DNA from: Sebaldella termitidis ATCC 33386
GTDB taxonomy: Bacteria > Fusobacteriota > Fusobacteriia > Fusobacteriales > Leptotrichiaceae
DNA length: 64,000 bases
Direction of reading: 5' to 3'
NCBI RefSeq assembly: GCF_000024405.1
Contig: NC_013517.1
Location: 372,001-436,000 of the forward strand
This document shows, piece by piece, positions 1 through 64,000 of this stretch (position 1 is its first letter; each line of letters starts with the position of its first letter). Under the pieces are notes generated by a model. It saw only the letters and a list, made by a program, of their open reading frames with translations, ran no database searches and was not told the DNA's origin. The position numbers were made by a program, and so were the translations under genes.

Positions 1-605
1 AGACAAACGGCTGGGCGCTAAGAAATGATTTTACGGGAAGAGCAAGTATTCATAATACAGACAGAAATATAGACTGGCCGTCACCGAATAACAGATCAGA
101 AATGAATGGAACGTATGAGACATACAGTGTAACAAGTGACAATATACTTGGAAAAGAAATAGAGCTCAGTAAAAATGTAAGCCTAATGCCTTACGGCGCA
201 TTCAGATTAATGTATGTGACAAGACCGTCATTCAGTGAAAGCGGTCTTGAGGCTTTGGAAATAGAAGGAAATGATGTGTGGAGTGTGAAGCCCGGAGCAG
301 GTCTGGAACTGAACGGGAAAGTATCATTAGGAAGAAACTGGCAGTTAAAGGGAACTCTTGATTTTTTATATGAATATGAACTTGCTGATATGAATGTAAG
401 AGAAAAAGCAAAGCTGAATGCAATAGAGGACGGATATCACAAGTTATCAAAGCCACAGGATGAAAACGGAATATTCAGTACAAAAGCAGCTGTGGGATTG
501 GAAGCAGCAGACAGATACGGAATATTTCTGACAGGGGAGTATAAAACAGGCAATAACAGTAAAAATGACTACAGAACAGGTGTGGTATTAAAAGCGGTGT
601 TTTAA
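1..605 (+). CDS. autotransporter, C-terminal beta-barrel (5' end outside window)
   Basis: The reading frame is open from the window edge (frame beginning at base 3) and ends at 605, so this is the 3' end of a larger gene. The visible ~200 residues match the last 200 residues of the autotransporter at 2825-10795: both have the segment DRNIDW, a following SVKPGAG or SIKPGAG turn, YEYEL, a DRYGIF strand and the ending LKAVF. A C-terminal Phe is the usual outer-membrane beta-barrel signal. In type V secretion this barrel anchors in the outer membrane and exports the passenger. A paralogous TetR regulator follows, as after the second autotransporter. Passenger type and total length cannot be seen. 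Confidence 0.9.
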   Translation, partial: TNGWALRNDFTGRASIHNTDRNIDWPSPNNRSEMNGTYETYSVTSDNILGKEIELSKNVSLMPYGAFRLMYVTRPSFSESGLEALEIEGNDVWSVKPGAGLELNGKVSLGRNWQLKGTLDFLYEYELADMNVREKAKLNAIEDGYHKLSKPQDENGIFSTKAAVGLEAADRYGIFLTGEYKTGNNSKNDYRTGVVLKAVF

Positions 606-614
606 TTAAGGAAT

Positions 615-662
615 AAGAAAAAAAGAAATTTTTGAATATTTGTTAAAAGTTTCTTTTTTCTT
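615..662 (+). terminator. AT-only hairpin terminator after first autotransporter
   Basis: A purine arm (AAGAAAAAAAGAAA) at 615-628 pairs with TTTCTTTTTTCTT at 650-662 in the 76-bp gap between the autotransporter and the TetR gene. The stem has no GC core, so it may attenuate rather than fully stop transcription. Confidence 0.45.
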
Positions 663-680
663 CTTTGCGAAAGGATGTAA

Positions 681-1241
681 ATGAATAGAGAAGATGCTAT
701 AAAAATGACATTGGAGGTAATAAAAGAGAAGAAACTTGAGAATTCCTCAATAGGTGAGATAGTAAAAAAAATGGATATAAGTCCGGGGAATTTATATTAT
801 CATTTTAAAAGTAAAAATGAGTTATATAGAGAGGTGCTGGAATATTCGATTAATGAAATAGCAGATAGTCTGGATAAGGTAAAATTGGATATAAACAAAA
901 AAAATAATTTATTTCAGCTGACTGAGAAGCTAATCAGATTTTTGGAAAAAAGAGAAGATATATTATTTTTTTTAATAACTATGAAAGGAAGCAGCTATCT
1001 GGAAAAAAAATCAAATTCAAGAGATCTTCTGCTGAATTTTAAAAATATGCTGGTAAATCAGGATTTGAACACTGAGCATGAAAAAAGAATAGCATTAAAA
1101 CTGAATATGTTTTTAGGTTCGGTATACGAAGTATTATATGAAAATAAATTATTAAAAAAAAGAAATCTGACTTCTGCGGAAATAAATGAAATTTATCTCT
1201 CTTTTTGGGGAAATGAAGGTAAAGAAGACAATGGAATATGA
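681..1241 (+). CDS. TetR/AcrR-family transcriptional regulator
   Basis: This 186-residue protein starts at ATG 681 behind a GAAAGGA ribosome site. Residues ~5-50 form the TetR N-terminal helix-turn-helix: SIGEIVKKMDISPGNLYYHFKSKNELYREV carries the LYYHFKSK recognition-helix signature of the family (shown here in parts: SIGEIV, SPGNLYYHF, KNELY). The rest is a helical ligand/dimer domain with no recognisable ligand motif. It is paralogous along its whole length to the regulator at 10889-11452, and both sit directly behind an autotransporter gene. A role in controlling the adhesin module is inferred from position only. Confidence 0.88.
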   Translation: MNREDAIKMTLEVIKEKKLENSSIGEIVKKMDISPGNLYYHFKSKNELYREVLEYSINEIADSLDKVKLDINKKNNLFQLTEKLIRFLEKREDILFFLITMKGSSYLEKKSNSRDLLLNFKNMLVNQDLNTEHEKRIALKLNMFLGSVYEVLYENKLLKKRNLTSAEINEIYLSFWGNEGKEDNGI

Positions 1242-1374
1242 AGCAGTGTCCAAGTTTGGGTGATTATTTCAAGAATATCACAAAAGAAAACTTTGATTCT
1301 AAATATTGTTTAGTTTGCTGTTGATTGAGATATGAGTTTTCATTATTAACAATTATTAAATTTGACCGTTTATA

Positions 1375-1498
1375 AAGGGCTGTATCAAAATAAAATTTTT
1401 TGAAATTTGATTACAAAATATTGTGATAAATTACATAATGATATCAATATATTGTATTCAGGTATTTGGAAAGTTCTGTTTTGATACAGTCCCTTTTG
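1375..1498. mobile_element. MITE-like element with ~18-bp terminal inverted repeats
   Basis: AAAGGGCTGTATCAAAA near 1375 and its near-complement TTTTGATACAGTCCCTTT at 1479-1496 (one extra base) bound about 120 bp of AT-rich DNA with no reading frame. GGGCTGTnTCAAAA-type ends are seen in insertion sequences of AT-rich bacteria, so a non-autonomous element fits. No clear target-site duplication is visible. A long-loop hairpin with no mobile origin is the alternative. Confidence 0.4.
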
Positions 1499-1818
1499 GT
1501 ATTACTGAGAATAGCTGATTTTTTGAAATATAAAAAAATAGATAACAAAAATATATTTGTAGAACAATATCATATGTAATTACAAGTGCTTATGCAATAA
1601 AAATGAAAATAATTATTAAAATTTAATATTCAAAAAATTATATTTTTAATAAAAATAAAAATTTTGATACTGATTATGATAAAAAAAATACTTTTTTTTA
1701 GTAATTGAAATTATTATATTAATATAAAATTATAGAAAATAAATATTAAAATTTTATAAGAAAGAAAAAATGATTAGAAAAAAACTTATATATTTATATA
1801 AATAATTAAAAAAATGTA

Positions 1819-1979
1819 CGTATTTGTTAAATTTTACGAATAAATGATTATGAATATTTTACTAAATTTGAGCTTTAAAGTCAATTTTAATAGAAAAAAA
1901 ATTTTTTTATAATTATTTGTCAGACTAATATTTGATGCATGAAAGAATAATTTTTTATTCGTAAAATTTAACAAATACG
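1819..1979. promoter_or_regulatory. invertible promoter element (26-bp perfect inverted repeats)
   Basis: Bases 1819-1844 (beginning CGTATTTGTTAAATTTTACG) are the exact reverse complement of 1954-1979. The 109 bp between them contain a strong minus-strand promoter (1856-1884) and no gene. The block lies 54 bp upstream of the small-protein/autotransporter operon that starts at 2033. This is the architecture of a recombinase-driven promoter switch such as fimS. In the sequence as given, the strong promoter faces away from the operon (OFF). After inversion its -35 would fall at 1914-1919 and its -10 at 1937-1942, facing the operon, with transcription starting near 1949. A plus-strand TATAAT at 1908-1913 exists but has a poor -35 (TTTTAA), so weak basal expression is possible. 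Confidence 0.8.
1856..1884 (-). promoter_or_regulatory. sigma-70-type promoter inside the invertible segment
   Basis: Read on the minus strand: TTGACT (1884-1879), 17-bp spacer, TAAAAT (1861-1856). It is the best promoter match in the 770-bp gap, yet no minus-strand gene lies to its left. That makes sense only if the segment can flip. Confidence 0.7.
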
Positions 1980-2032
1980 AATAAAAACTTGTTTAAGTAT
2001 CACTATTTTTGAAAGGAGGAGGAAGAGGAGGA

Positions 2033-2242
2033 ATGAGGAAACTTATATTTGCAATAGCAATTATGATGAGTTGTTTTATATTAGGTGCTAAAAAAAATAA
2101 TCAAAATTTAAAACTGCCAGACATAGAAGAACAAATGAAAAAAGCTGATAAAATATCAGATTATGAAGCTAAAAAAGATGTAGCATGGCATAAAACAGAA
2201 TACAATAAGGTGTTGAAATATCTTAAAAAAAATCAAAAATAG
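2033..2242 (+). CDS. small secreted protein, first gene of autotransporter operon
   Basis: Encodes 69 residues. ATG 2033 is preferred over an in-frame TTG at 2009, because the GGAGG repeats at 2013-2030 that the longer form would translate are the ribosome site. Residues 1-20 form a basic plus hydrophobic signal peptide; the mature part is highly charged (Lys/Asp/Glu) and probably helical. Small secreted proteins of this kind precede large autotransporters in Fusobacteria. It is followed by a second small gene whose ribosome site overlaps its stop codon. No known domain was recognised. Confidence 0.7.
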   Translation: MRKLIFAIAIMMSCFILGAKKNNQNLKLPDIEEQMKKADKISDYEAKKDVAWHKTEYNKVLKYLKKNQK

Positions 2243-2250
2243 GAGTGCAA

Positions 2251-2529
2251 ATGAGAAAAAATATATTAATATTTTCATTAATAGCTTTTTCGCTTACTAT
2301 TCACTGTAGTGAAATAAGAGTGCAAAGATCACTGGAAGAAAGTATAACAAAAGACTATGATCAGGATGGTGTATATTCATCATATGAAAAGGCTTTGCGG
2401 AGAACTCAGGAATCAGTATATGTAACATTGCCGGAAAAAAGAGGGTATTGGTATACGATGCTGGACAGAATAAAAGCGGAAGAAAAGGAATTAATACCGG
2501 ATGAAAAAGTGAGAATGAGAAAGAGATAG
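2251..2529 (+). CDS. small secreted protein, second gene of autotransporter operon
   Basis: Encodes 92 residues from ATG 2251; the ribosome site AGGAG (2241-2245) overlaps the upstream stop, so the two genes are translationally close. A GTG at 2245 is in frame but sits inside that site. Residues 1-19 are a signal peptide ending in a Cys, but His at -1 makes a lipobox unlikely. The mature part is charged, with YSSYEKALRRTQES and a GYWYTMLDRI segment. No family was recognised. It probably works with the autotransporter downstream. Confidence 0.7.
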   Translation: MRKNILIFSLIAFSLTIHCSEIRVQRSLEESITKDYDQDGVYSSYEKALRRTQESVYVTLPEKRGYWYTMLDRIKAEEKELIPDEKVRMRKR

Positions 2530-2545
2530 TACTTAAGGAGGAAGA

Positions 2546-2812
2546 ATGAAAAAGACAGTGATACTGATGCTTTTTATAATAGCGGGAACGATACTGCATT
2601 CAGCATCTGTTTACGAGTATAGAAGGGAACTGAGAGAAGGGGCAAGAGGGAAATGGACGAATCTAAGACAGCATCTTAACAGCGGAACAAGACTGGAAAG
2701 AGAACTGATAAAAGTGGATAAGCAGATAGATAAGAAAGTATCGGAAATACAGGAAATAGAAGATTTATTATTTAGAATAGAAGAATACAAAGCAGAAAAT
2801 AATATAAAATAA
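2546..2812 (+). CDS. FadA-like small coiled-coil secreted protein
   Basis: Encodes 88 residues behind a strong AAGGAGGAAG site. Residues 1-20 are a signal peptide ending HSAS; residues ~22-88 are a continuous charged helix with heptad-like hydrophobics (LERELIKVDKQIDKKV, IQEIEDLLFRIEEY). Size, signal peptide and helical hairpin resemble the FadA adhesin family of Fusobacteria, but the sequence match cannot be confirmed by eye. The stop is 12 bp before the autotransporter start, so they are co-transcribed. Confidence 0.65.
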   Translation: MKKTVILMLFIIAGTILHSASVYEYRRELREGARGKWTNLRQHLNSGTRLERELIKVDKQIDKKVSEIQEIEDLLFRIEEYKAENNIK

Positions 2813-2824
2813 TAAGGAGGAATA

Positions 2825-5800
2825 ATGACAAGGAATAAGAAATTATTAGTATCATTTTTAGCATTAAATGCGATATTAGCGCCGCATGTGTCAGGTGCAG
2901 CGGCTTCTTCAAGCCAAAAATATGACAGGCTGTATAACAGTATAACAAAAAATTTGGATAAAGGAAGTTCAAATGAAAAAGCTTATCAAACAATAGAAAA
3001 AATACTTAAGCAGAAAAATAAGGAATTAAAAGATCTGCATTTACAGGGTGACTATATAGTAAAACCTGAATATCTGGAATGGCAGATGTTTTTTACAGGT
3101 TTCTATAACGAAGATGCAAGAACGGGGAGTTTGAGTTCAAATCATGCAAGAGAAGGAGATGATTCGGAATCAAACTGGTCCGGGAAGAATAAGCCGATGA
3201 TTCAGGCAGATTCATATAAGGAAGTAAAAGTAGGTCCGAGTATACCATATAAGTATCTGAACTTACAGGATATAAATCCGAATATATCACTTCCCGTAAT
3301 AGAAAGTGTTGCTTCAATAAATCTGAATAAAATACCTTTGGTAATAGATATTCCTCAGCTGCCGGCTTTGCCGAACATACAGCTTAATACAGTGACAACC
3401 ACTAATATAAATGATATTAATATCACTAAAAATGTTCAGGTAAGTCCGATAAACATAAGTATTGCCGCAAAAACATTTAATCCGGTAACTTTGGTAAATC
3501 CGCAGCTTGCCAGAAATGGTAACGGATTCAACAGCAGTTCCGGTGCAGCAAACTTACATACTAATCTAGATGCACCGGGAACAACTACTTTGGTTACAAG
3601 TACAACCAATCCTACAGGATTAATTCAAATAATCGGTCCTCACGGAGTGAACTGGAACGGAGCAATGCAGTCTGGAGGAACAGGCTCAATGACATATAAT
3701 ATAACCGGGAGTTTAAAAACAGAGAAAGTCGGGTCACGTGTTGTGCTTGTAGAGTCTCATAGAGCTTCTTCCGGAGTAACTACAGGGAATACAAATGATA
3801 TTTTGTATGTGAATTCATCTGGAACTTTAACATCTGATGTATCATATAGTGGAACAGTTACAGGTGTGTATTCTGACACCACTTTAATTGTGGAAATAGA
3901 AGGAGGATACGGGGCATATAACCATTCAATGTTTGAAAATACAGGAATGATGCAATCCATAGGAACTGGAAAAACTATAGGAATGGAATTCAAAAGCGGT
4001 TCTGATTTAACAAGTACAATAAAAGTTAAAAATTCTGGAACTATTGATATTAAAGGCGACGAAAGTGTCGGGATAGATTCGTTAATAAGTCAAAACGGCA
4101 ATCAATTTAATATAGGGGTTGAAAATGCAACAGGCGGAACTATATTAATGAGAGGAAATAACAGTTTTGGTATACTGCTTACTCAGGGTAGACTTGACGG
4201 AAGCAATGTAAAATCATCAGGCAATATCGGGACTTTAACTAATACATATATTCAAAACGGAACTATTACTATGAAAGGATACGGGAGTTACGGAGTCGTT
4301 ATAGAAGGCGGGACAGAATTACCAACAGGGACATCATTAAATTCCGGAACTATAAACATAGAAAACGGCGGAGCTTCATCGGCTGCTGATACTTCGTCGG
4401 GAATATATCTCAATAAAAATCTGGCATTGAGTAACGACGGAATAATAAATGTAAGCGGAAACTACAGTAATGGAATAAGAATAAATTCCGGTTCTGTAAC
4501 CAATAAATATGTATCTGGAAAAGCCGTAAATATTTTGGGAACTGCTGCAGATTCAACAGGAATTGCAGTAATCAACAGCAGTTCTACAGGTATAAATAAT
4601 GGAAAAATAGCACTAACAGCAACAGGCGGTAAAAACATAGGAATGTACGGAACAGGTGGAGGAACTGGAAACAGAATAGAGAACACAGGAACAAATGCAG
4701 AAATAACAATGAATATCACAGCCGGAAGCGAGAATATAGGAGCTTCAATAATAGGAACAGGAAGTACTTTTTCAAACAGCGGTAAAATTAACTTAACAGA
4801 TACAACTACTGCAGGAAAGAATGTAGGAATATATTCTGATAACGCAACAGTAAATAATACAGGTGAAGTAAATCTTACCACTAAAGGAAATGATATAGGT
4901 ATATATCTGAAAGGTAATTCAATAGGGACAATAGGCGGAAATATAAACCTTACATCTACAGGAAGTAATTATGATTACGGAGTATACTTTGACAACGGAT
5001 ATACTGGAAATGCAGCAATAAACTCCACGATAAGCCTGAAAGGAAAGTCGGCAGGAGTATTCTCGGCTGTAAAACCAATAGTATTTAACGGAACAGTAAA
5101 TATGGATACGAGCTCTTCACTGCTCTCAGCTGATTCAATAGGACTGCTGTATCAGATAACAGGAGCATTACCAGCCGGAAATATAGTAACAAATAACGGA
5201 ACATTAAATGCAGCAGCAGGAACAGGAATATATATCCATAATAACAGTACCGCTTTGGGAAAAACAGTAATAAATAATGCAGTAAAGTCTATTAATATAA
5301 GCGGAGGCGGAGTAGGAATAGCTGCAGAGTCAGCAGCATATACATCAGGAGATAAGCTTCATATAATAAACAGCGGACTGATAAATAATGTATCATCTTC
5401 CACTGCAAACAGCATAGGAATATATGCAAAAAATCAGGATATAAGAATAACAGGAGCAGGAAAAATATCAGTATCATCTCCCGGAAGTGAAAATCTGGGA
5501 ATACTGATAAACGGAGGAAAAACGGAATTTGAAAGCAGCCTTGAACTCGGTGCAGGAGGTATAGGAGTATATCTGAACGGTAATGCTTCAAATACAAATG
5601 ATTCAGTACTTGATATAGGAAATACGGCAAATGCAATAACAGCATTAACTAACGGAATAGGAGTAGTAGCCAAGGGAGAAAAAGCTACTGTAAATATCCT
5701 GTCAAACGGAATAACACTGACAGGTCATTCAGCATTAAACGAAGGATCACTGGGAGTATTTCTAGAAAACGGAAATATAAATAACAACGGAACAATAAAA

Positions 5801-8800
5801 ACAGGTGATTACGGAACAGCAGCATATTTAAAATCAACAGCAAATGCAAGAACTGTAAATCTTGGTAATCTGGAAACACAGGATAACGGAGTAGGTCTTT
5901 ATCTGGAAAATCAGAATATAATAGATACTCTTACTTCAATCACAACAGGTGAAAACAGTATAGCAGTATATGCTAAAAACGGAGATATAGATATTGATGT
6001 ACTGGATTCAGCTAACTTCACACTAGGAAAGGGAAGCACAGGATACTTTCTTGAGGACGGAACAATAAAATCACTGCTGGGTATAAATACAGACATCACA
6101 CTTGGAAATGACATAACAGGAGTCGCATTAACAGGGAATTCAGCTATAGACAGCTCAATAAACAGCATAACAATAGGGAACAATACCGGATCAGCAGCAA
6201 GCATCAAACCAATAGTTCTTGGAATAAAAGATATTTCTTCTCCGTTAACAGTATCAACAAAGCTGACAGGCGGTAACGGAACTGTGGGACTTTACTATGA
6301 AGAAGGCGGAACAGGCAATGCAGTAACATATAACGGAAGCGGAAGTCTGACAGTACCGGATATAAAAGTAGGAACAGCAGGAGGAAACCTGTCATCCGTA
6401 GGAGTATATCTTGATGCAGCAACTAATGTAAACGGACTGAATATAAATAATGCATACATTCAGGTAAACGGAAACTCTGGAATAGTTCTGGGAGCAGATA
6501 CAGGAGATATAAATGTAACAGGAGGCAAGGTAGAGCTTACTGAAGGAGGAGTGCTGTTCCTTGTGAAAAACGGAGGTAATGTAAATATATCCCCAAGTAC
6601 AGTCATAATAACACCTGACAGCGGAATAGAGCTTTTCAGGGTAATATACTCAAATTACACAAATACAGCAGGAACTAAACTGGAAATACCAAAAGAAAGT
6701 GTGGCAATCCACGGTGAAACAGGGATAATAACAAATGACGGAGAACTGGTATCAAAACTCATAAGCGGAGTTCCTGCAGAAAGCTCTATAGGAATCTATA
6801 TAGAAAATACACTGGAAAGCTCTCCGGGAGTACTTTTGCATTCTAATATGTCTTCACAGGGAATAAATAATAACAAAATAGATTTAGGAAACAAAGGAAT
6901 AGGGATATTTGGAGAAAATTCATATATAAAAAATGAAACAACAGGAACAATAACCATAGCAGATAATGGAGCAGCCCTGTATGCAAGTATAGGATCTATC
7001 CTTGAAAATGCAGGAGCAATAAATATCGGGGAAAATTCTGTGGGTATGTATGCTTTAGACAGAACAGGCTCACCAAGCTATACAGGACTAACAAAGGAAA
7101 ATTATCTGATAAACTCAGGTCAGATAATATCCTCAGGAAACAATACAGTGGGGATATCATCAACAGGAGCAGAGCCTCTGGTAAAATCAGAGATCACAAA
7201 TAATGGCGTGATAAGTGTAACAGGAACTAATACAACAGGAATCTACGGAAGTCATACTAATATTCTGAATACAGGAAATATTACAGCAGGAAACGGCTTT
7301 GACTCAGGGCTGACAATAGAATATGCAGCAGGAATAATAGGAAATAACAGCAGCATAAATATTCAGTCAGGAGCAATACAGTCAGGAAACTATTCAATAG
7401 GAGCAGCGGCAACAGGAGATTCAGTTTTAAATATAACAGGAGGAACAATAAGTGTAGGGGATAACTCTATCTTCAATTACATAAAAAGAGGAACAGGAAC
7501 AAATGTAACACTGACAGACAGCTCAGGAGGAACATATGATCTGAATAGAAGTAAGCAGATAGGTATTTATTCAGAAGAAGGAGATGTGGCATCTAATAAA
7601 ACCCTTGAGGTAAGAAGCGGAACAGGCTCAATAGGACTTTATGCCCAGAATAACGGAAATGTAAATATGACATTACAGGGACTGACAATAAATGTGGAGA
7701 ATGGTCAAAAAGGAGTATTTGCCAAAGGAATTTCAGGTTCTGGAGTAAAAACAACACTGGCAAATTCAGTTAATCTAAATGATAACTCAGCATTGGGAAT
7801 AATACATCAGGACGGTGATATTGAAAATAACGGCTTCACAAATGTATCAGGAATAGGTTCGGTAGGAATATTATCAAGTAATTCAGATAATCTGAATACA
7901 AATACTATGTTAAACAACGGCGGAATAAATGTAAATTCGGATTCGGGAATAGGAATCTACGGAACTACTCTGAATAATGCACAGTTAAATGTAACGAATA
8001 CGGGAAATCTTAATCTGGCAGCGTCATCATCATCAAATGATGTAATATTGGGAATTTACGGAGAAAACGGAGCAGAGATTAATAATACAGGAAATATAGT
8101 TATTGGTGCATCTTCAATAGGGATCTACGGAAAAGGAATAGATATAAATCAAAACGGCGGAGTGCTTTCAGCAGATAAAAATGCCCTCGGAATATATTTA
8201 AACGGCGGAACAGGCAATGTAAACAATACAGCAATAAATATAGCAGATGATAACGGAGCAGGTATATATGCCACAAATTCAGCCGGTGTAACATTAGGAA
8301 ATACCAATAATCTAAATGTAGGAGATACAAGCGGAGCTTTAAGCGGAAGTGCGGCAGGAAGCTTTGGAATAGTAGGGAAAGACGGAAGTATAGTAACGAA
8401 TAATGCTAATATGAATATAGGATTGGCTTCAATTGGAATTTACACAGAAAATTCAACTATCACTAATAACGGAAACATGACAGCAGCCGGAGGAGGAACA
8501 GATACCAAAGACGGAAGAGTTCTGATATACGGAGGAAGAGCAGATATTGGTAATATAGGAAGTGCTATTACAAATACAGGAATCTTAAATGCAGGAGATA
8601 TGGGTGTAGGAATATATTCCAATACAGGAAGTATAGTCAACAGCGGAGATATAACAGTAGGAAATACATATCAGAATCCGTCAAATCCTTCAGACAGACA
8701 GTATGCTGTCGGAATATACGGAGTAGGAACTACATCAATAAATAATACTCATAAGATAACTTTCGGAGATAACGGACTGGGACTTTATGCATACACACCA

Positions 8801-10795
8801 AACGGGACAATATCAAACAGCGGCTTGATAACATCAAGTGCAGATAATGGAGTAGGAGTGTACATAGAAAAGGGAGATACAATTACCGGAGTAACACAGG
8901 AATTTATTAATACAGGACAGATCATACTGACAGGAAATAATTCAATAGGAATTGCCGGAGTAGATAATGTAAAGATAATAAATAACAATCTGGTAGAAAC
9001 AACAGGAGCAAACAGTATAGGAATCTATGCAGATACTTATTCAATAGTGGAAAATAACGGAACAGTAAGATCAACAGGAACAAACGGAATAGGAATCCTG
9101 CTGAAAAATAATTCTGTACTGATAAATAACGGAATAATAGACATAAATATATCAGCAAACGGAAGAGCAATAGTAACAGACGGAACAGGAAGCACAAGCG
9201 ACCTGACAGCAGTGCATACAGGAACAGTGGATGCTTCGGCTTCTTCACCGGTAGATCATGTGGGCTCAGGACCTTCGTATTCAAAACCATCTATCATAAA
9301 TGCAGGGATAATAAAGGTAAATGAACGTTTTGAAGTACCGGAAGATGCAATAATACAAATAAAAGTAGATCCTTCAAGTGTAAAAGAGGCTTCACTGGCA
9401 ACGAGCGATTATCATCCGGAAGATGTAAACGGGAAATATCTGATATCAAATGCGGTACAATTCATAGCAGATGAATTCGTACTAAGAAATATACAGGTCA
9501 CATCAGATTTTTCACAGGGAACAAATCATAAGACTTACAAGCTGGAAGATGTATTCGTGCCGTTAACAGCAGGCGGAGGAATAAATTACGGGAAAGCAGC
9601 CATAAAGAGTAAAGGAATATTATGGGAAGCAATACCTATAACAAACAGCAACGGAAATCTTGATATATGGATGACGAAAAGAGACCTGACAGAATTCGGA
9701 GAAGGTCTGTCATGGGAAGAAATGGCATCAATACTTGATAAAAACTATGAAGATGCAACAGGAGACAGACTGAGTTTATACGATAAGATAGATAAAATAG
9801 AAACAGAATCAGACTTGAGAAGAATAATGACATCACTGTCAGGAGCCTATTATGCCAACAGAGCACAAAGAGGTTATGACATAAAAAGAGGATTTGACAA
9901 TGCACTCGACCTGATGGAAAATTCAGAGAATAATACAAAAGAGAATGTAAAGGTGTCAGTACTTGCCGGAGCAGGGAAAACTTATGAAAACAAAGAAGGT
10001 GTAATGGACTATAAATATGAGACAGCGGGAGTATATGCCTTAAGAGAAGTCGAGAGAACTTATGCACATAAATTTGGTTATTCATTAGGATATGCAAGAA
10101 ACAGCTTTGAGCTGCAGGATGGAAATAATAGTGAGGAATGGGTAGATACGTTACAATTAGGGGTTCATAATATATATAGAAAGAACAGCTGGAAGCTGAG
10201 AAGTGATCTGACAGGAAGGTTAAATTTACATAATGTAGACAGAAATATAGACTGGACAGATTCAATAGAAAAGCTGGATGATAAGTATATGTCATACGGA
10301 GTTTCACTGGATAATACATTACTTAAGGAGTTTGAATTAAATAAGGTGTTAAAGATAAGTCCTTTATTAAGTCTAGATTTTGGATATCAGTATCTGGATA
10401 AAGTGAAAGAGGAATCATCGGTATCAGCCTTAGAGATAGATTCCAACAATGCATACAGCATAAAGCCGGGAGCCGGAATAAGAGTGGACAGTAATATACC
10501 ATTGGGAAGCAGATCGGCCTGGGAGCTGAAATCGGCATTGGAAGTAAAATATGAATATGAGCTTGGAGAAGCGCAGCCGGAAGAAACAGCAAGATTACAG
10601 TCATTTGGAGAGACATACAAGCTGGCAAAGCCGGCAGAAGATAAAGGGGAATTAAAGCTGAAGGGAATGCTCGGAGTAGAGGTAACAGACAGATACGGGA
10701 TATTTATTACGGGGGAATACGGCAAGGCCTTTAATGAAGTTACAAAGGACGGGGAAAGCTACAAGGTAGGCGTAACATTAAAAGCTGTTTTTTAA
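2825..10795 (+). CDS. giant type V autotransporter adhesin (2656 aa)
   Basis: Starts at ATG 2825 behind AAGGAGGAATA. Residues 1-25 form a signal peptide (SFLALNAILAPHVSGA). A helical segment follows (~30-75), then a Pro-rich linker, then from ~240 to ~2200 a passenger of degenerate repeats rich in Gly, Asn, Ile and Thr (recurrent INNTGNI and SIGIYG themes), typical of a right-handed beta-helix. The last ~285 residues (from ~2372) form the autotransporter beta-barrel, ending in Phe. The layout resembles Fusobacterium RadD/Fap2-type adhesins in general organisation, not demonstrably in specificity. It probably mediates adhesion or aggregation at the cell surface. It is the last gene of a four-gene operon that appears to be controlled by the invertible promoter at 1819-1979. 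Confidence 0.93.
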   Translation: MTRNKKLLVSFLALNAILAPHVSGAAASSSQKYDRLYNSITKNLDKGSSNEKAYQTIEKILKQKNKELKDLHLQGDYIVKPEYLEWQMFFTGFYNEDARTGSLSSNHAREGDDSESNWSGKNKPMIQADSYKEVKVGPSIPYKYLNLQDINPNISLPVIESVASINLNKIPLVIDIPQLPALPNIQLNTVTTTNINDINITKNVQVSPINISIAAKTFNPVTLVNPQLARNGNGFNSSSGAANLHTNLDAPGTTTLVTSTTNPTGLIQIIGPHGVNWNGAMQSGGTGSMTYNITGSLKTEKVGSRVVLVESHRASSGVTTGNTNDILYVNSSGTLTSDVSYSGTVTGVYSDTTLIVEIEGGYGAYNHSMFENTGMMQSIGTGKTIGMEFKSGSDLTSTIKVKNSGTIDIKGDESVGIDSLISQNGNQFNIGVENATGGTILMRGNNSFGILLTQGRLDGSNVKSSGNIGTLTNTYIQNGTITMKGYGSYGVVIEGGTELPTGTSLNSGTINIENGGASSAADTSSGIYLNKNLALSNDGIINVSGNYSNGIRINSGSVTNKYVSGKAVNILGTAADSTGIAVINSSSTGINNGKIALTATGGKNIGMYGTGGGTGNRIENTGTNAEITMNITAGSENIGASIIGTGSTFSNSGKINLTDTTTAGKNVGIYSDNATVNNTGEVNLTTKGNDIGIYLKGNSIGTIGGNINLTSTGSNYDYGVYFDNGYTGNAAINSTISLKGKSAGVFSAVKPIVFNGTVNMDTSSSLLSADSIGLLYQITGALPAGNIVTNNGTLNAAAGTGIYIHNNSTALGKTVINNAVKSINISGGGVGIAAESAAYTSGDKLHIINSGLINNVSSSTANSIGIYAKNQDIRITGAGKISVSSPGSENLGILINGGKTEFESSLELGAGGIGVYLNGNASNTNDSVLDIGNTANAITALTNGIGVVAKGEKATVNILSNGITLTGHSALNEGSLGVFLENGNINNNGTIKTGDYGTAAYLKSTANARTVNLGNLETQDNGVGLYLENQNIIDTLTSITTGENSIAVYAKNGDIDIDVLDSANFTLGKGSTGYFLEDGTIKSLLGINTDITLGNDITGVALTGNSAIDSSINSITIGNNTGSAASIKPIVLGIKDISSPLTVSTKLTGGNGTVGLYYEEGGTGNAVTYNGSGSLTVPDIKVGTAGGNLSSVGVYLDAATNVNGLNINNAYIQVNGNSGIVLGADTGDINVTGGKVELTEGGVLFLVKNGGNVNISPSTVIITPDSGIELFRVIYSNYTNTAGTKLEIPKESVAIHGETGIITNDGELVSKLISGVPAESSIGIYIENTLESSPGVLLHSNMSSQGINNNKIDLGNKGIGIFGENSYIKNETTGTITIADNGAALYASIGSILENAGAINIGENSVGMYALDRTGSPSYTGLTKENYLINSGQIISSGNNTVGISSTGAEPLVKSEITNNGVISVTGTNTTGIYGSHTNILNTGNITAGNGFDSGLTIEYAAGIIGNNSSINIQSGAIQSGNYSIGAAATGDSVLNITGGTISVGDNSIFNYIKRGTGTNVTLTDSSGGTYDLNRSKQIGIYSEEGDVASNKTLEVRSGTGSIGLYAQNNGNVNMTLQGLTINVENGQKGVFAKGISGSGVKTTLANSVNLNDNSALGIIHQDGDIENNGFTNVSGIGSVGILSSNSDNLNTNTMLNNGGINVNSDSGIGIYGTTLNNAQLNVTNTGNLNLAASSSSNDVILGIYGENGAEINNTGNIVIGASSIGIYGKGIDINQNGGVLSADKNALGIYLNGGTGNVNNTAINIADDNGAGIYATNSAGVTLGNTNNLNVGDTSGALSGSAAGSFGIVGKDGSIVTNNANMNIGLASIGIYTENSTITNNGNMTAAGGGTDTKDGRVLIYGGRADIGNIGSAITNTGILNAGDMGVGIYSNTGSIVNSGDITVGNTYQNPSNPSDRQYAVGIYGVGTTSINNTHKITFGDNGLGLYAYTPNGTISNSGLITSSADNGVGVYIEKGDTITGVTQEFINTGQIILTGNNSIGIAGVDNVKIINNNLVETTGANSIGIYADTYSIVENNGTVRSTGTNGIGILLKNNSVLINNGIIDINISANGRAIVTDGTGSTSDLTAVHTGTVDASASSPVDHVGSGPSYSKPSIINAGIIKVNERFEVPEDAIIQIKVDPSSVKEASLATSDYHPEDVNGKYLISNAVQFIADEFVLRNIQVTSDFSQGTNHKTYKLEDVFVPLTAGGGINYGKAAIKSKGILWEAIPITNSNGNLDIWMTKRDLTEFGEGLSWEEMASILDKNYEDATGDRLSLYDKIDKIETESDLRRIMTSLSGAYYANRAQRGYDIKRGFDNALDLMENSENNTKENVKVSVLAGAGKTYENKEGVMDYKYETAGVYALREVERTYAHKFGYSLGYARNSFELQDGNNSEEWVDTLQLGVHNIYRKNSWKLRSDLTGRLNLHNVDRNIDWTDSIEKLDDKYMSYGVSLDNTLLKEFELNKVLKISPLLSLDFGYQYLDKVKEESSVSALEIDSNNAYSIKPGAGIRVDSNIPLGSRSAWELKSALEVKYEYELGEAQPEETARLQSFGETYKLAKPAEDKGELKLKGMLGVEVTDRYGIFITGEYGKAFNEVTKDGESYKVGVTLKAVF

Positions 10796-10806
10796 TTAAC
10801 TAATAT

Positions 10807-10871
10807 AGAGTGAGCAGGGAGTTTCCGGACAAAAGCGTGGTATGTTCAAGTCCGGAAGCACTCTTTTCTTA
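10807..10871 (+). terminator. two-part hairpin terminator after autotransporter
   Basis: AGAGTG (10807-10812) pairs with CACTCT (10859-10864), and inside it TTCCGGAC (10823-10830) pairs with GTCCGGAA (10850-10857). A TTTCTT tract follows. It separates the autotransporter from the TetR gene. Confidence 0.7.
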
Positions 10872-10888
10872 TCTCTGAAAGGATAAGA

Positions 10889-11452
10889 ATGGATAGAAAA
10901 GAAGTAATCAAAATAACATTAGAGTTAATGAAGGAAAAGAAACTGGAGAAAACAACAATAGGCGAAATAGTAAAAAGGCTGGATTTAAGCCCCGGAAGTC
11001 TGTATTATCATTTTAAGAATAAAAGTGAAATATATAAAGAGATGGCGGATTATTCACTGGAAGAGATAACAAGAAATCTAAATGAAGTCAGAACGGCTGA
11101 AAGTAATAAAAATAAATTGTTTATACTGACAAGAGCATTAATAAAATTTTTAGAGGAGAGGGAAGAAATCTTATTTTTTTTGATAAGTATGAAAGGCTCC
11201 TGCTATCTGGAAGAAGAAATAAAGAGTCAGGATTTCTTGATAAATTTTAAAAATATTTTATTAACTGAACAGCAGGATGTAAATCATAAAAAACGGATGT
11301 TATTAAAGCTGAATATGTTTTTAGGTTCAATATATGAAGTATTGTATGATAGTAAACTGGTAAACGGAAGAAATCTTGCAGAATATGAAATAAGAGATAT
11401 CCATGCTTCTTTCTGGGGGAATGAGATATTGGATACTAAATATAATAATTGA
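10889..11452 (+). CDS. TetR/AcrR-family transcriptional regulator
   Basis: Encodes 187 residues from ATG 10889 behind GAAAGGATA. The N-terminal helix-turn-helix (TTIGEIVKRLDLSPGS, then LYYHFKNK) is typical of TetR proteins. The C-terminal domain is helical and aligns with the regulator at 681-1241 throughout, including FLEEREEILFFLISMKGS and LKLNMFLGSIYEVLY. The two are clear paralogs in equivalent positions behind autotransporter genes, so the unit adhesin plus TetR was duplicated as a module. Target and ligand are unknown. Confidence 0.88.
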   Translation: MDRKEVIKITLELMKEKKLEKTTIGEIVKRLDLSPGSLYYHFKNKSEIYKEMADYSLEEITRNLNEVRTAESNKNKLFILTRALIKFLEEREEILFFLISMKGSCYLEEEIKSQDFLINFKNILLTEQQDVNHKKRMLLKLNMFLGSIYEVLYDSKLVNGRNLAEYEIRDIHASFWGNEILDTKYNN

Positions 11453-11917
11453 ATATATAAGTATTCGGAATTATAGGGGTGGCTGTGGAGAAATTATTTT
11501 ATAAATTAAGATACAGGAAAAAATTAAGTTATGTAGATTATAGTTTAATGTTTTTTAGACTAATTTTTCAATTTAGGGATTCAAAATATTATTACTTTTA
11601 AGATATGTCAGTGAATAAAAAGTATGAAATATTAAGAACTGACGATGAAGAAAGACCAGAGACAATAATGAGCCTGTAGCGGGAAATAAAAAAATAACAA
11701 ATAAAAGATATATTAAGATTATATATTAGAGTAATCCTAATAATAGTTATTAAACTATTTCATTTGTTTGTTGCTTTATTTTTGGGGAAAAAAGAATTTT
11801 TGAATCTGATAATTTGCACAGTATTAAAACTTGGAAATCAAAGAAAATGATATAAACCGATACGGGATCAATACTCTATTTAATACTCGGAATATTTTAT
11901 AACGAATTTTGACATAA
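11453..11917. other. intergenic region without recognisable gene
   Basis: A 465-bp AT-rich gap. The only open stretch noticed is a 24-codon frame at 11606-11680 ending in ERPETIMSL, which lacks a ribosome site and may be a gene remnant. No promoter or RNA could be supported. Confidence 0.4.
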
Positions 11918-11966
11918 AAAATGCACCGCTGTTTGTTAGTTTTATCTAACTTTTAGGGTGCATTTT
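11918..11966 (-). terminator. terminator for the secreted protein gene (minus strand)
   Basis: AAAATGCACC (11918-11927) pairs with GGTGCATTTT (11957-11966), with an inner GTTAG/CTAAC stem. Read on the minus strand it ends in a T-rich tract, 25 bp beyond the stop of the gene at 11991. Confidence 0.8.
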
Positions 11967-11990
11967 ATTTTATAATTTTTATATGTTAAT

Positions 11991-13580
11991 TTATTTAGTA
12001 TATTTTATTCTGAACGGCCCTGCGATACTGTTAAATAACATGTCTCCGTTAGGGAAGAACTGTATTATAGCGTATGCTCCGTTTCCGTAGTTATTATATC
12101 CAAATACTGTTCTGTGAACTGTTTTTCCAGTATTCCAATCCATTCCTGTTACTTCCCATCCGGCTTTAGCTGAATATCCGTTGACAAATACTATATTTGA
12201 TTTTGTACTTACAGCAGGAACCATACTTGTAGAAGAAACATCATTTCTAGTCCATACAGATTTCCAAGAATCAGTTTTTGTATCCCATTCGAATCTTTCG
12301 GCACCTACAGGAGGAGTAGTAACCGGTCCTAAAGCTATTACACCGGCCAGTTTATCTTTTGGACCAGGCTGACCAATATTATTAACTACAAATGCACCAT
12401 AATCTTTTACAACTACTGATTGTTCTGTCTGAACAAATTCTGTACTTTCAGGAAGCCCGGCAGTTACTTTGATCTGGTCGGCAATTCTGTTTGATTTTGT
12501 ACCTGGTTTTTGTTTGAAATTAGCAGGAATATTATCTCTCCAGAATGCAACAAGATTCATTCTGTTAGCACCGTCAGTAATAACAACGAGTTTGTCTTCA
12601 TCATTTCCGAATCCCATCAGAGTAGGTGTAGACCCTGTTCCTTTTCCTACTTTAACTGTAGGAGGTTCTATTCCTGTATCATATAATGAAGCCCATGCTC
12701 CGTCTTTTTCGTCTGTAGACAGTTTAGTTCCAGTCCACACTACTTTTCTCATATATTTATCAGAAGCTACATAAATTCCATTTTTTTCATCAACGGCAAC
12801 AGAGTTTGAAATATATTCGTCATCACCGAAACGTACTGTCTGAAGTTCACCTTTCAGGCTTCTGTCAGTAACTGAAATCGAACGGTTTCCTACTATGATA
12901 AGTTTTCCGTCATAAGTCAGACTTACACCGGCTAGAGTTTCACCTTGTTTTAGAACATTTTTTAAGTTGAGTGTTCCGATTATTTCAATTCCTTTAGAAG
13001 GATTAGAAGAATCTTTCAATGCAAAAGCATAGATTACCGGATCTGAACCGTCGACATAATCAGCATATACAACATTATTGTTGTCTACTACACTGTATAT
13101 TCCGTTAAAGATTCTTGTAGTACCCAGACCGTAAATATTTGCCACGGCATCCTCGACTTCTTTAGCGGTTTTATATTTTTTCCCAAGTACTTGTTTATGT
13201 ACTTCCGGAGTTATAACCTTTATTCCGGGAGCATCTAAACGCGCTGCTTCTTTAAAGTTTCCGTTTGAGATATCAATATATGAAACTCCCTGACTGGAAA
13301 CACCCCACATATAATTTTGGCTTGTAGAAGCAAGTGTTATAATATTTACCGGTCCTCCGTTTACATTTTTTAATTTATTCAGATCAATATTATATGTTCC
13401 GCTTTTAACTGCATATGGAACAGAGTCAGTCTGAGCAGGATCAAAATGTGTCAATCCGTAAACAGGTGCAGATAGGTAAGGATTTGGTTTAGGTAAACTT
13501 TCAGCATATAAACTTGATGTTAAAGCAAAGCTCATTGTACCAAGTAAACATAATTTCTTAAAAAATTTTTTGGTTGTCAT
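11991..13580 (-). CDS. secreted beta-propeller-like protein of unknown function
   Basis: Encodes 529 residues from ATG 13580 behind AGGAGG. Residues 1-26 are a signal peptide (LGTMSFALTSSLYA). The mature protein has repeated short blocks of the form hydrophobic strand, turn, hydrophobic strand (GVSLTYDGKLIIVG, NSVAVDEKNGIYVASD, NIVFVNGYSAKAGW), as in six- to eight-bladed propellers. No catalytic motif was recognised and there is no lipobox or transmembrane anchor, so a periplasmic or secreted location is likely. It is monocistronic: terminator downstream, long noncoding leader upstream. An enzyme of the strictosidine-synthase or PQQ propeller type is possible but not shown. Confidence 0.75.
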   Translation of the reverse strand: MTTKKFFKKLCLLGTMSFALTSSLYAESLPKPNPYLSAPVYGLTHFDPAQTDSVPYAVKSGTYNIDLNKLKNVNGGPVNIITLASTSQNYMWGVSSQGVSYIDISNGNFKEAARLDAPGIKVITPEVHKQVLGKKYKTAKEVEDAVANIYGLGTTRIFNGIYSVVDNNNVVYADYVDGSDPVIYAFALKDSSNPSKGIEIIGTLNLKNVLKQGETLAGVSLTYDGKLIIVGNRSISVTDRSLKGELQTVRFGDDEYISNSVAVDEKNGIYVASDKYMRKVVWTGTKLSTDEKDGAWASLYDTGIEPPTVKVGKGTGSTPTLMGFGNDEDKLVVITDGANRMNLVAFWRDNIPANFKQKPGTKSNRIADQIKVTAGLPESTEFVQTEQSVVVKDYGAFVVNNIGQPGPKDKLAGVIALGPVTTPPVGAERFEWDTKTDSWKSVWTRNDVSSTSMVPAVSTKSNIVFVNGYSAKAGWEVTGMDWNTGKTVHRTVFGYNNYGNGAYAIIQFFPNGDMLFNSIAGPFRIKYTK

Positions 13581-13958
13581 AATTTTTCCTCCTGAATAAT
13601 TTTATTTTGATATAAATGTTTAAAAAAGATCAAGACTTGCTGATAATTTCAGAATTAAAAGAAAGGCTTCCTTTAATTCATTTTGTTTCAAATTCAAAAG
13701 TTACTGTTTATAATTTGCAGGCTGGCAAAGTCTCTTTGGAAATTACTGACTCTTGTTTAGCCGGAAATATTACAGGTTCCTTTGTCTTCTTTGGTATTCT
13801 CTTTGTTTCTTAAGTGTTTAAAACATTTAATACTGCGGTATTTGTAATCCTAATTTTTTGAAATATTGATGATGTTTCTGGTAATTGCTTGTTTGAAAAC
13901 TGAGAGTATACAGTTTATTCATTATCCTCTTCAGATTTTCCTGAACATTCTTGATCTG

Positions 13959-14088
13959 TTAATAAGACTGAAATGAACTTTTACATCACTGATTTAGCAG
14001 TGATATGTTTCTGAGTTAATAAATGAAGTGTTTTTATATCTAAAAAATCACTTCCAATAATAACTGCTTCATTTCAAGAGGTTATTAA
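13959..14088. repeat. nested inverted repeats in a long noncoding stretch
   Basis: The gap 13581-14347 has no supported gene. Within it, TTAATAA (13959-13965) and GAAATGAA (13970-13977) pair with TTATTAA (14082-14088) and TTCATTTC (14068-14075). Between them lie two smaller stems: ATCACTG (13985-13991) with CAGTGAT (13998-14004), and GAAGTG (14025-14030) with CACTTC (14049-14054). The result would be a cruciform or three-way junction of 130 nt. It lies upstream of the minus-strand gene at 11991-13580 and could be part of its leader or a small mobile element. Confidence 0.45.
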
Positions 14089-14347
14089 TATATAATTATT
14101 AGCTAACTAAGTCAATTATATAATTAACGCCTTAATTTGTCAATAAAAAAATAAAAATAAAGTTTTCACATACAATTTCTATGTTTATAGTAGTTCACAA
14201 ATGAAAAAAACAGATATCTTGATTTGTACATTTGGAAAATTTCAGGTTATTTTAGTATAAAATGTCGGATAACTATAAATTTATTTAATAAAATAAATTT
14301 TAAGAAATTAATATAAATATCGAGGGATCAAGTATTTTTTACACATG

Positions 14348-14379
14348 AAAAAAGGCAGCTGAAATTTTCAAAACTGCCT
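14348..14379 (-). terminator. terminator downstream of the DUF6194 gene
   Basis: AGGCAG (14353-14358) pairs with CTGCCT (14374-14379). Read on the minus strand the hairpin is followed by six T, 120 bp beyond the stop at 14500. Confidence 0.7.
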
Positions 14380-14499
14380 GATTCTAGAAAAAATGTAAGT
14401 CAGAATCGGAAAGAATCAGTATATTAAAGGGAAATGTACTATAATGTAAAGATTTTAACTGTAGAGTGAGCTAATTCAGTTTACTCTTATATAAATATT

Positions 14500-14973
14500 T
14501 TACTTTAATTTTTTCTGGATTTTTGAATGTCTTTTTTCGAATTTCTCTTTTGCAAAGCTGTATGCTTCATTAATAAATGGAATTAAAGTATTGTCAGTAT
14601 TCTTGGCAGGGTTTAGGATACTTATCCATCCCATCCATGCATAAACCGGATGCGGAAGAATTTCATCAGTTTTCTTAAAATCATAATTCATATCGACGAC
14701 TGCTCCGGCAGCCGGGCGGGCAGGAATTTCACCAAAAAGTTTTATGAAAGCTTCTTTCCTCAATCCGAGATTCACTCTGAATATGTCCTTTCTGTCCAGT
14801 CCGGAGGCTTTATCATTTTCTCCGTCCTTTTCCTTTATCGTGAGTACATAAACTCCTTTTTTCAGAATATTTCCCGGGTTATAAAATACTGCTTTTTCAC
14901 CCCAGGTCTCTATTAAAACTGTTCCTTTAAGATTTTTTATGCAATAATCCAGTATATCATCAGCTTTTCTCAT
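14500..14973 (-). CDS. DUF6194-family cytoplasmic protein
   Basis: Encodes 157 residues. ATG 14973 is chosen because AGGAG lies 8 bp before it; an in-frame GTG at 14982 overlaps that site. The sequence has the landmarks of the DUF6194 family as recalled: an early TWGEKAVFYNPG segment, TIKEKDGENDKAS, an Arg-rich ARPAAGAVVD and HPVYAWMGWI near the C terminus. The function of the family is unknown. There is no signal peptide. It stands alone on the minus strand with its own terminator. Confidence 0.7.
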   Translation of the reverse strand: MRKADDILDYCIKNLKGTVLIETWGEKAVFYNPGNILKKGVYVLTIKEKDGENDKASGLDRKDIFRVNLGLRKEAFIKLFGEIPARPAAGAVVDMNYDFKKTDEILPHPVYAWMGWISILNPAKNTDNTLIPFINEAYSFAKEKFEKRHSKIQKKLK

Positions 14974-15252
14974 AAATTTCACTCCTATTTTGTTTATATA
15001 AAGTATTGTATCTTATAAAATATGACAGCTTTGTGTCATATTTATTTTTGGGAGCAGATCAGGGGAAATTAATTAGTAAAATTTAAAAAAATAATATCGT
15101 AATTTTTATATTTAAAACTAATAAAATATGTATTTTTATATTATTTATAAGTAAAGAATTTTAAATATATTTTAGTTAAATAAATGTTTTATTTTTTCAT
15201 AGCATATGATATTATAATTATATTATAAAATGATTTACTATGGAGGAATATG

Positions 15253-16917
15253 ATGGAAAATAAGAGTTTGGATGATATTTTCAGCGAATTGGCAGAGAAA
15301 TATTCTGAAAGTACAAATATAAAAAAAGAAGCCGCAGATATTAAAAATAACTTTATGAATGTTAATAAAGCAAATATAAGCAGTCACAGTGTCGGAAATT
15401 TACAGAGTCCGGTGAATATTACCGGGGAGAAATTACCTGAATTATTTACCGGAAAAAATATTATTTTAAAGATTAATAAAGAAAGTCTGGATATTAAAGA
15501 TATCGATTTTGAAATTGATAAGAAGCTTTTTAATCATGACTATTTAAAAATGTAATTTACTATTGCATCAGAGGAGATAGATAAATATTATGGTTATGTT
15601 TTTACACTGAATAATGTTTTAGAAATAGAACTGATTAATAAAGACGGCAAATTTAAAAAAATATTTCATACATTCAATATTGAAAATATAAATATTGAGG
15701 AAAGTATGGGGGAAAGAGCAGCAGTAATTATAGAAACACCATCAGCAACATTTCAAATGAATAAGATCTTGAAATTCAGATCCTTTCAGAGTATGGAAAT
15801 AACTTACAGACAGATAGCAGAAACTATTATGGCTGAGTATCCTGATATTACAGCATATATTGGCAATGAATTTGACAGAAATATTGAGAAAATATATATG
15901 CAGTATAATGAAAATGACTGGGATTTTCTAGTAAGAATATGTAAAGATATGGGAATTCCGATGGCTTCACATCTTAATGAAATTGTTATGGGGAATGAAA
16001 TAAATCTTGAAGTATATAACGCCCAATTAAATAATGCTGTATATGGACGGGGACGTGAAAGAGAAAATATTATTTTCAGAGTCAGGGAATCCACTGATCC
16101 GTATAATACAGGCGAAAGAGTAAAAATAACTCTTGCAAATCAGGGGAGCCGTGGAGAAGAGGGATCAGATACAAGAATAGTGTCAAAGGCATTACTAAAA
16201 ATAAAAGATAATTATGTGGTAAATGATTATGAGTTAATAGAAATGTCACATGAATTTGAAACTGTGAATAATTCGGGAGGATATATAATAGAAGGAAAAG
16301 TGATGGAAACAGGTGGTGTAGACGGAGTAGCAACTATGAAAATTGATTTTTCCCACGGACTTGAAAAATCGGCAGGAAGTAAATTTCAGGCTTATGAAGA
16401 TGAATATGCGGGAGCTTATAACTTTCCATATTGTACAGAATACAGCAGCAGTAATAGCGGCATGTTTTGTACGCCTGAAAAGGGAGATGTCGTAACAGTT
16501 TATATCCCAAATAATAATGAGAATTTTTCTTATATAACAGGTGCTGTAAACAATCCTGGAAGTGAGCGGTTCAGTAATCCGAATGTGCGAAATTATACTT
16601 TGGCAGGTGATGAGAGTGCAGGCGGGGTTCCTATGTTTGATTTTCAATTGAACAGCAGGGTATTTGGGATAAGTGTAACAGATAATGTAAATATGAATGC
16701 TAAAAACAGTATGGATTTAGGTGTAGGCAGTGGAAATTTTAATGTAAATGCCAAAGGAAAGAATGAAATAATAGAGGGTGAAACAGTTGTAATTTCTCAA
16801 AATATTAATCAGACTGTATCAGGAGAAACTGTTATTAATTCAGTGGGGAATACAACTATAAACTCCGGTGGCTTCTCTGTTGTTAAAGCTGGAACTAATG
16901 TTATTATAAATGGTTAA
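15253..16917 (+). pseudogene. vgrG: vgrG-like spike gene with one in-frame stop
   Basis: One reading frame runs from ATG 15253 (GGAGG 6 bp upstream; another ATG at 15250) to 16917 and is broken only by TAA at 15553-15555, with coding continuing in the same frame. The protein would be ~554 residues: an N-terminal gp27-like part (QYNENDWDFLVRICKDMGIP is the typical landmark, near 16.0 kb), a gp5 OB-fold (PEKGDVVTVYIP), and a C-terminal Asn/Gly/Val repeat region like the beta-helix needle (MNAKNSMDLGV, NINQTVSGETVINSVGN). VgrG proteins cap the tube of contractile injection systems and carry effectors. Reinitiation could at most give a C-terminal 403-residue product from 15706. Sequencing error or readthrough are alternatives. 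It heads the effector/immunity locus. Confidence 0.8.
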
Positions 16918-16947
16918 TAGCAGCTGAATTCAAATTAGGAGAAAAAA

Positions 16948-17745
16948 ATGAAAAAGTTATGTATATCCGTTGTAAGTTTGCTGGTAATATTTAGCTGCGG
17001 GAAGCAAAACTTACCTGATAAAGTGGAGGAACATATAAAAAAGAATCTGGGGGACAACCCTAACAAGCAGCAAATAGAAGAGCTGTTAATATCAGGACAG
17101 GTAATATACGGCTCAAGACCGGAAGAAGCTAAGAAATACTTTGAAGCTGCAGCTAAATATGATCCAAGAGGAGCTTATGCATTAAGTGATTATTACCTTG
17201 AGAAAGAAGATTATGAAAATTTTGAGAAATGGGTGAAACAGGCAGCAGAAGGCGGCGATAGCCGAGCCCAGTTTAATTTAGGATATTATTATGATGAGAG
17301 AAATAGGCTGGAAGAAGCTAAGAGATGGTATATCAAGGCGGGGGAACAGGGGGACTCAGAAGCCCAATTTAATTTAGGAATTATATATTTTAATGAAAAT
17401 AATTGGAATGAGGCGGAAAAATGGTATTTGAAAGCTATACAAAATAATCATTCAAAAGCATATAATGCACTCGGGAGAATATATTCAGAAGAAAAAAGAT
17501 TTAAAGAAGCGGAATATATGTATCTACAGGCATTAGAAAGTGGAAATAACTCTTGGCAAATATATAGTAATTTAGGATATCTATATTATGAACTCGGAGA
17601 TTATAGTAAAAGTTTAAAGTTTTTAGAAATAGCCTTAAGTAAAGATAAGGAAAATAAAGTAATTAATTGTAATATTATGAAAACAAAGGAAAAATTAAAA
17701 AAATATGATGGTATAACAATAAATAGAAAAAATTGTAAAAAATAA
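16948..17745 (+). CDS. Sel1-repeat lipoprotein, array copy 1 (probable immunity)
   Basis: Encodes 265 residues behind AGGAGAAAAAA, 30 bp after vgrG. Residues 1-17 are a lipoprotein-type signal with Cys at ~17 (IFSC). Residues ~60-260 are Sel1/TPR repeats of ~36 residues (EAKKYFEAAAKYDPRGAYAL, AQFNLGYYYDERNRLEEAKR). It is the most divergent in its last repeats and in its signal peptide. Sel1-repeat lipoproteins are known periplasmic immunity proteins for type VI phospholipase effectors, often in tandem copies (for example the PldB immunity genes). Here the same role is inferred from its place between vgrG and a PAAR-like effector. Confidence 0.82.
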   Translation: MKKLCISVVSLLVIFSCGKQNLPDKVEEHIKKNLGDNPNKQQIEELLISGQVIYGSRPEEAKKYFEAAAKYDPRGAYALSDYYLEKEDYENFEKWVKQAAEGGDSRAQFNLGYYYDERNRLEEAKRWYIKAGEQGDSEAQFNLGIIYFNENNWNEAEKWYLKAIQNNHSKAYNALGRIYSEEKRFKEAEYMYLQALESGNNSWQIYSNLGYLYYELGDYSKSLKFLEIALSKDKENKVINCNIMKTKEKLKKYDGITINRKNCKK

Positions 17746-17765
17746 TATATAAAAGGTGGTGGATA

Positions 17766-17822
17766 ATAAAATTTGAAGTTTTAAGGTCTACATATTTTGA
17801 TAGTGATACAAGGTGGAACTAA
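17766..17822 (+). pseudogene. effector 5' stub 1 (start codon lost)
   Basis: Nineteen codons align with the beginning of the PAAR-like effector at 21927 (KFEVLRSTYFDSD against EFKVIKTIYFSNS). The initiator is ATA and a stop follows at once, so this is a dead remnant between lipoprotein copies 1 and 2. Confidence 0.6.
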
Positions 17823-17898
17823 TTTTGGTTATTTTAAGTTAATGAAGGATATTTTTAAATAGTAAATATTAGATAAAAAATTTAAATGAGTGTGAGAA

Positions 17899-18735
17899 AT
17901 GAAAAAAATATTTATACTTACAATGAGTTTGTTTTTAATATTAGGGTGTGGTAGAGGCAACTCATCTGATAGAGTGGAGGAACATATAAAAAAGAATCTG
18001 GGGAATAATCCCACTAAGCAGCAAATAGAAGAGCTGTTGATATCAGGACAGGTAATATACGGCTCAAGACCGGAAGAAGCTAAGAAATATTTTGAAGCAG
18101 CAGCTAAATACGATCCGAGAGGAGCTTATGCATTAAGTGATTATTACCTTGAGAAAGAAGATTATGAAAATTTTGAGAGATGGGCGAAACAGGCAGCGGA
18201 AGGCGGAGATAGCCGAGCCCAGTTTAATTTAGGATATTATTATGATGAGAGAAATAGGCTGGAAGAAGCTAAGAAATGGTATATCAAGGCTGGGGAACAG
18301 GGGAATGTAGGAGCTATGTTAAATTTAGGATTAATATACGACATTGAGAACAATATAAATGAAAAGAAAAAATGGTATTTGAAAGCAGCGGAATCTGGAA
18401 ATATACAGGCACAATATAATTTAGGTGTTATGTTTATGGAAAAGAATCAAAATATCGAGGCTGAAAAATATTTTTTAAATGCTTCTCTTGAAGGAGACAG
18501 TGATGCTCAAAATAATTTAGGGATTGTGTATAAAAGAATTGGAAATTTTAAAGAGGCTGAAAAATGGCTTTTAAAATCATCTAAACAAGGGAATATAAAA
18601 GCACAATATAATTTAGGAGAGTTGTATGAAGAAAAATTAAATAATAAAGAGAAAGCAATTTATTGGTATGAGAAATCTTTCAGTCTTGGTGATAATGATT
18701 CAGAGAAAAAACTAATAGAATTGAGAGGAAAATAA
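17899..18735 (+). CDS. Sel1-repeat lipoprotein, array copy 2
   Basis: Encodes 278 residues from ATG 17899. The signal and lipobox (LILGC, Cys ~18) match copies 3-5. The first ~130 residues are almost identical to the other copies (VEEHIKKNLG, KQQIEELLISGQVIYGSRPE, WAKQAAEGGDSRAQFNLGYY). The C-terminal half differs and contains more classical Sel1 units (AQYNLGVMFMEKNQNIEAEK, AQNNLGIVYKRIGNFKEAEK, AQYNLGELYEEK). A constant N-terminal half with a variable C-terminal half suggests that specificity lies in the latter. Probable outer-membrane or periplasmic immunity protein. Confidence 0.82.
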   Translation: MKKIFILTMSLFLILGCGRGNSSDRVEEHIKKNLGNNPTKQQIEELLISGQVIYGSRPEEAKKYFEAAAKYDPRGAYALSDYYLEKEDYENFERWAKQAAEGGDSRAQFNLGYYYDERNRLEEAKKWYIKAGEQGNVGAMLNLGLIYDIENNINEKKKWYLKAAESGNIQAQYNLGVMFMEKNQNIEAEKYFLNASLEGDSDAQNNLGIVYKRIGNFKEAEKWLLKSSKQGNIKAQYNLGELYEEKLNNKEKAIYWYEKSFSLGDNDSEKKLIELRGK

Positions 18736-18741
18736 ACGTTT

Positions 18742-18900
18742 TTGGACAATATAGATAAAAAATATAAGATATTTTATATTCCTAAAAAAACTTATGGAGA
18801 AAAAATCCAAAGAACTCAATATCAAAAAATACCCAAGGGCTCAGAAAAGATTTATATATGCGATGGAGGAATATTGACATGTCCAAATATAGGAAAGATA
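18742..18900 (+). pseudogene. effector stub 2, retaining the start of the PAAR-like domain
   Basis: A frame starting with TTG at 18742 keeps a stretch almost identical to residues ~32-60 of the effector at 21927 (TQYQKIPKGSEKIYICDGG, then ILTCPNIGK). At 18900 the similarity ends and the leader of lipoprotein copy 3 begins, so the rest of the effector was deleted. This is the longest stub and the best proof of what the stubs are. Confidence 0.7.
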
Positions 18901-18934
18901 CTTTTAAATAGTAAATATTTGATAAAGGAGAAAA

Positions 18935-19831
18935 ATGAAAAAAATATTTATACTTATAATGAGTTTGTTTTTAATATTAGGGTGTGACAGTGGCAACTCA
19001 TCTGATAGAGTGGAAGAGCATATAAAAAAGAATCTGGGGAATAATCCCACGAAGCAGCAAATAGAAGAGTTGTTGATATCAGGACAGGTAATATACGGCT
19101 CAAGGCCGGAAGAAGCTAAGAAATATTTTGAAGCAGCAGCTAAATACGATCCGAGAGGAGCTTATGCATTAAGTGATTATTACCTTGAAAAGGAAGAATA
19201 TGAAAATTTTGAGAAATGGGCGAAACAGGCAGCGGAAGGTGGAGATAGCCGAGCCCAGTTTAATTTAGGGTATTATTATGATGAGAACAGCAGATTGGAA
19301 GAAGCTAAGAGATGGTATATCAAGGCGGGGGAACAGGGAGATGTAGGAGCTATGTTAAATTTAGCATTGTTGTATGAAAATGAAAAAGATGAAAAAAAGG
19401 CAGAGAAATGGTATTTGAAAGCTGCAGAAGCCGGAAATGCACAAGCCCAGTATAATTTAGGAATAATATATATGGAAAACGCTGATTTCAATAAAGCAGA
19501 AGAATGGTATTTAAAGGCAGCTAACCAGAGTCATCTTTCATCTTATCGAGCACTCGGATATATTTATTCAGAAGAAGAAAAATATAAAGAGGCAGAAAAA
19601 TGGTATTTAAAAGCTTTAGAAATGGGAGATCAATCAAAAGAAATTTATAATAATATCGGAAATTTATATTTTAATATAAATGAATTTGAGAAAAGTTTAT
19701 ATTTTTTTGAAAAAGCTTTGGAAAAAGATTCTAACAATGTAACAATTAATTGTAATATTTTAAAAGTGAAGAAAAAACTGAAAGATGGGAGTAATACGGA
19801 AAAAAATGAAGAAAAATGCAATATAAAATAA
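18935..19831 (+). CDS. Sel1-repeat lipoprotein, array copy 3
   Basis: Encodes 298 residues from ATG 18935 behind AAAGGAGAAAA. Lipobox LILGC with Cys at ~18, followed by Asp: in enterobacteria Asp at +2 favours inner-membrane retention, which may not apply here. The conserved N-terminal half is followed by repeats AEKWYLKAAEAGNAQAQYNL and AEEWYLKAANQSHLSSYRAL, then a TPR-like tail (EIYNNIGNLYFNINEFEKSL, TINCNILKVKKKLKD). The tail type is shared with copies 4 and 5. Confidence 0.82.
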   Translation: MKKIFILIMSLFLILGCDSGNSSDRVEEHIKKNLGNNPTKQQIEELLISGQVIYGSRPEEAKKYFEAAAKYDPRGAYALSDYYLEKEEYENFEKWAKQAAEGGDSRAQFNLGYYYDENSRLEEAKRWYIKAGEQGDVGAMLNLALLYENEKDEKKAEKWYLKAAEAGNAQAQYNLGIIYMENADFNKAEEWYLKAANQSHLSSYRALGYIYSEEEKYKEAEKWYLKALEMGDQSKEIYNNIGNLYFNINEFEKSLYFFEKALEKDSNNVTINCNILKVKKKLKDGSNTEKNEEKCNIK

Positions 19832-19850
19832 CATATGAAGAGTAATTTGT

Positions 19851-19943
19851 ATGGAATTTAAAGGTATAAAAACAGTATATTTTTATGGTGATAGTAATAG
19901 TATGGGAAGAACTGGAATACTTTTAATAGTAAATATTAGATAA
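19851..19943 (+). pseudogene. effector 5' stub 3
   Basis: ATG plus 29 codons and a stop. The first ~17 residues (MEFKGIKTVYFYGDSNS) match the start of the effector at 21927 (MEFKVIKTIYFSNSENN), then the frame runs into the leader of lipoprotein copy 4. A 30-residue peptide could still be made, but nothing suggests it functions. Confidence 0.65.
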
Positions 19944-19965
19944 AATGTTTATAAGAAGGGAAAAA

Positions 19966-20862
19966 ATGAAAAAAATATTTATACTTGTAATGAGTTTGTT
20001 TTTAATATTAGGGTGTGACAGTGGCAACTCATCTGATAGAGTGGAGGAACACATAAAAAAGAATCTGGGAGACAACCCCACTAAGCAGCAAATAGAAGAG
20101 CTGTTGATATCAGGACAGGTAATATACGGCTCAAGACCGGAAGAAGCTAAGAAATATTTTGAAGCAGCAGCTAAATATGACCCAAGAGGAGCTTATGCAT
20201 TAAGTGATTATTACCTTGAGAAGGAAGATTATGAAAATTTTGAGAAATGGGCGAAACAAGCAGCGGAAGGCGGCGATAAGCGAGCCCAGTTTAATTTAGG
20301 ATATTATTATGATGAGAATAATAGACTGGAAGAAGCTAAGAAATGGTATATCAAGGCAGGGGAACAGGGGAATGTAGGGGCTATGTTAAACTTAGCATTG
20401 TTATATGAAAATCAAAAAAATGAAAAAGAGGAAGAATCTTGGTACTTGAAGGCAGCGGAGGCTGGAAACGCACAGGCTCAGTATAATTTAGGGGTAATAA
20501 ATCGGAATAAAAAAGAATTAAAAAAATCAGAAGAATGGTATTTGAAAGCGGCGAATCAAAATCATCTTTCTGCATATAGAGCTTTGGGAAGTTTATATTC
20601 AGAGTTCAAAAAATATAAAGAATCAGAAAAATGGTATTTAAAAGCTTTAGAGAATGGTGATCAGACAAAAGAAGTTTATAATAATATAGGTAATTTATAC
20701 TTTGAAATAGGGGAATTTAGAAAAAGTTTATATTTTTTTCAAAAAGCTTTTGAAAAAGATCCTGATAATAAAATGATAAATTGTAATATTCTAAGAGTGA
20801 AAGAAAAATTAGAAGATAGTGATAATATTAAAATTTATAAAGAAAAATGTGGAGTAAAATAA
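19966..20862 (+). CDS. Sel1-repeat lipoprotein, array copy 4
   Basis: Encodes 298 residues. ATG 19966 is chosen over ATG 19945 because AGAAGGG lies just upstream and the lipoprotein signal (MKKIFILVMSLFLILGC) begins there. Lipobox Cys ~18, then Asp. The N-terminal half is nearly identical to copies 2, 3 and 5; the C-terminal half carries Sel1/TPR repeats (ESWYLKAAEAGNAQAQYNL, EVYNNIGNLYFEIGEFRKSL) and a Cys in the tail (INCN). Same inferred immunity role. Confidence 0.82.
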   Translation: MKKIFILVMSLFLILGCDSGNSSDRVEEHIKKNLGDNPTKQQIEELLISGQVIYGSRPEEAKKYFEAAAKYDPRGAYALSDYYLEKEDYENFEKWAKQAAEGGDKRAQFNLGYYYDENNRLEEAKKWYIKAGEQGNVGAMLNLALLYENQKNEKEEESWYLKAAEAGNAQAQYNLGVINRNKKELKKSEEWYLKAANQNHLSAYRALGSLYSEFKKYKESEKWYLKALENGDQTKEVYNNIGNLYFEIGEFRKSLYFFQKAFEKDPDNKMINCNILRVKEKLEDSDNIKIYKEKCGVK

Positions 20863-20888
20863 TAATATATTAGGAGAAAATGATTTAT

Positions 20889-20981
20889 ATGGAATTCAAA
20901 GCCATAAAAGCAGTATATTTTTTTGGCGATAATGATAGCATGGGAAGAACTGGAATACTTTTAATAGTAAATATTAGATAA
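20889..20981 (+). pseudogene. effector 5' stub 4
   Basis: ATG plus 29 codons and a stop. It begins MEFKAIKAVYFFGDNDS, like the effector at 21927, and ends in the same leader sequence as stub 3. Stubs 3 and 4 are near-identical in structure, so the repeating unit is lipoprotein plus stub, about 1.04 kb long. Confidence 0.65.
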
Positions 20982-21003
20982 AATGTTTATAAGAAGGAGA
21001 AAA

Positions 21004-21900
21004 ATGAAAAAAATATTTATACTTGTAATGAGTTTGTTTTTAATATTAGGGTGTGGTAGTGGCAACACGTCTGATAAAGTGGAAGAGCATATAAAAAAGA
21101 ATCTGGGAGACAACCCTACCAAGCAGCAAATAGAAGATCTTTTAATATCAGGACAGATAATATACGGCTCAAGGCCGGAAGAAGCTAAGAAATACTTTGA
21201 AGCAGCAGCTAAATATGACCCAAGAGGAGCTTATGCATTAAGTGATTACTACCTTGAGAAAGAAGATTATGAAAATTTTGAGAAATGGGCGAAACAGGCA
21301 GCGGAAGGCGGTGATAGCCGGGCCCAGTTTAATTTAGGATATTATTATGATGAGAACAGCAGACTGGAAGAAGCTAAGAAATGGTATATCAAGGCAGGGG
21401 AACAGGGGAATGTAGGAGCTATGTTAAACTTAGCTTTAATACATGGAAATGAAAATAATAAAAAAGAAGAAGAAGCTTGGTATTTGAAAGCTGCCGAAGC
21501 TGGAAGCGCACAGGCTCAGTTTAATTTAGGTGTAATAGATAAGAATAAAAAAGAATATAGAAAAGCAGAGGAATGGTATTTGAAAGCTGCAAATCAAAAT
21601 TATGTCCCAGCTTACAAAGCGATTGGAGCATTATACTCAAAGAAAAAAGATTATAAAGAAGCAGAGAAATGGTATTTAAAAGCTTTGGAAATGGGGGATC
21701 AATCAAAAGAAATTTATAATAATATAGGAATTTTATATTCTAAAATGAATGAATTTGAAAAGAGTTTATATTTTTTAGAGAAAGCTTTAAAGAAAGAACC
21801 TGATAATAAAATGATAAATTGTAATATTTTAGAAGTGAAAAAAAAATTACAAAATAGTAATGATGTAGATATATATATAGAAAAGTGTAATATGGACTAA
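21004..21900 (+). CDS. Sel1-repeat lipoprotein, array copy 5, next to intact effector
   Basis: Encodes 298 residues from ATG 21004 behind AGAAGGAGA (an in-frame ATG at 20983 is less likely). Signal MKKIFILVMSLFLILGC with Cys ~18. N-terminal half as in the other copies; C-terminal half with EEAWYLKAAEAGSAQAQFNL, AEEWYLKAANQNYVPAYKAI and a TPR tail. It lies 27 bp upstream of the only intact effector, so it is the best candidate for that effector's cognate immunity protein, while copies 1-4 may be immunity to lost or foreign effectors. Confidence 0.83.
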   Translation: MKKIFILVMSLFLILGCGSGNTSDKVEEHIKKNLGDNPTKQQIEDLLISGQIIYGSRPEEAKKYFEAAAKYDPRGAYALSDYYLEKEDYENFEKWAKQAAEGGDSRAQFNLGYYYDENSRLEEAKKWYIKAGEQGNVGAMLNLALIHGNENNKKEEEAWYLKAAEAGSAQAQFNLGVIDKNKKEYRKAEEWYLKAANQNYVPAYKAIGALYSKKKDYKEAEKWYLKALEMGDQSKEIYNNIGILYSKMNEFEKSLYFLEKALKKEPDNKMINCNILEVKKKLQNSNDVDIYIEKCNMD

Positions 21901-21926
21901 TAATACTTGAGGAGTGGTTAACTTAT

Positions 21927-23144
21927 ATGGAATTCAAAGTTATAAAAACAATATATTTTTCAAATAGTGAAAATAATACAGGAAGAGATGAAGAATTTGA
22001 AATTCAGCAAGAAAAAACTACAACCCAATACCAAAAAATACCCAAGGGCTCAGAAAAGACTTATATATGTGATGGAGCAATACTGACATGTCCAAATATA
22101 GAAAAAGACACTATATTAACTGCAAGCGGAGAATATGATGCATCGCAGAAAATAAGCTTTCTTGTTACTGAACCCAAGGCACTCCTGATGGGGATAGATC
22201 CGTTGGGATCGGATAAGGATATAAAACCGGAGAATTTTTCAGTATCTAAAACAACCAAATGTGAGAAAAGTCCGAGTGGATTTTGTGAAATAAAGGAAAA
22301 AGCTGTGAGATGGGAAAATACATCGGAATTAGTAATAAATAAGTTTAAAGCATTAAGGCTAAACTCATATTTGGTATGTAAGGTTGATCCGTCGGTAAAG
22401 GTGAAATTTGAAAGCAACGGTCAGGATTTGATGCTTGTTACTGCAGATCTGCAAAGGGATTTTAAGGATATTTGGAGTCCGGAGACAGCTGCTGTCTTGG
22501 ATTTAAGTATAGGTGTTTTAGAGACAGGAATAGGAGTAGCAGGCTTAGCAGGAGCTGGAATTTCTGTTACTAATCCTATGACAATCCCAATTGCACTTCA
22601 GCTGGCGCCGGAATCAGGGCTTCTTATACTGGATGGAGGAAGAAGAACTATAAATGCAACTTTAAAATTAAATGATCAGCATAAATTAGATAATATGAGT
22701 ATAGAGGAAATGAAAGATTATAAAGAGCCTGATATTTTAGCTATGACAGTAGGGTCTATTTTAGGTGATGAAGAAGCAGGTGATAATTTTGCTTTGGGAT
22801 ATGATACGGCAGGTCTCGTAGGTTCAGGAATAAGTGCATTTAGGAATGCAAAACAAGTAAAAAAAGCAGGAGAAACAGCTGAATGGGCTAAAAAAAATAA
22901 TATACTGCAAACAGAGAAAATGGCAAATCATGCTGAAGGGAGTAAAAAGTGGAATAAGGCTTTGAATAGAAATAATTCTAATAACAGACTTCTGGAGGAC
23001 TATTATAATATGAAACTTAATAATCAAAAATCAAATATAAAAGATGTGGCAATGAATGTAAAAGATAGTTTAACGCCAAAAGCCGCATATAACTTAAAAA
23101 TTTCATATGCGAATGAACCGTTTTTCATGTATATGGGGGATTGA
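21927..23144 (+). CDS. PAAR-like (DUF4280) effector protein with unknown C-terminal domain
   Basis: Encodes 405 residues from ATG 21927. Residues ~40-155 match the DUF4280 PAAR-like fold: an ICDGAILTCPN opening with paired Cys, LLMGIDPLGSDKDIKPENF, and further Cys residues (TTKCEKSPSGFC). Such domains tip VgrG spikes. Residues ~185-240 are hydrophobic and Gly-rich (GIGVAGLAGAGISV), possibly membrane-active. The last ~110 residues (from about WAKKNNILQTEK) are a variable region of the kind that holds a toxin; no known toxin motif was recognised. Upstream lie five lipoproteins; the next gene starts 2 bp after its stop. Confidence 0.75.
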   Translation: MEFKVIKTIYFSNSENNTGRDEEFEIQQEKTTTQYQKIPKGSEKTYICDGAILTCPNIEKDTILTASGEYDASQKISFLVTEPKALLMGIDPLGSDKDIKPENFSVSKTTKCEKSPSGFCEIKEKAVRWENTSELVINKFKALRLNSYLVCKVDPSVKVKFESNGQDLMLVTADLQRDFKDIWSPETAAVLDLSIGVLETGIGVAGLAGAGISVTNPMTIPIALQLAPESGLLILDGGRRTINATLKLNDQHKLDNMSIEEMKDYKEPDILAMTVGSILGDEEAGDNFALGYDTAGLVGSGISAFRNAKQVKKAGETAEWAKKNNILQTEKMANHAEGSKKWNKALNRNNSNNRLLEDYYNMKLNNQKSNIKDVAMNVKDSLTPKAAYNLKISYANEPFFMYMGD

Positions 23145-23145
23145 T

Positions 23146-23949
23146 ATGAGGGATTTGAATAAAAAATACCGGTATGAACTGGAAAATATAACAGATATTG
23201 ACGGAATAACAGAAAATATAAAATGGACTTCAGAGCTGCATATAAAAACTTTGGAAGAACTGGAGAGCAGCAATCCTTATCAAAAAGGAAAATTTTACTT
23301 ACTGGGAATAAAAGAAAAAAAACTGCAGTTTGAGAATGAAACAAATAACAGTTATTTATCAGAACTTGAGGAAATTTTCAGCTGTTTATTTATTATTGTG
23401 AATGAAAAAATGAAAATTCAGGATGTTCCTAATTATGACATGCTAATAGAAAAATTTTTAATAACGATGGAATATGTTGATGAAATGAATTTGAAAGCCG
23501 GAAGTATCGTACTTCTTAGTGAAATATTGGCTGAAAAGGACAGACTGATATATTTTTTAAGCAGTAACAGGATATTCCGGCATCTGTTTTTTCCGCTTTA
23601 TAGATTTGATGAGATAAATTTTTATGGCAGACTTCCTGAAACTATTGAGTATGAATTTTTTGATCTTATACCCGGTATAATGATTCCGATGAGATTGAAG
23701 AAAATAATGAATAACGGCAAAATAATTATTAGCGGAGAAAAAGATGATTTATTATTAAGTGATTACAGTCTGGAAAGAATCATAAGGGAAAAATATAACC
23801 ATAATATGCGAAGATATAATCTTGATTATAAAGCAGCTATAGCTTCAGATAAAGAAAACGGGTTTGTAAAAGATTATGTTTTTTATTCACAGCTGGAAAT
23901 AGATTATGATATAAATATATTCCAAAAGGTAAAAATTATTGAAATATAA
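23146..23949 (+). CDS. uncharacterised protein of the effector locus
   Basis: Encodes 267 residues from ATG 23146, with GGGGGA 5 bp upstream and its start two bases beyond the effector stop (an upstream in-frame start at 23107 overlaps the effector gene and is unlikely). No signal peptide or transmembrane segment. It is mixed alpha/beta and rich in Asp, Glu, Lys and Ile. It shows weak similarity in layout to the next protein (FFDLIPGIMIPMRLKK against FDDIIYGLSIPFIFDIKL), so the two may be distant paralogs. Cytoplasmic immunity protein, effector chaperone or part of the effector complex are all possible. Confidence 0.6.
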   Translation: MRDLNKKYRYELENITDIDGITENIKWTSELHIKTLEELESSNPYQKGKFYLLGIKEKKLQFENETNNSYLSELEEIFSCLFIIVNEKMKIQDVPNYDMLIEKFLITMEYVDEMNLKAGSIVLLSEILAEKDRLIYFLSSNRIFRHLFFPLYRFDEINFYGRLPETIEYEFFDLIPGIMIPMRLKKIMNNGKIIISGEKDDLLLSDYSLERIIREKYNHNMRRYNLDYKAAIASDKENGFVKDYVFYSQLEIDYDINIFQKVKIIEI

Positions 23950-23962
23950 AACAGGAGGCGGA

Positions 23963-24781
23963 ATGTCAGAGCATTTTTTGAAATTTTCTTCAGGGTTTGA
24001 GAAAAATTATGAACTTATTCAGGAAGGATACAGAGATGATGAAATAGAGTATCAATCCAAAAGCAGAATGGAAATAAAAATAGAAAAAAATAAGTATAAT
24101 GACTTTGAATGTAAAATGAAAATTATATACGGAGAAAGTAATTTTTGTGTAAATTCTTTTAAAACTGCTTTTGTTACAGAATTATATAAAAAATATAATT
24201 ACTATAATCTGATTTTGAATAGTGAAAATAAAATAATAAAAGTGAAAAATAAAAGAGAAATTATAAAAAATCTGGAATCTGATTCCTTTAGCTATATTAA
24301 AAAATATCCCGAAAAAGGTCAGTTATTGGTATATTTAATACAAAAATTTAAGTCCATGATGGAAAATGAAGAAATATTTAAGCAAAATATGATGAATACA
24401 CATATTTTGAGTTATTTTTTTATAGATATTTATAATAAAGCTTATAATAATGCAGAGTCCGTTAATGTAAGAAAAAATTTTGATGATATTATTTATGGTT
24501 TAAGCATCCCGTTTATATTTGATATCAAGCTTTCCGGGAATAATGAAGACACAGTATCTTTGTTATATGAAGCAGAAATGGAAAATAAACAGGAGATACC
24601 GACGTTATTAAAAAAGTATTTCGGAAATTCTGAAAATGAAAGTTTTGGATTTGATACAAAAATTATAGGGAATTATAAATTTGACAAAATACATGGTTTT
24701 ATGAAAGAAATGAATACAACAAGAATATTATCGGCCGAGGGGAAAAATTATAAAACTGTTTATAGAATTATGGAAAAATAA
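23963..24781 (+). CDS. uncharacterised protein of the effector locus
   Basis: Encodes 272 residues from ATG 23963, 9 bp after AGGAGG; a TTG at 23939 is in frame but overlaps the upstream gene and takes in the ribosome site. No signal peptide. It has an N-terminal strand-rich part, a central helical part (QLLVYLIQKFKSMMENEEIF) and a C-terminal strand-rich part. It is probably co-transcribed with 23146-23949 and distantly similar to it. Function not recognised. Confidence 0.6.
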   Translation: MSEHFLKFSSGFEKNYELIQEGYRDDEIEYQSKSRMEIKIEKNKYNDFECKMKIIYGESNFCVNSFKTAFVTELYKKYNYYNLILNSENKIIKVKNKREIIKNLESDSFSYIKKYPEKGQLLVYLIQKFKSMMENEEIFKQNMMNTHILSYFFIDIYNKAYNNAESVNVRKNFDDIIYGLSIPFIFDIKLSGNNEDTVSLLYEAEMENKQEIPTLLKKYFGNSENESFGFDTKIIGNYKFDKIHGFMKEMNTTRILSAEGKNYKTVYRIMEK

Positions 24782-24908
24782 AGCGGAACAATATGAAAAA
24801 AATCAAATTCTTTATGATTTTTCAGATAAAGTTTTTGGAAAAGAAAACAGGGAAGATTGTACAGAGCTTATAAAGGCAGATAGCATTAAATTAATTTATT
24901 ATCAGAAC
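24768..24908 (+). pseudogene. gene remnant between effector-locus genes
   Basis: An open frame without its own start overlaps the end of the previous gene and continues with protein-like composition (FSDKVFGKENREDCTELI, KADSIKLIYYQ) up to TGA at 24906. A second frame (LDNKEFDFTILKKGR) then leads into the next gene. This looks like the worn-out 3' part of a gene rather than spacer. Confidence 0.35.
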
Positions 24909-24962
24909 TGAAATTAGATAATAAGGAATTTGATTTTACGATTTTAAAAAAGGGGAGGAATG

Positions 24963-26204
24963 ATGGAGTATATAAATAAAATAATAAAGGAAGCTTTGAA
25001 AAATATAAAAAATGATGAAGAGAGAAATTTTTTAAGAGAATTAAGCACAAGTCTGATTCCACAATTAATTAATGATTTTTCTCAAAAATTAGATGAGATA
25101 CAAAATGAGGTGGATAATCTCTTTCAAAGTAATAACAGGTATATAAATACTGTTCCTGTTAATAAAGAAGAGCTGGAAAATTACAAAGAAACATTATTTC
25201 CTGTTTTGAATGATGATATCAGAGTAATTAAAAAAGATAAAAAGAAAAAAACAGATATATATTTAAAAAAAATATTTTTAGATATGAATTATAAAGAAAT
25301 AGAAAATTTTAAAAATCATAAATTGAGTGCGAAATTAAAAAATGGGAATAATTATGGTCTTGAAGTGTATGCGGTTCAATGTCAGGACTATGTGGAGAAA
25401 GAAAAGGAACTGGCAGAGGTATTCGAATCTAATAATATAGACTGGGAAGTCTTGTACACTCCGTACAGCAGAAGATTTTTTGAAATTTATGCTAAGAAAA
25501 ATTCTTATGAAATAAATTATGACAATGCAGATATAGAAATAGATTATGGTAAATATACTGAAAATATTTATGAAAATTATTTTTTAGCATGGAATATTGA
25601 AGAAAAGGAAGTTTTGGCAGATCAGATTTCAGTTGAAAATATAAAAGGCCGAGTATACGAGCACAGAATATTTTCAAGTAATGCCAAGAATGATCTTGTG
25701 AAAATAATAAACGGCAAAATTTTTAGAATAGACAGGGAAAAAGAAAAATTATTTGTTTATTCTGATGTTGCAAGCAGCAGAAACTGGAAAGTGTGGAATA
25801 TAAAAGATACGGGAAAAAATACTTATACTAATTTGAAATTTAAAGTATTGGGGAATAGCAAAATAAATGATTTCATTACGAGATTTAAAGGGAATTCGCC
25901 GCTAAGGACAAGGAGTGAATCTGAGATATTTGAGATAATAAATAGTTTTTCCGATATAAAAAACTTAAGGCTAAAAAGTATCACAGTAGATGAATATACA
26001 GAAAAAACAGCAGATTCATTTGATATGAATAAAGTTTTTAATGAAAAGAAAACTTTTAAAAGAAATAACAGGGGAAAACTGAATTTATATTTTGAATGTA
26101 TAGAGAAAGACAGGTATTTTACTGATGAACTCAGCTATATATTAAGCTGTATAGAATATAAATATCCGGAATATGAAGTAAAGGGGATAACGGAATGGAA
26201 ATAA
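24963..26204 (+). CDS. uncharacterised 413-aa protein, end of injection-system locus
   Basis: Starts at ATG 24963 (GGAGG at 24954-24958; ATG 24960 is too close). The first ~80 residues are helical and probably coiled-coil (ALKNIKNDEERNFLRELS, FSQKLDEIQNEVDNLFQ). The remainder is mixed alpha/beta with several Tyr/Asn-rich strands. There is no signal peptide or membrane segment. Gene position suggests a baseplate-associated or effector-loading protein of a contractile injection system, but no diagnostic motif was seen. A terminator follows at 26216. Confidence 0.55.
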   Translation: MEYINKIIKEALKNIKNDEERNFLRELSTSLIPQLINDFSQKLDEIQNEVDNLFQSNNRYINTVPVNKEELENYKETLFPVLNDDIRVIKKDKKKKTDIYLKKIFLDMNYKEIENFKNHKLSAKLKNGNNYGLEVYAVQCQDYVEKEKELAEVFESNNIDWEVLYTPYSRRFFEIYAKKNSYEINYDNADIEIDYGKYTENIYENYFLAWNIEEKEVLADQISVENIKGRVYEHRIFSSNAKNDLVKIINGKIFRIDREKEKLFVYSDVASSRNWKVWNIKDTGKNTYTNLKFKVLGNSKINDFITRFKGNSPLRTRSESEIFEIINSFSDIKNLRLKSITVDEYTEKTADSFDMNKVFNEKKTFKRNNRGKLNLYFECIEKDRYFTDELSYILSCIEYKYPEYEVKGITEWK

Positions 26205-26215
26205 AAAATGAGGAA

Positions 26216-26255
26216 GAAATATTGAAAATTAATTTCAAAATATTTCTTTTTTTCT
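26216..26255 (+). terminator. terminator of the injection-system locus
   Basis: GAAATATTGAAA pairs with TTTCAAAATATTTC (2-nt bulge) and is followed by seven T, 12 bp after the stop of the last gene. Confidence 0.7.
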
Positions 26256-26490
26256 TTGTAAGCTTAAAAAATTAATTTTCATGATTTTTGTCTGACTTAA
26301 TATTCGGGATATTTGATGGCTGTATATCAAAGCAATTATACTTAAAATATATATTTTATCAAAAATAAGCCGTATTATAATATTTCAGTACGAAAAAATA
26401 TCAAAATCCAGCCAATATTATAAGTAAAGATACAAAAAAAAAACTTTATTATTGCCATATTTTTATTTAAAAATTATATAAAATATTTTA

Positions 26491-26619
26491 AATGATCTGA
26501 CGGATGACAGTAACAGCAGTGCTGCAGGAAAACCGGGCGGAATTATTTTAATAAAATCAGGGAATAATAATATTCCATTCAAATATGAAAGTGAAAATAG
26601 ATTAATATTATTTATTTGA
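26491..26619 (+). pseudogene. short coding remnant in the gap before the nucleotidases
   Basis: In the 26256-26683 gap a 42-codon frame with higher GC than its surroundings encodes NDLTDDSNSSAAGKPGGI, then ILIKSGNNNIPFKYES, and stops at 26619. It has no start codon or ribosome site. Its composition is protein-like, so it is probably the tail of a deleted gene. The rest of the gap holds only the promoter at 26616. Confidence 0.35.
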
Positions 26620-26643
26620 CAAATAAAGAAATTATAGTATAAA
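26616..26643 (+). promoter_or_regulatory. promoter of the nucleotidase cluster
   Basis: TTGACA (26616-26621), 16-bp spacer, TATAAA (26638-26643), 40 bp before the start codon at 26684. Confidence 0.7.
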
Positions 26644-26683
26644 TTATAGTAAGCGGAAAAATTTATATAAAGGAGAGGAATAT

Positions 26684-28459
26684 ATGAAAAAGCTTTTTAT
26701 TTTTTTATGTATGGCAGCGGGAATAACTGCATTTAGTGCGACAACAGCCAAGAAAGTACCGGCAGGCAAAGACAACTTTGAAATAAATATCATCCATATC
26801 AATGATCACCATTCACATCTTGAAGCAGAAAAAATGGATCTGGTTCTTGGAGGTAAGAAGACAAAAGTAACTATAGGCGGAATCGGAAGAGTGGCGTCTA
26901 AGGTAAAAGAATTAAGAGCAAAAGAAAAAAATCCTCTGGTTTTACACGCTGGAGATGCAATGACAGGAACACTTTATTATACATTATTTAACGGTGTAGC
27001 AGATGCAGAAGAGATGAATTCAATAGGCTTTGATGCTTTTACTTTGGGTAATCATGAATTTGACGGAGGAAACGAAGGTCTTCTGAAATTTTTAAATGCT
27101 TTGAAAGTACCTGTAGTTTCATCTAATGTTGTTCCTGAGGAAGGAAGTATTCTTGCAGGAAAATGGACACCTTATATAATAAAGAATGTAAACGGCGAGA
27201 AAATAGGTATAATAGGACTGGATATAGTGGGGAAAACAAGAGACTCGTCTAATCCGGGAAAAGATATAAAATTCGAGGACGAAGTTACGACTGTTCAGAA
27301 ATATGCAGATGAACTGGCTGCAAAAGGGATAAATAAAATCATTCTTCTTAGTCATTTCGGTTATGAAAATAATGTAGATCTGGCAAAGAAAGTCAGCGGT
27401 ATAGATGTGATAGTCAGCGGAGATACTCATTATCTGCTGGACAGAAATTTTGAAAAATTCGGATTAAAAGTAGAAGGAGACTATCCGACAGGAGTGACTT
27501 CAAAGACAGGAGAACCTGTATATGTAGTGGAGGCATGGAATTATTCTTATGTAGTAGGTCATTTGAAAGTAGTTTTTGATAAAAACGGTGTAATAAAAAG
27601 TGTCGCAGGAACTCCGCAGCTGCTTCTCGGAGATGATTTCTTTGAAAGAAGAAATGAAAGCGGGGAAAAATATCAGATAGAAGGTGCGGAAAAGCAGGAA
27701 GTATTAAGAGAGATTGCGGTAAATCCTGAATTATCTTTAGTAAAGCCTGATGCTAAAGCAGAAACTATATTAAAAAAATACTCTGACCAGAAACAGGAGC
27801 TTGGTAAAATTGTTATAGGAACTGTAAAAGACGAGATACCGGGTGGTTCTGAAAACAGAATACCTGATGCAAAAAATCCTAACGGGTCATACGCAACACA
27901 GCTTGTGGCAGAATCTATGCTTTATACATTACAGCACATGGGAACAGGTGAAGCGGACCTTGTTATACAAAATTCAGGAGGAGTAAGAATTTCAATAATG
28001 CCCGGTGAATTTACTTATGACAGTGGTTATACGCTGCTTCCATTCTCTAATACTTTATATACTTTGAAGATGACAGGAGCAGAAATAAAAGCAGTTTTGG
28101 AAGATGCGCTTGATTTTGCGCTGAAGCCCGGAGGTTCGACTGGTTCATTCCCATATGGTGCGGGAATAAGATATGAAGCTAAGAAGGCCGGTACTTTGGG
28201 AAATAGAGTAACAAAAGTAGAAGTAAAAGACAGACAAACTGGAAAGTGGACAAATATAGATCCTAAGAAAATGTATGTAGTAGGAACTAATGCATATATC
28301 GCATCAGGGAAAGACGGTTATGTGACATTTGGAAAGGTAAATGAGGAAAGAGGCGGAACTGATACTTACTTAGATGATGCAAAAGCATTTATAGATTATG
28401 TAAAAGAAGTAAAAGAAATCAAAAAACCGGACTCTACAGGAGTAAAATTCACATTCTGA
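26684..28459 (+). CDS. periplasmic 5'-nucleotidase / NAD nucleotidase-like protein
   Basis: Encodes 591 residues behind AAGGAGAGGAA. A signal peptide (1-19) is followed by the calcineurin-type metallophosphatase domain: IHINDHHSHLE with the first metal Asp/His pair (41, 43), GDAMTG (90-95), GNHEFD (122-127), LLSHFGYE and SGDTHYL. The C-terminal 5'-nucleotidase domain has QNSGGVR and FPYGAGIRY. The family removes phosphate from extracellular nucleotides. Length and FPYGAGIRY fit the NadN-type subgroup, which splits NAD to nicotinamide riboside and adenosine, but this subgroup call is tentative. It is first in a row of three related genes. Confidence 0.85.
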   Translation: MKKLFIFLCMAAGITAFSATTAKKVPAGKDNFEINIIHINDHHSHLEAEKMDLVLGGKKTKVTIGGIGRVASKVKELRAKEKNPLVLHAGDAMTGTLYYTLFNGVADAEEMNSIGFDAFTLGNHEFDGGNEGLLKFLNALKVPVVSSNVVPEEGSILAGKWTPYIIKNVNGEKIGIIGLDIVGKTRDSSNPGKDIKFEDEVTTVQKYADELAAKGINKIILLSHFGYENNVDLAKKVSGIDVIVSGDTHYLLDRNFEKFGLKVEGDYPTGVTSKTGEPVYVVEAWNYSYVVGHLKVVFDKNGVIKSVAGTPQLLLGDDFFERRNESGEKYQIEGAEKQEVLREIAVNPELSLVKPDAKAETILKKYSDQKQELGKIVIGTVKDEIPGGSENRIPDAKNPNGSYATQLVAESMLYTLQHMGTGEADLVIQNSGGVRISIMPGEFTYDSGYTLLPFSNTLYTLKMTGAEIKAVLEDALDFALKPGGSTGSFPYGAGIRYEAKKAGTLGNRVTKVEVKDRQTGKWTNIDPKKMYVVGTNAYIASGKDGYVTFGKVNEERGGTDTYLDDAKAFIDYVKEVKEIKKPDSTGVKFTF

Positions 28460-28500
28460 TTTTTACTGCAATAAAAGAAAACTGAAAAGAGGACCAGATA

Positions 28501-30144
28501 ATGAAAAAAATTATAGTTTTGACAATGCTTGTATTATCAGCATTGGGATTCGCAAAAGAAGTAAATATAAAGATACTGGGAACATCTGATGTCCACGGGC
28601 ATATAGTGCCGTGGAACTATCAGACGGATGAATTTGATGATTCGGGTTCATACAGTCAGATAGCGAAGATGGTAGACGGATACAGAAAAGGAAACAAAAA
28701 TGTTATATTGGTAGATGCAGGGGATATTATACAGGATAATTTGATAGAAAGATTTATAAATGAACCGAGACATCCTGCAATGCTGGTATTGAACCAGATG
28801 GGCTATGATGTAATGGTGCCGGGAAATCATGAGTTTAATTTCGGTATGCCTGCACTTGATAATGTTTTGAAGCAGTTCAAGGGAAAAGCACTGGCTGCGA
28901 ATATTTATTACGACAACGGTGCAAATTATCTGCCTGCTTCTACAATAATTACCAAAGAAGGAGTAAAAATAGGGATTATAGGTGTTACGACCCCGTTAAC
29001 AGAAAAGTTTGAGGAAAATACAGGGAATGTAAAGGGGATGAAATTTACAATGCCTATTCCGGAATTAAGAAATCAGGTGAATTCATTAAGAGGAAGGGTA
29101 GATGCAATAGTAGTCGTGGCACATATGGGGCTTCCCAATGAGAATAATATACCCGGAACAGGTGTTATAGATATAGCCAATGAGGTTCCCGGTATAGATG
29201 TTATAATAGCAGGACATTTTCATAAAGATGTATCAAAAGAAACGGTAAATGGTGTTCTTATAACTGAGCCTTATAAATATGGAATGTCTTTATCAGTTGT
29301 TGATTTGAAATTTAATGTGGAAAAAGGTTCTGTAAGCCTTATAAATAAGGATTCAAGAACCTTAAGCGTAAAAGGTGAGGATTCTGAACAGGGGATAGAG
29401 GTTATTTACAATCCTTTTCATCAGAAACTGCGTGAAGAAGTAAATCAGGTTATCGGGGAGACTGCAAATAATATGGTTCCTGAAGGGAAAATAAAGGGAA
29501 TTCCGTATGCATTTGCATCTGATACAGGACTTTCGTCGCTTATCACAGCTGCTGAGCTTTATTACAGCAAAGCGGATGTAGTTTCATTTTCATATGATAC
29601 TGAGAATGTAAAGCTCGAAAAAGGACCGATCAGAAGAAAAGATATATATGCGAATTACAGATATGCAGGCGGTGAAGTGACTGTGTATGAGATGACAGGA
29701 AGAGATCTGAAAGATTATATGGAATGGTCAGCCGGATATTTTGACACTATCCGTTCAGGAGACACTGAATACAAATATAATGCTGAAAGACGAAACTTTA
29801 AATATGTAACTTATGATATATTCGGCGGAGTAAGATATAAGATAGATCTGAAAGCGGCGCCGGGCAGCAGAATAAGAGATCTTACACTTGTTTCCAGTTA
29901 TAAGAGAATAACTGATAATATGAAGGTAAGAGTAGGGATGAATTCATACAGATATGAGATGCTTGTTCAGAAAGGCGGTCCTCTTGAAGGGAGAAACATA
30001 AAAAAAGTATGGGATTCCAAAGAAGCAATGGGGCAGGAAAAAGGAACAATCCAGAATATGGTTATAAACTACATTGTGGATGTAAGAAAAGGAAAGGTAA
30101 CAGGACTGTCAAATAATTACTGGTCAATAACCGGTCTGAGATAA
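28501..30144 (+). CDS. periplasmic metallophosphatase / 5'-nucleotidase family protein
   Basis: Encodes 547 residues with a short signal peptide (1-18, ending GFA). N-terminal metallophosphatase motifs are complete: GTSDVHGHI, DAGDIIQDN, PGNHEFNFG, VVAHMG and AGHFHKD. A C-terminal nucleotidase-type domain follows (FSYDTENVKLEKGPI, YMEWSAGYFD). The GDxxQDN form and C-terminal EWSAGYFD resemble 2',3'-cyclic-nucleotide phosphodiesterase/3'-nucleotidases, so cyclic nucleotides from RNA decay are a plausible substrate. It lies 41 bp after the preceding gene and 30 bp before its closest paralog. Confidence 0.85.
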   Translation: MKKIIVLTMLVLSALGFAKEVNIKILGTSDVHGHIVPWNYQTDEFDDSGSYSQIAKMVDGYRKGNKNVILVDAGDIIQDNLIERFINEPRHPAMLVLNQMGYDVMVPGNHEFNFGMPALDNVLKQFKGKALAANIYYDNGANYLPASTIITKEGVKIGIIGVTTPLTEKFEENTGNVKGMKFTMPIPELRNQVNSLRGRVDAIVVVAHMGLPNENNIPGTGVIDIANEVPGIDVIIAGHFHKDVSKETVNGVLITEPYKYGMSLSVVDLKFNVEKGSVSLINKDSRTLSVKGEDSEQGIEVIYNPFHQKLREEVNQVIGETANNMVPEGKIKGIPYAFASDTGLSSLITAAELYYSKADVVSFSYDTENVKLEKGPIRRKDIYANYRYAGGEVTVYEMTGRDLKDYMEWSAGYFDTIRSGDTEYKYNAERRNFKYVTYDIFGGVRYKIDLKAAPGSRIRDLTLVSSYKRITDNMKVRVGMNSYRYEMLVQKGGPLEGRNIKKVWDSKEAMGQEKGTIQNMVINYIVDVRKGKVTGLSNNYWSITGLR

Positions 30145-30174
30145 AAATATAATTGATATAAAAAGGAGAGTTAT

Positions 30175-31914
30175 ATGAAAAGATTAGTTTTACTGTTATT
30201 AACTTTGTTATCATTATTATCTTTTGCAAAAAAGGTAAATATTGTAATATTGGAAACATCAGATCTTCACGGAAGACTTTTTGCGTACGATTATGCTATA
30301 GATCAGCCTGATAAAAGTGCGGGAATAGTAAAAGTAGCAACAATAATAAAAGAGGAAAGAGCTAAGAATAAAAACCTTATTCTGGCTGATAACGGTGATA
30401 CGGTACAGGATAACAGTGCCGAGCTGTTTAATTCCGAACAGGTTCATCCAATGGTACAGGCTTTAAATGATTTGAAATATGATTTTTGGACTTTGGGAAA
30501 CCATGAGTTTAACTTTGAAAAAGAGTTTCTTGAAAGAAATATAAAAGGATTTAAGGGAACTGTATTAAGCTCAAATATCATAAAGGATGACGGAAAAACA
30601 TTTGTAACTCCTTATGTTATAAAAAATATCGATGGTGTAAGAGTGGCATTCGTAGGAATGACTCCTCCTCATATTCCTATGTGGGAAGCCTCAACTCCTG
30701 ACCACTTTGCAGGGCTGAAGTTTATCGAGCCGGCTGATGCGGTTAACAATACTCTTAAAGAAATAGACGGGAAGTATGATGTTCTTGTAGGATTATTTCA
30801 TATTGGAAGAACTGACGAAAAAGACGGTGACGGAGTACACAAGCTTGCTGAAAAATTTCCGCAGTTTGATATAATTTTCGGAGGACATGAGCACGCTGTA
30901 TATGTGGAAAAAATCAACGGAGTTACTCTGATAGAGCCTGGTTCATATGGTTCAAATGTAGCGAAGGGGGAAATAACTTTTGATACTGTTACAAAGGAAA
31001 AAACAGTAACTGCAAAAAATATTCCTACCAAAGATGTAGCGGAAGATGAAGCAATGAAGAAAAAATTCGCTTATGTAGATGAGAAGTCAAAGGCTTATTC
31101 TAATGAAGTGGTCGGAGAAGTTACAGAAACATTTATAAAAAATCCTGACTTTATTACAGGGGAAAAAGAAATAACTACTATGCCTACTGCACAGTTAATG
31201 GAAACACCTGTAATGGAGCTGATAAATGAAGTTCAGCAGCATTTTGCAAAATCTGACGTATCGTCGGCAGCTTTGTTTAATTTTGGTTCAAATCTTGAAA
31301 AAGGGCCTTTTAAGAGAAAAGATGTGGCATTTATCTATAAATACACAAATACCCTTATGGGAGTAAATATCACCGGGGAAAATCTTCTGAAATATATGGA
31401 ATGGTCTGCAGATTATTATAACCAGCTTATGCCAGGGGATCTTACAATCAGCTTTGATGAAAATGTAAGAGGATATAATTATGATATGTTTTATGGAATC
31501 GACTATAAGATTGATATTACAAAGCCAAAAGGAAAAAGAATAATTGATGCTAAAATAAACGGAAAGCCGGTAGATAAGAAAAAAGTATACAAACTGGCTA
31601 TTAATAACTACAGATTTGGAACATTGCTTACTCTCGGTCTGATTAAGGAAAGTGATATGTACTATGATTCATATGCTGAACTGCAGGACGGAGGAAGAGT
31701 AAGAGACCTTATAATTAAATACATAACTGAGGAAAAAAACGGAAAAGTTACTCCTGTGCTCAAAAATAACTGGAAAATAGTAAATTATAATTTTAATAAT
31801 CCGTTACTGGAAAAACTAAAAGAAAAAGTAATAAGCGGTGAAATAAAAATACCTGCTTCTTCTGACGGAAGAACATTAAATGTAAAATCAATAAAAGAAA
31901 GTGAAGTAAAATAA
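30175..31914 (+). CDS. periplasmic metallophosphatase / 5'-nucleotidase family protein
   Basis: Encodes 579 residues behind AAAGGAGAG. Signal peptide 1-19 (SLLSFA). Motifs: LETSDLHGRL, DNGDTVQDN, LGNHEFNFE, GLFHIG, GGHEHAV, then a C-terminal domain with EWSADYYNQL matching the EWSAGYFD block of the upstream gene. It is a clear paralog of 28501-30144 with a longer C-terminal tail. Asn replaces the usual Ala in the D-x-GD motif (ADNGD). Probably takes part in salvage of phosphate and nucleosides from nucleotides in the periplasm. Confidence 0.85.
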   Translation: MKRLVLLLLTLLSLLSFAKKVNIVILETSDLHGRLFAYDYAIDQPDKSAGIVKVATIIKEERAKNKNLILADNGDTVQDNSAELFNSEQVHPMVQALNDLKYDFWTLGNHEFNFEKEFLERNIKGFKGTVLSSNIIKDDGKTFVTPYVIKNIDGVRVAFVGMTPPHIPMWEASTPDHFAGLKFIEPADAVNNTLKEIDGKYDVLVGLFHIGRTDEKDGDGVHKLAEKFPQFDIIFGGHEHAVYVEKINGVTLIEPGSYGSNVAKGEITFDTVTKEKTVTAKNIPTKDVAEDEAMKKKFAYVDEKSKAYSNEVVGEVTETFIKNPDFITGEKEITTMPTAQLMETPVMELINEVQQHFAKSDVSSAALFNFGSNLEKGPFKRKDVAFIYKYTNTLMGVNITGENLLKYMEWSADYYNQLMPGDLTISFDENVRGYNYDMFYGIDYKIDITKPKGKRIIDAKINGKPVDKKKVYKLAINNYRFGTLLTLGLIKESDMYYDSYAELQDGGRVRDLIIKYITEEKNGKVTPVLKNNWKIVNYNFNNPLLEKLKEKVISGEIKIPASSDGRTLNVKSIKESEVK

Positions 31915-31928
31915 ATAGAATTTAAATT

Positions 31929-31957
31929 TCCTCCGGAATTTTCCGGAGGATTTTTTT
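31929..31957 (+). terminator. strong terminator of the nucleotidase operon
   Basis: TCCTCCGGAA (31929-31938) pairs with TTCCGGAGGA (31941-31950), followed by seven T. Confidence 0.92.
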
Positions 31958-32126
31958 GTCTTTTTTAGACTGAAAATACTTTGTTTATTGAATTCAAAAC
32001 TTTTTACGGTTTGCTGATTGACTATATTATGCTTTAGGAATATAATAGAAAATGATATCAATTTTTTTTTAATTATTATTGAAAGTAAGAGGTGTTGAGA
32101 TTTTTAAAATCAGGGGTGGTTATACT

Positions 32127-32506
32127 GTGGATTATAAACTGAAAATTAATTTTCAGCCTGTAGAAATGCTGGAAGAAAGGGGATGATTTGATATCGCTGT
32201 AAACAGAGTCTATTATTATATATATCAGACTTTTCTGCATTATAAGGAGACTAAGAATTTAGAATGGGAGTTTTTAAAGTTTAAGAAAAGTCAGTATAAA
32301 GTATTTGGCAGATCAAAGTTGGAACATTTACTGGGATCACATGAAATAATGGATTTTTAGAGTTTAATGATAATTTTAGTATTTTGAAAAAAGCCAGAAC
32401 ACAGGCTAATTATAATCTGAATTGTAGATATAACAGAGAAAACTATAAAAAAAGTTTTGAAAAAATGGCAGAGGATTTAAAAAAAATAAGAATCTCGAGT
32501 ATATGA
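32127..32506 (+). pseudogene. decayed HEPN-domain gene
   Basis: From a GTG at 32127 the frame reads FQPVEMLEERG, then TGA at 32184-32186, then FDIAVNRVYYYIYQTFLHYKE and more to TAG at 32358-32360. A -1 shift continues with KKARTQANYNLNCRYNRENY and FEKMAEDLKKIRI to 32506. Order and motifs (AVNRVYYYIYQTF, ARTQANYNL, FEKMAEDLKKI) are those of a small HEPN protein, often the toxin-like partner of a MNT nucleotidyltransferase. No MNT gene is adjacent. It carries one internal stop and one frameshift. Confidence 0.6.
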
Positions 32507-32532
32507 AATCAATGGTGAAAGGAAGTATTATT

Positions 32533-33417
32533 ATGAAAACAATAATTATAACAGGTGCAAATTCAGGATTAGGATTTGAATGTGCTAAAAATATACTTTT
32601 GGAAAATCCGGGATACTTTATTGTTATGGCTTGCCGAAGTATCGAAAAGGCTGAAAAATCTAAGTCAGAATTAATAAAAATGACCAAAAATGAGAATATT
32701 GCTGTAATGGAGTTAAACTTATCATCACTTAATTCTGTGAGAAAATTTGCTGAGAATTTCAAACAAGCCGGATATCCTCCATTATTCGGGATTGTGTGTA
32801 ATGCCGGGATATCAAATAGCAATGTGGGTGTAACTGAAGACGGATTTGATATAGTTTTCGGGACTAACCATCTGGGACATTTTCTGTTAACTGTATTGCT
32901 TCTTCCGTTAGTAGAGGAAAATGGACGGATTACTGTTGTGAGCAGTGACATGCATAATCCGCCGAATGGTTTGACTTATCGGGGTGCAGAAGAACTGGCT
33001 CATCCTGCTTCCAAAATAAACGATATATATTCACAGAGTAAATTATGTAATTTATATTTTACATATGAACTAGCAGGAAGACTGTCTGAAATGGGCAGAA
33101 AGATTACTGTAAATGCTTTTAATCCCGGGCTGCTTACGGATACTAATTTTCATGTGAATAGTACCCGTAGTTTTAGTGAAGATTTTATGAAGAAGGTTGC
33201 AGACAGAATAGGATATTTATCAGAATCCGGAAAAGCACTGGCTGATATGGTAACAAAGCCTTATTATGGGGAAAATACCGGGAAATATAATGACAGAGGA
33301 GAAGAAATACCGTCCTCAGAGCTTTCTTATAATGCGGAAAATGCTAAAAAATTATGGGAAAGTTCTGTAAATTATACTAAATTACAGAAAAATGAGACTC
33401 TGGACGGTCTTTTATAA
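32533..33417 (+). CDS. short-chain dehydrogenase/reductase (SDR)
   Basis: Encodes 294 residues. ATG 32533 is chosen because AAAGGAAG lies upstream and the Rossmann glycine motif TGANSGLG then falls at residues 7-14, as usual; ATG 32503 would add ten odd residues. Other landmarks: NAG (90-92), VSSDM with the catalytic Ser near 137, and YSQSK (Y166, K170). The order of motifs and PLLFGIVCNAGIS resemble retinol-dehydrogenase or protochlorophyllide-reductase-like SDRs. Substrate unknown. It stands alone, with a bidirectional terminator downstream. Confidence 0.88.
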   Translation: MKTIIITGANSGLGFECAKNILLENPGYFIVMACRSIEKAEKSKSELIKMTKNENIAVMELNLSSLNSVRKFAENFKQAGYPPLFGIVCNAGISNSNVGVTEDGFDIVFGTNHLGHFLLTVLLLPLVEENGRITVVSSDMHNPPNGLTYRGAEELAHPASKINDIYSQSKLCNLYFTYELAGRLSEMGRKITVNAFNPGLLTDTNFHVNSTRSFSEDFMKKVADRIGYLSESGKALADMVTKPYYGENTGKYNDRGEEIPSSELSYNAENAKKLWESSVNYTKLQKNETLDGLL

Positions 33418-33472
33418 TTACAGTCAGGCAATAGAAATTTACAGCAACTGCCCGTAAATAATCAAATATTAG

Positions 33473-33517
33473 AAAAAAACAATATATAGACTAATTCTAG
33501 TAATATATTGTTTTTTT
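33473..33517. terminator. bidirectional terminator between convergent genes
   Basis: AAAAAAACAATATAT (33473-33487) pairs with ATATATTGTTTTTTT (33503-33517), giving a T tract in both directions between the SDR gene and the carboxylesterase gene. Confidence 0.8.
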
Positions 33518-33597
33518 ACTTAAGTATTTTTCCAATAATCAATATGCCGGGCTTTTATTGTATTATATTATCGGGAAAGTAATACAGAATTTCTGTA

Positions 33598-35334
33598 TTA
33601 CTCAGGCCACAGCTGTTTATTTCTGTATTTTTTATCTAATCCTCCGCTAAACCATCTTCCGTTTAATACCTCTGAAATTATTTTCTTTTTGGCTTCTTTT
33701 GTTATGGTATTATCTCTATCCATTTCATTCAAGACATCTTTATATGTAAATTCCTTTTTCCCCATATAACTATATGCCTGCTTAGTATCAGCGTCCAGAT
33801 ACAACAGAGATTTTCCCAGTTTTTCGTTTTCTTTAGACCATTTATCCCAGTATACAAGGTTTTCTCCATTTGGATTCCCTGTTCTTATGAAGTTATAAAG
33901 ATATTTTTTGAATATAAGGCTGAGCTCCTGTGCTCCGGCAGAGTTATAAGCGTCTCCTGCCAGCCATGTATAATTTTGGCTGTCAGTATCCAGCAAAGGA
34001 ACAAATACCCCGTGGAAAGCTCCGTATAAAGCCATTTTTTCTCCGACTGCCTCTTTATTATCACCGAATTTTATTTCCATACCGTAAATGTCTGCTTTGT
34101 AGTTAGGGAACATTTTTTCCGTGGAATCTTCTACATTAAATAATCCATATAATTTTCCGCCGTATTTGCTGGCAAAATTGAATTCCTTAAGTCCTTTTCC
34201 GCTTATTTGATCATCTTTAAAATATTGCCCGAAATACGGGTCAAATTTTGCAAACATTGAAAATTCACTGCTGCCTGTTAACATCAGCAGAGGAACCGGA
34301 TTATAGTTTTTTGTTTCAAAACCATTTTCAGGAATGACATTTCCGTCATTATAAAGATGTGGGAATACACTCATTCTGATACCGGCATTTCCCATAAGAG
34401 GAGCCAGTCTTTCTGCTTTAATTCCGTAAAGGTAAGTCTTTACAGCCGGATCTTTAGTGAGAAGCCACTTATATGCCTCCTGCTCATTTTTTTTGATATT
34501 ATCCTGAACTGCTAAAGGTGCAATAGCTTTAGCAAAAACCTTTTCACTGGCAGCTTTGTCCGCTATTGTCATTCCGCCGCTGAATGACACAGCTTTTTGA
34601 AATTTTCCCTGAAATGTTGGAGAAATCAGCATAGCCATTACATCTCTTCCTCCTGCTGAAAATCCTGAAATAGTTATATTTTCAGGATTCCCCCCAAAAT
34701 TCGCTATATTATTTTTTGTCCAGTCAAGAGCTTTGGCCATATCGAGCAATGCGTAATTTCCCGAATCTTCCTCATTATCTCCGGTATTCAGTGCAGGCAG
34801 GGGATTAAAGCCAAGAGGTCCAAGCCGGTAGTTTACAGATATAAAAATAGCGTCCAGATCATTTACTAATGCATTTCCTGTAATTTCCCCGGATTTCCCG
34901 CCCTGATTATTACCACCATGTATATATAAAATTACTGGAAGGTTTTTTGAATCGGTATTTGGACGGTAAATATCCAGATTCAGACAGTCTTCGGAACCGG
35001 TAATCCCGTCTCCGGATGCCTGAAGTGCAATATTTCCCGGCTTTTCGGTGTTCAGAATTCCTGACCACTTATCCGGATTTACGGGCTTTTTCCATCTTAA
35101 TTCATCTGTGGGGGCTTTGGCATAAGGAACTCCTGTCCAGATCAGAACATTGTGTTCTGTATCAATTTTACCCTTTATTACTCCAAATTCAGTATTTCTG
35201 ACAGTATTTTCCCTAAAAATGGATGTTTGCACATTAATAGTGCTTTTAGCTGATTGAGAGACAGTTTCGGCACTTGTAGCAGTAACCGACACTAATAACA
35301 ATATTGCCAGAAGTTTTAAAAATTTTTTTTTCAT
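33598..35334 (-). CDS. secreted type-B carboxylesterase
   Basis: Encodes 578 residues from ATG 35334 behind AGGAGG. Signal peptide 1-22. The alpha/beta-hydrolase of the carboxylesterase-B family shows: TEFGVIKGKID, GVPYAKAPTDELRW, SEDCLNLDIY, the oxyanion YIHGGNNQGG, VNYRLGPLGF, and the nucleophile elbow GFSAGG (the family usually has GESAGG; Phe instead of Glu is a noticeable change). A late AFHGVFVPLL segment supplies the likely catalytic His. It is periplasmic or secreted, hydrolysing an unknown ester. It stands alone. Confidence 0.87.
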   Translation of the reverse strand: MKKKFLKLLAILLLVSVTATSAETVSQSAKSTINVQTSIFRENTVRNTEFGVIKGKIDTEHNVLIWTGVPYAKAPTDELRWKKPVNPDKWSGILNTEKPGNIALQASGDGITGSEDCLNLDIYRPNTDSKNLPVILYIHGGNNQGGKSGEITGNALVNDLDAIFISVNYRLGPLGFNPLPALNTGDNEEDSGNYALLDMAKALDWTKNNIANFGGNPENITISGFSAGGRDVMAMLISPTFQGKFQKAVSFSGGMTIADKAASEKVFAKAIAPLAVQDNIKKNEQEAYKWLLTKDPAVKTYLYGIKAERLAPLMGNAGIRMSVFPHLYNDGNVIPENGFETKNYNPVPLLMLTGSSEFSMFAKFDPYFGQYFKDDQISGKGLKEFNFASKYGGKLYGLFNVEDSTEKMFPNYKADIYGMEIKFGDNKEAVGEKMALYGAFHGVFVPLLDTDSQNYTWLAGDAYNSAGAQELSLIFKKYLYNFIRTGNPNGENLVYWDKWSKENEKLGKSLLYLDADTKQAYSYMGKKEFTYKDVLNEMDRDNTITKEAKKKIISEVLNGRWFSGGLDKKYRNKQLWPE

Positions 35335-35584
35335 GAGACCTCCTAAAATATTTTATTAATTTATTATACAAAAAGTAAAATATAGATTAATTACTATGGT
35401 TTATAAAAAGTTAATTTTTATAATATTTACTATATTAGTATACTCTTAAAATAACAGTTTGTAAAATTTTTTAGTAAATAAAAAAATGAAAAAAAGTATA
35501 ATTGATTATGTGTGAACCTAATAAAAAGCGGCATTTATCCAAAAGGCAGATATGAAAAAACAGATGCAGCAAATTTATGTTAAT

Positions 35585-35613
35585 TTGTTAAAAAGAAAAA
35601 TATATTATATAAT
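35585..35613 (+). promoter_or_regulatory. promoter for the gene at 35650
   Basis: TTGTTA (35585-35590), 17-bp spacer, TATAAT (35608-35613). This lies in the 35335-35649 divergent gap, where nothing else is recognisable. Confidence 0.65.
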
Positions 35614-35649
35614 TTATATGATTAATGTAAAAAAATAAAGGAGAAAGCA

Positions 35650-36771
35650 ATGAATTTTGAAAACGGAACAATTCTTGAAATAAAACCTTCAAACAGGAAT
35701 AAAAATATATTTGCAGTATTTTGTGACAGTCAGGTACTATATTTAGCCGATGTTTCAAATGGAAAAACTGTTAAAACCGGGGTTTTTGAAAATATAAAAA
35801 TGTTTTCAAAACCTGTAAATATGGATTTTTATTATCCGTATATATGTATTTCTGAAAAATACGGGTTAAATGCATCGGTAATTAATATAGAAACAGGAAA
35901 AATACAGAAATTTTCAAGAGAAGATTATCATGCTGATGTTTCAGTATATTCAACCGGATTTATTGAAAGAGACGGGAAAATTCTTTTGATACACCAGACT
36001 CAGTGGAACCGTCTTGATATAACAGATCTTGAATCTGGTGAAATTCTGACGAAAAGAGATATAAAAATAGAACTGACACCTGATAAACATAATAAAAAAA
36101 CCGGAGAAATAATAAAGGGCAAGAGAAAATCAGAAAATTATCTTGATTACTTTCACAGTTCTCTTCATATTTCACCAGACGGAAAGAATTTCCTTTCAAA
36201 CGGCTGGGTTTGGTCGCCAGTTGATAATATAAGATGCTTTAATGTGAGGGAATTTTTTTCAAAATATGAATTATGCAGTTTTGGTATAGAATATGCAAAC
36301 GGCTATAATTGGGACAGACCCTGTACTTTTATTGATAATGATACTTTTGTGATAATTGCAGATGATCATACAAAGGAGCTTGATGAGGAAGAGCTTAAAG
36401 AATATGAATACAGACAGCTTCAGTTTTACAGACTGAATGATATAACTGATGATAAATGGCTGAAAAGCTTTAAAACAATAAAAACGGATATTTTTGAATG
36501 CGATCCTGTTTATGGTGAAGTAAACGGCGAGCTTTATTTTGACAAAAAATTAAATAAATTAGTGGCTTTAAATGACAGAGAAGCATATTTAGTAACTTTA
36601 GAGGGAGAAATTACAGAAAAAATCCCGGATATAAAATATGACTCAGCTTCAGATAAAAAAGAGGATATATTCAGAAATGCCAAAAGATGGAAGTACTCAT
36701 CAGAGCATCATTTTTTCTACAGATTTTCAGCGACTGAAAATACAATGAAGATAAAAGAAATTATAATATAA
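35650..36771 (+). CDS. uncharacterised cytoplasmic propeller-like protein
   Basis: Encodes 373 residues from ATG 35650 behind AAAGGAGAAAG. No signal peptide. The sequence has successive hydrophobic strand pairs (NIFAVFCDSQVLYLADVSNG, VSVYSTGFIERDGKILLIHQ, LHISPDGKNFLSNGWVWSP, TFVIIADDH) suggesting a WD-like or TolB-like beta-propeller. The HISPDGKNFLSNG block is the most WD/TolB-like. No enzymatic motif was recognised and neighbours give no clue. It is monocistronic. Confidence 0.65.
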   Translation: MNFENGTILEIKPSNRNKNIFAVFCDSQVLYLADVSNGKTVKTGVFENIKMFSKPVNMDFYYPYICISEKYGLNASVINIETGKIQKFSREDYHADVSVYSTGFIERDGKILLIHQTQWNRLDITDLESGEILTKRDIKIELTPDKHNKKTGEIIKGKRKSENYLDYFHSSLHISPDGKNFLSNGWVWSPVDNIRCFNVREFFSKYELCSFGIEYANGYNWDRPCTFIDNDTFVIIADDHTKELDEEELKEYEYRQLQFYRLNDITDDKWLKSFKTIKTDIFECDPVYGEVNGELYFDKKLNKLVALNDREAYLVTLEGEITEKIPDIKYDSASDKKEDIFRNAKRWKYSSEHHFFYRFSATENTMKIKEIII

Positions 36772-36794
36772 AAAGGAACTCTTTTCAGAGTTCC
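36770..36794 (-). terminator. terminator of the yhf-type operon (minus strand)
   Basis: GGAACTC (36775-36781) pairs with GAGTTCC (36788-36794). Only on the minus strand is it followed by a T tract, so it serves the operon that ends at 36906. A 17-codon frame at 36808 between them is probably not a gene. Confidence 0.65.
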
Positions 36795-36905
36795 TATGAA
36801 GGAGTTTATGAAGAAAAAATTATTTTCTTTTGATAGGTCTAGTATAATGGTCTACACTTAGTATAATCTTTTATTTATCTTTAGTTTTAGTTTGAGTAAA
36901 AATTT

Positions 36906-38114
36906 TTAGAGTTTATTAAGAAAGCTTTTTCCGTTTTGCGGCATTTTTATGTTAAAATATTCCGCAGCAGTGGCACCGATATCAGACAGGGAGTCTCTTA
37001 CTCCTATAAATGTATTCTGCATATCTTTCTTGTAAATCAGCAGGGGAACATTCTCTCTTGTATGTCTTGAGTGTCCTATAGTAGGATCGTTGCCGTGATC
37101 CGCTGTAACTATAAGAATATCGTCATCTGTAATTTTTTCCATGATTTTTTCTATATATTTATCGGAAAGTTCCAGAATCTCTGCATATCTTGCAGTATTT
37201 TCAGCGTGACCTGCAAGATCTGTTTCCTGAATATTCACGCAAATAAATCCTTCATTTATTTTATCTATTTCATCAAGTGTAATATCAAAAATAGTTTTGG
37301 TATCAACCAGTCCCATATAACTTTTACCATGGTCATTTTCCACTATGTCAGCCACTTTTCCAATGAGTATAGCATTTTGCCCGTCTTTTCCCATAATAGT
37401 GGGAACCTGTGTTTCAGGGTCTATTCCGTAACCAAGATGTCTCACCATATAGCCTTTTTCATAAACTCTTGATTTTGGGGCATTTATTCCCATATAAGTT
37501 CCTTCTTTTTCCTCAGCGGCAGCTTTTATACTTTCAATGCTTGAATTTTCCCCGGCAAAAACTATTACTCTTGCCACCTCCACATTTTGACGTACGATTC
37601 TTCCCACTTTCAGTATTTCATCGAAAGTAAGCTCTGAAAGTGTAGAAGTAACATTATAGACCTGTCCGAGATCTGTTTCCAGATTATCGCCGACTGCGAT
37701 ACAGCCGTTTACGAGGAGGTATTTCAGGTTATTACCTACTTTTTCTACTTTATAGCCTTTTTCCAAAAGAGCATTATATACTTTTTCGAGATAAAAACTA
37801 AAAGGCTTCATTAACGGTTTTCTTGGAAGAGTTCCCATGATTTCCTGATGTCCGAAGAAGGTATCTCCGCCGTAGTGCATTAATTTTGCTTTTCCGTAAG
37901 TGCAAAAGCTGCTTTTTTTCATTGCTCCGACTTCTTCTCCAAGTGCATTCATAATTCCCAGTTTTTCCAGATTATCAAGCTGTAGCTTAGGGAATTTTTC
38001 AAGGATATGTCTGCATGTATTAGCTCCGATATCTTCCGGTCTTACCTCAGGAACATCATCCATATATCCCACGCCAAAGCTGTCCAGAACTATTACAATA
38101 AATCTTCTTTTCAT
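36906..38114 (-). CDS. yhfW: YhfW-like phosphopentomutase-family protein
   Basis: Encodes 402 residues. It is an alkaline-phosphatase-superfamily protein related to phosphopentomutase: VIVLDSFGVGYMDD with the metal Asp and the phosphate-accepting Ser/Thr position (11, 12), DTFFGHQEIMGT (cap region), LAGHAENTARY, and TADHGNDPTIGHSRHTREN (metal ligands). Length matches DeoB and YhfW. True DeoB isomerises ribose/deoxyribose 1- and 5-phosphate, but the neighbours (yhfX, yhfS, yhfT, yhfU, php) show that this is the YhfW paralog, whose reaction is not established. It is last in the operon, 3 bp after yhfX. Confidence 0.85.
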   Translation of the reverse strand: MKRRFIVIVLDSFGVGYMDDVPEVRPEDIGANTCRHILEKFPKLQLDNLEKLGIMNALGEEVGAMKKSSFCTYGKAKLMHYGGDTFFGHQEIMGTLPRKPLMKPFSFYLEKVYNALLEKGYKVEKVGNNLKYLLVNGCIAVGDNLETDLGQVYNVTSTLSELTFDEILKVGRIVRQNVEVARVIVFAGENSSIESIKAAAEEKEGTYMGINAPKSRVYEKGYMVRHLGYGIDPETQVPTIMGKDGQNAILIGKVADIVENDHGKSYMGLVDTKTIFDITLDEIDKINEGFICVNIQETDLAGHAENTARYAEILELSDKYIEKIMEKITDDDILIVTADHGNDPTIGHSRHTRENVPLLIYKKDMQNTFIGVRDSLSDIGATAAEYFNIKMPQNGKSFLNKL

Positions 38115-38117
38115 AAA

Positions 38118-39281
38118 TTACACCTCGATTCTCTCTCCTAAAGCTGTATATCTGCCTATTATTTGAGGTTTTCCGCTCTGTATTCCTTCTACAAGGATAA
38201 TATCGCTTCTTGTAACAAAGAACTGAGTTCTGAAACACCCTAAAACAGTGTCACCTATTTTTTGTTCTTTTGATAAACCCAGATAATAATCAATATTATT
38301 GGGATCAAAATCTTCTGTATTTACTTTTGTCAGGTTTTCATATGAAGAGCCTGTAAGAACATTTTTCATATGTGACCTTCTATAATGACCGCCTGCGAAA
38401 AAATATGATTTTCCTCTGAAATTATGAGATATTTCGGAAACATATACATAAGCAGGCTTTTCTACAGCCTTTCTGTTAACATGAAATGGAGTAGTCCCGG
38501 TAAGTGCGTGTCCCGGTTCACCGTGAGTACCTTCATTTTCCTTTATCATTTTTATATTTTCAATACATGTAGAGGAAGGAAGATTCAGCTCCTTTACCTT
38601 GATATTGAATTTTTCTTTCAAAATATTATATGCTTTTAGTATTACTCCTATGTTTTCTGTTTTTTCTATAGTATTATTTGTCTCATTATATAAAAAACAA
38701 GGAAAAGAAGTAAGACCGTTAATTCTCACATTTTTTAAAGTCAGTATTTTTTTTGTAATATCCTCCAGATCACAGAGATCGACTCCGGCCTCCTGTCCGG
38801 GATAAATACTTGATTTTTCATCTAAAATCCTGAACATTATATCCTGTATTATACCCAGCTTTTCAGCTTCCTCTGATATCTCACAGGCTTTTTCAAAGGA
38901 ATAGACTGTCATAATTTCAGTGCCGTATTTCAGGACTTTTCCAATCATTTTAGACGGAATCTGTACAAGGTGTCCTGTATTCCCCAGCTTCAGATTATTT
39001 TTCATCAATACTTCAGTCTCTTTAAAGTCTACGGCCACAGCACCTGAATACCCTAAATCTTCCAGAATTTTAGCAAGATAAGGATTTCTTCCAATTTGTT
39101 TTGTCATATAATACAGGTTTATATTATGTTTATCACTTTCTGCTTTTATTAGTTCTGCGTTTTCTTTAAATATATCCACATCAATAATATAAGAGTCTGG
39201 CATTATTGTCCCGTTAGTATGCAGTGATAAAGCTGTCTGTATAAGTTTGGGATTTTTTTCTATCAAAATATCTATAAACAA
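38118..39281 (-). CDS. yhfX: YhfX-like alanine-racemase-fold PLP enzyme
   Basis: Start TTG 39281 is preferred: AAGGAG at 39295-39290 lies 8 bp before it, whereas an in-frame GTG at 39290 overlaps that site. The 387-residue product then equals the recalled length of E. coli YhfX. The N-terminal PLP barrel carries YYMTKQIGRNPYLAKIL, in which the Lys is the likely PLP lysine, followed by GYSGAVAVDFKE and GHLVQIPSKM. A C-terminal domain has HALTGTTPFHV and VTRSDIILVEG. The fold suggests racemase or decarboxylase chemistry on an amino acid; the substrate is unknown. It lies between yhfS and yhfW. Confidence 0.85.
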   Translation of the reverse strand: MFIDILIEKNPKLIQTALSLHTNGTIMPDSYIIDVDIFKENAELIKAESDKHNINLYYMTKQIGRNPYLAKILEDLGYSGAVAVDFKETEVLMKNNLKLGNTGHLVQIPSKMIGKVLKYGTEIMTVYSFEKACEISEEAEKLGIIQDIMFRILDEKSSIYPGQEAGVDLCDLEDITKKILTLKNVRINGLTSFPCFLYNETNNTIEKTENIGVILKAYNILKEKFNIKVKELNLPSSTCIENIKMIKENEGTHGEPGHALTGTTPFHVNRKAVEKPAYVYVSEISHNFRGKSYFFAGGHYRRSHMKNVLTGSSYENLTKVNTEDFDPNNIDYYLGLSKEQKIGDTVLGCFRTQFFVTRSDIILVEGIQSGKPQIIGRYTALGERIEV

Positions 39282-39296
39282 ACCAAACACTCCTTT

Positions 39297-40391
39297 TTAT
39301 AATTTTTTATACGCATTTTCCAGTATTCTTATTATTGTCTCAAAACCTGCTCTGTTTGGATTTATCCGAATCATTCGTTTAGCCAGTGCGGGATCACTTT
39401 TTAGAAAGGTTCCGGATACTCTGTAAAACAAAGGGGCTATTTCATATTTGGATTCGGCACCTACCGGATTAGGGAGAGCACCTAGTTTTTCTGCTTCTGT
39501 TAATAACTTTTCTGCAATTTCATCGTAAAATTCTATAAGAAGCACTTTAGACTGTGCATTAGCGAGAAAAGCTTGTTTTATATAAGGATACTTAAGATTA
39601 TTATTCAGCTCGGACACAAGCTTTTCATTTTCTTCGGCCTGAATTGCCAGTGCAACAGGTGCGTATACAAGACCTCTCAATACTTCCATTGCCTCGTGTC
39701 CCTGTACCTGTCCTCCGCCGGAGTAGTTTTTACTTCTGATTTTATCTATTAATTCTTTTTTTCCGATAAGACATCCGATACCTTCGGGGCCTAATAGCTT
39801 AAACATAGAGAAGGCTGAGAGATCAGCTCCTGAATCAATGCCGTTTTTTTCTGTTTTCAGTATGGCATAGTTGTCGTCAATAATAACAGTAATATTGCTG
39901 TCTGCTGTTCTGATGGTTTTTATCAGCTCCGCCAGATTATATGAATCTTCGGGTTTTTGTCTTGTATGCTGTATTAAAACCATGTCTATGGAATTTGATT
40001 TAATCATATTCTCTGTTTCTTTATAATTATTAAAATCAGTCCGCAGTACATTAAGACCCATAGATTCAATAGTAGTTTCCGTAGTAGGATAAACAGGCGC
40101 ATCATGGACAAGCAGTGTATCTCCGGGGTGCAGTATAGTCAAAAAACCCCATCGCAAAGCATTTGTGCCGGCTCCTCTGAGAAGGATACAGGCTTCGGCT
40201 GAGAAAAACTCTGCCAGTATATCTTCGACTGTTTTTGTTCTCATGGGTTTATTAATTCCCTGAGTTACTCCTAGATCACCGAGAGTCAGGGATTCTGATC
40301 CGGTCATATGTCTGGTAATAATATCTACGAGTTTGAACTGTTTCTTTTTTGCTTCTTCTAAATTAATTGATTTTAAAGGAAAAGTCTGCAT
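39297..40391 (-). CDS. yhfS: YhfS-like PLP-dependent aminotransferase-fold enzyme
   Basis: Encodes 364 residues from ATG 40391, AAGGAG upstream. Fold-type I PLP protein: an early RHMTGSESLTLGDLG, VTQGINKPMRTKTVEDILA, RGAGTNALRWGF, and FSMFKLLGPEGIGCLIG, in which the Lys of FSMFKLLGPEG is the likely Schiff-base lysine. Related to YhfS and cystathionine-synthase/aminotransferase class V types. In this operon a second PLP enzyme (yhfX) follows, pointing to transformation of an amino-acid-like compound. Confidence 0.85.
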   Translation of the reverse strand: MQTFPLKSINLEEAKKKQFKLVDIITRHMTGSESLTLGDLGVTQGINKPMRTKTVEDILAEFFSAEACILLRGAGTNALRWGFLTILHPGDTLLVHDAPVYPTTETTIESMGLNVLRTDFNNYKETENMIKSNSIDMVLIQHTRQKPEDSYNLAELIKTIRTADSNITVIIDDNYAILKTEKNGIDSGADLSAFSMFKLLGPEGIGCLIGKKELIDKIRSKNYSGGGQVQGHEAMEVLRGLVYAPVALAIQAEENEKLVSELNNNLKYPYIKQAFLANAQSKVLLIEFYDEIAEKLLTEAEKLGALPNPVGAESKYEIAPLFYRVSGTFLKSDPALAKRMIRINPNRAGFETIIRILENAYKKL

Positions 40392-40428
40392 AGCTTGTCT
40401 CCTTGTAATTTGTTTTTATCTTAATTCT

Positions 40429-41469
40429 TTATTCAAAGATAATACTGTCATTTTCCAGAAAGTCTGAAAAATATCTTTTAAAAAGTTGATTTTCAGAACC
40501 TTTAAGAATAGCTGCAGCTTCAAATAAAGGCTTTATATATTCTTTCCCTGTTTTAGCAATAATAATAAATCCGGATGATAATTCATCAGATGGAACGGTA
40601 ATGGCTGATAAATTCATCATATTTATTACCTTTCCTGCCCTTTTATTAGACAGGAATTGATATTCTTTTGACTTTTTGCCAAGATTTCCCATTATGGAAT
40701 CTCCGTAAAAGGTGATATCTATTAATTCTTCCCTGATTATTAAAATATCATATTTTTCAAATACCTTTTGAAATATAGACATCAGTTCTGTTCTGTCATC
40801 TGTATTTTTAAAATGATCTGTGATAAATTCTTTGTTTTTAATATTTTCAAATATGGCATAATTTTTCAGATCCTCTGTGACTGCTATTTTGTAATCAGAA
40901 TATGAAGAAATAATATCAGCATCCAGCAGTATAAGGACAGCTGTATGTATAGTTTCCAGATCTCTTGCCAAAAATCCTATACCTGCGGAAAATGTAAGGC
41001 CGTCAGTAGAATTTTTGATTTTTTTTGATTTCAGCCCGGTACCGCTTCCCGCAAATGAATAAAGATTCAGGGAAAGTGCGGGGTAAATAACTGATCCGCC
41101 GCCGTCTGTTCCTATTCCGAGATCATTGATTCCCAGAAAAACATTTATTGCAGTCCCGCTGGAAGAACCTGTCATAGCTCTTCCTGTGAGCGGGTTTGTC
41201 AGATTGGTATCGACAGCACGTCCGTTATCTGCTGTTTTATCTATAGTATGCCAATAAAATTTTTTACTTTTTGTAAGTTTTTGTATTATTTTCCTGTCAA
41301 TATCAGATGTATTTTTTACTCCCAATAATTTTATTTCTTCATTATTTTCACACAGGGTTTCAGTTATTTTATCTATAATGGATAAGTTTTGTATGACTAC
41401 ACTTTTGCCTGTATACTCTTTTCCTTTTAAAAAAGAATAAAATAATTTTTTCAGATATTCTTTTTTCAA
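40429..41469 (-). CDS. amidase-signature protein inserted in the yhf operon
   Basis: Encodes 346 residues from TTG 41469, with AGGAAG 9 bp upstream. Amidase-signature motifs are present: Lys52 in LLGVKNTSD, the GSSSG turn (101-105) with the cis-Ser, and GIGTDGGGSVIYP with the nucleophile Ser126, so the Ser-cisSer-Lys triad seems complete. At 346 residues it is shorter than the usual ~450, mainly in the N- and C-terminal parts. It lies between yhfT and yhfS on the same strand with small gaps. The E. coli yhf cluster has no amidase, so this protein is a clue that the pathway handles an amide or carbamoyl compound. Confidence 0.78.
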   Translation of the reverse strand: MKKEYLKKLFYSFLKGKEYTGKSVVIQNLSIIDKITETLCENNEEIKLLGVKNTSDIDRKIIQKLTKSKKFYWHTIDKTADNGRAVDTNLTNPLTGRAMTGSSSGTAINVFLGINDLGIGTDGGGSVIYPALSLNLYSFAGSGTGLKSKKIKNSTDGLTFSAGIGFLARDLETIHTAVLILLDADIISSYSDYKIAVTEDLKNYAIFENIKNKEFITDHFKNTDDRTELMSIFQKVFEKYDILIIREELIDITFYGDSIMGNLGKKSKEYQFLSNKRAGKVINMMNLSAITVPSDELSSGFIIIAKTGKEYIKPLFEAAAILKGSENQLFKRYFSDFLENDSIIFE

Positions 41470-41550
41470 ATATAGTCACTTCCTGTCAATAATGGATTTT
41501 TATTTTGCTGTCATTGATACATATTCTTATTTAACAAAAATAAATACAGC

Positions 41551-42852
41551 TTACGCCGGTGTAAATAAGTGTGCATAGAAAAGAAGATTCAGCACTATTC
41601 CTGTAATGATAGCACCTACCGGTCCTATTGCCATTTTTATTATTTTTCTTCCCAAAACTTCATTTAGGAAGTAAACTACTACAAATATGAAAAAGCCGGT
41701 ATATCCTCCCATTTTGATTACTGCAAATACAGAACCTATTAATAAGGATAAATCCATAAGATTTTCCATAGATGTTCTGATATTATCAGATGCATGTCTT
41801 ATAGACGGAAAATGTTCAAGAAACTTTCCGATTCCCCTAAGGAGAAGAACTTCCAGTGTAATGACAACTGCACCGCCGATTCCTGCGATAATCCAGTGAG
41901 GAGCAAGATATCCCACAGGGAATATAAATGTAAGTCCTACTACACCATAAACACCGGTAGCAAGAGCAGTAGTGGCAATTAATGGCACAAACCCCAGTCC
42001 TCTCAGGAAGTCACCAAGTGCAGCCTGATGTATAAGATCTTTGGCAACAGCCGGATCAGTGGCTTTTGCCGCTTCTGCAAGAGGATAAATAGAAATTTCC
42101 GAACCGGCAAAGTACCCGAGATTAGCAATAATAGCAATCAAAGCACCAATTACAGCCAGAACGGGAAGATTTTTGAATACTCTTTTTGTTCTCTGTTCAA
42201 ATATAGATTCTTCATCCTCATCTTTTTCTACCTGAACTTTATTTTTAGAATCTTCAATAATAGCAAATGCAAGAAGCATAACAATTCCTATGAACATTTC
42301 TATAGATTCAGGGTAAAGCTTTGTATATTTTACGACTAATACTCTTGTTAATAAAACTACAACAGCTGCAATAAGTCCTTTTTTCCACTTGAACTGATAA
42401 AAGATGGCAAGTATAGGAAATAATGCAAATGCTGCTATAACCGGTGTTCCAATTTCACCCAGAGCACCTAAAAAGTCAACCGGCAGTGCAGTAAGACCTT
42501 TATTTACGATGTCAAGGCTGGTAACTACCAGAATACCCCATAATGCCCCGAGTCCGAATGATATACTCTTTTTCGGAGAAGCGACTCCTATAATGTCAGT
42601 TGGCAGAAATAAAAGCCACGGATTCAAAAGTCCTGTTGTCAGTGTAAATGAAATACCTATAGATGCGATAAAACCTACGCTTAATCCAAAAGCGATTGAT
42701 GAAGCTTCGCTTCTTTTCATTCTTCCCTCTGTAAGCTCAGGGAGTATAGGTCTGATTCCGTCATGAAATACTGCTTTGGCAGTATGTGCTGCAAATGATG
42801 TGAAGCCTGTTAATAAGGCTACAAATATGATTTTATAAATATTGATAGTCAT
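41551..42852 (-). CDS. yhfT: YhfT-like integral membrane transporter
   Basis: Encodes 433 residues, equal within one residue to E. coli YhfT as recalled. About 11-12 hydrophobic segments cover the protein, with a central charged cytoplasmic loop near 200-225 (KNKVQVEKDEDEESIFEQRT). A conserved early motif HDGIRPILPELTEGRMKR lies between the first two segments. It is probably the uptake (or export) permease of the pathway substrate, with yhfU as a small partner. The next gene downstream is the amidase, 81 bp away. Confidence 0.85.
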   Translation of the reverse strand: MTINIYKIIFVALLTGFTSFAAHTAKAVFHDGIRPILPELTEGRMKRSEASSIAFGLSVGFIASIGISFTLTTGLLNPWLLFLPTDIIGVASPKKSISFGLGALWGILVVTSLDIVNKGLTALPVDFLGALGEIGTPVIAAFALFPILAIFYQFKWKKGLIAAVVVLLTRVLVVKYTKLYPESIEMFIGIVMLLAFAIIEDSKNKVQVEKDEDEESIFEQRTKRVFKNLPVLAVIGALIAIIANLGYFAGSEISIYPLAEAAKATDPAVAKDLIHQAALGDFLRGLGFVPLIATTALATGVYGVVGLTFIFPVGYLAPHWIIAGIGGAVVITLEVLLLRGIGKFLEHFPSIRHASDNIRTSMENLMDLSLLIGSVFAVIKMGGYTGFFIFVVVYFLNEVLGRKIIKMAIGPVGAIITGIVLNLLFYAHLFTPA

Positions 42853-42880
42853 ATTTTTCTTCCTCCTAAAATAATCTTTC

Positions 42881-43246
42881 TTATTTACTCTCTAAAATAC
42901 TTTCCAATAAAACCGGAACTGTTTTTTCGATATTTTCCACAGACATACCGAAAGCTACTTTACCTTCAGCAAGAAGCTTTTTGATCTGGTCTTTGTCAGG
43001 TGCACTTCCTCCGGCTTTGGCAACAGTGGAACACTTTCCGTAGCCTATCATACCTATAAGGATGGAGATCGCAGCTCCTCCTCCGCTGTTGCAGGCTCCG
43101 AAATAGTAGTCAAGCTCTCCCTTTTTGATTTTTTTTGCTGCATCCATATCAGTAGTAACTAATACTTCAAAATTTCCGTTTCCGTTTTCAATTATTGTCT
43201 TTTCCGTAAGATCCTTTTTTAATCCGGCAACTCCAATTCTAATCAT
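42881..43246 (-). CDS. yhfU: YhfU-like (DUF2620) small protein
   Basis: Encodes 121 residues from ATG 43246, AAGGAGAGA upstream. DUF2620 landmarks: MIRIGVAGLKKD start, VTTDMDAAKKIKKGELDYYFGACNSGGGAAISILIG and a C-terminal GKVAFGMSVENIEKTVP. In known clusters the gene is always next to yhfT, and it probably supports the transporter, though how is unknown. It lies 28 bp upstream of yhfT and 27 bp downstream of php. No signal peptide. Confidence 0.85.
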   Translation of the reverse strand: MIRIGVAGLKKDLTEKTIIENGNGNFEVLVTTDMDAAKKIKKGELDYYFGACNSGGGAAISILIGMIGYGKCSTVAKAGGSAPDKDQIKKLLAEGKVAFGMSVENIEKTVPVLLESILESK

Positions 43247-43273
43247 TGTAATCTCTCCTTTTATTATTTGTAT

Positions 43274-44146
43274 TTATGAAAAAATATTTTCCGGGTTTGT
43301 AATAAGCATTTTATTAATGTCAGCTTTGCTGATTCCTGCTTTTTCCATCATAGGGACAAATGTATCCAAAAGATGTGAATACCCCAGTCCTCCGTTTTTT
43401 TTGAAATGTGATTTTCTTGTGATATCCATAGAAAGTACTATTTTATCGCCGTATCCTCTTTTTATCAGTTCTTTTATTGCTTCTGCCCTTTTTTCATCAA
43501 GAAGATAGCTGTTTTTTCCTATAGTATCAAATGCAGTGTATACACCGTAGTCAAGCAGTCTTAGCATATAGTCCAGATCATTGCTGAGATCAGTATGTCC
43601 TATAATTACTTTTTCAAAATTAACACTGTATTCCTTCAGAATTTTTATCTGCTCAAGTCCCATTGAACCAATGGAGGTATGAGTGGATAGTACCTTTCCT
43701 GTTTCATTCTGAGCTATTCCTGCTGCCTGAAATAATTTTTTTTCTGTTTCTGTAATGATATTCTGCGAGCTTCCGATTTCTCCTATTACTTCCGGTTTTA
43801 TTCCCGTACCGTCAATTCCGTTTTTGATTTCATTAATCATAATTTGGGCAAGTTCTTTATCAGTTTTTTGAAATACTGTTTCCGGAAAAAACGGCTCGAT
43901 ATAAAATCCTGTAGAGTAGATAAAATTCAGCCCTGTTTGTTTTCTTACATCCTCCATATATTCCATATTTCTTCCCATACCGATATTAGTGACCTCTACG
44001 ATGTTTCTGACTCCTTTTTCTTTTATTTCCCTGAGTTCGGATATCATTGTTTCCTTATCATCAAGCAGAGTATCATCACTGTTTTTGATTTTTGAAAGAT
44101 CTATGTAGATATGTTCATGTATATAAGTAATTCCTTTTTCGAGCAT
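43274..44146 (-). CDS. php: Php (phosphotriesterase homology protein)
   Basis: Encodes 290 residues; ATG 44146 is chosen because GGAGG lies 8 bp upstream, while GTG 44155 overlaps that site. It is an amidohydrolase-superfamily TIM barrel with phosphotriesterase-type metal ligands: HEH near residue 11, the bridging residue as Glu in EVIGEIGSS (as in Php rather than the carbamylated Lys of true PTE), STHTSIGS, IGHTDLS and SMDITR. Php proteins have shown no phosphotriesterase activity; a lactone or carboxylic-ester substrate is more likely. Confidence 0.88.
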   Translation of the reverse strand: MLEKGITYIHEHIYIDLSKIKNSDDTLLDDKETMISELREIKEKGVRNIVEVTNIGMGRNMEYMEDVRKQTGLNFIYSTGFYIEPFFPETVFQKTDKELAQIMINEIKNGIDGTGIKPEVIGEIGSSQNIITETEKKLFQAAGIAQNETGKVLSTHTSIGSMGLEQIKILKEYSVNFEKVIIGHTDLSNDLDYMLRLLDYGVYTAFDTIGKNSYLLDEKRAEAIKELIKRGYGDKIVLSMDITRKSHFKKNGGLGYSHLLDTFVPMMEKAGISKADINKMLITNPENIFS

Positions 44147-44168
44147 TGCCTGCACCTCCTTGGTAATA

Positions 44169-44519
44169 TTACTGTTCCATTAATAAACAACCGTTAATGA
44201 CTAGATATTCCTTTTCATTTTTCGGAATTTCATGTTCAATGATATTTTCTATGATTTCTGCAAATCTTAAAGCATTTTCAAAGTTTTCACTTTCCTTGAT
44301 TTCCTCGAAGATTGCATTCTCTACATCAGTAGTGGCTTCATTGTTTTTGATTCTCATAATTGCCATTGAAACATGGGTAATAAACATCTGTCCTGATTCT
44401 GTACTCAGATCCAGAGTAAATTCTTCGGATACTTCATTCATAATTCTTTTTACTTTTTCATAAGTTTCCTGATCAATAAGTTCTGCTTCGACTAAAATAT
44501 CCAGTCTTTCCGTTTCCAT
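44169..44519 (-). CDS. yhfY: YhfY-like PRD-domain protein
   Basis: Encodes 116 residues from ATG 44519, AGGAGGAATT upstream. A single helical PRD (PTS regulation domain) covers the protein: FITHVSMAIMRIKNNE has the conserved His of the first PRD half, and INGCLLME lies at the end. There is no RNA-binding or DNA-binding domain, as in YhfY. PRD domains are phosphorylated by PTS proteins, so the pathway may sense sugar status. It lies 22 bp upstream of php and is the first gene behind the promoter at 44600. Confidence 0.82.
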   Translation of the reverse strand: METERLDILVEAELIDQETYEKVKRIMNEVSEEFTLDLSTESGQMFITHVSMAIMRIKNNEATTDVENAIFEEIKESENFENALRFAEIIENIIEHEIPKNEKEYLVINGCLLMEQ

Positions 44520-44599
44520 AATTCCTCCTAAAATATCTTAATATTACAGTATTCGCGAAAACAGTTAATACTGTCCGGAATACACACCTAAAAACTAAA

Positions 44600-44628
44600 A
44601 TTATATATAATAGTAAAGTTAGTGTCTA
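44600..44628 (-). promoter_or_regulatory. promoter of the yhf-type operon
   Basis: Minus strand: TAGACA (44628-44623), 17-bp spacer, TATAAT (44605-44600), 81 bp before the yhfY start. Two palindromes at 44700 and 44848 lie 70-220 bp upstream. Confidence 0.75.
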
Positions 44629-44699
44629 AATTTACATTTTGAAGAATGAAAAATACAGTGAGAGTATAAATTTTCTTACTTCCCTTGGTATAGTTTCAA

Positions 44700-44717
44700 T
44701 CTTCATTTTTTTGAAAA
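44700..44717. promoter_or_regulatory. candidate YhfZ operator, site 1
   Basis: CTTCA, six T, TGAAAA, followed by TTCATTTTT. Near-copy of the palindromes at 44848 and 45870, with one changed base in the left half. Confidence 0.55.
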
Positions 44718-44847
44718 TTCATTTTTAAAAAAATATAATTAATATCATGCGCAGATAGCTAAAATTTTACACAGATAAAAAAGCTATATTTTTAGCGATT
44801 CAGCAAAAATGTTTTCTGCCGTTTTCTAATAAAGTTTCGTTCTTTAA

Positions 44848-44865
44848 TTTTCATTTTTTTGAAAA
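44848..44865. promoter_or_regulatory. candidate YhfZ operator, site 2
   Basis: Perfect palindrome TTTTCA-TTTTTT-TGAAAA followed by TTGATTT; identical in core and right flank to the site at 45870. It lies between the end of yhfZ and the operon promoter. Confidence 0.6.
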
Positions 44866-44935
44866 TTGATTTTAAAAAATATATTCGATGTTTTATACAA
44901 TAATTAAAATTTGGCATAAACAAAGGGCTATATTT

Positions 44936-45847
44936 TTAATAGCTTGGGTAAAGTTTATCTTCTAATATATCTTTCTGCATTTGCAGTATAAATTCTCTTT
45001 CAATAACTTTATCGGCTATATTTTTCAGTGCGCTGTCATTTTGCTTTACTACGAGTACAGCTTCATTTGCAAGATTTACCTGTGTTTTATTTTTCAGCTC
45101 TTCATATTGAATATTCATATTCTGCTCTTTTATTTCATCCAGATTCCACACAGTAGCATCAATAATACCTCTTTTCAGCAGTTCAGGAATCTTGTTATAA
45201 TTTATTTTTACCAGCTCAATATCATCATTACCCTTGAAATAATCCTTAGTCAGCAGGTACTGATCTTTGGAATCAGGATCAATTCCTACTTTTTTTATGA
45301 CAGTATTTTCATTTTTGAAAAGAACGTGTTTATCCACATAGGTATTTTCCCCGAACTCATAAGCAATTTCTATTTTTTTTCCGGATTTTATTGCCTGATT
45401 TGCTGCAAGCTTTGATACTATGGCAAAATCATAAAGTCCTTTTTCCAAAAAATTAATTCTGATGTCAGCTCCGCCCATATGGGCAAAGTAAAAAGGAATT
45501 TTTTTGTCTGAAAAGCATTTTTTTAGCCCTGTAGCCAGTCCCTCATATCTTTTGGAATAAGGAAGCGGCATAACACATACAACAGTGCTGATACCTGCAT
45601 AATTTAAAAGCTTTTCGTATTTTATGTTTTTTACCGTAGTTCCCATATGACCTTTTCTTTCAAGAGTCACCATCTTTTCGTCTTCCAGAAATTTAATAGC
45701 TTTTTGGATAGTACCAACCGAAAGTTCAAATTTTTTAGAATATTCAGGTATGGAGTCCATTCTGTCTCCGATATTTATTTCGAGAAATGCTTTGGCAATG
45801 TTAATGATTGCCTGTCCGTTTTTCTTTAAAAGTACTATTTCCTTCAT
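44936..45847 (-). CDS. yhfZ: YhfZ-like transcriptional regulator
   Basis: Encodes 303 residues from ATG 45847. The N-terminal GntR-like winged helix-turn-helix (~15-70: IPEYSKKFELSVGTIQKAIK, then LERKGHMGTTV) is fused to a periplasmic-binding-protein-like ligand domain (~80-300: STVVCVMPLPYSKRYEGLA, YDFAIVSKLAANQ, ATVWNLDEI). Layout and length match E. coli YhfZ. It probably binds the pathway's substrate and controls both itself and the operon. A palindrome lies 22 bp upstream of its start codon and two more lie between it and yhfY. Confidence 0.85.
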   Translation of the reverse strand: MKEIVLLKKNGQAIINIAKAFLEINIGDRMDSIPEYSKKFELSVGTIQKAIKFLEDEKMVTLERKGHMGTTVKNIKYEKLLNYAGISTVVCVMPLPYSKRYEGLATGLKKCFSDKKIPFYFAHMGGADIRINFLEKGLYDFAIVSKLAANQAIKSGKKIEIAYEFGENTYVDKHVLFKNENTVIKKVGIDPDSKDQYLLTKDYFKGNDDIELVKINYNKIPELLKRGIIDATVWNLDEIKEQNMNIQYEELKNKTQVNLANEAVLVVKQNDSALKNIADKVIEREFILQMQKDILEDKLYPSY

Positions 45848-45869
45848 ATATAAGCCCCTTTAAAATTTA

Positions 45870-45887
45870 TTTTCATTTTTTTGAAAA
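45870..45887. promoter_or_regulatory. candidate YhfZ operator, site 3 (autoregulation)
   Basis: Palindrome TTTTCA-TTTTTT-TGAAAA followed by TTGATTT, centred ~31 bp upstream of the yhfZ start codon. The rest of the 45848-46169 gap holds no gene, only AT-rich DNA with the promoter region of the HAD gene (TTATCA and TATAAC near 46090-46118). Confidence 0.6.
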
Positions 45888-46169
45888 TTGATTTATACTA
45901 TATGATACCATAATTTTTGAAATTGTCAATATTGAAATATAGTTCCCTGAATTACTGTAAAATTAAGATCAAAAAAAATAAGGATGCTTAAAATGCCGGA
46001 TTAAAACATAAAAAATCAGAATTTTTTGATAAAAAGGAAGAATCAGGATAAAATTTTAGATTTCAGCATTACAGGCGAGAAATTAATTATCATAAAAAGA
46101 TAAAATGTGTTATAACTTAAATGTGAAAGTCTGAATATTCATAATTTATACTTTTAGGGAGTGATTTAA

Positions 46170-46931
46170 GTGGAACTATTTGTGACAGATCTTGACGGGA
46201 CACTGCTGTATAAGGAAAATGAAGTGAAGGAGTCAACAGCGGAGCTGGTAAAAGAGATGCAGAAGAACGGAATTAAGGTGGCAACAGCAACGGGAAGAAT
46301 TCTCAGAGGGGTGAGATTTCTTAAGGAGGAGCTGGGGCTGAATCTGGATTATTATGTACTTGGAAACGGTTCTGTGATAACAGACAGCAATTTTAATATT
46401 ATATATAAAAGAACTATTGATTATAAAATAATAAGAGCTGTATACGAATATCTTGAAAATATACAGCTGAAAGGGTTCAGAAATGCTTTGACAAATGAAA
46501 ATGTCTACTGTCTTACAGGTAAGCCTGAGAATGACAGACCGTTTTTTCATGAGTCCAGTATAGATGAGATAGCAGACAAAGAAGTAGTTTCCTTTGTGAC
46601 TAACTATGAAGGCAGAGATATGAAAGCTATAGAAGAAATAGCTGCTGATATGAAGCAGAAGTTTACTGAAGTGGAAGTATTTCAGAATAAGCATTTTATA
46701 GATGTGGCACCAAAAGGGGCTTCTAAGGCAGCGGGTATAAAAACTGTGATGGAAAAGCTGGGAGATATAAAAAAGCTTTATACAATAGGCGACTCATATA
46801 ACGATATACCAATGCTGAAGATGACAGAAAATTCCTTCACTTTTCAAAGTTCTCCGGAAGCAGTCAAAAATAGAGCGGGAACTGTAGTAAGTGACTTTGA
46901 TGAGTGCATAAAAAAGTATGTCTTGAAATAA
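46170..46931 (+). CDS. Cof-type HAD-superfamily sugar/nucleotide phosphatase
   Basis: Encodes 253 residues from GTG 46170, with TTAGGGAGTG upstream. HAD motif I is at the very N terminus (FVTDLDGTLL, nucleophile and acid Asp), motif II TATGR, motif III Lys within APKGASKAAGI, motif IV IGDSYNDIPML. The C2B cap is between motifs II and III, so it belongs to the Cof/YidA group of phosphatases acting on sugar phosphates, FMN or PLP. Exact substrate unknown. Not part of the yhf operon (opposite strand). Confidence 0.9.
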   Translation: MELFVTDLDGTLLYKENEVKESTAELVKEMQKNGIKVATATGRILRGVRFLKEELGLNLDYYVLGNGSVITDSNFNIIYKRTIDYKIIRAVYEYLENIQLKGFRNALTNENVYCLTGKPENDRPFFHESSIDEIADKEVVSFVTNYEGRDMKAIEEIAADMKQKFTEVEVFQNKHFIDVAPKGASKAAGIKTVMEKLGDIKKLYTIGDSYNDIPMLKMTENSFTFQSSPEAVKNRAGTVVSDFDECIKKYVLK

Positions 46932-46955
46932 CAGGATTTTTTATATAACGGTATA

Positions 46956-47001
46956 AAAAAATACGGATATGATAAATTATTTATCAAAATCCGTATTTTT
47001 A
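46956..47001. terminator. bidirectional terminator
   Basis: AAAAAATACGGAT (46956-46968) pairs with ATCCGTATTTTT (46989-47000), giving T tracts both ways between the convergent HAD and LprI-like genes. Confidence 0.88.
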
Positions 47002-47007
47002 TTATAT

Positions 47008-47592
47008 TTATTTTACTTTATCGTATAATTCTGCGAGTTCGTATGTTCTGTCCATAGTAAGGTTATAAAATAAATCTGCATTAACAAGATGGTCTCCTGA
47101 TTCATTCAGCTTAGCATCTCTCTGCTTTATCCATTTTCTCTGTTCAGTTCTCAGCTCTTCCTGCTGTGAAGGTGTAAGTTTTTTCATTAAGGCTTGATAT
47201 ACGGCATTTAATTCATCATCCCATGCACCGCCCCATTCATTAATCTGATCGGTATTTTCATAATCAAGATCTCCGCCGGTATATGATCTGTGTATAGGTT
47301 TCATACGGATTGCTAAATTATCAGAATATTCATTATTCTTAGCTTTTTTTTCTTTCAGCTCTGCCAGAGTAACTTTGCTTTCCTTTGGCTTTTCTGTTTT
47401 CTTCTCTGTCCTTGCAGTATCTCCTGTTTCTTTATCTTCCTCATCATCCGTTTTTTCACTTTTGGCAGTTTCGACAGCTGTGGTCTTAGAGCCATTTACA
47501 AAAACTGCGTAAGCGAGGCTCCCTACTGCTAAAAGAAGAAATAAAAAAATACCTGCTATTATTACAATTAGTGCAGTATTGTTTCTTCTCAT
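47008..47592 (-). CDS. membrane-anchored LprI/DUF1311-like protein
   Basis: Encodes 194 residues. One N-terminal transmembrane helix (8-32), then a charged Lys/Glu/Thr linker (40-85), then a helical domain (~105-190) with the LprI/DUF1311 pattern WDDELNAVYQALMKKLTPSQ, LRTEQRKWIKQRDAKLNE. This family includes a lysozyme inhibitor, but most members are uncharacterised. Probably faces the periplasm, tethered to the inner membrane. Monocistronic. Confidence 0.75.
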   Translation of the reverse strand: MRRNNTALIVIIAGIFLFLLLAVGSLAYAVFVNGSKTTAVETAKSEKTDDEEDKETGDTARTEKKTEKPKESKVTLAELKEKKAKNNEYSDNLAIRMKPIHRSYTGGDLDYENTDQINEWGGAWDDELNAVYQALMKKLTPSQQEELRTEQRKWIKQRDAKLNESGDHLVNADLFYNLTMDRTYELAELYDKVK

Positions 47593-47972
47593 TCATACTC
47601 TCCTTAAAAATAGTTTTTTATTATTATATGAAAATATAATTCATATAATTATATCACATTATTATACAGAATCAAGAGAAATTTAATATAGATTATTAAA
47701 AAATGTAAAATGCGGCAACGATGAAAATGATCAGGGAGTAAGAAAAAATTTCAAAAAGTTAAATAAGAAATTTTTTTAGAAGTTAAACAAGAATAGTTTG
47801 TATAGTCTTTTTAAAAAAAGTAAAAAAAGTTATGCGAAAAAGGATACAATTATTCTGAAAAAATTTTTTTTCAAACTATAATTATATTGAATTCAGAATA
47901 TTAAGAGCAGTTTATATATTTCATATGAAGAAAGTATATTTATAGTATGTGAAGATAACGGAGGTTTAGAAT
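47593..47972. other. divergent intergenic region
   Basis: A 380-bp AT-rich gap between the LprI-like gene and the ABC ATPase gene. An inverted ATAGTTTG (47793-47800) / CAAACTAT (47872-47879) is present. No promoter or RNA could be called with confidence. Confidence 0.35.
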
Positions 47973-49067
47973 ATGGCAAATGTAACATTAAAAGGGGTAG
48001 AAAAACAGTATCCAAATGGATTTAAAGCAGTACACGGGATAAATCTTGATATTAAAGACGGGGAATTTATGGTCTTTGTTGGTCCCTCGGGATGTGCTAA
48101 ATCAACTACGCTTAGAATGGTAGCAGGTCTTGAAGAGATCACGGGAGGGGAAATATATATCGGTGATAAGCTCGTTAATGATGTGGCACCAAAAGACAGA
48201 GGAATAGCAATGGTTTTTCAGAACTATGCCCTTTATCCGCATATGAGCGTTTATGATAATATGGCTTTCGGGCTGAAGCTAAAGAAAACACCGAAAGCAG
48301 AAATAGACAAAAGAGTAAGGGATGCAGCAGAAAAGCTTGAAATAACAGACCTGCTGGACAGAAAACCAAAGGATATGTCAGGAGGGCAAAGACAAAGGGT
48401 AGCACTTGGAAGAGCAATAGTAAGAGAGCCGGAAGTATTCCTTTTTGACGAGCCTTTAAGTAATCTTGATGCAAAGCTGAGAGTATCCATGAGGGTAAGA
48501 ATAAGCCAGCTGCACAAAGAGCTGGGGTCGACAATGATTTATGTGACACATGATCAAGTAGAGGCAATGACAATGGGAGACAGAATATGTGTCTTAAGAG
48601 AAGGAAAGATCATGCAGGTGGATACGCCGTTAAATCTGTATAACCATCCAGCGAATAAATTCGTAGCAGGCTTTATAGGATCACCGACAATGAATTTTTT
48701 GAACGGAGTAATAGAAGAAAAAGACGGGAAGCTGTTAATGAAGGTAAAGGGAACAGAGCTGGAATTTCCGGAGAGCATGAGAGAGAAGATAAAAGGACAT
48801 ACAGGAAAAGAGGTGTCATTTGGAATAAGACCGGAACATATCTCACTGGGAAAAGAAGGAGAGCAGAATGCACTGAGAGGGAATATACTGGTAAAAGAAC
48901 AGATGGGAAATGAAGAGATAGTGTATTTTGAGAGTGAGGGAAACCAGATAACGGCAAGGCTGACGCTGAATCAGGAGGAAAGTCTGAGCCTGAAGGAGAG
49001 CGGAATATTTAAAATAGATATGGAAAAATGTCATTTATTTGATATAGATACTGAATTAGCCTTTTAA
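47973..49067 (+). CDS. sugar ABC transporter ATPase (MsmK/UgpC type)
   Basis: Encodes 364 residues behind AACGGAGG. Nucleotide-binding domain: Walker A GPSGCAKST (37-45; Ala replaces the common Gly), Q-loop FQNYALYPH, signature MSGGQRQRVALGRA, Walker B VFLFDEPLSNLDAK and switch VTHD. The C-terminal ~120 residues form the MalK-type OB domain (SFGIRPEHISLG). Such ATPases energise several carbohydrate importers. No permease or binding-protein gene is adjacent, so it is a stand-alone, probably shared, ATPase as with Gram-positive MsmK/MsmX. Confidence 0.9.
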   Translation: MANVTLKGVEKQYPNGFKAVHGINLDIKDGEFMVFVGPSGCAKSTTLRMVAGLEEITGGEIYIGDKLVNDVAPKDRGIAMVFQNYALYPHMSVYDNMAFGLKLKKTPKAEIDKRVRDAAEKLEITDLLDRKPKDMSGGQRQRVALGRAIVREPEVFLFDEPLSNLDAKLRVSMRVRISQLHKELGSTMIYVTHDQVEAMTMGDRICVLREGKIMQVDTPLNLYNHPANKFVAGFIGSPTMNFLNGVIEEKDGKLLMKVKGTELEFPESMREKIKGHTGKEVSFGIRPEHISLGKEGEQNALRGNILVKEQMGNEEIVYFESEGNQITARLTLNQEESLSLKESGIFKIDMEKCHLFDIDTELAF

Positions 49068-49106
49068 AACTAATAATATTATAAAGGAAAAGTTCTCCAA
49101 ATGAGC

Positions 49107-49133
49107 AAAAGGACTGCGTTTAGCAGTCCTTTT
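49107..49133 (+). terminator. terminator after ABC ATPase
   Basis: AAAAGGACTGC (49107-49117) pairs with GCAGTCCTTTT (49123-49133), with a five-base loop. Confidence 0.9.
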
Positions 49134-49196
49134 AATTAATCCGGAAATATTTTGTTTTATGTTAATTAATTAGTTATTATATCAAAGCTTTCTGAT

Positions 49197-49853
49197 CTAA
49201 AGCTCCCCGTTCCATTCGGAATAAAATTCATCCAGAAAGGAGCGCATAAACTCATGACGTTTTTCAGCCTTCTCTTTTCCAGTTTTTGTATTCATTTTAT
49301 CTTTTAGAAGCAGTAATTTTTCATAAAAATGATTAATTGTACTTCCGCTTTTATTTTTATATTCTTCAAATGTATTGTGTATCTCATGTGAAACATCAGG
49401 ATTATACATTTCTCTTTTCATAAAACCGCCGTAGGCAAATGCTCTTCCGATTCCCATAGCTCCTATTGCGTCCAGTCTGTCTGCATCCTGTACAATCATA
49501 CCTTCTTTTGTAGTAATTGTATTTTTTACGTTGGCACCTTTGAAAGAGATGTTTTTTATAATATCTGAAACATGTTCAATGATTTTTTCGTCTACATTTA
49601 GATCGGCAAGAAAGATCCCGGCTATTTCGGAACCCTTATCGAGATTTCCGTCATTAAATTTCCAGTCTGCTATATCGTGGAGCAAGGCCGCAAGCTCTAT
49701 AATGAAAATATCGCAGTTTCCCTCTTTTTCGGCGATGTCCAGTGCATTATTATATACTCTCAGAATATGCCACCAGTCATGTCCCGAGCCTTCATCTTCA
49801 AGCTTATTTTTTACATATTCTTTTGTTTTATCTATAATTTCTATATTAGTCAT
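49197..49853 (-). CDS. HD-domain phosphohydrolase (YpgQ/YedJ type)
   Basis: Encodes 218 residues. HD-superfamily metal ligands: GHDWWH (His25, His29), LLHDIAD (59-60 HD pair) and a later VQDADRLDAIGA. The order and IGIGRAFAYGG match the YpgQ/YedJ group, which hydrolyses nucleoside triphosphates in vitro. The start ATG 49853 lies 2 bp after the htpX stop, so the two are translated from one message. Confidence 0.85.
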   Translation of the reverse strand: MTNIEIIDKTKEYVKNKLEDEGSGHDWWHILRVYNNALDIAEKEGNCDIFIIELAALLHDIADWKFNDGNLDKGSEIAGIFLADLNVDEKIIEHVSDIIKNISFKGANVKNTITTKEGMIVQDADRLDAIGAMGIGRAFAYGGFMKREMYNPDVSHEIHNTFEEYKNKSGSTINHFYEKLLLLKDKMNTKTGKEKAEKRHEFMRSFLDEFYSEWNGEL

Positions 49854-49855
49854 GA

Positions 49856-50704
49856 TTATCTTTCCGCCATCTGTTCAAGTCTTTTTATTCTTTCGCTTGT
49901 AGGAGGATGTGTTCTAAAAAGATTTGCAAAGGCAGCACCTGCATTAGCAAGAGGATTTACAATAAACATATGCGAATATGAAGGATTATTATGCTGCATA
50001 GGCACTCTTCGCCCGTATGCCTCCAGTTTTTGAAGGGCGTTTCTCAGATAGAGAGGATTCCCCGAAACCTCTGCACCGAATTGATCAGCAAGAAACTCTC
50101 TTTTTCGTGAAATACTCATCTGAACGATCATGGCTGCAACCGGAGCAAGTAAAACAAGAAGGAATGCAAAAGGATTCGCTCCCCTGTCATTGTCAGAACG
50201 TCTTCCGCTGCCGGAGTACATGGCAAATCTGCTCATGATAGAAATAGCACCTGCAAATATTGCGGCAATAGTACTGATAAGAATATCCCTGTGCTTGACA
50301 TGCCCGAGTTCATGACCGATAACTCCGCTCAGCTCGGCATCATCCATAGTTTCCAAAAGACCCGCAGTGACAGCAACTGCTGCATGCTCGGGATTTCTTC
50401 CCGTAGCAAAAGCATTTGGCTGCATTTCAGGTATAAGATAAATCTTAGGCATAGGAAGATCAGCATTTCTTACAAGCGATCTTACTATATTGTATACTCT
50501 CGGATTGCTGTTTTCAGTGATCGGCTGTGCATTGTAATTGGCGAGAACCATCTTATCGCTGTTCCAGTAACTGAAAATATTGATACCCGAAGCAAGAACA
50601 AGACCAATGACTGCTCCGCTCTGACCTCCGATAAAATCACCGATAAACATGAAAATTAATATCAGAATAAACATCAAAAAGAATGTTTTTATTTGATTAC
50701 CCAT
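49856..50704 (-). CDS. htpX: membrane zinc metalloprotease HtpX
   Basis: Encodes 282 residues. Two N-terminal transmembrane helices (7-23, 28-45), zinc site HELGH (131-135) with downstream EFLADQFGAE supplying the third ligand Glu, and two more hydrophobic segments after the zinc site (ILISTIAAIFAGAI, FAFLLVLLAPVAAMI). The HPPTSERIKRL tail is typical. HtpX takes part in quality control of inner-membrane proteins together with FtsH. First gene of a two-gene operon with the HD hydrolase. Confidence 0.92.
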   Translation of the reverse strand: MGNQIKTFFLMFILILIFMFIGDFIGGQSGAVIGLVLASGINIFSYWNSDKMVLANYNAQPITENSNPRVYNIVRSLVRNADLPMPKIYLIPEMQPNAFATGRNPEHAAVAVTAGLLETMDDAELSGVIGHELGHVKHRDILISTIAAIFAGAISIMSRFAMYSGSGRRSDNDRGANPFAFLLVLLAPVAAMIVQMSISRKREFLADQFGAEVSGNPLYLRNALQKLEAYGRRVPMQHNNPSYSHMFIVNPLANAGAAFANLFRTHPPTSERIKRLEQMAER

Positions 50705-50836
50705 ATAGAGACTCCTAATCTTAAATATTTTATTATATTATAATCCATAATTGAATCCTAAGTCAAGACAGATGAAGAATTAAGTAAACAAAAAATAAAA
50801 CCCTGTCAGACCTATTATATTTTTATAAACACGGTA

Positions 50837-50865
50837 TTGAATGTGTATATTTCATATGCTATAAT
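50837..50865 (+). promoter_or_regulatory. promoter for the APH-like gene
   Basis: TTGAAT (50837-50842), 17-bp spacer, TATAAT (50860-50865), 48 bp before the start codon. Confidence 0.7.
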
Positions 50866-50912
50866 TTTATAAAGATTCATAAAATTTAGTAAATATAAAT
50901 TTCGGAGGTGGT

Positions 50913-51689
50913 TTGCTGAATAAAGAGAAATTGCCTTATGATTTGAGAGAAAAAATTTCAGATATGTTTTTTACCCGGATTGATACTGGTGAATCCGGTG
51001 CAAAGGTATTTAAAGTATCATCTGATACAGCTTCTTATTATCTGAAAATAGAAACAGCCGCTGGAGAGCTGGAAGAAGAATATCAAAAAACCAGATGGCT
51101 CCAGGGAAAGCTCGAGGTTCCGGATATTTTATATTTTGGTGAAGAGAACAAAAATAAGTACATGCTTCTGACTGAAATAAATGGAAGGATTCTCTGTGAT
51201 AAAGAACACATTAGGAATCCGGAAGCAGCAATAAAGTTACTCGCTGAAGGACTCGTGAAACTTGGCGGAGTTGATACAGACAGCTGTCCTTTTGATAACA
51301 GGCTTGAAAAAAAACTGGAGAAGGCTGCGGAGAATGTGAGATTAAACAGGGTAAACATGACAGACTGGGAAGAAACAACAAAATTTTCCAATCCTGAATC
51401 TCTTCTGAATTACTTATATAAAAACAGACCGCCGGAGAATGAAGTTATATTTACTCATGGTGATTACTGCCTTCCCAATATTATTGCGGAGCTGGATGAA
51501 ATTACTGGATTTATTGATTTAGGAAGAGCGGGTATTGCAGATATATGGCAGGATATAGCATTATGTATGAGGTCAATGCACCGCAATTTTGGAACCCGGA
51601 AGTATGAAGAACTGCTGCTGGAATATCTTGGGAGAAAACAGGATAAGGAAAAGCTGGAATATTATATTCTGCTGGATGAGATGTTTTAA
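50913..51689 (+). CDS. aminoglycoside 3'-phosphotransferase-like kinase
   Basis: Encodes 258 residues from TTG 50913 (GGAGG at 50904-50908; CTG 50916 is also possible). The APH fold is plain: SGAKVFKV glycine-rich strand, YYLKIE with the ATP Lys, catalytic loop THGDYCLPN, metal-binding GFIDLGRAGIADIWQDIAL, and end YYILLDEMF. The whole C-terminal half follows the APH(3') pattern closely. It could give resistance to kanamycin-like drugs, or be a chromosomal relative with another substrate. No mobile element flanks it. Confidence 0.87.
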   Translation: MLNKEKLPYDLREKISDMFFTRIDTGESGAKVFKVSSDTASYYLKIETAAGELEEEYQKTRWLQGKLEVPDILYFGEENKNKYMLLTEINGRILCDKEHIRNPEAAIKLLAEGLVKLGGVDTDSCPFDNRLEKKLEKAAENVRLNRVNMTDWEETTKFSNPESLLNYLYKNRPPENEVIFTHGDYCLPNIIAELDEITGFIDLGRAGIADIWQDIALCMRSMHRNFGTRKYEELLLEYLGRKQDKEKLEYYILLDEMF

Positions 51690-51751
51690 TTTGCATATTA
51701 TCTAAATAGTGAAACTACAGGTATAAAATGCGGGAGGAACAAAATTAAAGA

Positions 51752-51780
51752 TTGACAAAAGCAGTAAAAAATAATAAAAT
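51752..51780 (+). promoter_or_regulatory. promoter for the M48 lipoprotein gene
   Basis: TTGACA (51752-51757), 17-bp spacer, TAAAAT (51775-51780), 35 bp before the start codon. Confidence 0.75.
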
Positions 51781-51814
51781 ATTAAAAGAAAATAAAAAAT
51801 CAGGAGGTATATGA

Positions 51815-52630
51815 GTGAAAAAATTTAAATTATTATTGTTAACACTAATAAGCGTATTTGTATTGATATCATGCTCAAGTGCGCCTATTACAGGAAGACA
51901 GCAGCTGAAGTTTGTTGATGACGAGAAGCTTGCTAGTGAATCATCGGCCGCTTACAGTGAATTTATAGCACAGGTAAAACAGCAGAATCTGCTTGCCAAT
52001 AGTACAAATGACGGAAAGAGAGTAACAGCTGTAGGGAATAAGCTGGCAGTAGCAGTAGAGAAGTATCTGAGAGAAAACGGACAGGCTCAGAAAGTGGACT
52101 ACTTAAATTGGGAATTCAATTTAATAAAGTCAGATGATGTAAATGCATTTGCTATGCCTGGCGGGAAAATAGCATTTTATACAGGAATTATGCCTATAGC
52201 AAAAAATGATGCAGGAATAGCAGCTATAATGGGACATGAAATAGGTCACGTTATTGCAGGGCACCATGCTGAAGGGAAAAGTAATGAAACTGCAGCAGGA
52301 ATTGTAATGATTGGAAAACAGGTAGCAGATATAGTAACAGGAGGAGCAACATCAGTAATAAGCAATGATTTGGTTGGTCAGGGGCTTAGCCTTGGACTGC
52401 TAAAATTTAACAGAACACAGGAATATGAAGCAGATAAATACGGAATGATTTTTATGGCAATGGCAGGATATAATCCAGAAGAAGCTCTTGCTGTATGGGA
52501 AAGAATGGCAGCCGGCGGATCATCAGGCGGTCCTGAAATACTTAGTACACACCCTAATACTGAAAACAGAATCAAAAAAATGAAAGAATTTTTACCGGAA
52601 GCAATGAAGTATTATAATCAAAGTAAATAA
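51815..52630 (+). CDS. M48-family metalloprotease lipoprotein (LoiP/YggG-like)
   Basis: Encodes 271 residues from GTG 51815 (AGGAGG at 51802-51807; the nearby ATG 51811 opens a frame that stops after five codons). Lipobox VLISC with Cys at 20. The M48 zinc motif HEIGH lies in MGHEIGHVIAGHHAE, with EADKYG downstream as third ligand and THPNTENRIKKM as in HtpX-like proteases. Likely attached to the outer membrane facing the periplasm, acting on misfolded proteins. Second M48 protease within 2.8 kb, but not closely related to htpX. Confidence 0.88.
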   Translation: MKKFKLLLLTLISVFVLISCSSAPITGRQQLKFVDDEKLASESSAAYSEFIAQVKQQNLLANSTNDGKRVTAVGNKLAVAVEKYLRENGQAQKVDYLNWEFNLIKSDDVNAFAMPGGKIAFYTGIMPIAKNDAGIAAIMGHEIGHVIAGHHAEGKSNETAAGIVMIGKQVADIVTGGATSVISNDLVGQGLSLGLLKFNRTQEYEADKYGMIFMAMAGYNPEEALAVWERMAAGGSSGGPEILSTHPNTENRIKKMKEFLPEAMKYYNQSK

Positions 52631-52634
52631 ATAA

Positions 52635-52679
52635 AAAAAGCCGTTTACAAAATATTACAATTTTGTCCAGCGGCTTTTT
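52635..52679 (+). terminator. terminator after the M48 lipoprotein gene
   Basis: AAAAAGCCG (52635-52643) pairs with CGGCTTTTT (52671-52679), with an inner ACAAAAT/ATTTTGT stem. Confidence 0.88.
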
Positions 52680-52769
52680 ATTTAATTATTATAGGGGATT
52701 GGACACATATAACTACAGTTTTAAAAAGTTTATAGTGTATATACAAAAACAAATAAAAAACAAAAAAAT

Positions 52770-52935
52770 AACTAAGAGGTTAAATGTTATAATTCATTCA
52801 ATACAACAGAGAGGAGGAAAATTTTTTAATTTGTCTGATGTGTTGCAGCTGGATGTTTTGAAAGCATGAACAGACAGAGGTAATATAAGACACTGGTTTA
52901 AGAACGACTTTTATGCCTTTAATGATATAGATTAA
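52770..52935 (+). pseudogene. remnant of a small DNA-binding-type gene
   Basis: One frame reads VIIHSIQQRGGKFFNLSDVL, LQLDVLKA, then TGA at 52867-52869, and continues in frame with NIRHWFKNDFYAF up to TAG at 52933. The LSDVL...WFKNDFY pattern hints at a helix-turn-helix domain. Neither part has a convincing ribosome site, so this looks like a decayed gene upstream of the small protein at 52949. Confidence 0.3.
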
Positions 52936-52948
52936 GAAATCAAAAAAA

Positions 52949-53149
52949 ATGAAAAAGCTAGATGATGGAATAAGAGAAATTTATGAAGTTTTAGAAACAT
53001 TAAATGAAGGAAAGAAAGAAAAATTCAATATATTTTCCAAAGACGAGGATATCGTAGTGGAAGAATTGGAAAAACTGAAATTCAGTTACTTTAAAAAAGG
53101 ATTCCTTGCATGTTTGTTACATGAAGAGGAAAACTCTGTTTCAAAATAA
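52949..53149 (+). CDS. small acidic protein, convergent to the S24-type regulator
   Basis: Encodes 66 residues (MKKLDDGIREIYEVLETL start), helical and highly charged, with no signal peptide. There is no recognisable ribosome site before ATG 52949, and the only other in-frame codon region upstream stops at 52928. The gene ends 40 bp before the convergent repressor gene, sharing its terminator. Together with the remnant upstream, it may be part of a degraded prophage-like region. Function unknown; coding status is only moderately supported. Confidence 0.45.
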   Translation: MKKLDDGIREIYEVLETLNEGKKEKFNIFSKDEDIVVEELEKLKFSYFKKGFLACLLHEEENSVSK

Positions 53150-53163
53150 AATTTTAAGATAAA

Positions 53164-53192
53164 AAAAATGGGCTGTAAAAAGCTCATTTTTA
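53164..53192. terminator. shared bidirectional terminator
   Basis: AAAAATGGGCT (53164-53174) pairs with AGCTCATTTTT (53181-53191), with one G-T pair. T tract on both strands; overlaps the stop of the minus-strand regulator. Confidence 0.7.
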
Positions 53193-53819
53193 TAAATTAT
53201 AATTAATTATAGCAACAACTTTTCCCAGAATTTTTACATCATTCAAATTATTGAATACAGTAATTTTTTTATCAAAATAGTTTATTAAAACAATAGTTTT
53301 ATCTTTTTTGTAATAATTGCTTATAAAGATATCATCCTGATTTTTAAAGATACCCACGTCTTTAATATTAAGAATTTTTATTTCAGGATTAAAGATGACA
53401 ACATATTCCTTGTTTATTTCCACAGCCTTGCAAACTTTTGAAACATAAGGAAATTTAAGAAAATCCTTTGAATATGTACTATTGATACTGTTAAACTTAC
53501 TGAAAGGAATTATTTCGATTTCCTCCTTTTCAAGTTCTTTTTTAGTCGATAGGGTAGTATAGTAATTTAAAATATCGTCTTCTGTTATGTAATTGATTAA
53601 ATTATATAAAGTTAAAAGATTAATAGAGTAAAAGTCTGCAAGAGATTTTAAAATCATGGGATTAATACGCAGAATGGTCCCTTGCTCAAGTCTGCTCAAT
53701 GTAGCAGAGTCTACCCCTGTAGCCTTCTCAAGCTCTTTGAAGGTAAGCTCTTTTTTATGACGTAATTCTTTCAAAATATCCCCTAATTTCAAAGCATCGT
53801 TATATGTAACCTTAAACAT
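53190..53819 (-). CDS. XRE-family repressor with S24/LexA-like C-terminal domain
   Basis: Encodes 209 residues. ATG 53819 is chosen: GGGGGA precedes it and the Cro/CI helix-turn-helix then starts near residue 10 (LGDILKELRHKKELTFKELE, GVDSATLSRLEQGT). An upstream in-frame start at 53861 would add 14 untypical residues. The C-terminal ~85 residues have the strand order of the S24 peptidase/CI dimer domain, ending KILGKVVAIINYN. The Ser-Lys dyad is not obvious, so self-cleavage may be lost. Monocistronic; an AACACTTAAAATGTT palindrome upstream of the start (near 53860) may be its operator. Confidence 0.8.
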   Translation of the reverse strand: MFKVTYNDALKLGDILKELRHKKELTFKELEKATGVDSATLSRLEQGTILRINPMILKSLADFYSINLLTLYNLINYITEDDILNYYTTLSTKKELEKEEIEIIPFSKFNSINSTYSKDFLKFPYVSKVCKAVEINKEYVVIFNPEIKILNIKDVGIFKNQDDIFISNYYKKDKTIVLINYFDKKITVFNNLNDVKILGKVVAIINYNL

Positions 53820-53861
53820 AGTAATTCCCCCTGTGACGCAATATTTATTAAAATATAACAT

Positions 53862-54424
53862 TTTAAGTGTTGTAAATAATCAATAAAAACATAAAAAAAG
53901 ATTTTAGTCAATCGAAAAAGAATAATTAATATAAATTAATAACAATGATAATTTTTAAATTATTTTATATAAATGAATTTGTTATACAAAAATTTAGATA
54001 ATACTCAAACAAAATAAAAAAAATGTTTTTGATCATTGACAAAAAAAGAAAAAAAGGTTATAAATTATTTAGCAGCAAAAGAAAAAAATTATATTTTTAA
54101 AACTGAAATAAGTTAAATTAAGTTTTATCCGTGCATAATTTATTTCATTTTTTATTAACAAATTCAGAAAAGAATTCCAGCATATAATTTTTTTATTTAG
54201 TAAAGAAAGCCTCCGAAATTTAATTAATATAGTATTGAACTAAAGTCAGGCTGGAAAAAGAAAAATAAAGTGTTATAAAATAACACTTGTAATATATTAC
54301 TTAATTTTAGTAAGGGTTATGAAGATTTTGTAATACATAAAAGCGGATAAAAAATTGCAGCAAATAAAAATAGAACCGGAAAATAAGGTTCTGTTTTTAT
54401 TTTACTATAATCTTTGTTTGAAAA
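53862..54424. other. AT-rich intergenic region with one hairpin
   Basis: No gene is recognisable in 563 bp. A hairpin at 54366-54398 (AAAAATAGAACC with GGTTCTGTTTTT) could be a second terminator downstream of the minus-strand gene at 54498. Confidence 0.4.
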
Positions 54425-54458
54425 TAAAAAAAGACACTTTACTTTATGGTAAAATGTC
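54425..54458 (-). terminator. terminator for the Spy-like gene
   Basis: GACACTTTAC (54433-54442) pairs with GGTAAAATGTC (54448-54457), with one mismatch/bulge. The minus strand continues with a run of T. Confidence 0.8.
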
Positions 54459-54497
54459 ATAACAGTTCATAGTAAAATATTTTTCCGAAAACAGAAA

Positions 54498-55088
54498 TTA
54501 CTGAAAAAACTTTCTGTCCTGAATAACTGTAAGCTGGTCTTCGGAAAGAAGCCCGGCAATTTTATCATTTCTTGCTCTTTTTAGATTATTATATTGATCT
54601 GTAAAATCATCATTTGCGGGATTCTGTTCAATAAGGTCATCTATATTTCTCTGGAATTCATTTTCATATCTGAGAATACCGGCCTTCTGATCATGTGTAA
54701 GATTAAGCGAAGTGATAATATCAGCAATTTTGTTGTTTCTTTCTTCGAATTCAAGTCTTTTTTCATTCATAAAAGCATTATATTTCTTTATCTGGTCATG
54801 TGACAAAACCTTGTAAACATCTTCTTTTCTAGATGTTCTTATAGAATTCAGCGAAGATACTTTTTTAGTATAACTGAATGGCTGGTTCGCCACCTCTTCT
54901 GCTTTTTTCTGATATTTTGCGAATATTTTATTTAGTTCGTTCTGCTGTTTATCAGAAGCATTAACAGCTGTGAAAAGCTCTGTTTTATTTATTTTCAGAG
55001 TATATACTTTTTTATAGTAATCAGAAAGTGAAAATGAAATATTAAATAAAAAAATAACGATTAATATTCGAAATAAAATTTTTCTCAT
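54498..55088 (-). CDS. secreted helical protein, Spy/CpxP-like
   Basis: Encodes 196 residues. Signal peptide 1-20 (IVIFLFNISFS). The mature protein is all-helical and charged, with two blocks similar to the LTxxQ motif of periplasmic Spy/CpxP chaperones (LSHDQIKKYNAFM and LNLTHDQKAGILRYE) plus LSEDQLTVIQDRK at the end. This suggests a periplasmic stress or folding factor; identity is not certain. Own terminator at 54425; the T-box of asnB lies divergently upstream. Confidence 0.65.
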   Translation of the reverse strand: MRKILFRILIVIFLFNISFSLSDYYKKVYTLKINKTELFTAVNASDKQQNELNKIFAKYQKKAEEVANQPFSYTKKVSSLNSIRTSRKEDVYKVLSHDQIKKYNAFMNEKRLEFEERNNKIADIITSLNLTHDQKAGILRYENEFQRNIDDLIEQNPANDDFTDQYNNLKRARNDKIAGLLSEDQLTVIQDRKFFQ

Positions 55089-55281
55089 TTTAGCTCCTTA
55101 ACAATAATATTTTACATAATTATAGCATAAATTATGAAAAAAATAAATTTATTAGAAAAATTATCACAAAAATAGAAGACCTTTGAAAAGAGGAAATAGT
55201 TTTAGAAAAATTAAAAATAAAATAAATCAATTGTATAATAAACGTATATATCTATTATCTAAAAAATATATCATTACATGA

Positions 55282-55310
55282 TTGACATATTAATAAAATA
55301 GAACTATAAT
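55282..55310 (+). promoter_or_regulatory. consensus promoter of the asnB T-box transcript
   Basis: TTGACA (55282-55287), exactly 17 bp, TATAAT (55305-55310): a perfect sigma-70/sigma-A promoter. Transcription should start near 55317, just before the T-box stem I. Confidence 0.92.
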
Positions 55311-55330
55311 AGATTACAATCTTAAATAAA

Positions 55331-55618
55331 GGCTGAGAAGAGGAGAGTAACTTTAGTCAGAAGCTTTGAGCGAATTAGGGATGGTGAGAGCCTAATTAGC
55401 GGAGTCTAAAGTGAAGAACACCTTGGAGCTGTCTACCGAAAACATATTGTTAGTAGGCTAGGACGTAGACCAATGACGTTAGAATTGGCGGGTATCGAGT
55501 ACTCAAAGAAGTATTTCCGTACCATGTAACTAAATATAACAGAGATTATTCTGTTATTTCTATAAATGTAGATTATTCATTTTAGTTATATAGGTGAACC
55601 CGCGATGCGGGTTTTTTT
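55331..55618 (+). ncRNA. T-box riboswitch leader, Asn specifier
   Basis: Stem I features of T-box leaders are clear: AGGAGAGTAACTTTAG (K-turn side), the distal GGGATGGTGAGAGCCTAAT loop, and GTGAAGAACACCTTGGAGC on the 3' side, in which AAC (55417-55419) sits at the specifier position before ACCTTGGAG. AAC is an Asn codon, matching asparagine synthetase downstream. Conserved CCGAAAACATATTGTTAG follows. A hairpin AACCCGC/GCGGGTT (55597-55613) with a T tract is the terminator. The canonical T-box AGGGTGGTACCGCG is not seen exactly; GGCGGGTATCGAG (~55480s) and AGGTGAACCCGCG (~55592) are the closest. Uncharged tRNA-Asn should allow readthrough. Confidence 0.82.
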
Positions 55619-55657
55619 GTATTCGATGCATAAATTAAATTACAGGGAGTGATCAGA

Positions 55658-57244
55658 ATGTGTGGATTTGTATTTACGTCATATGAGGGGACAAAGCAGA
55701 AAGAATTTGATAAGGGATTTCAGAAGATATATCACCGCGGTCCGGATAATGAAAGTGTAACAGTACAGAGGGGCGGTATATGGGGCTTCCACAGGCTGGC
55801 AATTATGGATCTGAGCAACAGGGGAAATCAGCCGTTTATGCATAACGGCAGTGAATTGATGTGCAACGGAGAAATATTTAACTATCAGGAGCTGGAAAAA
55901 TTAGTAAAGGATATATATGAATTTCATTCAGAAAGTGACTGTGAAGTACTTCTTCCGCTTTATGAAAAATTCGGAATAGAGATTATGGTAAAAATGCTTG
56001 ATGCAGAATTTGCAATGGTATTGTATGACGGGAAAACCGGAGAGGTAATGGCAGCAAGAGATCCGATAGGAATAAGACCTTTATTTTACGGTTTTGAAAA
56101 AGAGACAGGCAAAATTTCATTTTCAAGTGAGGCAAAAGGTCTTATAGACTTTTGCAAAGGTGTAAAGCCGTTTCCTCCGGGACATTATTATAAAGACGGT
56201 GAGTTTCACAGTTACAATGACATAGCTGATCCCAAAGTAATAGTTGATGAAGAAATAGAAACCATAACAAAAAAGATAAAGGACAAACTGGAAGCTGCAG
56301 TGATAAAAAGGCTTCACTCTGATGCACCTATAGGCTTTCTTTTGAGCGGGGGGCTGGATTCGTCGCTGGTGTGTGCAATAGCACAGAAGCATCTGAAAAA
56401 ACCGATAAAAACTTTTGCTATAGGTATGGAAACAGATCCGATAGACTTGAAGTACGCAGGAGAAGTGGCAGAATATCTTGGAACGGAGCATACGGAGGTA
56501 AGAATTGCCAAAGATGATGTCTTGGGAGCGTTAAGAGATGTAATATATCATCTTGAAAGCTGGGATATAACAACAGTAAGGGCAAGTATTGGAATGTATC
56601 TTATATGTAAATATATACATGAAAATACAGGTTTAAAGGTTCTGCTGACAGGAGAAGTAAGTGACGAAATTTTTGGATATAAATATACAGACTTTGCTCC
56701 AACACCTGCAGAGTTTCAAAAAGAAGCACAGAAAAGGATCAGGGAGCTTTATTTATATGATGTATTACGGGCAGACAGATGTATTGCTGCACATTCACTG
56801 GAAGCAAGAGTGCCTTTCGGGGATATTGATTTTGTAAATTATGTAATGAGTGTAAATCCTGAAAAGAAAATGAACAAGTATAATAAAGGAAAGTACCTTT
56901 TAAGAAAAGCTTTTGAAGGGGAGGGATATCTTCCAGACAGTATACTTTACAGAGAGAAAGCAGCTTTTAGCGATGCTGTGGGACATTCTATGGTTGATTA
57001 TCTGAAAGAATATGCCGAAGCGAAGTATTCGGAGGAAGATTTGAAAAATGCTGCGGATAAATATCCTTACAAAACACCATTTACGAAAGAGTCACTTTTA
57101 TACAGAGAGATTTTTGAAGAATTTTATCCGGGAAATGCAGACTGGATAAAAGATTTCTGGATGCCTAACCGGGAATGGGAAGGGTGCAGAGTTGACGATC
57201 CCAGTGCAAGAGTTCTGTCAAACTACGGAGACAGCGGAAAATAA
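55658..57244 (+). CDS. asnB: asparagine synthetase B, glutamine-hydrolysing
   Basis: Start ATG 55658 is fixed by chemistry: Cys must follow Met to become the N-terminal nucleophile (MCGFVF). An in-frame GTG at 55649 would bury it. The 528-residue protein has a class II glutaminase domain (Cys2, YHRGPDN, NGEIFNYQEL, SESDCEVLLPLY) and a C-terminal ATP-PPase domain (SGGLDSSLVCAIA pyrophosphate loop). It makes asparagine from aspartate, glutamine and ATP. Slightly shorter than E. coli AsnB (554). Expression is under the Asn T-box leader 40 bp upstream. Confidence 0.95.
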   Translation: MCGFVFTSYEGTKQKEFDKGFQKIYHRGPDNESVTVQRGGIWGFHRLAIMDLSNRGNQPFMHNGSELMCNGEIFNYQELEKLVKDIYEFHSESDCEVLLPLYEKFGIEIMVKMLDAEFAMVLYDGKTGEVMAARDPIGIRPLFYGFEKETGKISFSSEAKGLIDFCKGVKPFPPGHYYKDGEFHSYNDIADPKVIVDEEIETITKKIKDKLEAAVIKRLHSDAPIGFLLSGGLDSSLVCAIAQKHLKKPIKTFAIGMETDPIDLKYAGEVAEYLGTEHTEVRIAKDDVLGALRDVIYHLESWDITTVRASIGMYLICKYIHENTGLKVLLTGEVSDEIFGYKYTDFAPTPAEFQKEAQKRIRELYLYDVLRADRCIAAHSLEARVPFGDIDFVNYVMSVNPEKKMNKYNKGKYLLRKAFEGEGYLPDSILYREKAAFSDAVGHSMVDYLKEYAEAKYSEEDLKNAADKYPYKTPFTKESLLYREIFEEFYPGNADWIKDFWMPNREWEGCRVDDPSARVLSNYGDSGK

Positions 57245-57339
57245 ATCATAAGAAGACATCTGAATTTATAAACTTTACAAATAACGGAATTTTAAGTAAA
57301 ATATCAGAATGGGAGATTATAATAATCAGAGGTGGATAT

Positions 57340-57711
57340 ATGAATAAAAAAGAACAGATAATAAGAAGATATTTTGATTCATGGATAACAGGAGAGGTTT
57401 CTGTATTATCGGAAACTTTTAGTGAAAATGCTGTTTATATAGAATCATACGGTCCTTTGTACAGAGGACTGGATAATATTATCAAGTGGTTCGAGAACTG
57501 GAATGAGCATGGTTCTGTTTTGGAATGGAAGATATTTCAGTTTATACATAATGATAAAACAGTGATTTGTGAATGGTTTTTTAAATGTGTATATGACAAT
57601 AAGGAGGAGGAATTTAACGGTATATCCGTTATTTCTTTTGACTCTGAAAACAAAATCACATTATTAAAGGAATACCAGTCAAAACTGCCTAATTATGAAC
57701 CGTACAGATAA
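57340..57711 (+). CDS. SnoaL/NTF2-like protein
   Basis: Encodes 123 residues from ATG 57340 behind AGAGGTGG. The cone-shaped NTF2/SnoaL fold is suggested by the pattern: IIRRYFDSWITGEVSVLSET, FSENAVYIESYGPLYRGLDN, IIKWFENW, WFFKCVYDNKEEEFNGISVI, then FDSENKITLLKEY. Members act as small isomerases, hydrolases or binding proteins; the substrate cannot be inferred. It follows asnB by 95 bp with no clear terminator between, so co-transcription is possible. Confidence 0.8.
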   Translation: MNKKEQIIRRYFDSWITGEVSVLSETFSENAVYIESYGPLYRGLDNIIKWFENWNEHGSVLEWKIFQFIHNDKTVICEWFFKCVYDNKEEEFNGISVISFDSENKITLLKEYQSKLPNYEPYR

Positions 57712-57766
57712 GTTTTTACAGTAAAAACCGGAATATGAAAAAACAAATTGCTTATAAGCTTGAAAG

Positions 57767-57907
57767 TTGAAATAAATAAAATATAATGTATAAAAAAAGA
57801 CAGGTCTAAGAGAAAAGACCTATAATTATATCAAGCTAATAAGAATAATAATTTTTTCATATACCCCCTTAGCTGTCTCAAAATACCGAGTTTGAGACAG
57901 CTTTTTT
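57767..57907 (+). ncRNA. candidate small RNA, copy 1
   Basis: A 102-nt element (57767-57868) matches the one at 58114-58215 at 94 positions. It begins with promoter-like TTGAAA, 16 bp, TATAAA (57789-57794) and ends ATATACCCCC. Directly after it lies an intrinsic terminator, AGCTGTCTCAAA/TTTGAGACAGCT plus T tract (57871-57907). The predicted RNA is ~107 nt (57801-57907) with a 5' hairpin (GGTCT/AGACC), an AU-rich single-stranded middle and an exposed C5 tract, a feature of RNAs that pair with ribosome sites. No reading frame is conserved. Confidence 0.65.
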
Positions 57908-58027
57908 ATTTAATGGAATTTTTAATGAAATAGGCAAAACTTTATTGACTAGCCTGAAAAAATTGTACAATTTGAAAGACATAAATAAAAAGCTGAAAAA
58001 TGTCATATTATAGTGAGGAGAAGGTTA

Positions 58028-58117
58028 ATGGAAAAGAATAAACTTGTTCAAAGGATAAGAGAGGATGCAGAAAATCCGTTCAGAGCAGGGTCGGTTTCTT
58101 ATAAATATAAAAGCTGA
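58028..58117 (+). pseudogene. 29-codon gene fragment cut by the second small-RNA copy
   Basis: ATG 58028 has a good ribosome site (GAGGAGAAGG) and encodes MEKNKLVQRIREDAENPFRA plus nine residues. Its stop codon (58115-58117) lies inside the first bases of repeat copy 2. A real gene probably once continued here and was interrupted or deleted when the repeat arrived. Parent gene not recognised. Confidence 0.45.
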
Positions 58118-58260
58118 AATAAATAAAAGATAAGGTATAAAAAAAGAAAAAGCTAAGAGAAAAGACTTATAATTATATCAAGCTAATAAGAATAATAATT
58201 TTTTCATATACCCCCAAAGCAGGCCGCTTGTTTTAATAGAACGAGCGGCCTGCAAATTTT
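58114..58260 (+). ncRNA. candidate small RNA, copy 2
   Basis: Same 102-nt element as at 57767 (58114-58215; eight substitutions), with CTGAAA, 16 bp, TATAAA (58136-58141) and the same ATATACCCCC end. It is followed by a completely different terminator stem, GCAGGCCGCT/AGCGGCCTGC (58219-58253). The 5' hairpin of copy 1 is only partly kept (one compensatory G-C to A-T change, two mismatches). Conserved body with exchanged terminators argues for selection on the body and C5 tract. Confidence 0.65.
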
Positions 58261-58320
58261 ATTGAAATAAAAATTTATTTTTGTAAAATATTTTTGTTTA
58301 TGATACTGTCGAAGAAATAA

Positions 58321-59427
58321 TTACATTCCGGCAATAGCTTTCATTCTTTCCAGTGAATAAGAGAAGAACTCTTTATATGAATCACAAAAATAATTTAGTC
58401 CGATAAAGCTTTTTCCGAAAGAGTTTTTTTGTTCTCTGTATCTTCTGCAGCCCCCTCTGCATATATAAAGAAACTCACATCCGGTGCATTTTTTATCCAA
58501 AGTATGTGACATCTGTTCGAACTCTTTTATTTTAGAGTTCTTTTTTATGTCTGAATAAGAGTTTTCTGCAATACTGCCTATTTTCCATTCATCCAAAACA
58601 TAAAAGTCACAGGGGTATACGCTTCCGTCAGCTTCCAGAAGATAGTAAAATTCACAGCGACCTTTCATGGCACAGTTTTCCGGAGGATAACCTTTCAGCA
58701 TATTGATATAGTTATTAAAGTCCCGGATACTGATATAAGTGCCTGACATGAAATCTTCATACCATAAATCAAACAGTTTTTTCAGAAAAAAGCTGTAAGA
58801 AGAAGGACTTAAAAAGGGAGCTTTATCTGAATCAAAACTATTTATTGAGGGTATAAACTGGAGATACCTGAAGTTATTTTCCTTAAAGAAATTATAGACA
58901 TCTTCAGCCGCAGCAGCAAGCTCGTCTGTGACTACTGTAAGTATATTATACTCTACATTGTAATTATTAAAAATCTCTATATTCTTCATTATTTCAGTAA
59001 ATGAGCCTTTGTTTTCAGTATTAATTCTGTGGAAGTCGTGTGTATTCTTATTACCGTCAAGTGAAATTCCCACAAGAAAGTTATTCTTTGCGAAAAAAGC
59101 TGCCCATTCTTCATTGAGAAGATATCCGTTTGTCTGAATGGAATTATATATATTAAGATTTTTATAGTTATATTTTTTTTGAAACTCGATAAGCTTTTTG
59201 TAAAAATCCAATCCTGCAAGTGTAGGCTCTCCGCCCTGAAAAGCAAAAGAACAATAGCCGTCAGCTTCGGAAAGTGTTTTTTTTACTATTATTTCCAAAA
59301 GCTCTGTTTTCATAATTCCGTAGCTCTTTGTTTCACGGCAGGCAGCCACATCAAAGTAAAAACAGTACTTACACCGTAAATTACACAGGCTGGAAGCCGG
59401 TTTTATAAGTAAATTTATTGGTTCCAT
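58321..59427 (-). CDS. anaerobic sulfatase-maturating enzyme (radical SAM/SPASM)
   Basis: Encodes 368 residues from ATG 59427, AAGGAG upstream (an in-frame start at 59451 is less likely). Radical SAM cluster CxxxCxxC at Cys15, Cys19, Cys22 (CNLRCKYCFYFD), then FAFQGGEPTLAG and SIQTNGYLL. The C-terminal SPASM region has Cys in ENCAMKGRCEF, VYPCDFYV, and CTGCEFLYICRGGCRRYRE for two auxiliary clusters. This is the anSME pattern: conversion of a Cys or Ser of a sulfatase to formylglycine without oxygen. No sulfatase gene lies in the window, so its client must be elsewhere, or it modifies another protein. Confidence 0.88.
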   Translation of the reverse strand: MEPINLLIKPASSLCNLRCKYCFYFDVAACRETKSYGIMKTELLEIIVKKTLSEADGYCSFAFQGGEPTLAGLDFYKKLIEFQKKYNYKNLNIYNSIQTNGYLLNEEWAAFFAKNNFLVGISLDGNKNTHDFHRINTENKGSFTEIMKNIEIFNNYNVEYNILTVVTDELAAAAEDVYNFFKENNFRYLQFIPSINSFDSDKAPFLSPSSYSFFLKKLFDLWYEDFMSGTYISIRDFNNYINMLKGYPPENCAMKGRCEFYYLLEADGSVYPCDFYVLDEWKIGSIAENSYSDIKKNSKIKEFEQMSHTLDKKCTGCEFLYICRGGCRRYREQKNSFGKSFIGLNYFCDSYKEFFSYSLERMKAIAGM

Positions 59428-59532
59428 ATTTTTCTCCTTAATTTTATACAAATATAAAAAAATCTGTATACTTTCATTTTATCATTTTCTAAAATTTTAC
59501 TCAAATATAAAAAGTGAATGTGACAATGCTTA

Positions 59533-59561
59533 TAGACATATGCAGGACTTATTGATATAAT
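59533..59561 (+). promoter_or_regulatory. promoter for the exonuclease III gene
   Basis: TAGACA (59533-59538), 17-bp spacer, TATAAT (59556-59561), 50 bp before the start at 59612. Confidence 0.75.
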
Positions 59562-59611
59562 AGATATAAATTAATATGGGGAATTATAAAACAAAATTAA
59601 GGAGCTGTGGA

Positions 59612-60379
59612 ATGAGAATATATTCGTGGAATGTAAATGGAATCAGAGCATTGTACAATAAAGGAGAATTTTTTAAGTTATTTGAAGAAGAACCTGAGAT
59701 AGTTTGTATTCAGGAAACAAAGGCACAGGCTGAACAGCTGTCAGAAGAGCTCTTAAATATAAACGGGTACAGCTCTTTTTTTGAGTCTGCCGATAAAAAA
59801 GGCTACAGCGGTGTGGCTGTTTACAGTAAGAAAAAACCGCTTATGGTAAAGAAATTTGATATAGAGAGATTTGATTCCGAAGGAAGATATATAGAGCTGG
59901 AATATGAGGATTTTATACTTATAAACTGCTATTTTCCAAATAGTCAGGAAAAAGGAAAAAGGCTTGATTATAAAATCGACTTTTGTGATGAGATTCTGAA
60001 TTACCTTGAGGAAAGAAAAAAAAGCGGAAAGGCTGTAATAATAACAGGTGATTATAATATAGCACATAAGCCTATAGACCTTGCCAGACCAAAGGATAAC
60101 GAGGAAAATCCGGGATATCTGCCTGAAGAAAGAGAATGGATGACAAAATTTATAGAAGCCGGCTATGTAGACAGCTTCAGAAAATTTTACCCTGAAGAGG
60201 TGAAATATACGTGGTGGTCATACAGAACACGTGCCAGAGAAAAAAATATCGGATGGAGAATAGATTATTTTTGTATAAATAAAGAATCGGAAGGTATATT
60301 AATTGATTCTGGAATAAGAAATGACGTGTTTGGATCTGATCACTGTCCTATATACATTGACATTAGTGTTAATAATTAG
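59612..60379 (+). CDS. exoA: exodeoxyribonuclease III / AP endonuclease
   Basis: Encodes 255 residues. ATG 59612 is chosen because AAGGAG lies upstream and the family's MRIYSWNVNGIRA then is the true N terminus; a start at 59576 would add 12 unrelated residues. Landmarks: Asn8 in WNVNGIRA, the metal Glu in CIQETKA, YSGVAVYSK, ITGDYNIAH (catalytic Asp and Asn), WWSYRTRAREKNIGWRIDYF and GSDHCPIYIDI (catalytic Asp-His pair). It cuts DNA at abasic sites and trims 3' ends in base-excision repair. Monocistronic. Confidence 0.93.
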   Translation: MRIYSWNVNGIRALYNKGEFFKLFEEEPEIVCIQETKAQAEQLSEELLNINGYSSFFESADKKGYSGVAVYSKKKPLMVKKFDIERFDSEGRYIELEYEDFILINCYFPNSQEKGKRLDYKIDFCDEILNYLEERKKSGKAVIITGDYNIAHKPIDLARPKDNEENPGYLPEEREWMTKFIEAGYVDSFRKFYPEEVKYTWWSYRTRAREKNIGWRIDYFCINKESEGILIDSGIRNDVFGSDHCPIYIDISVNN

Positions 60380-60480
60380 TACTTTGATAAACTCAAATTT
60401 AAAGTAACAATCATAAAATGTATTGGAATATTTATACCCTGCTTGATAAAATTAACCATAAAACTTTTGAGATCAGGGTA

Positions 60481-61053
60481 CTAAATATTTAAAATTGCCT
60501 TACTGCTGATTTTTTCGAGATCTATATCTGAAATTCCGAGGTAACGCTGAGTAACTGAAGTATTGCTGTGGTTCAGAAGGCGTCTTACCAATTCTATATT
60601 GTTTTTACTCTCTTTATATTTCAGTGTAGCAAAGGTCTTTCTGAAGCTGTGTGTGGAAATATCCCTTAGTTCCAAGTACTTTATTACCACTTTTAGATTT
60701 TTTTGCACAGTTCTTACGTTCAGATTATCGAATAAAAGGTCATCATATCCGATACAGTTTTCCTTACAGTATTCCTTAATTGCGTTGTAAGTGTTTTTCG
60801 GGTAAGAACGGGACAAATTTTTTTTTGTTTTCTGTTCTGTTATGTTAATCCGGGAATTCAGTATGTCTTTTCGTCTAAGCTGTAAGATATCTCCTACCCG
60901 TAATCCGGTGTTTACCTGAAATAACAGCAGATAATAAATTTTCTTCTTAGCTCTGAAAGTCCGGACTTTTTGATCTTCTTTATAATGAAATCCGTATTTT
61001 AACAGATCTAGAATACTGTTTAGTTCCTTAAAAGTTAACGCTCTAGTTTTCAT
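60481..61053 (-). CDS. small tyrosine recombinase, FimB/FimE-like
   Basis: Encodes 190 residues behind GGAGGAG. Only the catalytic domain of a tyrosine recombinase is present, with no SAM-like core-binding domain, as in the ~200-residue FimB/FimE inversion recombinases. Catalytic residues are visible: Arg52 (TGLRVGD), a Lys in the beta-hairpin (ITEQKTKKN), His135 and Arg138 (HSFRKT), His162 (LLNHSN) and the nucleophile Tyr171 (QRYLG). No phage or integron genes flank it. It may act at a distance on the inverted repeats at 1819/1954. An inverted TACCCTG/CAGGGTA (60435-60480) lies at its 3' end. Confidence 0.88.
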   Translation of the reverse strand: MKTRALTFKELNSILDLLKYGFHYKEDQKVRTFRAKKKIYYLLLFQVNTGLRVGDILQLRRKDILNSRINITEQKTKKNLSRSYPKNTYNAIKEYCKENCIGYDDLLFDNLNVRTVQKNLKVVIKYLELRDISTHSFRKTFATLKYKESKNNIELVRRLLNHSNTSVTQRYLGISDIDLEKISSKAILNI

Positions 61054-61301
61054 AACTCCTCCAATGCTTGTTACATCTAATATAACTATAATAGCATATC
61101 TTTATAAATATGCTTATATATTATAATAATAATAATTTAAATGTATTGATAAAATTTATTATAGAAATTATTTCAAAATTCTAAATTAAGTTAAATTGAT
61201 TTTCCGAAGAATTTAATTACAACATTGACAATACGCCATTTTCAGAGATTAATTTATACGCTGCAGTCTTTTTAAATACTGTAAAAAACGAAAGGATACT
61301 T

Positions 61302-61829
61302 ATGAAACAAATATTTTTAGCAATAACAGTAATATTTTTTATTTCATGCACAATACTTGAAGCAGATACAGTTTTGAATGAAACACAGCTGCTGAAAGAC
61401 AGTAAAGAAATTTATTCTCTTATGGGAAATCTGAATAGGGCTGTAGTAGATAAGAATTCTAAAAGGATAAGAGATATTGCTGATCTTGATTCTAAAGAAG
61501 CAAATGTAAAAGAAACTGCGGATTTCGCATTAAAAATTCTTGCAAATACAGATTATCAGCTGTTATTTCAAATGGTAAACACTGATAGTCTTAATACAAG
61601 TCTTCTAAAAGAAAAAACAACTAAAATATATGAAATAAGTATGGTAGACAAATCAGATTTTACCTCTAACTTTCTTATAGTGAACAGATACAGTAATGAC
61701 AATTATACGTTAATTGTGGTAAAAAGCAAAAAAAATAATAATTTTAATGAAGTAAGCAGAATATCATTTGAAATAAAAAGAAAAGGAAAAAAGTTCAAAA
61801 TAGCTAAAATAGGACTTTTTTCTTCGTAA
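61302..61829 (+). CDS. small secreted protein, possible lipoprotein
   Basis: Encodes 175 residues from ATG 61302 behind AAAGGATA. Signal peptide with Cys at 16 (IFFISC): lipobox-like but with Phe at -3. The mature part is alpha (20-100) followed by beta (105-175: KTTKIYEISMVDKSDFTSNF, YTLIVVKSKKNN, SRISFEIKRKGKKFKIAKIG), similar in layout to NTF2-like or DUF4878-type lumazine-cone lipoproteins. A TTGACA at 61225 may be its -35. Function unknown. Confidence 0.65.
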   Translation: MKQIFLAITVIFFISCTILEADTVLNETQLLKDSKEIYSLMGNLNRAVVDKNSKRIRDIADLDSKEANVKETADFALKILANTDYQLLFQMVNTDSLNTSLLKEKTTKIYEISMVDKSDFTSNFLIVNRYSNDNYTLIVVKSKKNNNFNEVSRISFEIKRKGKKFKIAKIGLFSS

Positions 61830-61834
61830 AATTT

Positions 61835-61880
61835 AAAAGACCCTCTATGATAATCTAAAATATCACAGAGGGTCTTTTTT
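61835..61880. terminator. bidirectional terminator
   Basis: AAAAGACCCTCT (61835-61846) pairs with AGAGGGTCTTTT (61867-61878) between convergent genes, T tract on both strands. Confidence 0.9.
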
Positions 61881-61885
61881 AGTGT

Positions 61886-64000
61886 TTAGTGTATGGAAAA
61901 AACGGTATTTGTTTTATCCTTCAGCTCGTTGTTACTTTCTTTTATTTTTTCTATAGTTCTTATTTTGTCTTCTGTAAGATATTTTGCGTAATCAGAGTCC
62001 AGTTTTTTTATAATATCGTCTCTGCTGTTTTTTTCAAGATTTTCTCTTATATTTACCAATATCATACTGGGAAGAAGATTGAAGAAATCTTTATAATCTT
62101 TATTAAAATCTGTTTTAGAGAAAAACTGATTCACAGCATCCCCTATTTTGGAGCTTTTATTTTTCAGGACAGTTTCATCTGTGTCTTCATAAAGATCTTC
62201 CTGTTCCAGAATATCATTTATATGTGAGAATTCCTTTACATATTTATCGCTGAAAAATAAAATTCCATTTTCAAATATCTGTCTTCTTGAATAAGTAACG
62301 ACCGGATTTTCACTGCTGTCTAATGTTTTCGTTTCCACGTTCCATTCTTTCAAAAGCATAGAAAGCATAAAATTACTGTCCGGATTACCGGGGTAAAATG
62401 AAATCCCCTTTTTATTTTTATATAAGTTTTTATAGGATTTTTTGAACTCTTTTTTTAGTGTATTGTCACTGTATCCCAAAAATTTGTTTTTAAATGAATC
62501 ACTTAAATTAAGTTCTTCAGAATACTGTTTTACAATATAGAGGGCAGCAATTTTTACTGAATTCAGATAATTTTTTGAATTATCATGGGAATTATTTGTA
62601 AGAACCAGTACTTCGTCTATAAAATTTTTGATATCACTGTAATCCTGATATTTTAATGTAATATTCGCTGTTTGTTCGCTGTTTCCAAAAAAATCTGCAT
62701 TTGGAAAAAGTCCGAGAACAAGCGGGATAAAATTAAGAGCTTTCAGAGTTTCATTTTCTCTTTTATCATCAAGCAGAAGTTTTTTTGCCTGATCAAAGTC
62801 TCCGTTTGAAGCATAATAATCAGCAAGTGCCTGCTTCATTCCGTGATCCTCAAATGAGAAAAAACCTGCACTTTGGGTAAGCTGTTTTTCAAGCTCTTCA
62901 TATTCCTCTTTGTCATTAGTCTTTTTATAAATATCAAGCAGATAAATCTTGTCAGGATAATAAAAAGAGTCCTGGTTATGAGATGAAACACCGTAGTCAT
63001 AGGAGTTTGACAAAAAAGAATAAAGAGTTTTTGCTTTATCAAGATCTCCGAGTTTGTAATATGCATAGGCACCTAATCTTATCATAGAAATATTATAGCC
63101 GTAAGAATCATAGTCATGATAATCATTCGAAGCCTTCGGCTCTTCATTCAGATCAATACCGCTGTCCTGAATTAATGCCAGAGTTTTATTATATTTTTGT
63201 GTTCTGTTATACAGGTCGACTATATTCAGATTAATATTGTTATTTTTAGAAGGAAGCATGCTTTCATAAATCGAAAGTGCCATTTCTGTATCTTTTTTTT
63301 CTGTATATATTTGTGCAAGAACAGGCTTTGCCCTGTTTATTCCCTGTGTGATATATGCTTCATAAATAGGAACTGCTCTGTCTTTTACCATTTTCCAGTT
63401 TTCGCCAAGATAATAACCGTCACTGATAAGGTCGTCAATAAAGGTATTTAGTTTTTCTTTCTTGTCATTTAGATAATATAATGATAATAATTCATTGACA
63501 GCATCATAATCATCAGGATTTTCAGTTATTCTGTCCAGATATATTTTCTCATTTTCTTCAAAAGAAGTTTTTAGTATGGGAAGATCAAAATCTAAGTCAT
63601 CTTCAGCTTCATCATCATCAGTTTCGGAAAGGACAGTATTATCATCCTGTACAGTCTGGAAATTATTTTCACTGTACTCATCTTCAGCATCAAGTACATT
63701 GCCTTCCTCAGCTTTGGACAGATATTCTTCGAGAACTTCTTTCGCGCCTTTGTCACCTCTTTTAATATAAGGGGCAAGCTCTTTTTTCAGGTCTTCTTTA
63801 GAATAATATTCGCCGAAAATAGTAAAAATTTCCATACTGCCCTTTGAATTTTTTAAATATTTTTTATAAGAATTAACTGCGTTTTTATAATCATTATACG
63901 CTGAGTATAAATCTCCGAGTTCTTTGTCTGCTCTTGTTTTTCCTTTGGCAGATTCAAGCTTTAACAAATCTACCCTTGTATTATAGCTGTACTGGCTGAT
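61886..64000 (-). CDS. large TPR-repeat protein (5' end outside window)
   Basis: The minus-strand frame is open to the window edge; codons upstream of the internal TTG at 63967 still read as protein (QYSYNTRVDLLKLES), so the gene starts beyond 64000. The visible 705 residues contain tetratricopeptide-like helical pairs (ADKELGDLYSAYNDYKNAVN, AKPVLAQIYTEKKDTEMALS, LGAYAYYKLGDLDKAKTLYS, ALADYYASNGDFDQAKKLLL) and an acidic linker near the start (EDEYSENNFQ, SETDDDEAEDDLDFD). The C-terminal ~250 residues are helical without clear repeats. Probably a scaffold, perhaps envelope-associated; function unknown. Confidence 0.75.
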   Translation of the reverse strand: MSQYSYNTRVDLLKLESAKGKTRADKELGDLYSAYNDYKNAVNSYKKYLKNSKGSMEIFTIFGEYYSKEDLKKELAPYIKRGDKGAKEVLEEYLSKAEEGNVLDAEDEYSENNFQTVQDDNTVLSETDDDEAEDDLDFDLPILKTSFEENEKIYLDRITENPDDYDAVNELLSLYYLNDKKEKLNTFIDDLISDGYYLGENWKMVKDRAVPIYEAYITQGINRAKPVLAQIYTEKKDTEMALSIYESMLPSKNNNINLNIVDLYNRTQKYNKTLALIQDSGIDLNEEPKASNDYHDYDSYGYNISMIRLGAYAYYKLGDLDKAKTLYSFLSNSYDYGVSSHNQDSFYYPDKIYLLDIYKKTNDKEEYEELEKQLTQSAGFFSFEDHGMKQALADYYASNGDFDQAKKLLLDDKRENETLKALNFIPLVLGLFPNADFFGNSEQTANITLKYQDYSDIKNFIDEVLVLTNNSHDNSKNYLNSVKIAALYIVKQYSEELNLSDSFKNKFLGYSDNTLKKEFKKSYKNLYKNKKGISFYPGNPDSNFMLSMLLKEWNVETKTLDSSENPVVTYSRRQIFENGILFFSDKYVKEFSHINDILEQEDLYEDTDETVLKNKSSKIGDAVNQFFSKTDFNKDYKDFFNLLPSMILVNIRENLEKNSRDDIIKKLDSDYAKYLTEDKIRTIEKIKESNNELKDKTNTVFSIH

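What the first reader, a model, noticed from the sequence alone, without database searches (positions are those of the whole stretch)
57767..58260. Tandem small-RNA pair: conserved 102-nt body with swapped terminators
Two copies share 94 of 102 positions, including a promoter-like start and an ATATACCCCC end, yet have unrelated terminator stems immediately after. Terminator exchange with body conservation points to a trans-acting RNA whose active part is the AU-rich stretch and the C5 tract, able to pair with GGGGG or GGAGG ribosome sites. No coding potential is shared. I do not recognise it as a known RNA family.
Basis: partly seen in the sequence, partly recalled or inferred. Interest (0 to 1): 0.82.

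Follow-up and report, generated by a model that had tools for sequence, protein, structure and literature searches.

The report
sRNA family antisense to signal-peptide starts
The two repeats belong to a family of about 20 small RNA genes in one bacterium, each with an unpaired stretch that is a near-consensus antisense of the place where ribosomes start making exported proteins (ribosome site, start codon and first signal-peptide codons), so together they probably act as a brake on protein export.

Summary
The two 102-nt repeats are two of about 20 copies of a small-RNA gene family in this Sebaldella genome; one or a few copies occur in most other genera of its family. The conserved "body" is a promoter plus the RNA's 5' part. 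Phased AAG repeats every 11 bp precede a nearly invariant TATAAT, implying activation by an OmpR/PhoB-class response regulator. The RNA is probably about 75 nt: a 36-nt unpaired leader and a terminator (present in all 56 aligned copies). The leader is the reverse complement of Shine-Dalgarno + start codon + signal-peptide codons (GGGGG-TAT-ATG-AAA-AAA-TTA-TTA-TTC-TTA-TTA-GCT, MKKLLFLLA). Of signal-peptide genes, 40% exceed the 99th percentile of shuffled RNAs, against 3% of cytoplasmic genes; the 32 best predicted targets are all signal-peptide genes. Other subfamilies, a second genus and a second family show the same rule with different sequences. The closest analogue is the streptococcal CiaR/csRNA system (same promoter spacing, same anti-SD/anti-AUG principle). 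The extension into signal-peptide codons, the copy number and the phylum are new. Expression, targets and the regulator are untested.

The parts
57764..57826 (+). promoter of copy 1: phased AAG elements (57764-57766, 57797-57799, 57808-57810) and -10 TATAAT (57821-57826)
   Evidence: family profile of AAG at -11 (50/56), -22 (54/56), -33 (42/56)
57833..57908 (+). predicted sRNA copy 1, about 75 nt
   Evidence: start inferred 7 nt after the -10; fold shows a linear 5' part and one hairpin, z -5.0
57833..57868 (+). anti-TIR leader of copy 1: anti-signal-peptide codons 57833-57857, anti-start CAT 57858-57860, anti-SD CCCCC 57864-57868
57871..57908 (+). intrinsic terminator of copy 1
58028..58117 (+). 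remnant ORF between the copies (5' end of a C_GCAxxG_C_C gene that is intact in G001)
58111..58173 (+). promoter of copy 2: AAG at 58111-58113, 58144-58146, 58155-58157; -10 TATAAT 58168-58173
58180..58262 (+). predicted sRNA copy 2, about 80 nt
   Evidence: fold z -6.9
58180..58215 (+). anti-TIR leader of copy 2, identical to that of copy 1
58219..58262 (+). intrinsic terminator of copy 2
36763..36908 (-). third family member in the window (subfamily C: anti-SD CTCC 36801-36804, anti-start CAT 36808-36810, -10 TATACT 36841-36846, terminator stem about 36774-36795)

Best explanation
The repeats are two genes of a large sibling-sRNA family. Each gene is switched on by an OmpR/PhoB-class response regulator that binds phased 11-bp AAG repeats just upstream of a -10 box that lacks a good -35. 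Each RNA is an unpaired leader of about 36-43 nt and a terminator. The leader pairs with the translation start of mRNAs for exported proteins: C-tract with Shine-Dalgarno, CAU with AUG, and the AU-rich part with the lysine- and leucine-rich signal-peptide codons. This blocks ribosome entry, so a signal, probably envelope stress, lowers synthesis of many exported proteins at once while Spy-like periplasmic proteins from the same promoter type are raised. Shown by sequence: the family, promoter phasing, terminators, complementarity and its class specificity. Inferred: transcription, start site, repression, regulator and signal.
For: Family: 20 full-length copies in this genome, 26 matches in G001, 17 in G003, 10 in G002. 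Promoter: AAG at -11, -22, -33 in 50, 54 and 42 of 56 copies, background 3.2. The strict array pattern in 1.26 Mb finds 5 sites, 3 sRNAs and 2 genes of Spy/LTXXQ-like small proteins; other spacings give 0-2. Terminators: 56/56 against 14/250. Targets: 39.7% of 209 signal-peptide genes reach the shuffle 99th percentile, against 2.8% of cytoplasmic genes, 1.5% for shuffled RNAs and 0% for the reversed RNA. RNAduplex mean -14.6 against -9.7 kcal/mol for shuffles; 197 of 209 duplexes cover the start codon. The best register is start codon on its complement for every subfamily and for the other genera tested. 14 of 18 partial BLAST hits to the 3' half lie antisense on SD-led starts of signal-peptide genes. 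Subfamilies changed SD complement, spacing and start-codon complement (GGGGG-ATG, AAGGAG-ATG, AAGGAG-TTG) while keeping the design.
Against: No RNA data. The C-tract is 3 nt from CAT while the SDs called here are mostly 4-9 nt from the start, so pairing often needs a bulge on the mRNA. Many predicted duplexes are imperfect. Signal-peptide starts are themselves low in complexity in this AT-rich genome, so other AU-rich RNAs match some of them by chance (shuffles 1.5%, best shuffle 7.7-9.6%). Signal-peptide calls were a crude rule. Spy-like assignments are below Pfam cut-offs (E 0.027, 0.054). None of the eight OmpR-type regulator loci shows a significant array upstream.
Confidence: 0.76

Rival explanations
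1. The functional strand is the minus strand: a short leader peptide (MKKLLFLLA) with its own ribosome site, or the fossil start of a signal-peptide gene.
For: The minus strand does read SD-ATG-KKLLFLLA.
Against: The codon opposite CAT is ACG or ATA in one copy each and TTG in three; frame lengths scatter from 4 to 36 codons; indels break the frame. Fixed-spacing promoter elements and the T-runs that follow the hairpins lie on the plus strand.
Confidence: 0.05
2. The family is an inert or mobile repeat, amplified without function.
For: Multi-copy, tandem clusters, and a likely deletion between copies at this locus.
Against: Every copy has its own terminator and a promoter with invariant spacing; identity is 0.67 in the anti-start part but 0.28 just after it and 0.31 in the promoter spacer; single conserved copies persist in other genera.
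Confidence: 0.03
3. The RNAs are cis-acting leaders or attenuators of the next gene.
For: A terminator follows each.
Against: The next gene is convergent after copy 2, after the copies in L031 and L032, and after the in-window minus-strand copy.
Confidence: 0.03
4. Same kind of sRNA, but each has only one or two true targets, and the wide match to signal-peptide starts is a by-product of pairing with one typical start.
For: Subfamilies differ in sequence; the best duplexes are much stronger (-27.7 kcal/mol) than the mean.
Against: About 40% of signal-peptide genes are above threshold for copy 1, and different subfamilies all centre on the same register.
Confidence: 0.25

Closest known systems
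csRNAs (CiaR-dependent small RNAs) of streptococci (PMC3091779, PMC8186281)
   Same: Sibling sRNAs in one genome; promoter with AAG-N8-AAG-N10-TATAAT geometry (TTTAAG-N5-TTTAAG, -10 ten bases on); unpaired anti-SD plus anti-start sequence, including anti-UUG; intrinsic terminator; response-regulator control (inferred here).
   Different: Order Fusobacteriales; about 20 copies against two to six; often three or more phased repeats; complementarity runs on into signal-peptide codons, aimed at exported proteins; repeat sequence CTAAG/AAAAG rather than TTTAAG; mostly one hairpin. [quoted passage not shown]
FoxI and FoxJ of Fusobacterium nucleatum (PMC11005410)
   Same: Same phylum; C-stretch seed (in a linear stretch in FoxI); repress envelope proteins such as FomA.
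RybB/MicA-type envelope-stress sRNAs of enterobacteria (general knowledge)
   Same: Unpaired 5' part pairing near start codons of exported-protein mRNAs under envelope stress.
   Different: Hfq-dependent, sigma-E driven, short seed, porin targets, no complement to the signal-peptide consensus.

Membership tests
streptococcal csRNA | two AAG-ending repeats 11 bp apart, the last 10 nt before a TATAAT-type -10 | tested here: met
streptococcal csRNA | repeat sequence NTTAAG-N5-TTTAAG | tested here: not met
   PWM: -15..-11 is CTAAG (C 0.92), the repeat above it AAAAG
streptococcal csRNA | unpaired anti-SD and anti-start sequence | tested here: met
   in some copies the leader is predicted to form a weak hairpin
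streptococcal csRNA | control by CiaR itself | not tested
   eight OmpR-type regulators in the genome; none assigned
streptococcal csRNA | occurrence in Streptococcus | tested here: not met
   family found here in Fusobacteriales genomes
FoxI/FoxJ | C-stretch seed | tested here: met
   CCCCC in most copies of subfamilies A and B; CTCC in C and D
FoxI/FoxJ | sigma-E promoter | not testable with these tools
   motif given only in a figure; here TATAAT plus AAG array
FoxI/FoxJ | sequence homology to FoxI | not tested
   FoxI sequence not in the held text
any Rfam family | gathering score | tested here: not met
   0 matches in the window; best sRNA match CyaR 25.3 bits against 47

The most novel reading that the evidence does not exclude
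A response regulator drives a bank of about 20 sibling sRNAs whose leaders are consensus antisense of the SD-start-signal-peptide module. Together they throttle a large part of the secretome post-transcriptionally, a class-level rather than gene-level antisense brake, present in most genera of this family and in at least one genus of another family of the order.
Probability: 0.5. Interest if true: 0.87.

Novelty: new variant of a known kind. Interest (0 to 1): 0.76.

Why it matters
It suggests that sRNAs can address a functional class of proteins through the shared coding signature of their export signal, rather than picking single mRNAs. It would give Fusobacteriota, in which F. nucleatum is reported to lack Hfq and ProQ (PMC11005410), a csRNA-like envelope circuit, either built independently or inherited. 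It makes a clear prediction: induction should lower many exported proteins together and leave cytoplasmic ones alone. The 20-fold amplification with diverged SD, spacing and start-codon complements is a natural mutational scan of anti-start pairing.

Tried and rejected
Rfam at gathering and at E-value thresholds: only sub-threshold matches. Promoter TTGAAA-TATAAT at 57760: rejected, not conserved. Minus-strand peptide: rejected. Autoregulated regulator gene: arrays sought upstream of all eight OmpR-type genes; the best score, 4.7 before L240, is at about the background 95th percentile. A Cpx-like system at L237 was considered because a small secreted protein with weak Metal_resist similarity lies beside it, but there is no promoter evidence. 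Genome contigs pattern scan: Sebaldella and Fusobacteriales hits plus scattered single hits elsewhere (Paenibacillus, Colwellia, Chloroflexi and others) that I did not follow and take as likely chance. Several weak model hits in other genera are gene starts on the opposite strand, that is, target-like sequences rather than sRNAs. RNAduplex over all genes with many shuffles timed out; replaced by a vectorised alignment score and a smaller duplex test.

Full report
OBSERVATION. The direct repeat is real (57748-57873 and 58095-58220; 88% over 126 nt; 93% over the 101-nt core), and two different intrinsic terminators follow. No Rfam family matches. The genome is 4,486,650 bp in 3 contigs.

IT IS A LARGE FAMILY. 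BLAST finds two further full-length copies in the genome (1038024 and 4414544) and many in three congeners. A sequence-only covariance model from 18 copies (A2, R1), then from 56 (A4, R2), finds 20 full-length copies in this genome, including a cluster at 85-96 kb and a third in-window copy at 36799-36908 minus; 26, 17 and 10 matches in the congeners; one match in every genome of genus g3 and one to four in several other genera of the family. A related arrangement occurs in genus g27 of another family. Model E-values are rough, and copies used to build the models match by construction; hits in other genera (apart from one in G012, used for R2) are independent of them. Two of the 22 matches in this genome (4195798, partial; 717501, marginal) are not counted as copies, and some weak matches elsewhere are gene starts of the opposite strand.

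ANATOMY. In 56 copies aligned at the -10, TATAAT is nearly invariant. AAG triplets end 11, 22 and 33 nt before it in 50, 54 and 42 copies, and 44 and 55 nt before it in 9 and 14, against a background of 3.2, while most letters between them vary. (The -10 was located with a score that also rewarded AAG at -11, so that peak is partly by construction; the peaks at -22 and -33 are not.) In the first 18-copy alignment there are no gaps between these elements and the -10 apart from one misaligned row end, and gaps mainly after it. That is the layout of a promoter with an OmpR/PhoB-class activator array (11-bp direct repeats; general knowledge of that class), with the same spacing as the CiaR promoters of streptococcal csRNAs, TTTAAG-N5-TTTAAG-N10-TATAAT (PMC3091779). 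The RNA should begin near 57833 and 58180 and run to about 57908 and 58262. Folding gives a linear leader and one hairpin for the two copies (z -5.0 and -6.9); some other members show a weak hairpin in the leader. All 56 copies have a terminator-like hairpin of at most -7 kcal/mol with a T-run directly after the body, against 14 of 250 random windows. Pairwise identity is 0.67 in the last 22 nt of the body, 0.28 in the next 22 and 0.31 in the promoter spacer. The terminators are therefore not exchanged: they are free in sequence and kept with their copy, since both have relatives in the three-copy array of G001 (L080).

THE ACTIVE PART. The leader AAGCTAATAAGAATAATAATTTTTTCATATACCCCC is the reverse complement of GGGGG TAT ATG AAA AAA TTA TTA TTC TTA TTA GCT T: a Shine-Dalgarno, a start codon and MKKLLFLLA. 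Weak BLAST hits gave the clue: of 18 partial matches to the 3' half, 14 lie antisense on SD-led starts of signal-peptide genes. Test: 1073 crude gene starts from 1.26 Mb of this genome. Signal-peptide genes (209): 39.7% reach the 99th percentile of dinucleotide-shuffled RNAs, against 1.5% for shuffles (max 7.7%) and 0% for the reversed RNA. Multi-TM genes 7.3%, cytoplasmic 2.8%. The best 32 predicted targets are all signal-peptide genes. With RNAduplex the mean energy to signal-peptide starts is -14.6 kcal/mol against -9.7 for shuffles (best shuffle -11.7), and -10.8 to cytoplasmic ones; 197 of 209 duplexes cover the start codon. Keeping the C-tract and shuffling only the AU part loses the effect, so the AU-rich part carries the specificity.

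THE RULE IS CONSERVED WHILE THE SEQUENCE CHANGES. In complement, subfamily B reads GGGGG-TT-ATG-AAG-AAA-AAT-ATT-CTT-TTT-ATT-GGT, C reads AAGGAG-TTT(T)-ATG-AAG-AAA-AA, D reads AAGGAG-TTTT-TTG-AAG-AAA-AAA-GTT-ATT-TTT-CTT-TTA-GC. Genus g3 reads AAGGAG-TT-(A/T)TG-AAG-AAA-AAA-GTT-TTC-ACT-TTT-TCT-ATT-GGT. Genus g27 reads GGAGAGAGTT-ATG-AAA-AAG-TTA-CTA-CTT-TTC-ATG. In each tested case the best register is the start codon on its complement, and signal-peptide genes beat shuffles by 3.0 to 6.2 standard deviations, including G031 (4.8) and G088 (5.8) with their own sRNAs. Subfamily C2, the third in-window copy, is weaker on class purity (14 of its best 25 are signal-peptide genes), as are the sRNAs of G031 (13) and G088 (11), where the signal-peptide sets are small (47 and 53).

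REGULATION. The strict three-repeat array occurs five times in 1.26 Mb: three sRNA genes, and two promoters of small proteins with sub-threshold LTXXQ/Spy similarity (E 0.027 and 0.054), at least one with a clear signal peptide. A PWM adds a secreted DM13 protein. Spy-like proteins are typical Cpx-type envelope-stress products (general knowledge), so an envelope-stress response regulator is the likely activator. Eight OmpR-type regulators exist; none has a significant array at its own promoter. Genera in which no copy was found (g4, g5, g8) keep only one or two such regulators, those with copies three or more. This is suggestive only, since small genomes lose both.

MECHANISM. Shown: the family, promoter phasing, terminators, antisense character and its class bias. 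Inferred: transcription, start site, translational repression, the regulator and the stress signal.

AGAINST KNOWN SYSTEMS. It works like the CiaR/csRNA system: sibling RNAs, same promoter geometry, anti-SD and anti-start sequence including anti-UUG (PMC3091779, PMC8186281). It is not a member: different repeat sequence, different phylum, far more copies, and complementarity that continues into signal-peptide codons. Searches of the held literature found no report of such RNAs in Sebaldella or Leptotrichia or of signal-peptide-consensus antisense sRNAs; that library lacks most subscription journals.

VERDICT. A real and unusual sRNA family, a new variant of the csRNA principle, with a specific and easily tested prediction.

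Noticed in passing
window 58028-58117; L080:3761-4222: A 29-codon ORF with a ribosome site that stops at the edge of copy 2 looks like the truncated start of a C_GCAxxG_C_C protein gene that is intact in the sister species, between sRNA copies; the copies look like the recombination sites of a deletion.
   Followed up: partly
L130 about 15012 (+); L134 5043 and L132 13726 (positions on the reverse complement): Promoters of two Spy/LTXXQ-like small proteins and a DM13 protein share the phased AAG array of the sRNAs, which suggests one envelope-stress regulon.
   Followed up: partly
window 54498-55088 (-): Another LTXXQ-family protein with a signal peptide (PF07813, E 2.6e-6) in the window; no array seen in the upstream stretch printed.
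   Followed up: partly
L291 1002-1104 (G000:C1:717501-717603): Array plus TATAAT plus AU-rich leader with CCC plus terminator but no clear anti-start sequence: perhaps another sRNA of the regulon with a different job.
   Followed up: no
L190 1061-12238 (-): Seven sRNA genes of the family within about 11 kb on one strand.
   Followed up: no
L083 1261-1532: Two tandem, strongly diverged copies about 40 bp apart in G001, one with complement GGGGTATATGAAAAGTTATTAG, a possible retargeted copy.
   Followed up: no
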